Positions 1-42,137 of a DNA stretch of 42,137 nt are shown piece after piece (within the stretch, counting starts at the first letter, position 1; the number at the start of each line of letters is the position of its first letter). A program made the position numbers and the translations under genes. The stretch comes from Gammaproteobacteria bacterium (GTDB lineage: Bacteria; Pseudomonadota; Gammaproteobacteria; Pseudomonadales; Azotimanducaceae), in assembly GCA_028821405.1 (NCBI GenBank), contig JAPPGK010000121.1, positions 1 to 42,137 of the forward strand. Direction: 5' to 3'. The notes beneath the pieces were generated by a model, which made no database searches, was not told the DNA's origin, and worked only from the letters and a program-made list of their open reading frames with translations.

Positions 1-161
1 TTCGCGTTGGAATCGGCCTTTGGCTTCACCCTCACTTCGCGTTGGACAGTACGGCGGCTTCCCTCGACCCGGTGGATATAGGAAAATGCCGCGCCCCGAC
101 ACGCATCCGCACCGGGTCGGGCGCATCGGCAACAACTTGGGTTCGAGAAGATCAACACGCT

Positions 162-920
162 ATGAAGGTATTGGTTCCCGTCAAGCGCGTCGTGGACGCC
201 AACGTCAAGGTTCGGGTCAAGCCCGACGGCACCGGCATCGACCTCGCCAACGTCAAAATGGCCGTAAACCCGTTCTGCGAGATCGCCATCGAGGAGGCCG
301 TACGCCTGCGCGAAGCCGACGTGGCCGCGGAAGTCATCGCCGTGGCCGTCGGGGAGTCGAACTGCCAGGAGCAGCTTCGAACCTGCTTGGCGCTGGGTGC
401 CGACCGGGCCATCCTGGTCGAAACCGAACCGGACCTGGAGCCGCTGGCGATCGCGAAGCTGTTGAAGGCGATCTACGACCAGGAGCAACCGGGCATCGTC
501 ATTCTAGGCAAGCAGAGCATCGACGGTGACAACAGCCAGACCGGTCCCATGTTCGCCGCACTGACCGGCTTGGCGCAGGGAACCTTCGCATCGAACCTCA
601 CCGTGGATGGCGACACGGCGGAGGTGGTACGTGAAGTGGACGGGGGGCTCCAGACCGTGTCGCTCAAGATGCCCATCGTGGTCACCACGGACCTGAGGCT
701 GAACGAGCCCCGGTACGCGTCGCTTCCCAACATCATGAAGGCCAAGCGCAAGCCGTTGGATGTCACCACGCCGGAGGCGCTCGGCGTGGACGTCGGCCGC
801 CGCACCGAAGTGGTCGATGTCGCCCCGCCGGCCGAACGCCAGGCCGGCATAAAGGTCGAGACCGTCGACGACCTGGTCGACAAGCTCACCAACGAAGCGA
901 AGGTGATCGGGCAGGGGTGA
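162..920 (+). CDS. etfB: Electron transfer flavoprotein subunit beta
   Basis: The 252-residue product starts [10 protein letters not shown] and has the usual EtfB length. EtfB binds AMP and pairs with EtfA to carry electrons from acyl-CoA and related dehydrogenases to ETF:quinone oxidoreductase. Visible family features are the N-terminal VKRVVD segment, the [14 protein letters not shown] segment, the GKQSIDGDN nucleotide-site motif near residue 115, and the C-terminal [11 protein letters not shown] segment. ATG 162 is chosen because family similarity starts there; the frame is open upstream to 42 but that extension looks non-coding. etfA follows after 66 bases, so the two are probably one operon. 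The acyl-CoA dehydrogenase at 12401-14014 is a plausible electron donor, though it is not in the same operon. Confidence 0.95.
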
Positions 921-986
921 GCCCGGTTGGTATTGGAACCGACCACGACACAATACAAAGCGACTAGAGCGAGAGAGAGGAACCGA

Positions 987-1919
987 ATGACGACATTGGT
1001 TGTAGCGGAACACGACAACGCCCAATTGCGACCGGTGACGTTGAGCGTCGTCGCGGCCGCACAGGCGATCGGCGCGGACTTCGACATCCTGGTGGCCGGC
1101 AGCGGCTGCGCCGACGTCGCCGCGGAGGCGGCGCGAATCGGCGGCGCCGGCAAGGTGCTGCTGGCCGAGTCGCCGGCCTACGAACACGCCTTGGCCGAGA
1201 ACGTCGGCACATTGGTTGCGGGGCTCGCCGATGCCTACGACCACGTTCTGGCGGCGCATACGACCACCGGCAAGAACTTCCTGCCGCGCACGGCCGCGCT
1301 GCTCGACGCCCAGATGATCTCCGACATCATCGGTGTGTGCTCGCCCGACACGTTCCAGCGTCCGATCTATGCGGGCAACGCCATCGCCACCGTGAGGTCC
1401 AGCGATGCCAAGAAGGTCGTCTCCGTGCGCGGCACCGGCTTCGATCCTGCCCCCGCGGATGGCGGTTCGGCGAGCATCGAGTCGGTGGACACCGTGCACG
1501 AAGCCGGCGTGTCCAGCTTCGTGGGCGAGGAGATCGCCAAGTCCGAGCGACCCGAGTTGACCTCGGCATCCATCGTCATCTCCGGTGGCCGTGGCATGCA
1601 GAGCGGCGAGAACTTCACGCTTCTCGAGGGGATCGCCGACAAGCTCGGCGCCGCGATCGGCGCATCGCGCGCGGCGGTGGACGCCGGGTTCGTACCCAAC
1701 GACATGCAGGTCGGGCAGACCGGCAAGATCGTCGCCCCGGAACTCTATATCGCCGTCGGCATATCGGGTGCGATACAGCACCTGGCGGGGATGAAGGACT
1801 CGAAGGTGATCGTCGCCATCAACAAGGACGAGGACGCGCCGATCTTCCAGGTGGCGGACTATGGTCTGGTCGCCGACTTGTTCGAGGCCCTGCCCGAACT
1901 CGAATCCGCCTTGGATTGA
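987..1919 (+). CDS. etfA: Electron transfer flavoprotein subunit alpha
   Basis: The 310-residue product matches EtfA in length and order. It has an N-terminal half ([11 protein letters not shown]) and a C-terminal FAD domain with [12 protein letters not shown] near residue 200, [23 protein letters not shown], then [22 protein letters not shown] in the FAD-contacting region. Together with EtfB it forms the soluble FAD/AMP heterodimer that passes electrons to the quinone pool. ATG 987 is preceded by the purine-rich GAGAGAGAGG, a good ribosome binding site, so the upstream in-frame extension from 927 is not used. The gene sits directly downstream of etfB. Confidence 0.95.
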
Positions 1920-2142
1920 CGCCGCAGAAATCGGCACTGCCCATCGCCTACGGGACGGCTTGCCCCATCGCGACGCGCTCTTACGCTGCCGTTGCGCGGC
2001 ACCACAAGGGCCGCCCCTGCGAGCGGTGTTGCAGGACAGCCGTGATGCGGTGATCATTCTCGCGAATACTCTGGTCTCGGGACGCTGGGGAAGCCGCGTG
2101 GCAGGAGGAAGTCATCAACGTCTGGTCGCATACCTGACCACC

Positions 2143-2994
2143 GTGCCCGGGCCTGACGGGCGTCGATCTCAACGGCGTTGCCGCCGGGTGCGGTATGGCA
2201 TTGCCGTGCTTCTGCCGTTGTTGGCGGCAGCCTGCGCCAATCGACCGGAAACCGCGCCTCCCGTCCCGTCCGGTGAACCGGTAGACGGACAGGTTCACAT
2301 CGTGGAACGCGGCGACACGCTCTACGGCATCGCTTGGCGGCACGGCCTGGACTACAAGGAGATTGCAGCGGCCAACGGCATCGGGCCGCCGTATCTCATC
2401 AGACCCGGGCAGCGGCTGGCGCTACCCGCACCGGGTAAGCCGCGGGAGGCCGAGCAGCAGAAGCGGGCCGAATCGCGCGGGGTGCCTACCCGGCCGGCGC
2501 CCGCACGGCCGGCGGCAACGGTATCCCCGACCCGAGCCGGGACACCGATCCGCACGGAACGCGGTGCGCTGGACTCCGATGACGCGGCACCGCGACCGGC
2601 TGGGGATCCGGCGGCAACGGCGGGGCTGAGTCGCTGGCGCTGGCCGGTCCCGGACAAGCCGGTACGCGGATTCGGCACGAAGTCGAAGTTCGTCGTCTAT
2701 GAACTCGGCGACGGTACCGCCGTTCGGTCCGCGACGGGAGGCGTCGTGGTCTATGCGGGTCCCGGCCTCGGGGGCTATTCGCACCTGGTGATCGTGGAGG
2801 CGGATGATCGTCATCTCGTGGCCTACGCGGTCAACGTGCCGCCCGCCGTGGCAAAGGGCGCGTCGATGCGACCCGGCGACCTTGTCGCGCGCGTGGGCGG
2901 CGGCCGCGACGCACGGCGCTTCAGGTTCGAGGCCCGCGACCGGGGCGAGCCGGTGGATCCCGCCCGGCTGATCGCAACCGGCCCTGCAAGGTGA
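2143..2994 (+). CDS. LysM / degenerate LytM lipoprotein, NlpD-like
   Basis: A putative outer-membrane lipoprotein of the NlpD/EnvC type, a class whose best-known members activate periplasmic amidases during cell separation. An Arg-rich stretch is followed by a hydrophobic run and the lipobox LLAAAC. A LysM domain comes next (HIVERGDTLYGIAWRHGL to PGQRLALP), then a Pro/Arg-rich linker, then a LytM (M23) fold starting WRWPVPDKPVRGFG. The M23 zinc ligands are missing: AYAVN stands where active enzymes have AYAHN, FRFEAR replaces LHFEIR, and the first HxxxD is absent. The protein should therefore be non-catalytic. The start is uncertain: GTG 2143 is used, but GTG 2188 would give a more compact lipoprotein signal. 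Confidence 0.8.
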   Translation: MPGPDGRRSQRRCRRVRYGIAVLLPLLAAACANRPETAPPVPSGEPVDGQVHIVERGDTLYGIAWRHGLDYKEIAAANGIGPPYLIRPGQRLALPAPGKPREAEQQKRAESRGVPTRPAPARPAATVSPTRAGTPIRTERGALDSDDAAPRPAGDPAATAGLSRWRWPVPDKPVRGFGTKSKFVVYELGDGTAVRSATGGVVVYAGPGLGGYSHLVIVEADDRHLVAYAVNVPPAVAKGASMRPGDLVARVGGGRDARRFRFEARDRGEPVDPARLIATGPAR

Positions 2995-3014
2995 GCGAAC
3001 GCGCCGCTCGGGTT

Positions 3015-3030
3015 CACGGTCGGGACCGTG
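3015..3030. terminator. Stem-loop between convergent genes
   Basis: Perfect inverted repeat CACGGT / ACCGTG with a CGGG loop, placed between the 3' ends of the NlpD-like gene (+) and pyrB (-). There is no T tract, so it is at best a weak or Rho-assisted bidirectional terminator. Confidence 0.3.
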
Positions 3031-3037
3031 GCGACGT

Positions 3038-4102
3038 CTAGCCAGATGGCGTGCGCTTAGCCGTGTACCAGGTGACGGGTCGGGCATGGTCTTGAACCTG
3101 ATCGACCACGTCCAGCACCATGGCGAACAGGGCCATCCGGACCACCACGCCATTGTCGGTCTGCCGGAAGATCGCTAGGTTCGGATTGGTGTTGAGATCG
3201 TCGTCCAGTTCCTGCGCCTGGGCCCGGGAGTCACGGGGAAGCGGGTGCATGATCACCGTGTTCGGTTCGCAGTTTTCCGTGTAGATCGCCTGGTTGACCC
3301 GGAACAGGCCGCGGTAACGGTCGGCTTCCTCCGGGCTCGCAAACCGCTCTTCCTGGGTACGCGTGACGTACAGGATGTCCACGTGGTGAATGCCCGCGCC
3401 GAGGTCGTGGTAAACCTCCACGGCGTGTCCGCCGTCTTGTAGGACAGCGACGACATCGTCCGGTGTCTCAAGGCCGGGGGGCGAAACGAGGTGGACGGTC
3501 ACCTGATCGAACAGCGCAAGGAGCTTCAAGAGCGAATGGACGGCTCGACCGAATCGGAGGTCGCCGACGACGGCAATGCGGAAACCGTCGATGGCACGCC
3601 CGCGGGCCCGGAGTTCCCGGCGTACCGTGTAGAGGTCGAGCAATGCCTGGCTCGGGTGTTCATTGGCACCGTCCCCGCCGTTGATCACCGGCACCCGGGA
3701 GGCCGTGGCGAACTCGGCCACCGAGCCTTCTTCGGGGTGGCGCATGACGATCACGTCGCTGTAGCCGGAGAGTACCCGGGCCGTGTCGTGCAGAGACTCG
3801 CCCTTGGCGAGTGCGGACGATTTGACCTCCGTGGTTTCCCGGACATCGCCGCCAAGCAGATTGAATGCGCAGCCGAACGACACCCGGGTGCGGGTGCTGG
3901 GCTCGAAGAACATGTTGGACAGGATGGCGCCCTGGAGAACCCGGGTGATGCGCTCGCGGCGTGCGAAGGGCGCGAGTGCGTCGGCGACTTCGAACAGGCG
4001 GTCGATATCGCCGCGATCGAACTGGTCGACCGAGATAATGTGACTGCCCACGAAGTCCAAGGCTTCCTCGTCCGAACTAGGCGAACTCCCTGGAGAAGGC
4101 AT
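3038..4102 (-). CDS. pyrB: Aspartate carbamoyltransferase catalytic subunit
   Basis: Catalyses carbamoyl phosphate + L-aspartate to N-carbamoyl-L-aspartate, the first committed step of pyrimidine synthesis, in the cytoplasm. Visible motifs are FFEPSTRTRVSF (carbamoyl phosphate loop), the KSSALAKGES loop, HPSQALLDLYT, and HPLPR near the C-terminus. At 354 residues it is longer than the roughly 310-residue E. coli protein, with about 30 extra residues at the N-terminus (Ser/Pro/Glu-rich). No pyrI or pyrC is adjacent. ATG 4102 is chosen, but a good TACAAT hexamer on the minus strand overlaps this ATG, so GTG 4051, just before the conserved part, is a credible alternative. It is divergent from the gsp operon. 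Confidence 0.93.
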   Translation of the reverse strand: MPSPGSSPSSDEEALDFVGSHIISVDQFDRGDIDRLFEVADALAPFARRERITRVLQGAILSNMFFEPSTRTRVSFGCAFNLLGGDVRETTEVKSSALAKGESLHDTARVLSGYSDVIVMRHPEEGSVAEFATASRVPVINGGDGANEHPSQALLDLYTVRRELRARGRAIDGFRIAVVGDLRFGRAVHSLLKLLALFDQVTVHLVSPPGLETPDDVVAVLQDGGHAVEVYHDLGAGIHHVDILYVTRTQEERFASPEEADRYRGLFRVNQAIYTENCEPNTVIMHPLPRDSRAQAQELDDDLNTNPNLAIFRQTDNGVVVRMALFAMVLDVVDQVQDHARPVTWYTAKRTPSG

Positions 4103-4131
4103 TGTAGCCCAACGTCCGTGAAGAGCGGGGC

Positions 4132-4140
4132 TGGTATCAT
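4132..4140 (+). promoter_or_regulatory. Candidate extended -10 promoter for gsp operon
   Basis: TGG followed by TATCAT forms an extended -10 element about 100 bases before the gspE start, in the pyrB-gspE divergent region. No convincing -35 hexamer lies at the expected distance. Inference from sequence only. Confidence 0.3.
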
Positions 4141-4241
4141 GCGATGCGTTCGGAGTTGGCGCGCGACCCGTCGAGGCACACCCATTCCGAGCAGTGCAAG
4201 ACGGCGATGGGCAACCTTCCCCGAGGTTCAAGGGAAATAGC

Positions 4242-5765
4242 ATGGCGGCGAACCTGACCCAGGACCCTTCGCGCGAAGCCGACGCCACGTCGCCGCTTCC
4301 GTTCGCGTTCGCACGGCGATTCGGTGTCGTGGTGAGCAACGGTGCACGCGAGGGCGAGTCGGTTACGGTGGCGTGCCGGGCGCAGCCGCCGCTCACGGTA
4401 CTTGCCGAGATCAAGCGCGTCACCAAGCGACCGATGCGCATCGAGATCGTCTCCGCGGACGAATTCGAACAGCGACTTACCGCGGCCTATGTTCGCGACG
4501 CCTCGGAAGCCAAGCAGATGGTCGCCGACCTAGGGGAGCATCCGGACCTGGCGAGCCTCGCCGAATCCGTGCCGGAGGGGGAGGGCGAGGACCTGCTCGA
4601 CCAGCGCAACGACGCGCCGATCGTCCAACTGATCACCGCTGTGCTCGCGGAGGCCATTCGCGAAGGCGCGTCCGACGTCCACATCGAGACCTTCGAGAAG
4701 GCGCTGCAGGTGCGGTTCCGCATCGACGGGGTCATGCGCGAAATGGTGCAGCCGAAACGGGCATTGGCGCCGCTCCTCGTTTCCCGCGTCAAGGTCATGG
4801 CGAAGCTCGACATCGCGGAGAAGCGCATTCCCCAAGACGGGCGCATTACCTTGAAAATCGGCGGACGGGAAGTCGACGTGCGGGTCTCGACCCTGCCCAC
4901 GGCCAACGGCGAGCGGGTGGTCCTGCGGTTGCTCGACAAGCAGACGGCGGCCCTCGCGCTACCGAACCTGGGTATGGACGCGGCGACCCTCTCGCGGGTC
5001 AGGGAGGTCGTCGCCAAACCCCACGGCATCTTTCTCGTGACGGGGCCCACGGGACATGGCAAGACGACGACGCTCTACGCGGCTATGGGCGAACTGAACC
5101 GCGAATCGATCAACATCCTGACCATCGAGAACCCCATCGAATACAGCATCGCCGGCATCGGCCAAACCCAGGTCAACGAAAAGGCCGACATGACCTTCGC
5201 GCGCGGGCTTCGCGCCATCCTGCGCCAGGATCCAGACGTCGTGATGGTCGGCGAGATCCGGGATCTCGAGACCGCCCAGACTGCCGTGCATGCCAGCCTC
5301 ACCGGGCACCTGGTGATGTCCACGGTGCACACCAATACCGCCGTCGGCGCGGTCACCCGGTTGGTCGACATCGGCGTCGAGCCTTTTCTGATCGCTTCGA
5401 GCGTGGTGGGCATCCTGGCCCAGCGGTTGGTGCGGGTGCTCTGTACGGAGTGCAAATCCGCCAGTGAACCGAACGCGCTGGAACGCATGTTCCTTGCCGA
5501 ACACGCCGACCGAGCGACCGTCTACCACCCGTCGGGTTGCGAGGCATGCGGATGGACCGGGTTTCGCGGACGTACCGGCATTTACGAGTTGGTCACCGTG
5601 GACGACCACGCGCGAACGCTGATCCACGACCAGGTGTCCGAGCAGGCCATTACAGAATATGTACGCCGCGACTGTCCGAGCATCTCCGACGACGGTCGGC
5701 GCAAGGTGCTCGACGGCGTGACATCGGTAAACGAAGTCATGCGGGCAGTCGTCCTTTCGGACTGA
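4242..5765 (+). CDS. gspE: Type II secretion system ATPase GspE
   Basis: The 507-residue cytoplasmic hexameric ATPase that powers pseudopilus assembly. The N1E-like domain spans roughly residues 20-110. Then come ASDVHIE (about 143), the Walker A motif GPTGHGKTT (268-276, with His where Ser is usual), the Asp box and Walker B in DPDVVMVGEIRD, and the His box in TGHLVMSTVHTN. The C-terminal zinc-binding tetracysteine module is intact (CTECK, then CEACGW about 40 residues on). ATG 4242 is preceded by AAGGGAAATAG. It is the first gene of gspEFGHIJKLM, and GspL should recruit it to the membrane. Confidence 0.95.
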   Translation: MAANLTQDPSREADATSPLPFAFARRFGVVVSNGAREGESVTVACRAQPPLTVLAEIKRVTKRPMRIEIVSADEFEQRLTAAYVRDASEAKQMVADLGEHPDLASLAESVPEGEGEDLLDQRNDAPIVQLITAVLAEAIREGASDVHIETFEKALQVRFRIDGVMREMVQPKRALAPLLVSRVKVMAKLDIAEKRIPQDGRITLKIGGREVDVRVSTLPTANGERVVLRLLDKQTAALALPNLGMDAATLSRVREVVAKPHGIFLVTGPTGHGKTTTLYAAMGELNRESINILTIENPIEYSIAGIGQTQVNEKADMTFARGLRAILRQDPDVVMVGEIRDLETAQTAVHASLTGHLVMSTVHTNTAVGAVTRLVDIGVEPFLIASSVVGILAQRLVRVLCTECKSASEPNALERMFLAEHADRATVYHPSGCEACGWTGFRGRTGIYELVTVDDHARTLIHDQVSEQAITEYVRRDCPSISDDGRRKVLDGVTSVNEVMRAVVLSD

Positions 5766-5903
5766 GTGCCGATGTGGTTGGACACACCCGACGCTAGGCT
5801 TCTCGAGCAACCCCGATGTACACACTAGTTTGCATATGGCGAAACGGTTGGGATCGCTCCTCGACGCCTCGTGTATTCGCGGGACGCGCTAGGCGGTAGC
5901 AGG

Positions 5904-7136
5904 TTGGCAGCTTTCGAATACACGGCCATCGATGCGCGGGGCCGTCAGAAGAAGGGCATCGAAGAGGGCGACAGCAGCCGTCAGGTTCGCCAGGCGTTGC
6001 GCGACCGCGGTCTGGCGCCGACCTCGGTGGTTCATTCCGCCGCCGTACGAAACGGCGAAGCAAAGGGTAGTGCGTCGAGCTATCGGCTCGGTCTGCGGCG
6101 CACGTTGGCGCCGCTGGAACTCGCCTTGTTCACTCGTCAGCTTGCCACCCTCGTTGCCGCCGGGCTGCCTGTCGAGGAGTCGCTGGCGACCATCGCCAGG
6201 CAATCGGACAAGCGTCGGGTATCGGCATTGGTGATGAATGTCCGGGCCCAGGTTCTCGAGGGGCATTCCCTGGCAGCCGCACTGGGCGAATACCCCAGCG
6301 CCTTCGCAGCGATGTATCGCTCCACGGTGGCCGCCGGCGAGCAGTCGGGCTACCTCCACGCGGTTCTCAACAACCTAGCCGATCACACGGAACAGCGCTT
6401 CGAATCGGTACGCAACGTGCAGATGGCGCTGTTCTATCCCGTCCTGTTGTTCGTGGTGTCGATCGGGATCATCTCGGGACTGATGGTCTACGTCGTTCCC
6501 AAGATCGTCGGCGTGTTCGAGCGCACGGGCAACGAACTGCCTTTCTTGACGTCGGCGCTCATCGAAATCAGCGGATTCCTTCGCGCGAACTGGTGGATCA
6601 TCGCCATCGCCGTTGGGGTACTCGTACTGGTCGTGCGGTGGCTGTTGCGGCAGGCGGAATTCCGTTTGGCGTGGGACCACCGCAAACTCAGGCTGCCGAT
6701 CGTTGGCAAGGTGGTGCGAAGCGGCAACGCGAGCCGGTATGCCAGCACCTTGGCGATCCTTACCTCGAGCGGCGTTCCACTCGTGGACGCGATGCACATC
6801 GCGACGGAAGTCGTGACCAATAGCTGGTTGAAGCGAAGGCTTGCCGAGGCCGTGCAGAAGGTCAGCGAGGGGTCGAGCCTGCGGGCCGCCCTGGAAGCCG
6901 TGCAATACTTCCCACCGATGCTGCTGCACATGGTTGCCAGCGGCGAGGCGAGCGGACAACTGGACTCGATGTTGGCCAAGGTGGCGGACTATCAGCAGAA
7001 GGAGCTGACCCGCATGGTCACCACGATGGTGCAGTTGTTCCAGCCGTTGATGCTGCTCGTCATGGCGGGGCTCGTACTCATGATCGTGTTGGCCATCCTC
7101 GTGCCGATCCTCAGCATGAACCAGTTGGTCTCCTAG
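5904..7136 (+). CDS. gspF: Type II secretion inner-membrane platform protein GspF
   Basis: Polytopic inner-membrane protein linking GspE to pseudopilus assembly. Two T2SSF domains are visible: the first from LGLRRTLAPLELALFTRQLATLVAAGLPVE, the second from LPIVGKVVRSGNASRYASTLAILTSSGVPLVDA. Hydrophobic segments lie near residues 170-195, 220-240 and at the C-terminal MLLVMAGLVLMIVLAILVPI. Family similarity starts at LAAFEYTAIDARG, so TTG 5904 is the preferred start; GTG 5871 is an in-frame alternative. A 138-base gap separates it from gspE, unusually wide for this operon. About 410 residues, the usual length. Confidence 0.93.
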   Translation: MAAFEYTAIDARGRQKKGIEEGDSSRQVRQALRDRGLAPTSVVHSAAVRNGEAKGSASSYRLGLRRTLAPLELALFTRQLATLVAAGLPVEESLATIARQSDKRRVSALVMNVRAQVLEGHSLAAALGEYPSAFAAMYRSTVAAGEQSGYLHAVLNNLADHTEQRFESVRNVQMALFYPVLLFVVSIGIISGLMVYVVPKIVGVFERTGNELPFLTSALIEISGFLRANWWIIAIAVGVLVLVVRWLLRQAEFRLAWDHRKLRLPIVGKVVRSGNASRYASTLAILTSSGVPLVDAMHIATEVVTNSWLKRRLAEAVQKVSEGSSLRAALEAVQYFPPMLLHMVASGEASGQLDSMLAKVADYQQKELTRMVTTMVQLFQPLMLLVMAGLVLMIVLAILVPILSMNQLVS

Positions 7137-7190
7137 GCCGGTCCATTGGCTGGACATCCCAGCGTGTTTTAGCAAGTTGAAGGGAACGCA

Positions 7191-7628
7191 ATGAACGTAC
7201 AAAGGCGGGCACGAAAAGACCAGAGCGGCATGACGCTCATCGAGATCATGATGGTGGTCGCGATCCTCGGGATCCTCATCGCCGTCGTGGTGCCGACCCT
7301 GATCGGACGCGACCAGGACGCCCGCCTTACCGCCCAGAAGGCCGACATCCGCAGCATCGGCCAAGCCCTCGACATATACCACATGCAGAACGGGCATTAC
7401 CCATCGACGGACCAGGGGCTCGAGGCGCTGGTCACGAAACCCACGGGACACCCGGAACCGAAGTCCTGGGGGCCCGCGCCCTACCTGCGCAAGTACCCGC
7501 TGGATCAATGGGGAAACGAATACCTCTACATGGTGGAAGGCCACACGTTCGAACTGATGTCACTGGGGGCCGACGGCGTGGAAGGCGGCGAAGACTATGA
7601 CGCGGACATCACCTACGCCGACTTGTAG
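7191..7628 (+). CDS. gspG: Major pseudopilin GspG
   Basis: The 145-residue major subunit of the T2SS pseudopilus. The prepilin peptidase site is SG/MTLIEIMMVVAILG: Gly at -1 and Glu at +5 are present, but the first mature residue is Met rather than the usual Phe. The C-terminal body carries family features: PSTDQGLEALV, YLRKYPLDQWGNEY, and a Gly/Asp-rich calcium-site region (LGADGVEGGEDYDADI). AAGGGA lies just before ATG 7191. The gene overlaps gspH by 32 bases. Confidence 0.95.
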   Translation: MNVQRRARKDQSGMTLIEIMMVVAILGILIAVVVPTLIGRDQDARLTAQKADIRSIGQALDIYHMQNGHYPSTDQGLEALVTKPTGHPEPKSWGPAPYLRKYPLDQWGNEYLYMVEGHTFELMSLGADGVEGGEDYDADITYADL

Positions 7629-8277
7629 CAGGCTGCGCGCAGTCGGCCCACGCCGCTGTCGAGCGGGATTCACACTGCTCGAGATCCTGCTGGTGGTGAC
7701 CATCATCGGCATCCTGGCCTCGGTGGTCGTCTTGGGTGCGACGGACATCGGACGGCAACGAACGGTTCGCGCCGAAGCGGAACGCTTGGCGTTGGCCGTG
7801 GAATTGGCGCGCGACGAGGCGCGCGTTCGCAATGAGGTGTGGGGCCTCCTGGTGGACCGGGGAAGCTACCGATTCCAGCGCTACGACCAGGCTCGGGACC
7901 AGTGGCACGACATTGAACGGCGGGAATTCGGGACCGACGCCACCGAACGCGGCATCGAGTTCGTCGTCGGCTCGGCATCCAGCCGCCTCGATGCCGTTGC
8001 GTCCGACTTTCCCTGGGAAGCCCGGGTCCGGGCCAAAGGCGGGAATTCCACGGTTGCCGCGGGCTCCGCTCCCACGGATCGCCCGCCGGATGTGGTGATC
8101 TACCCGGGTGGCGACTTGACCCCGTTCGAGGTTTCCGTGACGGGGGGCGAGGCGTTCGCTACGTGGGTCGCGCAATCCGACGGCATACAACGAACGCGGG
8201 CTATCGCTGAAACCGATGTCGGCGAGACCACCGCCGACTTTGATCAGTGGCTGCTCGACACGGGCTTGATTCAATGA
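7597..8277 (+). CDS. gspH: Minor pseudopilin GspH
   Basis: Type II secretion minor pseudopilin. The prepilin motif is AG/FTLLEILLVVTIIGILASVVV after a 24-residue basic leader, and GspH-like sequence (RAEAERLALAVELARDEARVRN) follows the hydrophobic helix. At 226 residues it is longer than typical GspH (about 170). ATG 7597 lies inside the end of gspG and follows GAAGGCGGCGAAG, so translation is probably coupled. No other in-frame start precedes the prepilin motif. Confidence 0.88.
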   Translation: MTRTSPTPTCSRLRAVGPRRCRAGFTLLEILLVVTIIGILASVVVLGATDIGRQRTVRAEAERLALAVELARDEARVRNEVWGLLVDRGSYRFQRYDQARDQWHDIERREFGTDATERGIEFVVGSASSRLDAVASDFPWEARVRAKGGNSTVAAGSAPTDRPPDVVIYPGGDLTPFEVSVTGGEAFATWVAQSDGIQRTRAIAETDVGETTADFDQWLLDTGLIQ

Positions 8278-8759
8278 CCCGCCGAGGGATAGGGATGCGG
8301 CCCCCTAGTCGCGTTTCGGGCCGGCCACGCCGACCTCCCATGGAACAAACCCCACGGTCGCAAGCGCCCTTTGGCGTTTGTTCCATGCGCGGATTTACGT
8401 TGCTGGAGCTGCTGATCGCGTTGGCGATCCTTGCCATCGTGTCCATTGCCGTGTTCAACCAGGGCGGGGACACCGCGCGCCAAATCGGCGGGCTGGAACA
8501 GAAAACCCTCGCCAGGTGGGTCGCGGAGAACGAACTGGCGCGGTTTCGCCTGCAACGACGCCTACAGGACGAACCGTTGCGGCCCGGCGGCCGGCGCGAG
8601 GAGGTGTCCCACGGCGACCGCTACTGGCAGGTGGTACGCGACATCACCTCCACTGACCATCCCTCGCTGTACCGGATCGAACTCTCAGTGTTCGCCCTCG
8701 TTGATGGCGGCGAGGTCGGTCCCGTCGATACCCTGATCGCTTTCGAGGGGGTGCATTGA
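8274..8759 (+). CDS. gspI: Minor pseudopilin GspI
   Basis: Type II secretion minor pseudopilin with cleavage motif RG/FTLLELLIALAILAIVSIAVFN and the GspI-like KTLARWVAENELARFRL segment. Three in-frame ATGs are possible. 8274 overlaps the gspH stop (ATGA) but gives a 40-residue leader. 8340 gives an 18-residue leader. 8385 gives only MRG before the cleavage site. The ATGs at 8340 and 8385 lie in the two arms of a perfect inverted repeat (8339-8387). 8274 is reported for its coupling to gspH; 8340 gives the most typical prepilin leader. The stop overlaps the gspJ start. Confidence 0.88.
   Translation: MTRRGIGMRPPSRVSGRPRRPPMEQTPRSQAPFGVCSMRGFTLLELLIALAILAIVSIAVFNQGGDTARQIGGLEQKTLARWVAENELARFRLQRRLQDEPLRPGGRREEVSHGDRYWQVVRDITSTDHPSLYRIELSVFALVDGGEVGPVDTLIAFEGVH
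8339..8387 (+). promoter_or_regulatory. 12-bp inverted repeat spanning gspI start region
   Basis: CATGGAACAAAC (8339-8350) and its exact reverse complement GTTTGTTCCATG (8376-8387) flank 25 bases. Each arm contains an in-frame gspI ATG. The interior holds a second weaker pairing, AAGCGCC with GGCGTTT. In mRNA this would form a strong hairpin hiding both start codons. A role in setting GspI level is inference. Confidence 0.55.
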
Positions 8760-9442
8760 TGTCTCGACACGTGAAGAGTCCCGCGAAGCAAGCGGCGTTC
8801 ACGTTGATGGAGATGCTGACGGCGCTGGCGGTATTCGGCGTCATCGGCTTGATGGCGACGCAGATCCTCACCGGGACCATCCAACTCGGGGAAGCGACCC
8901 GGGTCCGCGGCGAAGCGCTATCGGACCTGCAACGCGCCGTGGACATCATCGGTCGCGACGTCATGCAGTTGAGCCGGCGAACCGTGCGCGACGAACTCGG
9001 CGAGTCGAAGGATCCCGTCACCATAGCCGGCACCAGCCTCATCGAGCTGACACGGCTCGGCTGGCAGAACCCGCTCGGGAGATCGCGAAGCACCGTCCAG
9101 CGGGTGGCGTACGTGCACCGGGACGATACCCTGGTGCGTCTTTTCTGGCCCGTCCTGGATCGCGCCGGCGGGTCCCGACCCATTCCCCAAGTCTTGTTGA
9201 AAGGCGTCGCGGAGGCCAGTTTCGCCGCCCACGACGACCAAGGCGAGGAGCATGGGTTCTGGCCGCTGCTGCCTGCGGATGACGAAGTGGCCCCGGAACT
9301 CGCCGCGGTGGGCTTGGCGCTACACCTCGAGAGATACGGGCGCATCGAAAGGCTGTGGCTAGTGCCCCCGGGTGCCGCGCATCTGACGAATACCCCCGAT
9401 CCGGAGGGGCAACCGGCGGAAGTCGAGCCGGCACGACGATGA
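8759..9442 (+). CDS. gspJ: Minor pseudopilin GspJ
   Basis: The 227-residue minor pseudopilin belongs to the pseudopilus-tip complex with GspI and GspK. The N-terminal motif is KQAA/FTLMEMLTALAVFGVIGLMA: Glu +5 is present, but position -1 is Ala, whereas Gly is almost invariant in prepilin peptidase substrates. Downstream, LSDLQRAVDIIGRDVMQLSRR and LTRLGWQNPLG match the GspJ family (the latter resembles the GWRNP region). ATG 8759 overlaps the gspI stop by one base; TTG 8756 is also in frame but less likely. Confidence 0.9.
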   Translation: MSRHVKSPAKQAAFTLMEMLTALAVFGVIGLMATQILTGTIQLGEATRVRGEALSDLQRAVDIIGRDVMQLSRRTVRDELGESKDPVTIAGTSLIELTRLGWQNPLGRSRSTVQRVAYVHRDDTLVRLFWPVLDRAGGSRPIPQVLLKGVAEASFAAHDDQGEEHGFWPLLPADDEVAPELAAVGLALHLERYGRIERLWLVPPGAAHLTNTPDPEGQPAEVEPARR

Positions 9443-10422
9443 TCGGCAAGCATCCGCTGCATCGCGTTCAGCGGGGCCTGGCGCTCGTCAGCGTCCTGTT
9501 GATCGTCGCCGTGACGGCTGCACTGGCCTACGAGGTCGCCAACCGGCATGCATTCGGCGTGGCCGTTAGTCGGGCGACGCTCGCGGCTTCCCAGGCACGG
9601 CAATACGCCCTCGGTGGGGAACACTTCGCCCGGCAACTGCTGCATGAAGATTGGGAAGACGAAACCACGCGTGCCAAGGACACGCTACTGGAACACTGGT
9701 CGACGATGGCGCCTTTCGAGGTCGACGATGGCAGCATCGAGCTACGTATCGTCGATCTATCTTCGCGCTTCAACCTGAACAGCGTGGTGGGCCGGAACGG
9801 CGCCCAGAATGCGGAAAGGCTCAAGCGTTTGTTCGAGTATTCGGAGCTCGACCCAAGCAGTGTGGATGCCTGGGTCGATTGGGTCGATGCCGATGGCGAG
9901 GTCCAGCCCTACGGTGGGGAGGACTCTGACCACCTGCTTCGGGATCCCCCTTACCGAACGGCCAACCAGAGCGCTGCGGACGCCTCCGAGATTCGCCTGG
10001 CCGCACTGTTCGAGTCCAGCGAGGAGTACGCGCGGCTGGAACCCCATGTCACGGTTCTGCCCAGCGGGGATTTGGCGATCAACGTCAACACGGTCACCGA
10101 TATGGTGCTGGCGAGCATGGTGCCGAACTTCCCTGTGGCCGATGCACAACTGTTCGCGGACCAGGTGCGGGATTTCGACAAGATCGAGGATGTCATTGCG
10201 ACCTACGCACCGCTTGGCGCAAGCGCCGGTGTGCTCCAGGTGGGTAGTAGCTTCTTTCGCGTGCAGGTGAGGGCGTTCGTCGGCGACACCCCGTGGGAAC
10301 TGACGTCCGTCCTACACCGGAACCCCGAGGACGGCGAGCTGACCGTATTGTCGCGGTCGTTCGGGGAGCGGCTTGATCTTCCGGTCGACGAGGATGCGGC
10401 CGAGACCGGCATGGAGTCCTGA
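9439..10422 (+). CDS. gspK: Minor pseudopilin GspK
   Basis: The 327-residue atypical large minor pseudopilin, thought to cap the pseudopilus. The N-terminus RG/LALVSVLLIVAVTAALAYEVA lacks Glu +5, as is normal for GspK. Family segments follow: QARQYALGGEHFA, DLSSRFNLNSVV, DAWVDWVDADGEVQPYGGEDSDH, and AINVNTVTDMVL in the SAM-like region. ATG 9439 overlaps the gspJ stop (ATGA). The stop codon is immediately followed by the gspL ATG. Confidence 0.92.
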   Translation: MIGKHPLHRVQRGLALVSVLLIVAVTAALAYEVANRHAFGVAVSRATLAASQARQYALGGEHFARQLLHEDWEDETTRAKDTLLEHWSTMAPFEVDDGSIELRIVDLSSRFNLNSVVGRNGAQNAERLKRLFEYSELDPSSVDAWVDWVDADGEVQPYGGEDSDHLLRDPPYRTANQSAADASEIRLAALFESSEEYARLEPHVTVLPSGDLAINVNTVTDMVLASMVPNFPVADAQLFADQVRDFDKIEDVIATYAPLGASAGVLQVGSSFFRVQVRAFVGDTPWELTSVLHRNPEDGELTVLSRSFGERLDLPVDEDAAETGMES

Positions 10423-11673
10423 ATGCAGCTGTTTGTTTGGATTAGAACGCCGGTCGTGCGAAGTTCGGAGGGGTTCGAGGCGGGCGTCGACTATTTGGTG
10501 CGCGATGAAGCCGGATTGATCCAGTCGGCGGGCCATACCGACGCCGCCGGGTTTGCCCAGGTCGTCGAGACCCTCGCCCCATGGACCAACGAACCCGCCA
10601 ACGTGGTGGTTCTGGTTCCCGTTGGCGACGTACTGGCGGCGAGTTGCGTGGTTCCCGGGCGAAGCGCTGCCCAGATTCGACGTGCTGTGCCTTACGCGGT
10701 GGAAGAGTTCGTGGCCGATGACATCGACACCATGCAGGTTGCCTGTGCGGAACCGGTCCGCAACGAACCCGTGCGCTGCCTGGTGGCGCCACGTCAGAGC
10801 GTTGAGGACTGGCTGGCCTTCCTTGCCGCCGCCGGAGTCCAGCCGGGATACCTGACGGCCGATGCCATGGCGCTCGACGGCGGCGAACATGTGGTGAGCG
10901 TGGTTCTCGAGGGAGACGCGGCCCTGGTCCGTTACGGGGATCAGGTGGCCTGCGTCGATCTGCCCAACCTGGGCGATGTTCTCGAGGGTGTGTTGACGGC
11001 ATCGGCGGAGGGGGAGAGGGCACCCTTGTTGCGATTGATCAACGGAACGTTGGCGGATCTGCGCGGCATGCGTGTCGACGGAATCGAGGTAGAGGAAGTC
11101 GCGGTCGAGACGACTCTGCTGGGTGTTCTGGCATCCGCCTTCGATGGTACGGCGGTCAACCTGTTGCAGGGCGACTACCTGGTCAGGAGGCGGCCCACCG
11201 GTACGTGGGCGCGCTGGCGGCCGGTCGCCGCGGCGGCTGGCCTGTGGCTCGCGGTGGGGCTGCTGGTGCTGGCGGCGCAGGGCTTCTGGGCCGATTTCAA
11301 GGCCTCGCGTTTTCGCGCCGAAGCCGTGGAACTCTATCGCGACATCTATGGCGTGGACCGCGTCGTCGGCAACCCGGCTGCCCGGATGAGGCGACTCCTT
11401 GGCCAGACCGACGGCTCCGAGATCACCTTCCATGGCCTGGTTGGTCAGTTCGGGGTGGGTCTCGGTGACGTATCCGGCACTTACGAGCTTCGCGGACTCG
11501 CGTATTCCCCCCGGCGGGGCCTCGATGCCGATGTTGTCGTCTCCAATGACGCCGTACTGGAGAGTCTGGGCGCGTCGCTTCGGCGCCAGGGCCTCGACAT
11601 GGAGGTGATCTCCACCGACTCCGCGCAATCGGGGTCGCGAATCGGCGCGCGGCTGCGCGTCTCCGGGGGCTAG
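10423..11673 (+). CDS. gspL: Type II secretion protein GspL
   Basis: The 416-residue bitopic inner-membrane protein. Its cytoplasmic actin-like domain binds GspE and its periplasmic ferredoxin-like domain pairs with GspM. Visible are the cytoplasmic part with PGRSAAQIRRAVPYAVEEFVADD (family signature), NLLQGDYLVRRR before the membrane, one transmembrane helix around residues 266-288 (VAAAAGLWLAVGLLVLAAQ), and a periplasmic tail. It abuts gspK with no gap and gspM follows after two bases. Confidence 0.9.
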   Translation: MQLFVWIRTPVVRSSEGFEAGVDYLVRDEAGLIQSAGHTDAAGFAQVVETLAPWTNEPANVVVLVPVGDVLAASCVVPGRSAAQIRRAVPYAVEEFVADDIDTMQVACAEPVRNEPVRCLVAPRQSVEDWLAFLAAAGVQPGYLTADAMALDGGEHVVSVVLEGDAALVRYGDQVACVDLPNLGDVLEGVLTASAEGERAPLLRLINGTLADLRGMRVDGIEVEEVAVETTLLGVLASAFDGTAVNLLQGDYLVRRRPTGTWARWRPVAAAAGLWLAVGLLVLAAQGFWADFKASRFRAEAVELYRDIYGVDRVVGNPAARMRRLLGQTDGSEITFHGLVGQFGVGLGDVSGTYELRGLAYSPRRGLDADVVVSNDAVLESLGASLRRQGLDMEVISTDSAQSGSRIGARLRVSGG

Positions 11674-11675
11674 CC

Positions 11676-12167
11676 GTGGACGCGCTCCGACCCGTTGCCG
11701 AGGCCTGGGCCCGTTCGAACCTGGGGCGCCGCTACGACGGACTTGCGCCACGTGAACGGCTCCTGGTTCGCGTGTGCGGGGGGCTTTTGGCCGTGTTGGC
11801 GTTCTACGCGGGGTTGGATTCCTTGCTGGAGTTCCGCGCGAACGCCGTGACGCGTTACCAGAATGAACAACGCGACCTTCTGTGGATGGAACGGAACCAG
11901 CACTTGGTTTCTACGGTCGATCCCGCGGCCGGATCAGGGGAGCTGTTGTCCACCGTCGTCAACAGCACCGCCGCGCAATTCGGGTTTCGCCCCCGGCGTA
12001 CGCAGACCGAAAGTGATGGGGTCAGCGCGCGGATCGAGGGTGAACAGTTCGACAAGGTGCTGCGCTGGGCGCACGCGCTGGAGTCACGGCACGGCGTCGA
12101 GATCACCCGAGCCGATGTGGACCTCAATGAACCGGGGAGGGTCGACGCGCGTTTCAGCCTGCGATAA
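11676..12167 (+). CDS. gspM: Type II secretion protein GspM
   Basis: The 163-residue small bitopic protein that stabilises GspL and the inner-membrane platform. A short cytoplasmic start is followed by GLAPRERLLVRV, one transmembrane helix (about residues 31-48), and a periplasmic ferredoxin-like region. GTG start at 11676, two bases after the gspL stop. It is the last gsp gene here: the dif site follows 30 bases downstream, and no gspN, gspC or gspD is present in the window. Confidence 0.87.
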   Translation: MDALRPVAEAWARSNLGRRYDGLAPRERLLVRVCGGLLAVLAFYAGLDSLLEFRANAVTRYQNEQRDLLWMERNQHLVSTVDPAAGSGELLSTVVNSTAAQFGFRPRRTQTESDGVSARIEGEQFDKVLRWAHALESRHGVEITRADVDLNEPGRVDARFSLR

Positions 12168-12197
12168 GTGCGCCGGACGAACCCCGGCCTCGCCATA

Positions 12198-12225
12198 ATT
12201 TAACATAATATACATTATGCGAAGT
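12198..12225 (-). other. dif: Chromosome dimer resolution site dif (XerC/XerD target)
   Basis: Read on the minus strand, the 28 bases consist of the XerC arm ACTTCGCATAA, the 6-base centre TGTATA, and the XerD arm TTATGTTAAAT. From the fifth base onward this equals the E. coli dif site base for base, and the first four bases fit the RNTK start of the gammaproteobacterial consensus as I recall it. XerC and XerD, activated by FtsK at the septum, recombine two dif copies to resolve chromosome dimers. The site sits in an AT-rich patch in the gene-free stretch between gspM and the acyl-CoA dehydrogenase gene. It marks the replication terminus. Confidence 0.93.
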
Positions 12226-12400
12226 TATTGGTTCTCAAGGCAAACCATGGGGCGGACCTTGCGGGCGCCATCGCGACCCATGGGCGTTGGTGCAACCGCG
12301 GACCCGCGCAACAAGTACAAGCCGCCCCCCACGTGCCGTTGTTTTCGCACGCCTGCGGCCCCGGCGCCAGCGTCGAAGAGCTCCAACCCGCCGTCAGCAA

Positions 12401-14014
12401 TCACGCGCCCTCGAGGATCGCTTTGCCAACAACCTTCAGCGCGAGCGTCTCTTCGGTACCTTCGAAGATCGAGAGCACGCGAGCGTCGACGAAATAACGA
12501 CTTACATCGGATTCCTCGGCGTAGCCCAAGCCGCCGTGAATTTGCATCGCCTCCCGGGTGACCCACTCGGCCGCACGGCAAGCCACGAGCTTCACGAGGC
12601 TCGCCTCCAGTTCGCCGCCGCCGGCGTCCATCCTTCGTGCGACCGCATACGAGAACTGCTGGCAAGCGGTTAGCGTCGACGCCATCCGGGCGAGCTTCTG
12701 AAGCGTCAGCGGGTAATCAGCGACCCGCCGCCCGAACACCTTGCGCTGTTCGGCATAGGCAAGTGCCCGGTCGAAAGCCGCGTGCATCAAGCCGCATGCA
12801 CGTGCCGCAGTCTGCAAACGACCGCCGGCAAATCCACTCATCGTGTAGTAGAAGCCCCTGCCCCGGCCGTTTGCCTCTCCCACCAAGGCATCCCCCGGTA
12901 CGAAGAATCCGTCGAAGAACATCTCGAAAGAATGCATCCCCCGATACCCGATCGTGGGTATCGCCCGCCCCGTAAGCCGCCCGCCGGGAGCGCTCTCGAC
13001 GATGAACGATTGCTCCTCGCTGCTCGGTTTCTCGACGACGAACAGCGACAGACCCCGGTGTCGCGGCGAGACATCGGGATCGGTCCTCGCTAGCACCAGG
13101 ATGGCACCGGCTTTTCCCGCGAAGGTGCACCAGGTCTTGCCGCCATCGAGCAGCCAGCCCGAGGAACCGTTCCGCTCGCAAGCGGAGGCACGAAGGGAGA
13201 CAGCGGCCACATCCGAGCCGGTATCCGGCTCGGTTACGGAGATCGCAACCAACGGGTCGCCGCCCGCGATCCCGGGTAGCCACCGCGCCTTCTGCGCATC
13301 CGTGCCCCCGGCAAGAACGGCACGCGCCATGATCTCCGGCCGGGTAATGAGACTTCCCGCAGCGCCCAACGACCCGCGGGACAACTCCTCGGTCACCACC
13401 ACCATCCCGAGGCTATCTTCATCGCCGTCCGGCTTCAGACCGCCATAACGAGCCGGGACGGACAGACCGAAGCAACCAAGTTCCCGGAGCCCGTCGATGA
13501 TCGTGTCCGGAATCACCCGGTCCTGGCGGTGGATGTCCGCCGCCAGGGGGACGACCCGTTCCTCGGCAAACTGCCGGAACGTTTCCCGCATGAGCGACTT
13601 CTCGTCGTCCAGGTGGTCTACGGGTCCTCTGCCCTGGCGTTTGCGGACGGTATTTCCGAGCTCGGCGACATGCGAGGGGTCGAGGCAGTCGTCGATGAAC
13701 CGCGCCAATGAGGGATTGAAGTCTTCCGTCCTAAGCCCGAACGCCGAATGGCGCGACCGCAAGCGGCCCAGGACTGCCGCGAGGGTGTCGGCGCAATACA
13801 GTCTGGCGAGGGATTGCTTGAACGCCTCTTCGTCAGGGGTTGCTGGCTGTTCGGCGTAGTCGAGCATGACGTTTGCCGCGCGCAACTCCGCCGTCGACAG
13901 CGCTAGGTCGTAGACCTCCATTTGCACGTCGTCGACATCGCATGCAGCGAGGTGTGCCCTGCTCTTCTCGACCAAGGCACACGTGTCTCCGACTATCCCT
14001 CGCGCTCGTTTCAT
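12401..14014 (-). CDS. Acyl-CoA dehydrogenase with N-terminal extension, Mcd-like
   Basis: A 537-residue flavoprotein of the acyl-CoA dehydrogenase family. Roughly the first 140 residues form a helical extension (CDVDDVQMEVYDLAL, LRAANVMLDYAEQ) before the canonical fold begins at LMRETFRQFAEERV. Core motifs are VTEPDTGSDVAA (FAD/substrate site), GGKTWCTFAGKA, VFGRRVADYPLTLQKLA, QIHGGLGYAEESDVSRYFVDARV, and IFEGTEET, where the Glu is the usual catalytic base. The extension and overall length recall (2S)-methylsuccinyl-CoA dehydrogenase of the ethylmalonyl-CoA pathway, but the substrate cannot be fixed from sequence. Electrons should go to ETF. It overlaps the upstream DUF3108-like gene by four bases (ATGA), so the two are co-transcribed. 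Confidence 0.85.
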   Translation of the reverse strand: MKRARGIVGDTCALVEKSRAHLAACDVDDVQMEVYDLALSTAELRAANVMLDYAEQPATPDEEAFKQSLARLYCADTLAAVLGRLRSRHSAFGLRTEDFNPSLARFIDDCLDPSHVAELGNTVRKRQGRGPVDHLDDEKSLMRETFRQFAEERVVPLAADIHRQDRVIPDTIIDGLRELGCFGLSVPARYGGLKPDGDEDSLGMVVVTEELSRGSLGAAGSLITRPEIMARAVLAGGTDAQKARWLPGIAGGDPLVAISVTEPDTGSDVAAVSLRASACERNGSSGWLLDGGKTWCTFAGKAGAILVLARTDPDVSPRHRGLSLFVVEKPSSEEQSFIVESAPGGRLTGRAIPTIGYRGMHSFEMFFDGFFVPGDALVGEANGRGRGFYYTMSGFAGGRLQTAARACGLMHAAFDRALAYAEQRKVFGRRVADYPLTLQKLARMASTLTACQQFSYAVARRMDAGGGELEASLVKLVACRAAEWVTREAMQIHGGLGYAEESDVSRYFVDARVLSIFEGTEETLALKVVGKAILEGA

Positions 14015-14769
14015 CGACCGCCCGGGTCGGCAGCCGGCCGCCCGGACACGGACGTGAGTATCCTGACTTCCGTGCCGCCGCCATGTTCGGGGGGTAGCGT
14101 GCTCTCGCTCTTGACCACGTGATGCGGCGACTCGGTTGTCACCCAGTAGAGCGCTCCCTTCCCACGGGCCACGGCATCGTCGACTTCAACCGGATAGGTT
14201 TCGACCGGTCCAGCAGGCGTGTCGATGGTCTCCGTGATCCCGGAGACGAGGATTCTCCAGCGTCGCAGGGTGCCCAGCGTCGGTTCGAACGCATTGAGGG
14301 TCGTCGAGTAGTTGGGGGCGAGCGGCAAGGCCGCGATGGCGGTGGCCACGTCGCCAACGATCGGTGCATCCAGCGCTACATCCATCGCTGCTTCGGTACC
14401 GTCCTCCAACCACACCGTGCCGCGCACCGCGTCCTCGGTGTAGCGTAACCGGGTTCTCTGGTTGCCCCGGCTAATGTAACGACGCAGTGGTCGGAGGTCG
14501 TCCCGCGCAAGGTAGATGGTGTCTACACTCGTGGGAAGGTCCGCCGACTCATACTCGATCATGACGCGCCATGCGTCCTGTCCCTCCTCCTCCACCTTCG
14601 TCCATGTTGTGCGTGAGACGATGTCAAGTACCTGGTCTTCCAACTCCACGGTCATCGCGTAGGTTCTGACCTGCTCCGTGAGTCCGCTGCCGTTCGCTGA
14701 ACCGGCGAGCAGTACCGCCAGCACGAAAGCGACCCGCAGGCAGGTGTCCCGGCCCGAGCTTCGTTGCAT
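14011..14769 (-). CDS. Secreted protein, DUF3108-like
   Basis: The 252-residue product has an N-terminal signal peptide (MQRSSGRDTCLRVAF then VLAVLLAGSANG). The rest looks like a beta-rich periplasmic domain: DTIYLARDDLRPLRRYISRG, a central LPLAPNYSTTLNAFEP, and VETYPVEVDDAVA. This order resembles DUF3108-type periplasmic proteins, whose function is not well defined. ATG 14769 is chosen because the signal peptide starts there; the frame stays open upstream to 14853. It is translationally coupled to the acyl-CoA dehydrogenase gene. The DUF assignment is tentative. Confidence 0.65.
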   Translation of the reverse strand: MQRSSGRDTCLRVAFVLAVLLAGSANGSGLTEQVRTYAMTVELEDQVLDIVSRTTWTKVEEEGQDAWRVMIEYESADLPTSVDTIYLARDDLRPLRRYISRGNQRTRLRYTEDAVRGTVWLEDGTEAAMDVALDAPIVGDVATAIAALPLAPNYSTTLNAFEPTLGTLRRWRILVSGITETIDTPAGPVETYPVEVDDAVARGKGALYWVTTESPHHVVKSESTLPPEHGGGTEVRILTSVSGRPAADPGGR

Positions 14770-14895
14770 GGGTTTGATTCCAATGATCTGTATGACGGGA
14801 ACGTATCCGTTTAACCTTGGCAGCGCAATCGGGCAGCTCTGGGGGAGCAACAATGGAGATCGGTTTGCACTTGGATTTGCTCAACACCTAGCGCG

Positions 14896-15867
14896 ATGAG
14901 ATCGGTTTCCTGGGCGAGGATCGCGTCCTGCCTGACCCTCGCAACCCTGCCTGCATTTGGTTCCGAACGGGTTCATATCGTGATCCCGGCTGGGCCCGGC
15001 GGGGGGCTCGACGGCACCGCCCGGGAGGTAGGACGGGTGCTCGTCGAACTTGGGCTACTCGATCAGGCGTCCTTCGAGAATGTCTCCGGAGGCGGCGGGG
15101 GACGCGCCATGGCCTATTTCCTGGAAAACGCCCACCGGTTCGAAGCGCCGCTGCTCGTCAATTCGACGCCATTGCTCGTGCGCAGCCTGCAAGGCCTGTT
15201 TCCGTACAGTTTCAGGGACCTGACGCCAGTGGCCGCTCTCGTCGCGGACTATGGCGTATTCGTGGTCAGGGCCGACGACCCGCGCCAGGGTTGGCAGGCC
15301 GTGGCGCGGGATCTTAAGAGCGACCCGCGCGCCTTCGCCGTGGGCGGCGGCTCCGCCCGCGGGAGCCTGGACCACATCGTGCTTGCCATGGCGCTGCGCC
15401 TGGTCGACGTCGATGCCCGCGCGGTTCGCTACCTGCCCTACGACGGCGGCGGGAAGGCCATGCTCGCGCTGCTCGGCGGGGAAGTCGATCTGCTGTCTAC
15501 CGGCCTCGGGGAGACGGTGCCCTTCATCGAAGCGGGCCAGGTTCGCGTATTGGCCACCACCGCCCCGGCGCGTGTTCCGGCCATTGCGGATGCACCGACC
15601 TTCACGGAACTGGGCTACCCGCTTGCTTTCGCCAATTGGCGAGGTTTGTTCGGCCCGCCCGACATGACCGCCGAAGCTCTCGAGGTACATCTCGCCCGCC
15701 TCGCCACGCTGTCGGACTCCGAAAACTGGCGATCGACCGTGCTGCGCCGGGGTTGGGATCATCTCGCAATGACCGGTGCTTCATTCGCCGCCTACCTGGA
15801 AAGCCAGGAACGCCAACTCAAGGAAGTGATGGTCGACATCGGCTTCGTGCAGGCCGACGGCAAGTGA
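14896..15867 (+). CDS. Tripartite tricarboxylate transporter substrate-binding protein (TctC family)
   Basis: The 323-residue periplasmic binding protein has a signal peptide over about residues 1-22 (MRSVSWARIASCLTLATLPAFG). The mature start VHIVIPAGPGGGLDGTAREV carries the Gly-rich loop that binds carboxylate groups in this family. Further family segments are DLTPVAALVADYGVFVV, YLPYDGGGKAMLALLGGEVD, and FANWRGLFGPPDM. It captures an organic acid and delivers it to TctAB. GTGA overlap with tctB. The substrate is unknown; the adjacent CoA-transferase suggests a dicarboxylate or other acyl acid. Confidence 0.9.
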   Translation: MRSVSWARIASCLTLATLPAFGSERVHIVIPAGPGGGLDGTAREVGRVLVELGLLDQASFENVSGGGGGRAMAYFLENAHRFEAPLLVNSTPLLVRSLQGLFPYSFRDLTPVAALVADYGVFVVRADDPRQGWQAVARDLKSDPRAFAVGGGSARGSLDHIVLAMALRLVDVDARAVRYLPYDGGGKAMLALLGGEVDLLSTGLGETVPFIEAGQVRVLATTAPARVPAIADAPTFTELGYPLAFANWRGLFGPPDMTAEALEVHLARLATLSDSENWRSTVLRRGWDHLAMTGASFAAYLESQERQLKEVMVDIGFVQADGK

Positions 15868-16310
15868 GACGACTGGTTCCGCCTGGCCTCGCGGCAGTGG
15901 CCGTGGGTTACCTGTGGCAAACGTTCGCCATTCCCTTGGACCCGTGGTCGACGGCAGACCCGATCAACGCGCGCACGTTGCCGCTGACCTACGGTGTGAC
16001 CCTACTCGCCATCGCGGTTGGCCTCACGCTCAGACCACCACCGGTGGACGTTGACTCGCCACCCACTACCCGCAAGCGTTGGCGGGAACTGGCATCCCAC
16101 GCCGCCGCAATCATCGGTTTCGGCGTATTGATTCCCTGGGCAGGGTTGTGGATTTCCTTGGCCGCCCTGCTCGTTGCCGGCCTCCTCATCGCAGGCGAGC
16201 GTCGTCCGAGCGTGCTGGCAATCGCACCGCTCGCCATAGCCGGCGTGGCGTGGTTGCTGATCGCTGTCGCGCTGGACGTCTACATCGATCCGGGACGCTG
16301 GTTCTCCTGA
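15864..16310 (+). CDS. Tripartite tricarboxylate transporter small membrane subunit (TctB family)
   Basis: The 148-residue protein has about four hydrophobic segments (roughly residues 6-20, 38-55, 75-110, 118-138), the expected topology of the small TctB subunit. The GTG start at 15864 overlaps the tctC stop. The tctA start follows three bases after its stop. Sequence is poorly conserved across this family, so the call rests on topology and position between tctC and tctA. Confidence 0.85.
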   Translation: MRRLVPPGLAAVAVGYLWQTFAIPLDPWSTADPINARTLPLTYGVTLLAIAVGLTLRPPPVDVDSPPTTRKRWRELASHAAAIIGFGVLIPWAGLWISLAALLVAGLLIAGERRPSVLAIAPLAIAGVAWLLIAVALDVYIDPGRWFS

Positions 16311-16313
16311 TCC

Positions 16314-17804
16314 ATGTGGGAAGGGATCGCCACCGGCTTCATTACCGCCTTTCAGCCGGCAAACCTCGCCTGGGTCGTCGCGGGGTGCCTAGCGGGAACC
16401 TTCATCGGCATGATGCCGGGCCTGGGGCCAATCACGGCGATCGCGTTGATGATCCCCGTCAGCTACTCCCTGGATCCCGCCGCCGGCCTCATCATGATGG
16501 CCGGGGTGTACTACGGGGCGGTGTTCGGCGGCTCAACGTCTTCGATCCTCATCAACGCACCGGGGGTCGCGTCAACGGTGGCGACGTCGTTCGATGGCTA
16601 TCCGATGGCGCGGCGCGGCCAGGCCGGTCGGGCGTTGGCCTTGGCGGCCTACTCATCCTTTGCCGGTGGCACAGTGGGTGCCGTCGCGTTGCTTCTGTTC
16701 GCCCCTACCCTCGCGTTGCTCGCGACCGAGTTCCAGTCCCCCGAGTACACGCTGACGCTGGTGTTCGCGCTCTCGTCCATCGCCGCCTTCGCCGAACGAG
16801 GTCAGGTCTTGCGATCCATGGCGGCGGCTGTCCTGGGTCTCATGTTCGGCACCGTGGGAACCGACCAGTCCGCCGGCATCCAGCGGTTTACATTCGGACG
16901 GCTGGACTTGGCCGATGGGCTCGGTTTCGTCCTGGTGGCGATGGCCACGTTCGCGCTCGCAGAGGCATTTCGCATGGTCATCGCCGGGGGCGACGAACTC
17001 TCCCGTACAGGGCTCACCCACGCGAGGCTCCACCCGGGCGACGGCAAAGCCGTGGCGCCCACCGTCGCGCGCAGTTCGGGACTCGGTTTCTTGGTTGGCG
17101 TACTGCCTGGCGCCGGCGCCACCCTTGCGAGCTTTTTCGCCTACGAGATCCAGACACGTTTCAGACGCAACGACGAGGCCGATGCCGCGCGTGGCGTTGC
17201 CGCGCCAGAAGCCGCCAACAACGCGGCTTGCACCGGGTCGTTCGTACCGTTGCTGACCCTGGGGATCCCCGGTTCCGGCACCACCGCCGTGTTGCTGGGT
17301 GTGATGCTCAGTTACGGCGTGCAGCCGGGACCTCGGCTCCTGGAGGTCGAGCCGGCGATGTTCTGGGGGGTCATCGTTTCGATGTACATCGGCAACCTGG
17401 TCCTTCTGGCTCTGAACCTGCCACTGATCCCCTACCTCTCGCGGATCATCTACCTAAGGCGCCGCGTGCTCGTTCCGTGCGTGATCGCGTTCTCGCTGCT
17501 CGGCGTCTACCTGACGTCACTCAACACCTTCGATGTGTTTCTCATGCTGGGTTTCGCGCTGGCCGGTTTGGCCCTGCGCCTCGCGGGATTTCCGCTCGCA
17601 CCATTGCTGCTCGGTTTCATCCTGAGCGGAATGCTGGAGGAAAATCTCCGACGCACGATGCTGTTGGCCGATGGTTCCCTTGCGATGTTCCTCGAACGCC
17701 CGGTCAGCATCGTTCTGTTGGTGTTGTGCGTGGCAATCTGGCTCGCCCCGGTGGTGCGAGCCGTGCGTGGCCGACAACGCGCGGGTCGTCATTCCGCTGC
17801 ATAA
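16314..17804 (+). CDS. Tripartite tricarboxylate transporter large permease (TctA family)
   Basis: The 496-residue polytopic inner-membrane permease with about 12 hydrophobic helices. Family motifs are GTFIGMMPGLGPITAIALMIP, YYGAVFGGSTSSILINAPG, the mirrored second-half motif GVLPGAGATLASFFAY, and PLLTLGIPGSGTTAVLLGVM. It uses an ion gradient to import the acid presented by TctC. It is the third gene of the tctCBA operon; the CoA-transferase starts 33 bases downstream. Confidence 0.93.
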   Translation: MWEGIATGFITAFQPANLAWVVAGCLAGTFIGMMPGLGPITAIALMIPVSYSLDPAAGLIMMAGVYYGAVFGGSTSSILINAPGVASTVATSFDGYPMARRGQAGRALALAAYSSFAGGTVGAVALLLFAPTLALLATEFQSPEYTLTLVFALSSIAAFAERGQVLRSMAAAVLGLMFGTVGTDQSAGIQRFTFGRLDLADGLGFVLVAMATFALAEAFRMVIAGGDELSRTGLTHARLHPGDGKAVAPTVARSSGLGFLVGVLPGAGATLASFFAYEIQTRFRRNDEADAARGVAAPEAANNAACTGSFVPLLTLGIPGSGTTAVLLGVMLSYGVQPGPRLLEVEPAMFWGVIVSMYIGNLVLLALNLPLIPYLSRIIYLRRRVLVPCVIAFSLLGVYLTSLNTFDVFLMLGFALAGLALRLAGFPLAPLLLGFILSGMLEENLRRTMLLADGSLAMFLERPVSIVLLVLCVAIWLAPVVRAVRGRQRAGRHSAA

Positions 17805-17837
17805 TGTGCCGTTTCCCCAAGACCCGGAGGCAATAGC

Positions 17838-19019
17838 ATGTCCATTCTGCAGGGACTGCGCGTACTCGACTTCGGTCGCTACATCGCCGGCCCCTTCTGC
17901 GGCGCCCTGCTCGGCGATCTAGGCGCCGACGTGATACGCATCGAAAAGGTCGACGGTAGCGAAGACCGCTACACGGCGCCTGTGACAGCCGATGGCCAAG
18001 GCAGCGGGTTCATGGCGCTGAACCGCAACAAGCGGGGGATGACGTTGAATCCGCGCAAGCCCGGTGGCCAGGACATCCTGCGCCGGCTGGTGGCGAGGGC
18101 AGATGTGGTCATCGCGAATCTACCCCCGGACACGCTCGAATCCATGGGCCTCGACTACGCCAGCCTGACCGCCGTGAAACCGGACATCATACTCACCACC
18201 ACGACCGCCTTCGGGGTTGGTGGACCGTACGGCGACCGCGTCGGATTCGACGGTGTGGCCCAGGCGATGTCCGGCAACATGCACCTCACCGGCTACGAAG
18301 ACGAGCCGATGAGGAACTATTTCCCCTATGTGGACTACACCACGGCGTCGTTGAATACCGTGGCAACCCTCGCGGCCATTATTCACCGCATGAATACGGG
18401 AGAAGGTCAGCACGTGCAAAGCTGCCTCTTGGCCTCTGCGCTCACCGTGGCCAACGGAACCCTGATCGAGCAGGCGATTCTCGACAACAATCGCATCGCA
18501 ACCGGCAACCGGGGCCAAACCGCCGCACCGATCGACGTGTTCCAGACCACCGACGGCTGGATCCTCGTCCAGGTCGTCGGCAACCCGCTCTTCGAGCGCT
18601 GGGCCAAGCTGATGGGCGAGCCACATTGGCTGACGGACCCGAGGTATGCGACCGATGAAGCCCGGGGAGACAATGCCCGGGACATCAGCGAGCGAATGAG
18701 CCGTTGGACGTCCGGGCGTTCAACCGCCGACGCGATGGCCGAACTTGCCCAGGCCCGCATCCCCTGTGGCGAGGTCCTCACCCCCGCCGAGGCGCTGGTC
18801 AACGAGCAGGTCGTGGCACGCGGCTTCCTCGAGCCAACCGACTATCCGGGCCTTGCCCAAGGTGCGCCGGTAGCGCGCATGCCGATCGACTTCGCGAGGG
18901 CGGACACGGACATCCGGCGGCGGGCGCCGACGCTCGGCGAGCATACGGCGGAGATCCTCGGGGAACTCGGTTACGACGAGGCAGCAATCAGGGACTACCG
19001 TCACCGTCGTGTGGTTTGA
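17838..19019 (+). CDS. CaiB/BaiF family (class III) CoA-transferase
   Basis: The 393-residue enzyme moves CoA between a CoA thioester and a free acid. Family features are LRVLDFGRYIAGPFCG at the start, LGADVIRIEKVDGSEDRY, NRNKRGMTLN, TTTTAFGVGGPYGDRVGFDGVAQA, and the likely catalytic Asp166 in FPYVDYTTA. The length is normal and ATG 17838 follows CGGAGGC. It lies directly after tctCBA, so it probably activates the imported acid to its CoA ester. The exact substrate is not readable; succinyl-CoA:acid or formyl-CoA-type transferases are alternatives. Confidence 0.9.
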   Translation: MSILQGLRVLDFGRYIAGPFCGALLGDLGADVIRIEKVDGSEDRYTAPVTADGQGSGFMALNRNKRGMTLNPRKPGGQDILRRLVARADVVIANLPPDTLESMGLDYASLTAVKPDIILTTTTAFGVGGPYGDRVGFDGVAQAMSGNMHLTGYEDEPMRNYFPYVDYTTASLNTVATLAAIIHRMNTGEGQHVQSCLLASALTVANGTLIEQAILDNNRIATGNRGQTAAPIDVFQTTDGWILVQVVGNPLFERWAKLMGEPHWLTDPRYATDEARGDNARDISERMSRWTSGRSTADAMAELAQARIPCGEVLTPAEALVNEQVVARGFLEPTDYPGLAQGAPVARMPIDFARADTDIRRRAPTLGEHTAEILGELGYDEAAIRDYRHRRVV

Positions 19020-19216
19020 CACGCATTGTTGTGGAAAACTCTGTGGATGGAATCCCACACACAATCTTCACAGAAGGTTCATCCACACCGGAGAATTATT
19101 TCCAAAAGAAGTCTGCTTATTAAATCATAGGGTTACAGGCGCAAATTCGTCTTTTGTCTTGGCTGCGCCAGAATTGCTCCTTCAAGCTGACGCATTCGGC
19201 GTGTGCATAACCACCG
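19020..19216. other. AT-rich convergent intergenic region with DnaA-box-like inverted pair
   Basis: A 197-base gap between the 3' ends of the CoA-transferase (+) and BON (-) genes, noticeably more AT-rich than its surroundings. TGTGGATGGA (19042-19051) and TTCATCCACA (19078-19087) form an inverted pair with one mismatch. Each resembles a DnaA box with one or two changes. TTGTGGAAAACTC precedes the first. No ORF was recognised. The function is unknown. Confidence 0.35.
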
Positions 19217-19561
19217 TCAGGGTAGCTCGAGCTGGTCCACGACCTTGGCCACATTCGGAACGGCAGCCGCGATCTCGAGGGCTCGTTGGCGTTCGTCTTC
19301 CGAGCGAACCTCCCCGATCAGCGTGACAACGCCCTTGTGAACCTCGACGTTGATACGCAAGCCTCGGATGTCACGGGCGCCTACCAGCCGCTTCTTCACG
19401 ATAAGTTGGATCGTCGCGTCGTCGGTAAACTCGCCCACGGTACGTGCCGGGGAGTCTTCTAGGTAGCTCTCGCATCCTCCGAGCGTGTAGGACAAGGCCA
19501 GCAAGGCTGCCGTGGCGAATACGGCTCGGGCACTCCGGTAGCGTCGACAGCAGGTTCTCAT
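19217..19561 (-). CDS. BON-domain lipoprotein
   Basis: The 114-residue product has a basic n-region, a hydrophobic stretch and lipobox LGGC (MRTCCRRYRSARAVF, then ATAALLALSYTLGGC), followed by one BON domain (DDATIQLIVKKRLV, LRINVEVHKGVVTLIGEV, AAAVPNVAKVVDQLEL). BON proteins such as OsmY and DolP bind phospholipid and act in envelope maintenance; DolP has two BON domains and this has one. ATG 19561 is chosen for the lipoprotein signal. Confidence 0.85.
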   Translation of the reverse strand: MRTCCRRYRSARAVFATAALLALSYTLGGCESYLEDSPARTVGEFTDDATIQLIVKKRLVGARDIRGLRINVEVHKGVVTLIGEVRSEDERQRALEIAAAVPNVAKVVDQLELP

Positions 19562-19696
19562 GGCAAGGGAATCCCGTGAAATTGTTGCGCAGTCTGCCGC
19601 CAACGCCCTGTCCGCACAACTACTCCAACCATTGTGCGCCGCTGTGTCCGCATCGTGTGGCCATCTGCGCGGTTGATGAGTTGACGAGGCGGCTTG

Positions 19697-19725
19697 TTGG
19701 AGTGCCTGGTGAGTTGCGCTACACT
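19697..19725 (+). promoter_or_regulatory. Candidate sigma-70 promoter upstream of exbD
   Basis: TTGGAG, a 17-base spacer, then TACACT, about 40 bases before the ExbD start codon. Both hexamers are near consensus for a GC-rich genome. The ribosome binding site CGGGAGGG follows before ATG 19766. Sequence inference only. Confidence 0.45.
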
Positions 19726-19765
19726 GCCGCGAACCGCTAGGGGCTGAATTCGCACGGGAGGGTCA

Positions 19766-20173
19766 ATGCGCCGGCTGAGGCTGCGCCGCGACGGCGACGA
19801 AAACAAGATCAACCTGACGCCGATGCTGGACGTCGTGTTCATCATGTTGATCTTCTTCATCGTCACGGCGACGTTCGTGAAGGAGATCGGCCTCGATGTG
19901 AACCAACCCGAGGACGACAAACCGAAGACGATCGATCCGGACAAGAAATCCATCGTCGTGCGTATCACCAGTCGGGATCGGATCATCATCGCCCAGCGGG
20001 ATGTGGACATCCGCGCGGTTCGCGCCAATATCGAGCGCATGCACGCGGAGAACCCGGAAGCGCCGGTCATCATCCAGCCGCACCCGGATTCCAAGACCGA
20101 CACCATGATCCAGATCATGGATTCCGCCCGGCAAGCCGGCGTCTACAACGTCTCGCTCGCCGCCGGATCCTGA
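19766..20173 (+). CDS. ExbD/TolR family biopolymer transport protein
   Basis: The 135-residue bitopic inner-membrane protein. A basic cytoplasmic start is followed by INLTPMLDVVFIMLIFF with the functional Asp at position 22 (E. coli ExbD Asp25), a single transmembrane helix over about residues 20-38, and a periplasmic domain ending in MIQIMDSARQAGVYNVSLA. With ExbB it turns proton flow into motion for TonB-dependent transport. No exbB or tonB lies in the window, so it is an orphan here, unless its partners are elsewhere in the genome. CGGGAGGG is a strong ribosome binding site before ATG 19766. Confidence 0.9.
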   Translation: MRRLRLRRDGDENKINLTPMLDVVFIMLIFFIVTATFVKEIGLDVNQPEDDKPKTIDPDKKSIVVRITSRDRIIIAQRDVDIRAVRANIERMHAENPEAPVIIQPHPDSKTDTMIQIMDSARQAGVYNVSLAAGS

Positions 20174-20222
20174 TTCCCGCCTGCAATCGCGCACAACGGT
20201 GCCGGCAAGCGTTGGCGCCGCC

Positions 20223-21236
20223 ATGACCGAACCCGCGCGTTCGCCGGGCGAGACCCGCATCGTGGATCTCCGCTCCGATACCGTCACCAGGCCGGGCAGG
20301 GCCATGCGCGCCGCCATGGCCGCTGCGGAGGTAGGCGACGACGTCTACGGCGAAGATCCCACGGTCAACCGCCTCGAGCACGAGTGTGCGTCGTTGCTGG
20401 GCATGGAGGCCGCTTTGTTCGTGCCCAGCGGCACCCAGTCCAACCTTGCCGCATTGCTGGCCCATTGCGACCGAGGCGACGAGTACGTCGCTGGGCAGGA
20501 CGCACACACCTATCGCTTCGAAGGCGGAGGCGCCGCCGCTTTCGGGGGAATCCAACCGCAACCCCTGCCCTTCCAGGACGACGGCACGCTCGACCTCGAT
20601 GAAGTCGCGGCGGCCATCAAGCCCGACGACTACCACTTCGCGAAGACCAAGCTCGTCTGCCTTGAGAACACCCAGGGCGGCAAACCCATCGGGCCCGCCT
20701 ACTTCGCTACGGTCCAGACGTTCGCCCACGAACACGGCCTGCGGGTTCACTTGGACGGGGCACGCCTGTTCAACGCGGTGGTCGCACTCGGATGTTCGGC
20801 CCGGGATTTCGGGCAGTACTGCGACTCGGTTTCGGTGTGTCTGTCGAAGGGGCTCGGCGCACCGGCCGGGTCCGTGCTCTGCGGCCGTTCCGGTTTCGTG
20901 GACGCCGCCCGCCGCTGGCGCAAGGTCTTGGGCGGGGGCATGCGCCAAGCTGGCGTTCTGGCGGCAGCGGGCCTCTATGCCCTGACCCACAACATCGAAC
21001 GCCTCGCCGAGGACCACCGCCGAGCCAATATCCTCGTGGAGGGGCTGCGAGGTATCGGTCTGCCGGCAGAACAACACACCAATATGGTCTTTGTTCGCGG
21101 TCGCGACAAGGACGCCATGATCGCGCACATGAAGAGTCGCAACGTGCGTGTCTCCGGAAGTCGATGGGTCGTGCACATGGATGTCACGGACGACGACATC
21201 CGCCACGTCATCGACATCGCAAGAGCCTTGTCGTGA
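20223..21236 (+). CDS. ltaE: Low-specificity L-threonine aldolase
   Basis: The 337-residue PLP enzyme splits L-threonine or L-allo-threonine to glycine and acetaldehyde. Motifs are DLRSDTVTRP at the start, VGDDVYGEDPTVNRLE, PSGTQSNLAAL, ENTQGGKPIG, HLDGARLFNA (Asp178, PLP ring nitrogen), and the Schiff-base Lys209 in SVCLSKGLGAPAGSVL. ATG 20223 is preferred over the in-frame GTG 20199 because family similarity starts just after it. It is 49 bases downstream of exbD on the same strand, with no obvious functional tie. Confidence 0.92.
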   Translation: MTEPARSPGETRIVDLRSDTVTRPGRAMRAAMAAAEVGDDVYGEDPTVNRLEHECASLLGMEAALFVPSGTQSNLAALLAHCDRGDEYVAGQDAHTYRFEGGGAAAFGGIQPQPLPFQDDGTLDLDEVAAAIKPDDYHFAKTKLVCLENTQGGKPIGPAYFATVQTFAHEHGLRVHLDGARLFNAVVALGCSARDFGQYCDSVSVCLSKGLGAPAGSVLCGRSGFVDAARRWRKVLGGGMRQAGVLAAAGLYALTHNIERLAEDHRRANILVEGLRGIGLPAEQHTNMVFVRGRDKDAMIAHMKSRNVRVSGSRWVVHMDVTDDDIRHVIDIARALS

Positions 21237-21258
21237 CAGGTTCGCGTGGGCAGCCGAG

Positions 21259-22500
21259 TCACCAACCGGTCACCAACCCGGCAATCGTCCCGGTAAGGCA
21301 CGCCACCAACGTCCCGGAGAGAATGGCCCGGGGACCGAGGCGCAGCAACTCCCCCCGCCGGTCGGGAACCAGGACGCTGATCCCCCCGATCAAGATCCCG
21401 AGGCTCCCGAAGTTCGCGAATCCGCACAACGCGTAGGTCAGGATCACGCGCGTCGAGTCCGAAAACTGCTCGCCGGATTGCGCGAATTGCAGGTAGGCGA
21501 TCAATTCGTTGAGGACCACCTTGGTCCCGAGCAAGGTTCCCGCACCGTTGGCTTCGGCCCACGGCACGCCCATCAACCAGGCGATGGGGGCGAATGCCCA
21601 GCCGAGTATCCGCTCGAGCTTCAACGGCTCGTCGGCGATCGCGATCACGCCCAGCATGAGGTTGGCCAGTGCCACCAGGGAGACCAGGACGATCACCATC
21701 GACGCCACGTTGGCGACCAGGCGCAGGCCGTCCATCGTGCCCCTTGAGACCGCGTCCATGACGCTCTCGTACTTGAGTGCATCAGCAAGATCACCGCCCG
21801 ACGTCGTTCCCTCTTCCGGCACCATGATGCGCGCGACGACGACGGCACCGATGACGTTTATCACCGAAGCAATGAGCACGTGGCCCAGGGCGTCGTCGAT
21901 GACCGGGGCAAGAACCGCAGCGTAGAGCGCCATGATCGAGCCGGCGACCGTGGACATGCCGCAGGTGATGACGACGAAGAACTCCGAGCGGGTCAAGCGC
22001 TTCAGGTAGGCGCGGATCACCAGCGGCGATTCCACCATGCCAAGAAATATGCTCGACGCGGCGGCCACGCCCACGGCGCCGCCGAGGCCAAGGGTCTTGC
22101 GCAGCGCCCAGGCGAACCCCCTGATGACCCACGGCAACACTCGCCAATACCAGAGCACGGCAACCAGAACGCTGAATAGGAGGATCTGGGGAAGCACGCG
22201 AAACGCGAAGATGACCAGCGGGGGCCCCTGGTCCGGCGCGAACACGAACGGCACGTCGTCGCCGCCCAGGAAGCCGAAGATCAAGCTGGTACCCGCCTTG
22301 GTCGCCTCTTCGATGGCATAGACGACGTAGTTCAGCGTGGCCAACGCATCGCTGATGGCTTGCACGTTCAGGAGCAGCCAAGCGAGGACGACCTGCACGG
22401 CGACCCCGATGCCGACCTGCAACGGCTTCACTTGGCGACGGCGCTCGCCGAGCAGCCAGGCGATGCCGAGCAGTACAACGATGCCAAGAACTCCATGCAT
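21259..22500 (-). CDS. NupC-type concentrative nucleoside transporter
   Basis: The 413-residue polytopic membrane protein of the CNT family imports nucleosides with protons or sodium. Family features are an N-terminal helix pair, LLFSVLVAVLWYWRVLPWVIR, FLGMVESPLVIRAYLKRLTRSE, TCGMSTVAGSIMALYAAVL, NGAGTLLGTKVVLNELIAYLQF, and CGFANFGSLGILIGG near the C-terminus. ATG 22500 is preceded by AAGGGGAG; an in-frame TTG at 22506 is less likely. It is divergent from a PfkB-type kinase, which could phosphorylate the imported nucleoside. Confidence 0.92.
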   Translation of the reverse strand: MHGVLGIVVLLGIAWLLGERRRQVKPLQVGIGVAVQVVLAWLLLNVQAISDALATLNYVVYAIEEATKAGTSLIFGFLGGDDVPFVFAPDQGPPLVIFAFRVLPQILLFSVLVAVLWYWRVLPWVIRGFAWALRKTLGLGGAVGVAAASSIFLGMVESPLVIRAYLKRLTRSEFFVVITCGMSTVAGSIMALYAAVLAPVIDDALGHVLIASVINVIGAVVVARIMVPEEGTTSGGDLADALKYESVMDAVSRGTMDGLRLVANVASMVIVLVSLVALANLMLGVIAIADEPLKLERILGWAFAPIAWLMGVPWAEANGAGTLLGTKVVLNELIAYLQFAQSGEQFSDSTRVILTYALCGFANFGSLGILIGGISVLVPDRRGELLRLGPRAILSGTLVACLTGTIAGLVTGW

Positions 22501-22657
22501 GGACAAACTCCCCTTTCCCTGTGTGCAGTCGCTCCGAGCACCCGGACATTACGGGGTGAATCCCGTCTTGCGCGCGACCCGGCGGTGATGAACGATAGGA
22601 GTTTACTCGACGGGAGCATCTCCCATTCGCAACACCGCATCGGCGCCGTTCCGAATC

Positions 22658-23593
22658 GTGCTGACCGGAACCTTGGCCATCGACTATGTAGCGGCATACC
22701 CCGGCGCGTTTTCCGCATTGCCCCGGCACCCGGGAATCAACCTGGCGGTGCAGCTCAAGACCATCGAACGCCGGTTCGGGGGCTGCGCCATGAACATCGC
22801 CTACACCCTCAAGCTGCTCGGAGACTCGCCCTCCCCCTTCGTCTACGTCGGCCGCGACTTCGGCAACGAGTATGCCGCGCACCTGGCGGCGGCGGGTGTG
22901 GACGCATCGGGAATCCGTATTGTCGATGCGCCCCATTCCGCACACGCCTTCATCTTCACCGATCGTGAGCAGAACCAGTTCACGGGTTTCTTTGGAGGAC
23001 CCGGAGCGCAGGAGGATTTCGCCGGCGAGCTTCGACGATTCGCCAGCGGCTTCGACTACGGCCTACTGGCGCCGGACCTACCCGGCAACATGATCACGGC
23101 TGCCCGGACCCTGCGGGGGATCGGGTTGCCGTATCTCACGGACCCGGGGCAGAACCTGACGGATTTCGCCGCCGGCGAAGCACGCGAGCTGGTGAGCCTA
23201 TCGACCGCGATGATGGTGAACGAGTTCGAGTACCGGCGATTGCGGGAGCTGGTGGGAGAGGACCTCGATGCACTGGAACTTCTGGTCATCACCTTAGGGG
23301 GACGCGGAGCCAGGTGGCGGTCGCGAACCGATGGCGATGGAGACGAACGCGCCGTTCCCGCCAAAATTGTCGATCCAACGGGGTGTGGCGATGCATTTCG
23401 GGGAGGTTTCGTCCACGCGAGGCTGCGCGGTTCCACCGTCGCCGGTGCGGTTCGCGCTGGCGCGGTGACGGCCGCGATGGTCCTCGAGACCAACGGCACG
23501 CAGACTCATCGCTGCGACGGGTTTGCAGAACGGTACCGCGATGCATGGGGCGAGTCGCCCCGTTGGCTCCGGGACGCCTCGAACACGGTGTAA
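22658..23593 (+). CDS. PfkB-family carbohydrate/nucleoside kinase
   Basis: The 311-residue sugar or nucleoside kinase of the ribokinase superfamily. The PfkB signatures are the FGGCAMNIAYTLKLLG segment (residues 40-55) and the anion-hole motif VDPTGCGDAFRGGF near residue 245, with its catalytic Asp. The sequence recalls prokaryotic adenosine-kinase-like members, and the divergent nupC supports a nucleoside substrate, but this is inference. GTG 22658 is the only in-frame start before the conserved TGTLAIDYV segment; no ATG lies between it and the upstream stop at 22589. Confidence 0.85.
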   Translation: MLTGTLAIDYVAAYPGAFSALPRHPGINLAVQLKTIERRFGGCAMNIAYTLKLLGDSPSPFVYVGRDFGNEYAAHLAAAGVDASGIRIVDAPHSAHAFIFTDREQNQFTGFFGGPGAQEDFAGELRRFASGFDYGLLAPDLPGNMITAARTLRGIGLPYLTDPGQNLTDFAAGEARELVSLSTAMMVNEFEYRRLRELVGEDLDALELLVITLGGRGARWRSRTDGDGDERAVPAKIVDPTGCGDAFRGGFVHARLRGSTVAGAVRAGAVTAAMVLETNGTQTHRCDGFAERYRDAWGESPRWLRDASNTV

Positions 23594-23665
23594 TTTTGCT
23601 CAACCAAGGCGCCCAAGGGTCGCGACGTCGTGGGGCGCGGTTCGAAAACGCGTTAACATGAGCGC

Positions 23666-24289
23666 ATGATCTCGAGGGGCAGCATCATCCTCCTGAACGG
23701 CACGTCCAGCGTGGGCAAGACCACGTTGGCGCGAGCCATTCAGGACGTCAGCCCAACGCCCGTACAGCATATCTCCCTGGATCAGTTCCGAGACGGCATG
23801 CCGGGCCGCTACCGGGGCATGAACTCGCACAGCGACGAGCCCGGATCACGCGGTCTGAACGTTGTGCCCGTCGATGGCGTGACCCAACTGCGCTTCGGCG
23901 ACGTCGGTCGGCTGACGCTGCGCGGCATGCGCCGTGCCGCCGCGGCATTCGCTGCCACGGGGATCGACGTGGTCGTGGACGATCTACTCTTGGAGCCCGA
24001 CTTCCTCCGGGACTACCTCGAGGTGTTCACCGGTTTCGATGTCACGTTCACCGGTGTTCATTGCGACCTCGAAGTCCTCGAGAGCCGCGAACAAGCCCGG
24101 CCCGGGCGTTTCCCGGGCACGGCCGCGGCTCATTTCAAGCAGGTACACGTCGGTTGCGAATACGACATCCAGGTAGACACCGGACGCCAGTCGCCGAGCG
24201 AGTGTGCCGAACGGGTCTTGGCCGCTTCCCGCGACTTGCGTTCACCTTCGGCCTTCGAGCGTTTGCGGGTAGGCGGTCCCAGTGGCTGA
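23666..24289 (+). CDS. Chloramphenicol phosphotransferase-like P-loop kinase
   Basis: The 207-residue small kinase has Walker A NGTSSVGKTTLARAI near residue 11, then ISLDQFRDGMP (the Asp at the position of the catalytic Asp of Streptomyces chloramphenicol phosphotransferase), IDVVVDDLLLEPDFL, GVHCDLEVLESREQARPGR, and the family-typical YDIQVDTGRQSP. It probably transfers phosphate to a small hydroxylated molecule. A resistance role is not implied, since many environmental members have unknown substrates. Its stop overlaps the Sir2 gene start by eight bases, so the two are co-transcribed. Confidence 0.85.
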   Translation: MISRGSIILLNGTSSVGKTTLARAIQDVSPTPVQHISLDQFRDGMPGRYRGMNSHSDEPGSRGLNVVPVDGVTQLRFGDVGRLTLRGMRRAAAAFAATGIDVVVDDLLLEPDFLRDYLEVFTGFDVTFTGVHCDLEVLESREQARPGRFPGTAAAHFKQVHVGCEYDIQVDTGRQSPSECAERVLAASRDLRSPSAFERLRVGGPSG

Positions 24290-25076
24290 CAACGGGTCCA
24301 AGCCGTCCGTCGAGGGCGCCGATGACAGCGACCTAGACAAGTTCCGGGCCATGATCGAGGGGGCCCGTAGCATCGTCGTGTTCACGGGTGCGGGTATCAG
24401 CACGGAGTCCGGCATCCCCGACTTCCGCAGCCCCGGGACCGGTCTGTGGAACAGGATCAAGCCGATCGAATACCAGGACTTCCTGGCCTCCGAGGAACGC
24501 AGGCAGGAGTCATGGCGCCGGCGTTTTGGTACCGGGGACTCGAGCTGGTCTAACGCGAAGCCGAACCGGGGTCATCTGGCCGTGGCCAGGCTCGTCGCCG
24601 AAGGCCGTGCGAGGGCCGTGATCACCCAGAATGTCGACAACCTGCATCAGGATTCTGGAATCCCCGACGAGCAGGTCATCGAATTGCACGGGAACACGCG
24701 CTACGCCAAGTGTCTGTCCTGCGAGGTGCGCTACGAACTCGCCGACCTCAAGCAACAGTTCGAGTCCATTGGGCGAGTGGATCCCTGCAGCCGCTGTGGG
24801 GGGATCATCAAGACGGCAACCATCTCATTCGGTCAACCCATGCCCGAGGTGGCGATGGCTCGGGCCGGCAGGGTCACCCGGGAATGCGATCTGTTCATCG
24901 TCATCGGCTCTTCCCTGGTGGTCTACCCGGCAGCCGGGTTCCCCGAGTTGAGTAAGCGACTCGGCGCAGACCTGGTGATCGTCAACCGGGAGCCTACGCC
25001 CTTGGACGACATCGCAGATCTGGTGCTGCACCGCGAGATCGGCCCCACGATGGGCTACGTGGTCGGGGTCAATTAA
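24282..25076 (+). CDS. cobB: Sir2-family NAD-dependent protein deacylase
   Basis: The 264-residue sirtuin removes acyl groups from protein lysines using NAD, releasing nicotinamide and O-acyl-ADP-ribose. Motifs are VVFTGAGISTESGIPDFRS (NAD), ITQNVDNLHQDSG with the following LHGN catalytic His, zinc Cys pairs in CLSCEV and CSRCGG, and IGSSLVVYPAAGFPEL near the C-terminus. The start is GTG 24282, overlapping the kinase gene. All catalytic and zinc residues are present. It ends 86 bases before the convergent VWA gene. Confidence 0.9.
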   Translation: MADNGSKPSVEGADDSDLDKFRAMIEGARSIVVFTGAGISTESGIPDFRSPGTGLWNRIKPIEYQDFLASEERRQESWRRRFGTGDSSWSNAKPNRGHLAVARLVAEGRARAVITQNVDNLHQDSGIPDEQVIELHGNTRYAKCLSCEVRYELADLKQQFESIGRVDPCSRCGGIIKTATISFGQPMPEVAMARAGRVTRECDLFIVIGSSLVVYPAAGFPELSKRLGADLVIVNREPTPLDDIADLVLHREIGPTMGYVVGVN

Positions 25077-25140
25077 CGTCCGCCCCAAGGGTTGAGCGTC
25101 GGAACGGGCTGTCCCGCCCCCCACCCCGGCCGGCCCTCCC

Positions 25141-25161
25141 GGGCGACGGCTAGCGTCGTCC
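25141..25161. terminator. Stem-loop between convergent cobB and VWA genes
   Basis: GGGCGACG and CGTCGTCC pair (one G-T) around a GCTAG loop, just before the VWA stop codon. It lacks a T tract. The TCGTCCCTACGG end resembles the termini of the CGTAGGG-bounded repeats elsewhere in the window. Confidence 0.3.
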
Positions 25162-26517
25162 CTACGGGGCCATCGACAACAAGCGATCCGCGAAGCGCTC
25201 GATGTCGCGGAGCTTGTTGCACGTCTCCACTCGGAAGCAATAGGGCGCGTAGCGACGCATTTCGGAGTCGCCCTCCCGCCACTGATCCCGGGGTTCGGGA
25301 TTGAGCCAGTAGGTCTGTTTGGCGCGGCGTGTCAGTTCTTCGAAGATATCGGCCCGAGGATCGTAGTAGTTGCTGCGGGCATCGCCCAGGACGATCAGCG
25401 TCGAGTGTTGGTTGACTGCCGATCCACAAAGCTCTCGAAAGTCGGCAAAGGCCCGGGCATAGTCGGTGTTCCCCTTGCCCCACGCGAACAGAACCTCCTC
25501 GATGGCGGCCTCGGTGGGCTTCTCGCGCATGACTTCGGTGACTTCCCCGAGCCGACTCGAGAAGGCGAACGCGCGGATGTGGGGAAGAATGTCCGTCAGT
25601 TCATAGAGGAATAGGAGCAGAAACCGGGCGACGCGAGCGACCGAGTTGCTGACGTCGCACATCACGAACAGCGCCGCCGGTTCGCGTTTCTGCTGCCGCC
25701 ACTTGAGATCGAACACGGTGCCGTTGTAGGCGACATTGCTGCGCAACGTCTTTTTCAGGTCGAGGACGCCGCGCCGGGCCCGCTTCCTGCGACGGCGATG
25801 TTCCTTGGCAAGCTTCGCCGCCAACATCTCGACCACGCGGCGAACCTCCTGGTGATAGGCCACGGGCAGTTGGTCCAGATTGGACTTCAAGGCGGCCTCG
25901 AGGATGGCCTTCTTGCCCGACGCATCGAGATGCAGCCGGTATTGCGCGTCGACATAGTCGCCGATCTGCGTTCGAAAGTAGTGGCGCAGATAGCGAAGTA
26001 ACTCCCGCGACTCGGGTTCGCTGGCAGCTAGCCCGGGGTTGGCGAGGTAGGCATCGAGCTCGTCGAGGCCCAGGAAGGCGCCAATTTGCCTTGCGAAAAT
26101 GGGTTTCTCTCGCAAACTGCTGATTCCATGTATTCCTGCCCTCCCGCCGGCGCGATGAATCCGGAACGCCAGGCTGTCCCGATCATCGTCGAGTACGTTG
26201 GCGACGGTTTCAACGAGGCTCGGCGAAGCCCCGGCCTGAAGTTCGCCCAAGATGGCGTCTCGGTCGACGCGGCGGACGAACGAAGGCTTCGCGCGTTCAC
26301 GGAACGCCAACGCGAAGAAGCGTTCGAACGTGTCTTCGAAACGGGCCTTCTCGTCCCTCGACTTGGCCAGCGCCAATGCAAGGGAGTCCTTCAGCAGGGC
26401 CTTGTCGTCAATGCCCACCCGCACGACGATCTCGAAGGCCGTCAGCGTCTCCGCGGGGGAGGCACGTACGTCTGCGTTGCGCAACGCTGCAACGAAGCGC
26501 CCGAACGTCAGTTCCAC
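25162..26517 (-). CDS. CoxE-like VWA domain protein
   Basis: The 451-residue protein with a von Willebrand factor A domain in its C-terminal half. The metal site is intact: DVSNS (DxSxS), the Thr in GKGNTDYARAF, and the Asp in VLGDARSNYYDP. The N-terminal half is helical and charged, starting ELTFGRFVAALRNADVRASPAET, typical of CoxE-type proteins. Such proteins usually work with a MoxR-type AAA ATPase in metallocofactor insertion or complex maturation, but no MoxR gene is in the window. It lies 18 bases downstream of the diiron gene on the same strand, so the pair is an operon. Confidence 0.85.
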   Translation of the reverse strand: MELTFGRFVAALRNADVRASPAETLTAFEIVVRVGIDDKALLKDSLALALAKSRDEKARFEDTFERFFALAFRERAKPSFVRRVDRDAILGELQAGASPSLVETVANVLDDDRDSLAFRIHRAGGRAGIHGISSLREKPIFARQIGAFLGLDELDAYLANPGLAASEPESRELLRYLRHYFRTQIGDYVDAQYRLHLDASGKKAILEAALKSNLDQLPVAYHQEVRRVVEMLAAKLAKEHRRRRKRARRGVLDLKKTLRSNVAYNGTVFDLKWRQQKREPAALFVMCDVSNSVARVARFLLLFLYELTDILPHIRAFAFSSRLGEVTEVMREKPTEAAIEEVLFAWGKGNTDYARAFADFRELCGSAVNQHSTLIVLGDARSNYYDPRADIFEELTRRAKQTYWLNPEPRDQWREGDSEMRRYAPYCFRVETCNKLRDIERFADRLLSMAP

Positions 26518-26535
26518 GCGGGCGCCGGTAAGAAG

Positions 26536-27648
26536 TCAGGCAGCTTCGTCGAAGTCGAGCGGCCGCTCCAATGCCCGCCAGTCGATGTCGCCATCCGTGG
26601 CCAGGTTCTCGAAATCCAAGACGCCCATCTCTTCGAACTTGGGCCGCACCTTGTCCGTCAGCAGACCGATGCGCTTGAGATTGGGGATCACCCGTGCGTA
26701 GAGCATGTTGAGGAAGTCGGCGTTCAAGCCGCGTTCCACCAAGGCCTGTCGACTCGCCTCCACGTCCCAGCCGAAGTATCGGAACACGTCGTTGCGAATG
26801 AGACGGTCGCGGCTGACGATGCAGGCCTGGTATGCGAACTCGGCGCGATCTTCGCGTTCCGATTCCGACAGCGTGGCCACGAACTCCTCGAGGTAGTTGA
26901 CCCCGAAGGTCACATGGCGCGCCTCGTCCCGAATCACCAGGTAGAGCAGTTCCTTCAATACGGGGTCGTACGTCTCGTTTCGCGCCGTGTGGAACGCCGC
27001 CAGGGCAAGCCCCTCGAGGATGATCTGCATCCCGATGAACTTCAGATCCCACCGCTCGTCGGTCAGTATTTTGTCAAGAAGGTCCTTCAATCCCTGGGTG
27101 ACGGGATAGGAGAACCCGATCTTCGTCTGCAGATAGCGGTTGAAGACCTCGACATGGCGTGCCTCGTCGAACGTCTGCGACGCTGCATACAGCTTGGCGT
27201 TGAAACTCGGCGCACAGGAGGCCAGTTGCGAGGCGACCAGCAATGCGCCCTGCTCCCCGTGAAGGAACTGCGAGAGCGACCATGCGTGCTCGTGCTGGAG
27301 GAACGCGACCTTCCGATCAAGCGCCAGCCCATCGAACGGCGCGTAGCCCACCCACGGGGCTCCGTCGACGATCTCTTCCTGCTTTTCGATGGACAGCGGC
27401 GGAACCTCGTGGTGATCCCCCGTCTGGGACCAGTTGATATCGGTGGTGGCGTTCCAGTTCAGTTCTTTGCCGAGCTCGTAGAGCTTCTTGATGCGGTTCT
27501 CCGCGATGCGATAGTCCCAGTTGTAGGAACCGTCGAGGGGCGTTCGGAAGATCTCCGCGACGTTGGCGGCGTCCTCGGGGGTCAGGTCGACCTCGGGGTC
27601 GAAAGACCGAAGTCGCCGGGGCGCGTGATCTACGTAGTTGATCTTCAT
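26536..27648 (-). CDS. Ferritin-like diiron protein (putative oxygenase)
   Basis: The 370-residue protein with a four-helix diiron site. The ligands follow the E, ExxH, E, ExxH pattern: FLHGEQGAL, FDEARHVEVF, ILEGLAL and RDEARHVTFG. The arrangement fits the ferritin-like diiron oxygenase / ribonucleotide reductase R2-like superfamily, but length and flanks do not match a standard NrdB, and no reductase large subunit is nearby. The reaction is unknown. ATG 27648 begins MKINYVDHAPRRLRSFDP. It is the first gene of a two-gene operon with the VWA protein, which could help load or assemble its metal centre (inference). Confidence 0.8.
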   Translation of the reverse strand: MKINYVDHAPRRLRSFDPEVDLTPEDAANVAEIFRTPLDGSYNWDYRIAENRIKKLYELGKELNWNATTDINWSQTGDHHEVPPLSIEKQEEIVDGAPWVGYAPFDGLALDRKVAFLQHEHAWSLSQFLHGEQGALLVASQLASCAPSFNAKLYAASQTFDEARHVEVFNRYLQTKIGFSYPVTQGLKDLLDKILTDERWDLKFIGMQIILEGLALAAFHTARNETYDPVLKELLYLVIRDEARHVTFGVNYLEEFVATLSESEREDRAEFAYQACIVSRDRLIRNDVFRYFGWDVEASRQALVERGLNADFLNMLYARVIPNLKRIGLLTDKVRPKFEEMGVLDFENLATDGDIDWRALERPLDFDEAA

Positions 27649-27776
27649 GGCTACATCATCGTTACGGCTGCCGAGGCGCGGATTCTACCCGAATGGCTTG
27701 CCCGCCGGACGACTTCGGTGCCGGTTCGAACTGCTATTCTCCCGAGCGGGGCACCTCAGCCCGACGAGTGCGGCAT

Positions 27777-27874
27777 CGTAGGGACGGGCTGGTCCGGTCC
27801 CGAGCCCCGCCGGTGTCGCGGTCCGTCCGCTGCCGGTCCGTCGAGAATCATCGACCGCAAGCGTCGCCCCTACG
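27777..27874. repeat. About 98-bp intergenic unit bounded by inverted CGTAGGG
   Basis: Begins CGTAGGGACG and ends CGTCGCCCCTACG, imperfect inverted ends around a GC-rich interior with CGGTCC/GGTCCG tracts. It sits between the divergent diiron and phosphotransferase genes. The unit at 33032-33135 has the same end motif and similar length. The rest of the 250-base gap shows no gene. Confidence 0.4.
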
Positions 27875-27898
27875 GAAGTTGCTCAAGCGAAGAAAGAG

Positions 27899-28723
27899 AT
27901 GCGATTTGCCGTGAACGAAGCCGCCGTTAAGGGCGTACTGACGACCCTGATGCCCATTTGGCACGCGGACGAAATCCGTCGCATCGAGTATCTACCGGGG
28001 GGCTATTCCAATCGGAACTACAGGGTCGAAGTCCGCGGTTGCACCTACGCGTTGCGGCTGGTCGAAGGATCCGCACCACGACCCCACGAGCGTCGCTACC
28101 TGGACATCGACAGCGCCCCGGATGTCGTCGCCTACGACGCCGCACGCGGACACTTGCTGACCCGCTGGATCGACGGGCCATTGCTCGCGGCGTCGCCCCC
28201 CGAACCCGACGAGGCGGGGGTCTACTTGGCGGCACTCCATGCCAGCATCCCGACCGGGGTACGCCGATACGACTTCACCGAGGAGGTCTTGCGTATGTTC
28301 GGGAAGGCCCGGCGAGTGGATCCCGCCATCCGGGATTGCTTCGAACGGATCGCATGGCGGCCAACGACATGGCGAGGCTGCCACAACGACCTCAACCCCT
28401 GGAACATCATTCGGGTGGCGGATCGTCCATCCTTTCGCACGTTGGATTGGGAGTCCGCGGGGGACAACGATCCGCTATTCGATCTCGTGGGCCTCTGCGT
28501 GGGTCTCGGCTGGGGCATCCGGGAAGCCGAGGCCTGTCACGCCGCGTACCATCGAGACGTTGCAGGGGTTCAAGCCGCCGAAGCGCGCCTCGCCGACACC
28601 TTTCGCGCCTTCCTGATCCGCGAGTACGCCTGGGCCGTCGCCCAACTGGCCATCGGCAACGATCGGGACGAGGTCGGGAACCAGGTCGACACCTCGCGGC
28701 GGGCGTTGGCGGATTGGGGATGA
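27899..28723 (+). CDS. APH/choline-kinase family phosphotransferase
   Basis: The 274-residue protein kinase-like small-molecule phosphotransferase. YLPGGYSNRNYRVEV forms the nucleotide loop. CHNDLNPWNII is the Brenner motif with catalytic Asp164 and metal-binding Asn169. TLDWESAGDNDPLFDL carries the second metal-binding Asp (183). The usual ATP-binding Lys appears as Arg53 in YALRLVEG, a swap that I believe occurs in choline-kinase-like members. The substrate could be choline, ethanolamine or a sugar; context does not decide. ATG 27899 is used, with AAGAAAGAG just upstream. Confidence 0.82.
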   Translation: MRFAVNEAAVKGVLTTLMPIWHADEIRRIEYLPGGYSNRNYRVEVRGCTYALRLVEGSAPRPHERRYLDIDSAPDVVAYDAARGHLLTRWIDGPLLAASPPEPDEAGVYLAALHASIPTGVRRYDFTEEVLRMFGKARRVDPAIRDCFERIAWRPTTWRGCHNDLNPWNIIRVADRPSFRTLDWESAGDNDPLFDLVGLCVGLGWGIREAEACHAAYHRDVAGVQAAEARLADTFRAFLIREYAWAVAQLAIGNDRDEVGNQVDTSRRALADWG

Positions 28724-28780
28724 ACGGGTGTCATGGCGCTTCGCGATTCACCCCCCGCCGATGGAGGTACAATCCCCCTC

Positions 28781-29476
28781 ATGGCCAAATTGATCGCGAT
28801 CGTCGAGGACGACCCCGACCAGCGCGCCAACTACACGGACGCCATCGTCTCCAAGGGGCACGAGGCGGCGGCCTACGGCGGCCGCCAGGAAGCGCTGGAC
28901 GGTTTCGACGCACGCATGCCGGATCTGGCCGTGCTCGACATCATTCTGGGCGAAGAGGTCGATGCAGGCTTCGAACTGTGCCGCGAACTCCTGGCGCGGA
29001 ACCCGAATCTCCCGGTGATCTTCCTGACCGAGCGAATCAACGAAATCGACAAGATCTCGGGCTTGCGGCTCGGCGCATGGGACTACCTTCCGAAACCGAT
29101 ATCGCTGGACTATCTCGCGGAACGGATTTCATCCCTTCTGCGCATCAACGAAGTCCGCACCAACGTCAGCACCGCCACTGCCGCCGCCAAGCAGGTGGGC
29201 GACCTCAGCCTGGATCAGGACGCCTTGCTGGTGTCGTGGAAGACCCAGCGTATCGACCTGTCGGCGACAGAGTTCCGCATGCTTGCCAAGCTTGTCCGTG
29301 CGCCTGGGCACGCGGTGAGCTACGAGACGTTGATGAACGTCACCATGCAGTCGCTGGTGACCAACAACACGATCAACACGCACATGCGCAACATCCGCAA
29401 GAAATTCGAGAAGGCCGACCCGGATTTCGCCTGCATCCGCAGCGAATACGGCTTCGGCTACCGATGGGTCGCCTAG
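28781..29476 (+). CDS. OmpR-type response regulator, PdsR-like
   Basis: The 231-residue two-component regulator. The receiver domain covers residues 1-120 with the acidic pair at 10-12, phosphoacceptor Asp53 (AVLDIILG), Thr83 and Lys105. The C-terminal winged helix follows (LSATEFRMLAKLV, NNTINTHMRNIRKKF, YGFGYRWVA). The wording of the receiver (GEEVDAGFELCRELL, IDKISGLRLGAWDYLPK) is close to what I recall of the regulator of the proteobacterial dedicated sortase system. ATG 28781 is preceded by GGAGG, and an in-frame upstream extension is not supported. The cognate kinase gene follows after 171 bases. Confidence 0.88.
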   Translation: MAKLIAIVEDDPDQRANYTDAIVSKGHEAAAYGGRQEALDGFDARMPDLAVLDIILGEEVDAGFELCRELLARNPNLPVIFLTERINEIDKISGLRLGAWDYLPKPISLDYLAERISSLLRINEVRTNVSTATAAAKQVGDLSLDQDALLVSWKTQRIDLSATEFRMLAKLVRAPGHAVSYETLMNVTMQSLVTNNTINTHMRNIRKKFEKADPDFACIRSEYGFGYRWVA

Positions 29477-29566
29477 CGGATGTACCCCAGCCCGTCGAGC
29501 GATGGTGGCGGCGCATCGAGACCTGACTCGAGCGAGAACCTTCTGCCGCGTTCGAGGGTCGTGGCG

Positions 29567-29609
29567 GGTGGCCCGGGCTTGATCGAAACGGGGAGTGCGC
29601 CCGGCCACC
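29567..29609 (+). promoter_or_regulatory. Hairpin between response regulator and kinase genes
   Basis: GGTGGCCCGGGC (29567-29578) pairs with GCCCGGCCACC (29599-29609), an 11-bp stem with one bulged C and a 20-base loop. It has no T tract. It may attenuate read-through into the kinase gene or protect the upstream mRNA end; its role is inference. Confidence 0.4.
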
Positions 29610-29647
29610 GGGCTTCGTGGCGCTAACGGCACACCGGTGCGGCCGAC

Positions 29648-31957
29648 ATGGAAGCCCTCGAACCGAGAACGCCCGTCGCTCGCGACGCCGGCGAGACGGC
29701 AGTAGACGACTCCGCCTCCCTTCCTGAACGTCGTTCACGACGTTGGCCTCGGCGGTCGCGGAGGCGTATCCGTGGCTTGCGGCTGACCACGAAGCTCATG
29801 TTGGTGGGCCTACCGTTGGCCCTGGTCTTGGTGCCTTGGGTGGCGTACGCGGTACTGGACTACATGGAGCATGCCTTCGTGCAGCTGCAGTCCGACCATC
29901 AGCGCGGCATCGCGGGCGACGTGGCGATGTTGTTCCACGGGCACCGCGAACTCTTCGACGACCTTCCGCCCGTTCCCAACGAGGCCGATCTGGTGGCACG
30001 CCCGATTGCGAGGGAGGTCTGGGTGAACGCGCAGGCATCGGAGTGGGGCGATGAGACGCTTGTCCAACGCCGCTTCGGGGCGGGTGACGGCTCTTTCACG
30101 CTGAGCCTGGGTACGCGGCCTGGGCGGGTCTTCGCCTATATGGAAATCACCGACGACGTGCGGGTGTATCGCAACCTGGACGTGCTTCGCCTCGACAACG
30201 CCGATCAAGTCCGCATCAGCTACACCGGAAACGACGGGGAGGTAGGCCGTGTCGCCGTTACGCTGTCCGAGTCGGGGGACACCACGGCGTACACCATGGA
30301 CGCCGCCTGGGAGTTTGCGGACAGCGGCGGCGCGCCCCTCAACGATGTGCGGGGATTCGTGCGTGAGACGGCCGCAGGGTACGCCCTCGAATTGCGGCTA
30401 AGGCTGGACATGCTCGGTTCGCGGGAGTTCTTCGTGATCTCGTTCGTCGATGTGGACGATCCAGTCGCTCGGGGAATCCGCAAGGTCACGACCACGGCAC
30501 CGTCCGAAACGGAGTCTTCCGACCTTGTCGTGGTCCGTTCGCCCGAACTCCTAAGGCCGCTTGACAATCGGGGTTACCAGGGGATGCAGATCCGCGTGAT
30601 CGATGCCCAGAAAAAGGAACGCGCCGAACGCGGCCAATTCCGGACTGACGATCGACTGTCGCCCTCCCCCACGGGGTTCGCTCGGGTTCAGGTGTGGTTC
30701 GACGTGGTTGCCGATAAGGTTTCGGCAGTGCTGGACTGGGTACGGCGGCGGTGGGCGGACGATTTGAATCCGCCGATCGACGCCGATGCCGTGACGATCG
30801 AAGACCAGGTCATAGCCGCAGCCCTCGCCGGCGAGTCCACCGCGCTTCGCCGTCGTATGGGCGAGGTTGAAACGATCCTCGCGGGGCATCCGATCTGGGA
30901 GGAACAGGAACAGGACGCCGATCCAAGGGTCGTGATTGGAATGATCGCCGTGGAGCAGAACCTGGACGACATCCTGTTGTTCCAACGCCAGATGTTCGAC
31001 AGGATCGCCGTCGTCGCCGTGCTTAGTTTCGTGGTGGTCCTCGTGACCCTCGTTCTATTCGCTGGACGGTTGACGTGGCGCATCCGCGGACTGCGCCGCG
31101 AGGTAACGGAGGCCATCGACGAATACGGGCGGCTACGGGTCAGGGCGCTTACCGGTGGGATGACCGCGGGTGACGAGATCGGCGACCTGGCGCGCAGCGT
31201 CTCGAACATGCTTGCCAGGCTGGATCAGCACAACACGTTCCTGCAGAGGATGCCTCGCACACTACGCCACGAGATCAACAATCCGTTGAACACCGTCATG
31301 ACATCGCTCGATCAGCTCGCCCGCGAGGTCGGAGGAGTTGCCGAGAGCAAATATCTCGAGAGTTCGCGCCGCGGTCTTCTGCGAATCGGCGCCATCGTGC
31401 AGAACCTCGCGGATGCCGCGAACCTGGAGGAGTCCCTGGCATCGGAGGATCTGGACGTCATCGACATGCGCGCCTTGATCGATCGCTACGTGACCAATTG
31501 CCGCACGGTGCACAAGAGCCACTCGTTCGTGTTTCGGGGATCCGCGGGACCGATACTCGCGAATGTCGCCGACTACCGCATCGAGCAGATGCTCGACAAA
31601 CTCGTGGACAACGCCATCGACTTCCACCGCGCCAACAGCCCCATTGCGATCCAACTCGACACGCATCGCGACACGTTGCAGATTACCGTCGCCAACCGGG
31701 GTCCGATGCTGCCTCCCGACGTCGCCGGATCGCTATTCGAGTCCATGGTGTCCCGTCGGGCATCCGCGAGCGAACTGCACTTCGGCTTGGGGCTCTACGT
31801 TGTCCGGGTGATCGCGGAACAGCACGGCGGATCCGTGCGCGCCTTGAACCTGATCGACGGGTCCGGCGTTGCGGTCATGGTGCGATTGCCCCTGGCCGAC
31901 ACACCGCCACCACCCCCCCAGGCACTGGACCAGGCAGCTGCAGGCGGGGGCTCGTAG
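29648..31957 (+). CDS. Sensor histidine kinase, PdsS-like
   Basis: The 769-residue membrane kinase. A cytoplasmic Arg-rich start leads to a first transmembrane helix (about 53-70), a large periplasmic domain of about 400 residues containing a beta-rich module (VFAYMEITDDVRVYRNLDVLRLDN, YALELRLRLDMLGSREFFVISFVDVDDP), a second helix (about 455-475), a HAMP-like segment, a dimerisation helix with His541 in LRHEINNPLN, and a catalytic domain with DKLVDNAIDF (N box) and HFGLGLYVVRVI (G box). The periplasmic module closely resembles PdsS, the sensor of the proteobacterial dedicated sortase system. No sortase, PdsO-like OmpA protein or sortase target is in the window. It forms a pair with the upstream regulator. 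Confidence 0.87.
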   Translation: MEALEPRTPVARDAGETAVDDSASLPERRSRRWPRRSRRRIRGLRLTTKLMLVGLPLALVLVPWVAYAVLDYMEHAFVQLQSDHQRGIAGDVAMLFHGHRELFDDLPPVPNEADLVARPIAREVWVNAQASEWGDETLVQRRFGAGDGSFTLSLGTRPGRVFAYMEITDDVRVYRNLDVLRLDNADQVRISYTGNDGEVGRVAVTLSESGDTTAYTMDAAWEFADSGGAPLNDVRGFVRETAAGYALELRLRLDMLGSREFFVISFVDVDDPVARGIRKVTTTAPSETESSDLVVVRSPELLRPLDNRGYQGMQIRVIDAQKKERAERGQFRTDDRLSPSPTGFARVQVWFDVVADKVSAVLDWVRRRWADDLNPPIDADAVTIEDQVIAAALAGESTALRRRMGEVETILAGHPIWEEQEQDADPRVVIGMIAVEQNLDDILLFQRQMFDRIAVVAVLSFVVVLVTLVLFAGRLTWRIRGLRREVTEAIDEYGRLRVRALTGGMTAGDEIGDLARSVSNMLARLDQHNTFLQRMPRTLRHEINNPLNTVMTSLDQLAREVGGVAESKYLESSRRGLLRIGAIVQNLADAANLEESLASEDLDVIDMRALIDRYVTNCRTVHKSHSFVFRGSAGPILANVADYRIEQMLDKLVDNAIDFHRANSPIAIQLDTHRDTLQITVANRGPMLPPDVAGSLFESMVSRRASASELHFGLGLYVVRVIAEQHGGSVRALNLIDGSGVAVMVRLPLADTPPPPPQALDQAAAGGGS

Positions 31958-32008
31958 GCGGCCGGGTTTGCCCCGGTCCGAACCGACAACGGGATCGCAC
32001 GGCACGCC

Positions 32009-32929
32009 CTACGGGGGCGTCAAGGTCGCCCCCGGGGGGGCGAGCCGGTAGCTGCCCCCGACGTCGAGTTCACCGTCGCAGACCACGTCACCCCGCTCCA
32101 CCAGCAACGCCATGGTGGCGAATACGCTGCGTGCAGCGGCACCGTGGAGATACTTGGGGACGTCGGCGTACATGGTTGGCACCATCTCGGGGATGCGCTT
32201 CGGGCCGTCGACCAGGCATCGGACGATCTCGCGTTCGCGTTCCCGGCGGTGCTCGATGAAGGCGCGGACATGCGGTTTCGGATCCGTGATCGGCGGCCCG
32301 TGGGTCGGCCAATAGACCGCGTCGTCCCGCCTGAGCAGGAGTTCGAGGCTGGCCATGTAGTTCGACATGTCCCCGTCAGGCGGCGAGATCACGCTCGTCG
32401 ACCAACCCATGACGTGATCGCCGGAGAACAGCGCCTCGCCCGACGCATAGCAGATGTGATTGGAGGTATGACCCGGTGTGTGCACGCAGGTCACGGACCA
32501 CCCGTCTCCTTCGACCATGTCGCCGTCGCGTACCGCGATGTCGGGCTCGAAATCCATGTCCCCGCCTTCCTCCACCACCACCCCCGAGGCGATCTTGCCG
32601 GCGCCATGGCTTCCGAACGCGTACGTCTCGGCATCGGTATGCGCGGCCAGGAGGCGGCAGCCTGGCGAATGGTCCATGTGCGTGTGGGTCACCAGCATGT
32701 GGGTGATGATCTCCCCCGCGGTCGCCCGGAGGATGGCTTGGATGTGGCTATCGTCGGCCGGCCCGGGGTCGATGACCGCGACGCGGCCGCGACCCAGAAT
32801 GTAGGTGCCGGTGCCGTAGAGCGTGAACGGGCTGGGGTTCCTGGCGATGATGCGGCGAATGCCCGGTGCGACTTCGGCGACTTCGCCGTACTCGAACTCG
32901 AGCGCGCGCCTGAAGGGTATCGAGACCAC
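32009..32929 (-). CDS. MBL-fold metallohydrolase
   Basis: The 306-residue metallo-beta-lactamase superfamily hydrolase. The zinc motif is LVTHTHMDHSPG (His82, His84, Asp86, His87); further ligands are in HTPGHTSNHI, FSGDHVMGWS and WPTHGPP. The C-terminal winged-helix-like tail (VPKYLHGAAARSVFATMALLVERGDV) resembles LACTB2-type enzymes. The substrate is unknown. GTG 32929, with AAAGG seven bases upstream, is preferred; an upstream TTG start at 32992 would add 21 residues. A perfect CGGGGGCG / CGCCCCCG stem (32012-32034) covers its last codons and may help end transcription. Confidence 0.87.
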   Translation of the reverse strand: MVSIPFRRALEFEYGEVAEVAPGIRRIIARNPSPFTLYGTGTYILGRGRVAVIDPGPADDSHIQAILRATAGEIITHMLVTHTHMDHSPGCRLLAAHTDAETYAFGSHGAGKIASGVVVEEGGDMDFEPDIAVRDGDMVEGDGWSVTCVHTPGHTSNHICYASGEALFSGDHVMGWSTSVISPPDGDMSNYMASLELLLRRDDAVYWPTHGPPITDPKPHVRAFIEHRREREREIVRCLVDGPKRIPEMVPTMYADVPKYLHGAAARSVFATMALLVERGDVVCDGELDVGGSYRLAPPGATLTPP

Positions 32930-33031
32930 GGCAGGACCTTTGGGATCGGACGGCGGAACTCTAGCAGAACGGGCTGTTTTGGCGGCGCCCAATCACTAGC
33001 TTGGGCTCCGCCTCAGAACGACGAGGCACGC

Positions 33032-33135
33032 CGTAGGGTCGCCCCTTGCGGTCGCCCGGACTGACGAACCGACGCTGTTCCTCCCACGAACGCGGGCGAG
33101 GGCACGCCCGACCGGCGCAATAACCTCTCCCTACG
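33032..33135. repeat. About 104-bp intergenic unit bounded by inverted CGTAGGG
   Basis: Begins CGTAGGGTCGCCCCTTGCGG and ends CTCTCCCTACG. Same end motif and nearly the same length as 27777-27874, also in a gene-free gap (33000-33194) flanking the MBL gene. Likely a small non-coding dispersed repeat. Confidence 0.4.
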
Positions 33136-33194
33136 ACGGCGCGAAAACGCGACCGGAGCAACAAACACTGCCCTCAAGGACTTTGGAGCGGGGA

Positions 33195-35462
33195 TCAGGG
33201 GACACGTTCGCCGTCCGGTTGTTCCGACTCGGCCGCGCGTTCGCGCCAGATCTCGGCCTGCCACTCGTCGCGCTTCGCTCGCCAACTGGCAGCACCCGGG
33301 ATCACTGCCAGCGCAAAGTCCAGGTATTGCAGTCCTTCTTCCGCCATTCCGGCGTAGTAGGCCTCCTCAGCGACGTCGGCGAGCCGGGTTGCCGCCATGG
33401 ATCGCAGCCGGATGCCGTCGGCGTTGTCGGCATCCAGGCGCAGTGCTTCCCGGAGGCGTGCAACCGCGCTGTTCTCGGGATCCGGTCCGGTAACGTAGCC
33501 CTCCTGCAAGAGTGACTCGGCCTCGTCGATCAACCTCGCGACATCGGCGATCCGCTTCATTTTCGCGTCCCGCACGACCCGCATCTCTTCCACGGCGCCG
33601 TCGGGGATACCGGCCTTCCTCGCCGTCTCGAACAAGGCGGTCGCGTCGTCCAGTTGGTCGTTGTTGAGCAGGGCTTCGAACTCGGCAAGAACGTCACTCG
33701 ACGTACCCGCCAAACCCTGGAGTGCGACCGCTGCATCGGGCTCGATTACCAGTACGCTCCGGTACATCTCGATTGCGTCGACCAGGGCACCGGACTCGCG
33801 CAGTGCCGCGGCCCTCTGCAACCTTTCGTCGAACCAGGCCCGTGCCGCGTCGTGTTCCTCGACCGCCGCCATGACCAACGCCCTCACGTCTTCCACGCCC
33901 TCGAACGCCGGGTTGGCCCGCTCGGCAACCAGAATGGCATCCCAGGCTGCGGGCCCGTCGTCCGCCACCGCGTGTTGCCTGGCCGCCTCACCGTAGTAGA
34001 TCGCCACCTCATCGAGTTTTGCCAGCGCCCCCGGGTGCCCGGGCTGGAGCGTGAGCACCTCCTTGAGACTATCGATGGCCGAACCGACGGCGCGTACGTC
34101 GCCAAGGCCCCTGCTATCGAGAAGGCGGATGCTCTGCTCGAGTAACGCGACTGCCTGGCGCCTGTCCGCCAATCGATCCGACAAGCCGCTGAATTCGGGA
34201 TCGTTCGGAAACGTGCTGGCCCAATCCGCTAGCGTCTGACCTGCCGTGCCGAACTCCCCCTGGTCGATCAGCCTCCCGATCTCCTCCTTCCATTGCCTCG
34301 CGAGCTCGTCCACGGCAACCTGTGCCTCGACACGGCCCGGGTCCAAGGCCAAAACCCCCCGATACGCCTCGACGACCTTGCCGAGGGCGTGGCTGGGATC
34401 TCGCCTCAATGCGTCCGCAGCCTGGAGAGCTACCACCACATCCGGATGTTCCACCAACCCGGCAACTGCCAGAGCGCGCTGTAGCGTCCCGCTCTCATTG
34501 CCGAGGTACCAGGCCGTCCCGACCAGCAACACGACGCCTAGGACGGTGGCGGCGCCGCCGGCCCGCCGGAGTCGCGCGGGACGATCCGTGGAAAACCCGC
34601 CTCCTGGACGTTCGCCCCGGATGGCAAGCGCCGCGATCTCCGACGTCGAGACCGCAGCCGTCTTGACCATCGCGTTGGGCACCGAGTCGCCATTCCGAAC
34701 TGCATGTAGCGCGTCGACTATCTCGACGGCGGACCGAAAACGATCATCCGGGGATCGGGCAAGCAACCGATGAACCACGGCCTCGACCGCCCCCATCTGC
34801 GTCGGAAGCGCGGGCGGACCATCCCGCGACGGCATGCTGCCGTCCTCGGAGTTCGGATCGAACGGCAGGCGCCCGGTCAGCATGAGATAAAAGACCACAC
34901 CAAGACCGAAAAGGTCGGATCGAGCGTCGATATGCCGGCCAGCGGCCTGTTCCGGGCTCATATAGCCCGGTGTGCCTCCAGCCTCGACCGCCGCAACCCC
35001 GGTTCCCGCCGCCATGGCAATGCCGAAGTCGGAAAGCAATGCCGTCCCTTGTTCGTTGATCAGAATGTTGTCGGGTTTCACATCGCCGTGGACGATGCCC
35101 TTGTCATGGGCGTGGCCGAGGGCACTGGCGACGTCGCCTACGACAGCCAACACGTTCTGCATGTGCAGACCGTCGCGGAGGTTGGCGTTGAGGTCGCCGC
35201 CGCGCACGTATTCCATGACGACGTAAGCCGCATCCGCGGTCTCCCCGGTGTCGAGGACACGGACGATATTGGGATGGTCAAGCGCGCGGGCCACGGTCCC
35301 CCGGGCGAGGAAACTCGCCCTTCGCTTCTTCCTGCGGAAAACCTCGGGGGAGAGCACCTTGATCGCGACAGGCTTTCCGAATGCGTGCTGGAGCGCAAGA
35401 TAGACCCGGGATGAACGGCCCTGGCCGATCTCGCGTTGGATCCTGTATCCCGGAATGTCCAT
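33195..35462 (-). CDS. Transmembrane Ser/Thr protein kinase with TPR-like extracytoplasmic region
   Basis: The 755-residue Hanks-type kinase. The catalytic domain covers residues 6-270: Gly loop IGQGRSSRVYLA, VAIKVL with Lys35, HGDVKPDN with Asp137 (HGD, not HRD), DFG at 155-157, and GTPGYMSPEQAAG. One transmembrane helix spans about 331-350. The remaining 400 residues are helical repeats (TPR-like: ALGKVVEAYRGVLALDPGRVEA, ALREALRL-type units) predicted to lie in the periplasm. The Glu of helix C that pairs with Lys35 appears missing (FLARGTVARALDHPNIV has Arg where Glu is expected), so activity may be atypical. ATG 35462 starts three bases after the MORN stop codon, so the genes form an operon. 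Confidence 0.88.
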   Translation of the reverse strand: MDIPGYRIQREIGQGRSSRVYLALQHAFGKPVAIKVLSPEVFRRKKRRASFLARGTVARALDHPNIVRVLDTGETADAAYVVMEYVRGGDLNANLRDGLHMQNVLAVVGDVASALGHAHDKGIVHGDVKPDNILINEQGTALLSDFGIAMAAGTGVAAVEAGGTPGYMSPEQAAGRHIDARSDLFGLGVVFYLMLTGRLPFDPNSEDGSMPSRDGPPALPTQMGAVEAVVHRLLARSPDDRFRSAVEIVDALHAVRNGDSVPNAMVKTAAVSTSEIAALAIRGERPGGGFSTDRPARLRRAGGAATVLGVVLLVGTAWYLGNESGTLQRALAVAGLVEHPDVVVALQAADALRRDPSHALGKVVEAYRGVLALDPGRVEAQVAVDELARQWKEEIGRLIDQGEFGTAGQTLADWASTFPNDPEFSGLSDRLADRRQAVALLEQSIRLLDSRGLGDVRAVGSAIDSLKEVLTLQPGHPGALAKLDEVAIYYGEAARQHAVADDGPAAWDAILVAERANPAFEGVEDVRALVMAAVEEHDAARAWFDERLQRAAALRESGALVDAIEMYRSVLVIEPDAAVALQGLAGTSSDVLAEFEALLNNDQLDDATALFETARKAGIPDGAVEEMRVVRDAKMKRIADVARLIDEAESLLQEGYVTGPDPENSAVARLREALRLDADNADGIRLRSMAATRLADVAEEAYYAGMAEEGLQYLDFALAVIPGAASWRAKRDEWQAEIWRERAAESEQPDGERVP

Positions 35463-35463
35463 G

Positions 35464-36366
35464 CTACGGAAACTCGTCGAGTTCCACGCTTTGCACCTCG
35501 CCACGGACGATCTTGCCCAGAATGAACCGACCGTTCCGTATGTAGGCCGTTCCGTCGAGGGCGACCGCGAGACCCTCCCCATGGGCGAGCCCATTGATGC
35601 AGGTGTCGTCGTTGAACATCCACGCCTTGCCTTCGATGGTCAAAATACAGCGTTCGACGGCCTCGACGGTTACGGCCGCAGTGAGTTGGCCGTCGTTCCA
35701 TGTCTCGAACGAAAGCGTGCCATCCGGCGACCTCTTGACCCCCGAACCATCGAGACTCCCGGATCTGAAATACCCCTTGTAGAGGGTTCCATCCCGCCAC
35801 CGATAATGGCCCAAGCCATGGCGATGGTCACCCGAGAAGCCGCCGACGTAGGTTCCACCCAACTGACGTGTCAGGACGCCCTTGCCCTCGCGTACGCCGT
35901 TGACGAAGTTCCCCTCGTAGACATCGCCGTTCGACCAGGTCAGACGCCCGTTGCCGGTCATCGCGCTATTGCGGAAGTCCCCCTCGTAGACGTCGCCGTT
36001 GGGGAATCTCAGCACACCCTGGCCATGGCGCTTGCCGTCCACGAAATCCCCCGCGTAGACCTCGCCGTCCGGCGCAGTATGCGTACCCCAGCCATGCATT
36101 CGGCCATCCTTCAAGCCTCCCTGGTAGCGGTGACCTTCGCCCCAGAGCAGTTCACCCTCGACGGTGTCGGCGCCTTCTGCGATGACCGCACCCTCACGCC
36201 CGCCGGGCGAGGCTGGGTCGGCCTCCCCTGCCCTCACCGGTACGCCGGCGTTCAGGATAGCCACGACCAGAACGGCAACGCAAAACGCCGACAGCCGGCG
36301 AGGTCGCAGGCACACCGACTTCGCGAGGTCGCCAAGCGACCGCCGCCGCAGACGTTCACAACGCAT
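35464..36366 (-). CDS. Secreted MORN-repeat protein
   Basis: The 300-residue protein has an N-terminal basic segment and a hydrophobic stretch (LSAFCVAVLVVAILNAGVP) that looks like a signal peptide or anchor. About six MORN repeats follow (for example YAGDFVDGKRHGQGVLRF, YEGDFRNSAMTGNGRLTW, YEGNFVNGVREGKGVL, YKGYFRSGSLDGSGV). The C-terminal third is a non-repeat domain with a possible disulfide (CILTIEGKAWMFNDDTC). MORN repeats form an elongated beta sheet used for lipid or protein contacts. It is encoded directly upstream of the kinase, so it may present a ligand to the kinase's outer domain (inference). ATG 36366 is chosen at the signal-like N-terminus. Confidence 0.85.
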   Translation of the reverse strand: MRCERLRRRSLGDLAKSVCLRPRRLSAFCVAVLVVAILNAGVPVRAGEADPASPGGREGAVIAEGADTVEGELLWGEGHRYQGGLKDGRMHGWGTHTAPDGEVYAGDFVDGKRHGQGVLRFPNGDVYEGDFRNSAMTGNGRLTWSNGDVYEGNFVNGVREGKGVLTRQLGGTYVGGFSGDHRHGLGHYRWRDGTLYKGYFRSGSLDGSGVKRSPDGTLSFETWNDGQLTAAVTVEAVERCILTIEGKAWMFNDDTCINGLAHGEGLAVALDGTAYIRNGRFILGKIVRGEVQSVELDEFP

Positions 36367-36538
36367 TCGATCTGAAGATCCATCCTGCGCGATTCGAGTC
36401 CCGAGTCTGTCGGTTCCACGTAGGCGCGGCAAGTGCCGCGATGGCGTGCCGCGCGCTGGGGGACCTTCGTGCGGGGGACCCTTGCGACCGCCCGCCGGAT
36501 CCACGACAAGACGGCCGCGGGCTCGATCGGCAAGGCGG

Positions 36539-37381
36539 TCAACGCCCTCGGAATCTGGGTTGGCGCTTTTCTACGAAAGCCCGCGCTGCGGTGTGGTGGT
36601 CTTCGGTGTCGAACGTCCTCGTCATGTGCTCTGCCTCGATATCAAGCACATCGCCAACCGAACCGCTGTCGGCGGCGTTGAGGTTCTGCTTCATGAAGCC
36701 GAGTGCGGTCGTCGGCAACTCGGCTAGACGCGATTTCCAGACATCGACCGCCGATGGAAAATCAGCGTCCTCATACACGTGGTTCACCAGGCCAATGCGC
36801 TCGGCCTCACGGGCGTCGATCAGCTCCGCGGTAAAGTAGAGTTCCCGCGCCTTCGCGGCGCCCACCAACCGGGGTAGAAAGAAGGACCCGCCGTAGTCGC
36901 CCGACAGGCCGAGTTTCGCGAACGCGGTGGTGAACTTGGCCGAGGCCGCTGCAATGCGGATGTCGCAAGCCAACGCCAGCGATAGACCCCCACCCGCCGC
37001 CGGACCGGGAATCGCCGCTAACGTGGGTTTCGCCATCTCGTGCAAGCAGCGGACGATCTCGGTTGCCGTGCGTAGTCCGGCCACCCGTTGTTCGAACGAC
37101 CGGCCCGTGCCAACGCCGGGCGCACTGTCGCTTCGGCGCGCGCTGCTAGATCGCGCGAACCCCTTCACGTCTCCACCCGCACAGAACGCGCCGCCGTTTC
37201 CGGTGAGCACCACGACCCGGACGTTCGGATCCTCTGCGAGACGTGGTATTGCCTCTTCGAGGCCCGCCGACATCGCAGCCGACAGTGCATTGCGCGCTTC
37301 GGGTCTATTCATCGTCAACGTGGCAACCCCGTCTTCAACGGACTCGATGAGGTGATCGGTCGGGTCCGTCAGCGGGGGCAT
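36539..37381 (-). CDS. Crotonase (enoyl-CoA hydratase/isomerase) family protein
   Basis: The 280-residue crotonase fold with oxyanion-hole segments GNGGAFCAGGDVKGF and GPAAGGGLSLALACD. The two Glu of classical hydratases are absent: GGGLSLA has no Glu, and KFTTAFAKLGLSGDYGG has Ala where Glu is usual. An Asp in GLSGDYGGSFFLPRLVG lies near the position used by isomerase-type members. An isomerase or other crotonase reaction is therefore more likely than simple hydration. ATG 37381 is preceded by GAGGAC and starts MPPLTDPTDHLIESV. Confidence 0.87.
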   Translation of the reverse strand: MPPLTDPTDHLIESVEDGVATLTMNRPEARNALSAAMSAGLEEAIPRLAEDPNVRVVVLTGNGGAFCAGGDVKGFARSSSARRSDSAPGVGTGRSFEQRVAGLRTATEIVRCLHEMAKPTLAAIPGPAAGGGLSLALACDIRIAAASAKFTTAFAKLGLSGDYGGSFFLPRLVGAAKARELYFTAELIDAREAERIGLVNHVYEDADFPSAVDVWKSRLAELPTTALGFMKQNLNAADSGSVGDVLDIEAEHMTRTFDTEDHHTAARAFVEKRQPRFRGR

Positions 37382-37453
37382 GTCACGTCCTCGAGGAATC
37401 GCATCGCCACCAAGATAGTGGATTAGCACGATCCGTGCTGATAACGTGAACCT

Positions 37454-37693
37454 ATGAGCTCATTGTCGGACGCAATAGGCCTACTCGAGGACGGTGATTG
37501 GCAGGCCGCGCATCGGATCGTCCAGAAGGACGACTCGGCGCTGGCAAGCTGGGCGCATGGAATCGTGCACCTTATGGAAGGCGATAGGCGAAACGCCGGC
37601 TACTGGTACGGTCGCGCGGGGCGCGAACTCCCCGCGGATGGTGCGATCCAAGCCGAGATCGCGGCACTCAAGGCACGGTCTCAGCCTTCCTGA
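37454..37693 (+). CDS. Small conserved hypothetical protein
   Basis: The 79-residue protein MSSLSDAIGLLEDGDWQ... contains DWQAAHRIVQKDDSALASWAHGIVHLMEGDRRNAGYWYGRAGR, one or two helical-hairpin units like a single TPR-type repeat. Similar small proteins occur widely in proteobacteria, with no known function. It is divergent from the crotonase gene with 72 bases between them. Confidence 0.7.
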   Translation: MSSLSDAIGLLEDGDWQAAHRIVQKDDSALASWAHGIVHLMEGDRRNAGYWYGRAGRELPADGAIQAEIAALKARSQPS

Positions 37694-37696
37694 ACC

Positions 37697-37887
37697 TCAC
37701 GACCCGCGGGACGAGGTGCCTTTCAGTAAGGTGGTCTTGCCGGCCCCCGACGGACGCTCACGTAGACGAAGTCACCTTCCTCGATCTGCAGCGTGATTGA
37801 CCGCAACGGGTAGGTCGGCGTAGCGTCAACGTCGAAGACGCAAGATACTCCCTCCAGCTTGATTGCCGGCTCAGATCCCCAACTCAT
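37697..37887 (-). pseudogene. ABC transporter ATPase remnant, frameshifted and truncated
   Basis: From ATG 37887 the minus strand reads MSWGSEPAIKLEGVSCVF, then TYPLRSITLQIEEGDFVYVS, the normal start of an ABC ATPase. The Walker A motif PSGAGKTTLLK follows in another frame: one base appears missing near 37754 (GTGAGCGTCCG where GTGAGCGGTCCG would keep frame). After TTLLKG the match ends and a stop follows at 37697. The rest of the ATPase is absent. The frame shift, truncation and lack of a partner permease mark it as a dead fragment. Confidence 0.7.
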
Positions 37888-38482
37888 CGTGGCCGGGTAC
37901 CCGTTGGTGTCTGCGGCCGTCCGAAATCCGCCAAGCGACCGAACCGACGACTCACTTGGTAGCTCTTAACCACCCAAGGTAAACCCCCAGTTCCGTTGCA
38001 CCGGCGTTCCAAGTTACGAAGGGCTCGGAACGGGATATGGTGGAGCCAGCCTCCACCAATGACTTTCGTATCCTATTGATTTGTCTTCTAAATATCTTTG
38101 GCAGGCTAGACGTACCCAACATCTTGCCCCACACCCCGGCAGCGATAGCCTCACCGCGTCCCCGTCTCTGCGACGGTAACCCGTTCTGTCGTCCCGGTAT
38201 CCGACGGTTCGACGCACGACCGAATCGAACCCCGTCACGTTCAATACAGTGCGATCCGACAACCGCCTGACACCGGACCTTACAGAGCAGGAGCTGCCAG
38301 CCTGTCGGGGAGTTGCTCTGGTCACGAACTTGCTCCGGCTGGGCCGCAGCAGCTTGGACCTCTTGACGAAGCGCATCACTGGTCGAATAGCCTTCACGAC
38401 CATTGCGGCTGGCCGGTAGTCCACGGAGGACTAGGTCCGTTCAACGCTTAGACCCCTGGGACGATATCCGCGTCGTGCGCAA
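37888..38482. other. Gene-poor stretch
   Basis: About 595 bases with no recognisable gene on either strand. Base composition is uneven, with an AT-rich patch at about 38060-38110. It holds a perfect 8-bp hairpin, TGGTGGAG / CTCCACCA with a CCAGC loop, at 38038-38058. Open frames here of 77 (+) and 136 (-) codons lack family similarity that I can see. It is probably debris next to the ABC remnant. Confidence 0.5.
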
Positions 38483-39247
38483 TCATTGTCGGTTCTTGAA
38501 GGCCGACAGGGCGAGGGTGTCTCGGACCCGGTGTAGCGTGTCGTCGGGCAGCCGATTGTCGCGGAGCAATGAGCGGTAGTCGCCGGACGTGCCAATGTCC
38601 TGGTCGGCCAGGACGACTTCGCCGTCCTTGGCGAATGTGAATAGGCCCGCATCGAACAGGCGGTGCAAATCGGCCCGAAGCGCAATACCGTTGAACGGCT
38701 TGTCATTCTCGCCAAGCTTCGCCGGGATGAGATGGGCAGCCTCGAGGGCGGCGGGGGTGGATTCTCCCGTCAGGACGCACCGGTGACCGTCGGCGGCCAG
38801 GATGATGCGCCGGAACTGCCCGTAGCGTCTGGATCGGAGATAGGTGGCGCGGGGTCTTCCTTGGGCTGCGGCGAGATCGAAGGATCTCCAAGGGATGGTA
38901 CGCTCCCTCCCGTCCGACCTTCGCCAGTGGCACCGGCCCTCCCGGCCGCCATGTGTCAGGATGATGCGATTCGTTCCCCACCAGGGGTTGAACGTCCGGG
39001 CAATCTCCGGATTGTCCGCAGCCTTGTACTTGACGATGAGGTGCACTTCGTTGTTGGGTCCGGGTTCCGCGTGGGCGCGGACCTTGTACTCAACGCTGGT
39101 CCCGCCTTCGTATCTGGGCCAGACGGCGGGAACGGACTCGAACCGGGGAATGGCATCGAGGTGATGGACGTCGATCCCCGAGAAGTACTCGATTTCCTCG
39201 TCGTGGCCATTGTCGTCGCGCCAGACGACTTCGATTCCTATTGTCAC
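38483..39247 (-). CDS. HNH endonuclease domain protein
   Basis: The 254-residue protein. The C-terminal half has an HNH_2-like nuclease: CVLTGESTPAALEAAHLIPAK (His of the first strand), FNGIALRADLHRLFDAG (Asn and second His). The N-terminal half (IGIEVVWRDDNGHDEEIEYF, VEYKVRAHAEPGPNNEVHLIVKYK) is an unassigned beta-rich domain that could be for recognition. Stand-alone HNH proteins of this sort are common in defence islands and mobile DNA. No partner methylase or translocase is nearby. Confidence 0.8.
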   Translation of the reverse strand: MTIGIEVVWRDDNGHDEEIEYFSGIDVHHLDAIPRFESVPAVWPRYEGGTSVEYKVRAHAEPGPNNEVHLIVKYKAADNPEIARTFNPWWGTNRIILTHGGREGRCHWRRSDGRERTIPWRSFDLAAAQGRPRATYLRSRRYGQFRRIILAADGHRCVLTGESTPAALEAAHLIPAKLGENDKPFNGIALRADLHRLFDAGLFTFAKDGEVVLADQDIGTSGDYRSLLRDNRLPDDTLHRVRDTLALSAFKNRQ

Positions 39248-39680
39248 GGTTGCGGCCTCCAGCGAAGTTCAAGCATATGAAGTGTGTTCCCGTGGGTGAA
39301 GCCCATGGACTGTGAACGCAACCGCTTCGTGCAGGTATGAGCTGGTCCTCGCATCACAGAAACGAGACGCACGCGTTCCATACAGCCGGATCCGGTCGGA
39401 GGCGTTTCCCTATCCGGTACCTCTACCGGCATCACCGAACGATCTCCCACGACGGACCTAGCCGAGGCGGGCTACTTAATTGTTCGCTGCCTGTGCGCTG
39501 CGCCCTATTCCACGATCGGACCACTATCGGAGCTAGGGAGCCGCCGCTGCGGGTGCACGTTGTAACAAAACGGGCATTGTGCGCCATTTGAACGGGGCCG
39601 ACATCCTGTGCTAAGGCAATGCCGACGATGCGACGGGTGGCATCCCGCCGCCCGGATTCGAGCGAACCGAGAGGAACCGC
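39248..39680. other. Gene-free stretch between HNH gene and island module
   Basis: 433 bases with mixed composition. Open frames of 84 (+) and 68 (-) codons lie within it, without a ribosome binding site or recognisable content. The last bases carry the GAGAGGAACCGC ribosome binding site for the next gene. Confidence 0.45.
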
Positions 39681-40337
39681 GTGACCGACACCGCGCGCAC
39701 GGCCGCCGAGTCGGACTACCGGACGTACCGTTGGTACGACCAGGCGGTCGTTTACGCGGCGGTGCAGTACGAGTGCCGGCGGTCGGCGCGCATCGCAACG
39801 CGAAAGTACGTCGCCATGATCGCGCATGCCCTCCGCTCCGCGGGAGAAACGGCGGCCGGCGAGTGCTTCCGTTCGCTGGTCGACGACGCCAAAGAGAGGC
39901 AGTTCGCCTTCCGGAGCCTCTCCCGGATTGTCGAGGGCGACCGCCGCGCGTGCCGGCCCCTCCCCCCGGCTGTCGAGGCGTGGCAGCGCGCACGCTGGCG
40001 GCTTGACGAACACAGCCAGCGTCCCAAGCGGCCACGCAAAGGGGCGGAGAAACGCTTCCTCAGGGACCTGGATATCTACGAGATCGTCGAGCTTGTCGTC
40101 CGACTCTGGGAAGTCACGGCGACGCGGAATCCGGAATCCGACGTCCGGCAGTCCGCCTGCGACATCGTCGCCGAGGCCCTCGGCATGTCCTACGAGGCCG
40201 TGGCGTCGATCCACAACCGCCACCCGAAAAGCCCCGTGCGGCGCTACCACTCCTTTCTCCGCGCCCTGCCGGGGGTCACGTCGTGGGACATCCGGACCAT
40301 CGCCGAAGATCCGCTCGGCCCCGACGACCGCTCTTGA
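39681..40337 (+). CDS. Unknown protein of the mobile region
   Basis: The 218-residue, Arg-rich, mostly helical protein starts at GTG 39681 behind GAGAGGA. It begins MTDTARTAAESDYRTYRWY. A middle charged linker (QRPKRPRKGAEKR) separates two halves; the C-terminal half (DIVAEALGMSYEAVASIHNR) looks like a helix-turn-helix in which AEALGMSYEAV could be the HTH. I do not recognise a family. It precedes the AlpA-like gene by 172 bases on the same strand and may belong to the same element. Confidence 0.6.
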   Translation: MTDTARTAAESDYRTYRWYDQAVVYAAVQYECRRSARIATRKYVAMIAHALRSAGETAAGECFRSLVDDAKERQFAFRSLSRIVEGDRRACRPLPPAVEAWQRARWRLDEHSQRPKRPRKGAEKRFLRDLDIYEIVELVVRLWEVTATRNPESDVRQSACDIVAEALGMSYEAVASIHNRHPKSPVRRYHSFLRALPGVTSWDIRTIAEDPLGPDDRS

Positions 40338-40509
40338 AACGCCGGTAGGCGCGCCACCTGGGCCATGCCCGCCACCCCTTCGCGCCGACGTTCGGCAAAC
40401 CTCCCGCGAAGCCGGTCGTGTTGTGAACGAATCCGCGAATCCCCTTGTTTGACAAAGCGGCGGTAGCTGTGGACGGTCGCTGCAAAACAACGCAAGCAAG
40501 GACACATCC

Positions 40510-40791
40510 ATGTCGGACCAGGACCGTCTGCTCAGGCGCTTCGACGTCGAGCAGCGCTGCGGGCTAGCCCGCTCGACCATCTACCGTCTCATGGGAGAGA
40601 ACCGTTTTCCGCGCCCCATCCGCGTGGGCCCCAAGGCCGTGCGCTGGTCCCTCCTCGAAGTGGAGGACTGGCTGGCTACCCGCCCCCGGAACAACGCGGA
40701 GCGAACCGAGGCGCCCAGGCGGCGGCCCGCCCCCTCGTCGCGAACCGCGCCGCGCCCGGCACGGCCGCCCTCCCCGAGGCGCGGCCGATGA
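40510..40791 (+). CDS. AlpA-family transcriptional regulator / excisionase-like
   Basis: The 93-residue DNA-binding protein of the MerR-like AlpA type: LLRRFDVEQRCGLARSTIYRLMGENRFPRPIRVG, then VRWSLLEVEDWLATRP. AlpA-like proteins activate the integrase or help excision in P4-like and other integrative elements. The C-terminal tail is Pro/Arg-rich and probably disordered. AAGGACA precedes ATG 40510. Its stop overlaps the next start (ATGA), so it is the first gene of a three-gene module ending in the integrase. Confidence 0.88.
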   Translation: MSDQDRLLRRFDVEQRCGLARSTIYRLMGENRFPRPIRVGPKAVRWSLLEVEDWLATRPRNNAERTEAPRRRPAPSSRTAPRPARPPSPRRGR

Positions 40792-41180
40792 GGGATCCCA
40801 ACCGGCACCCCGGCACCCACGGAGGACACGGCGTTCCGCAGACGCGGCCGCCGGACGCCGGGACCGAGCCGCGCGATGACCGCCGCGCCTTCTCTCCCAG
40901 GCGCTCCCCGCAGGTGCGGAAGACCGCCCGCAATCCTCCCTCGCCGCCCAGCGGCCCCTTCGACGCGAGGGCGGAAGCCGCCAAGCTGAAGGACCAGACG
41001 AAAGCCCGGCGCCGGCGCGTGCGGCGACGGTCGCGCCTCGACCGCCACGGGCACGAACTCCTCGCGCTGAACGACGCCGGAGCGACAACCGAGGAACTGC
41101 GGCGCTGGCTCCTCGAACGGCGCATCCGCGTCCACCACTCGACCGTCGCACGCTGGCTGCGGCGCAACGGCGCCGGGTGA
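40788..41180 (+). CDS. Small basic protein with C-terminal HTH-like segment
   Basis: The 130-residue protein. A long Pro/Arg-rich N-terminus is followed by a basic helix (KLKDQTKARRRRVRRRSRL) and then LLALNDAGATTEELRRWLLERRIRVHHSTVARWLRR, which looks like a helix-turn-helix. It overlaps alpA (ATGA) and the integrase gene (GTGA). A role as a recombination accessory or regulator is inferred from this position only. Confidence 0.65.
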   Translation: MRDPNRHPGTHGGHGVPQTRPPDAGTEPRDDRRAFSPRRSPQVRKTARNPPSPPSGPFDARAEAAKLKDQTKARRRRVRRRSRLDRHGHELLALNDAGATTEELRRWLLERRIRVHHSTVARWLRRNGAG

Positions 41181-42094
41181 GCGCGATGCCGAAGTTCCGT
41201 TCCATCCGACCGCCCGAGCGCCAAGCCAGGGCCGTGGCCGGCCGCCTGGTCAACCTGGGCGCGCTGCGCCGCGACCCGGACCGGCCCCCCTCCGTTCGCA
41301 CGGTCGGCAGCTACGCCGACTGCCTGCTCCAGATCGCCCGGCACCTCGAGGCGCACGGACTGGAACTCCGGGACCTCACGCCCGAGACCGCCGTCGAGTA
41401 CCTCGAGAGCCGCGCCGCCGATCTCAGCCAGAGCGCACTCGACATGCACCGGCAGGCGCTGCAGGCCATGCTGGTCCACGTCTCACGGCGACTGCCCGAA
41501 GGCGGGCGCCTGACGGTCGTCCACTCGACGAAGCCCCAGCGTCCGGGCGGCCGCGGTTACACGCCGCAGCAGATCGAGATGGTGGCCGCTGCGCAGAGAA
41601 CGCGCAACGAGCTGTCGACGCTGATCGCCCACGCCGCCGGACTGCGGGCCCACGAACTATTCACGCTCGCCCGTCCGGACGAACAGCCCCCGGACCCCCG
41701 GCCCGCGCGTCCGGAGAAGTTCGCGGGCCGGCCCGGACGTGACTACACGGTCGACGGCAAAGGCGGCTTGGTCCGGCTGGTCCGAATCCCCGACAACCTC
41801 GCGGAGCGCCTCGAAGCCTGCCGCCGCGACGAGCCCGTCCGCGTCACCGATCACGGCGTCCACCACCCGTCGCGCTACGACGTCGCCGGCGGCACCGCGT
41901 GGGCGGCGAGCTTCACGGGCGCTTCCAAACGCGCGCTGGGCTGGACGCGAGGCGCGCACGGCACCCGCCACGCGTACGCCCAAGAGCGCATGCGGGAGCT
42001 GCAGCGCATCGTCCCCCGCCCCGTCGCGCTGGAGGTCGTCAGCCAGGAACTCGGCCATTTCCGGCCGGACATCACGGAGACCTATTGTGTGTAG
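41177..42094 (+). CDS. Tyrosine recombinase / phage-type integrase
   Basis: The 305-residue site-specific recombinase. The N-terminal SAM-like core-binding domain is around SYADCLLQIARHLEAHGLELRDLTPE. The catalytic domain has AAGLRAHELFTL (first Arg), GTRHAYAQERMRE (HxxR), ELGHFRPDITETYCV with the His and the nucleophilic Tyr three residues from the end. The protein stops directly after this Tyr, shorter than most integrases, whose C-terminus runs on. GTG 41177 overlaps the previous gene; ATG 41186 is an alternative. It lies at the window edge; no attachment site or tRNA is visible. Confidence 0.88.
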   Translation: MSAMPKFRSIRPPERQARAVAGRLVNLGALRRDPDRPPSVRTVGSYADCLLQIARHLEAHGLELRDLTPETAVEYLESRAADLSQSALDMHRQALQAMLVHVSRRLPEGGRLTVVHSTKPQRPGGRGYTPQQIEMVAAAQRTRNELSTLIAHAAGLRAHELFTLARPDEQPPDPRPARPEKFAGRPGRDYTVDGKGGLVRLVRIPDNLAERLEACRRDEPVRVTDHGVHHPSRYDVAGGTAWAASFTGASKRALGWTRGAHGTRHAYAQERMRELQRIVPRPVALEVVSQELGHFRPDITETYCV

Positions 42095-42137
42095 TGAGTT
42101 GTTATGTGGAGCTGGGTTCCCAAGTGGTTGATGGCAA

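Follow-up and report, generated by a model that had tools for sequence, protein, structure and literature searches.

The closest described system is the XerC/XerD dif site of E. coli and other proteobacteria, a 28-bp sequence with two 11-bp arms and a 6-bp centre, which occurs once per chromosome, lies near a switch in GC skew and opposite the origin, and is flanked by polarised GGGNAGGG octamers (KOPS). Such sites were predicted in 641 organisms in 2011 and correlated with the skew switch, and the same paper describes dif as a mark of the terminus region, not necessarily of the precise point of termination (PMC3025954). A second source treats the polarity of KOPS around dif and what FtsK-gamma does (PMC5357621).

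We analyzed a 42,137-nucleotide contig, referred to as the window, from a draft genome of 4,771,550 bases (4.77 Mb) in 122 contigs that is 97.56% complete. We conclude, with very high confidence, that positions 12198-12225 are the chromosomal dif of the gammaproteobacterium to which this draft belongs. The site resembles the E. coli and proteobacterial XerC/XerD dif in its 28-bp length, its 11-bp arms and 6-bp centre, the single copy found, the skew switch and, here in the relatives, the polarised octamers; it is unlike E. coli dif in the outer bases of the XerC-side arm only, and the centre also varies within the genus.

The dif site and its gene setting

The features of the locus are as follows.

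12198..12225, minus strand: dif site, 28 bp, ACTTCGCATAATGTATATTATGTTAAAT (pattern match to E. coli dif, with uniqueness and conservation searches)
12215..12225, minus strand: XerC-side arm, ACTTCGCATAA (comparison with E. coli dif)
12209..12214, minus strand: 6-bp central region, TGTATA (comparison with E. coli dif; varies within the genus)
12198..12208, minus strand: XerD-side arm, TTATGTTAAAT (0 mismatches in 16 of 16 genus genomes)
11676..12167, plus strand: gspM (type II secretion protein M), left convergent neighbour and end of the gsp cluster
12401..14014, minus strand: acyl-CoA dehydrogenase gene, right convergent neighbour
12134..12141, plus strand: KOPS octamer GGGGAGGG, nearest on the left, pointing towards dif, inside gspM
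12856..12863, minus strand: KOPS octamer GGGCAGGG, nearest on the right, pointing towards dif

Read on the minus strand from 12225 to 12198, the site is ACTTCGCATAA-TGTATA-TTATGTTAAAT, which has the length, the arms and the centre matching a known dif by which XerCD sites are recognised. We take XerC to bind the ACTTCGCATAA arm and XerD the TTATGTTAAAT arm. Compared with an E. coli dif reference, the site showed three mismatches, all within bases 1-4, with bases 5-28 identical; this agrees with the preliminary description, which had reported a minus-strand 28-mer here that equals E. coli dif from base 5 onward. Against the E. coli chromosome NZ_CP062908, the single E. coli record that was read, 26 of the 28 bases were identical. 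A query of 40 bases around dif, run with the E-value capped at 10, matched 5,370 of the 5,426 complete E. coli genomes searched, with a median of one place per genome; these candidate dif places comprised 5,370 on chromosomes and 124 on plasmids.

The 3′ ends of gspM (stop at 12167, plus strand) and the acyl-CoA dehydrogenase gene (stop at 12401, minus strand) are separated by 233 bp, and the site lies in this gap, which bears out the earlier account of a gene-free stretch between convergent operons. The gsp cluster that ends in gspM has its gspE frame starting at 4194. To the left of dif there are, besides this type II secretion cluster, ETF genes, a LysM/M23 peptidase gene and a carbamoyltransferase gene; to the right there are DUF3108, tripartite tricarboxylate transporter, CoA-transferase and nucleoside transporter genes. 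No terminator was found at the junction within 12100-12450, and one promoter-like match in the same interval, which overlaps a dif arm, was discounted because it does no more than fit a consensus. The half of the site on the XerC side, together with the adjoining flank, may also resemble the Cre target site; the conserved XerD arm in relatives is the better explanation.

We scanned 30 window reading frames with Pfam, out of 176 listed frames of at least 90 aa, many of them overlapping. The families found were those of secretion, transport and metabolism, and none of the 30 frames, all of them lying before the window's final 6.5 kb, belonged to a phage or integrase family. No tRNA was found in the window. 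Two further observations concern other parts of the window. An Rfam match to Cis8_sRNA (Ruegeria) at 17328-17446 on the minus strand (61.4 bits against a cut-off of 58) lies antisense inside the tctA gene and is possibly a match to coding sequence, and a frame of a chloramphenicol phosphotransferase-like family at 23666-24289 lies directly upstream of a Sir2-family gene.

Copy number, conservation and the recombination machinery

One copy of dif is expected per chromosome, and two patterns each returned a single match in the draft genome: a 26-mer search at up to three mismatches and an arms-only search (18 arm bases, free centre, up to two mismatches). The search for a second dif-like 28-mer that had been proposed as a check therefore gave no other site by either pattern in the 4.77-Mb assembly, in which, at 122 contigs and the stated completeness, a missed copy is possible.

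Across 58 genomes (own, genus, family and order), the arms-only pattern matched 47, one of which (G052) rests solely on a two-mismatch match, and the 26-mer at up to three mismatches matched 44. Of the 11 genomes without an arms-only match, five belong to the family and six to the order. A reversed control pattern gave one match in the 58 genomes, in G041. Within the genus, the 18 inner arm bases were found without mismatch in all 16 genomes, and the 6-bp centre took the forms TGTATA, TGCGTA, TGCATA, TAAATA and TATATA. Beyond the 28-mer on the XerC side, the window and the eight congeners with the same outer bases had one more base in common (T on the plus strand, 9/9); the next was common to six of the nine, and the sequences then diverged.

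We also compared 19 window proteins with the loci of 19 relatives. The gspM gene lay within 1 kb to the left of dif in 10 of the 13 congeneric loci, and the acyl-CoA dehydrogenase gene within 1.7 kb to the right in 12, the thirteenth contig stopping 281 bp past dif; both flanks occurred together in nine. ETF-alpha stands to the left of dif in place of gspM in G007 and G008, and gspM is 6.9 kb from dif in G015. Among the six family and order loci, gspM adjoins dif in G021 only, where the acyl-CoA dehydrogenase gene is 5.4 kb to the right.

At least 119 stretches from public genome contigs contained the exact 28-mer. Among the 80 matches listed, it occurred in records titled Thiobacillus and Methylotenera, and also in two metagenome-assembled genomes titled Rhodobacteraceae and Rhizobium. 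Thiobacillus and Methylotenera are betaproteobacteria, so dif alone is no proof of a gammaproteobacterial host. The preliminary description had used the site as support for such a host; the site does fit one, but the support from dif alone is weak given those records. In the metagenome-assembled genome JANXZG01 the exact 28-mer is present on two contigs (L075 and L107), pointing either to mixed genomes or to a second site.

The genome also encodes XerC, XerD and an FtsK with a gamma domain, the genes whose presence had been put forward as a check. The XerC protein on contig C39 scored 350.3 bits against a cut-off of 335.15, and the XerD protein on C91 scored 368.7 bits against 329.6, the single one to exceed the cut-off among the genome's 12 XerD-model matches. 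The genome has one FtsK-gamma domain, on C22, which scored 99.3 bits (cut-off 30.6) and is similar to the solved FtsK chains 2j5o and 2ve8. The FtsK fragment, truncated at the edge of the analysed locus, scored 695.7 bits, below the 1566-bit cut-off for full-length FtsK. Based on the known system, an odd number of crossovers would join sister chromosomes into a dimer, septal FtsK would follow the polarised GGGNAGGG octamers to dif and switch on XerD, and XerC together with XerD would recombine the two dif copies, splitting the dimer. Recombination of the site by XerCD when activated by FtsK is thus a prediction for this genome.

Strand asymmetry and oriented octamers around dif

The cumulative GC skew of the 42-kb contig had its maximum at 12170, close to the 12.2 kb at which an extreme had been anticipated, with a skew of +0.044 to the left of dif and −0.029 to the right. 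Because the junction is convergent, we split the fourfold codon positions of 26 window genes by gene strand. Across dif, the skew at these positions fell from −0.018 (11 genes) to −0.083 (seven genes) in plus-strand genes, and from +0.130 (one gene only) to +0.052 (seven genes) in minus-strand genes. Gene direction at such a junction could produce the peak, but an apparent, modest drop persists in both strand classes.

When the relatives' loci were turned alike, the skew was higher to the left of dif than to the right in all 19 (13/13 congeneric and 6/6 family or order). The skew left of dif was below zero in three of these loci (G007, G008 and G015), and the skew right of dif was above zero in G006, in G020 and in G002, whose contig has only 281 bases on that side. 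The window's own genome being a draft, distance from the origin was read from two congeners that are each assembled as one contig. The dnaA-dif distance was 2,141,807 of 4,330,499 bases in G012 (0.495) and 2,716,770 of 5,069,597 in G013 (0.536), placing dif approximately opposite dnaA, at 49% and 54% of the chromosome. Chromosome-wide skew sampled in the same two genomes had the expected sign and was weak (21 stretches, one-sided P = 0.03 in G012; 20 stretches, one-sided P = 0.06 in G013). The terminus context that had been claimed for the window on the strength of dif is supported by both the contig skew maximum and these distances.

The GGGNAGGG octamers pointed towards dif in 71 of 77 cases in the pool of 13 congeneric loci, which leaves out the window, G012 and G014, and in 18 of 19 in the six family and order loci; the pooled counts are not independent because the loci share ancestry. 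G012 alone had 11 of 15 towards dif within 20 kb on either side. The window had 13 of 18 (one-sided sign test, 0.048), with three towards and two away on the left and ten towards and three away on the right, and GGGCAGGG alone had no polarity there (4/8). KOPS flanking of dif is seen through the relatives' loci and is weak in the window itself. The control octamers GGGN(C/G/T)GGG pointed towards dif in 41/73, 17/24 and 20/31 cases in the genus pool and in 8/10, 11/12 and 9/15 in the family and order pool; as the controls are polarised in this second pool too, some of the polarity there is due to strand skew.

We also ranked by polarity all octamers with at least 10 occurrences across the 19 relatives' loci, and GGGCAGGG came first of 25,036 (43 towards, 2 away). 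Sampled over whole chromosomes, GGGNAGGG polarity was weak, with 27 of 42 towards dif in G012 and 22 of 35 in G013. The own genome contains 701 GGGNAGGG in total, at a density of 8.5 per 20 kb in the window compared with 2.9 in the rest of the genome.

Mobile elements, other readings of the site and its meaning

Additional dif-like sites were present in some relatives. Contig C81 of G043, from the same order (locus L219, C81:14001-31857), has two dif-like sites in the same orientation 12.9 kb apart (2985-15877), the second with two mismatches in the 18 arm bases. Frames between them match a phage replication protein A, a terminase family and the PM2-type coat protein P2, and judged from these sequences a tailless-phage-like element was apparently inserted at dif. 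Papers on Vibrio tailless prophages also mention dif sites. The arms-only pattern had one further dif-like match in G007 and two in G008. One extra site in each of these congeners (G007 C84:93614, at 10614 of L220; G008 C38:7263, at 7263 of L221) combines near-perfect arms of the lineage type with an unrelated 6-bp centre, and the two have a short upstream stretch in common; one of them lies where a tyrosine integrase gene ends, and the other has a partial Tn3 transposase frame about 0.7 kb away. Because of the G043 element and the extra sites in the two congeners, we tentatively raise the idea, which we consider rather doubtful, that dif in this lineage also serves Xer-using mobile elements as a place where they dock repeatedly, the site in the window being unoccupied.

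Such elements also bear on what the window's own site is, as it could be a dif-like attachment or resolution site of a mobile element or plasmid instead of a chromosomal dif, and sites of that kind seem to be present in G043, G007 and G008. We regard this as very improbable for the window, where the site is the only one found in the assembly and lies at the contig skew maximum, where the 30 scanned frames (all before the final 6.5 kb) hold no phage or integrase family, and where the gspM and acyl-CoA dehydrogenase flanks are both kept in nine of 13 congeneric loci. It is just as improbable that the site belongs to a secondary chromosome or to another large replicon as its dif. Replicon membership is not directly visible in a draft of 122 contigs, but two replicons would be expected to have one dif each and only one was found; the single contigs of G012 and G013 carry both dif and dnaA, roughly opposite each other, and the G013 locus has the window's neighbours. 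A chance A+T-rich palindrome in an intergenic gap has a negligible probability, as 100 dinucleotide-preserving shuffles of the window, searched with up to three mismatches allowed, averaged 0.00 matches, and it is refuted by the conservation of the 18 arm bases without mismatch throughout the genus.

The chromosomal dif was thus correctly recognised and is ordinary; the window revealed no new biology, and the site raises no new mechanistic question. Its presence locates this contig at the terminus of replication in a fragmented genome, which aids the orientation of the assembly and the reading of strand asymmetries. It also adds a case, from an apparently uncultured lineage, in which a KOPS octamer ranks first around dif without having been chosen beforehand.
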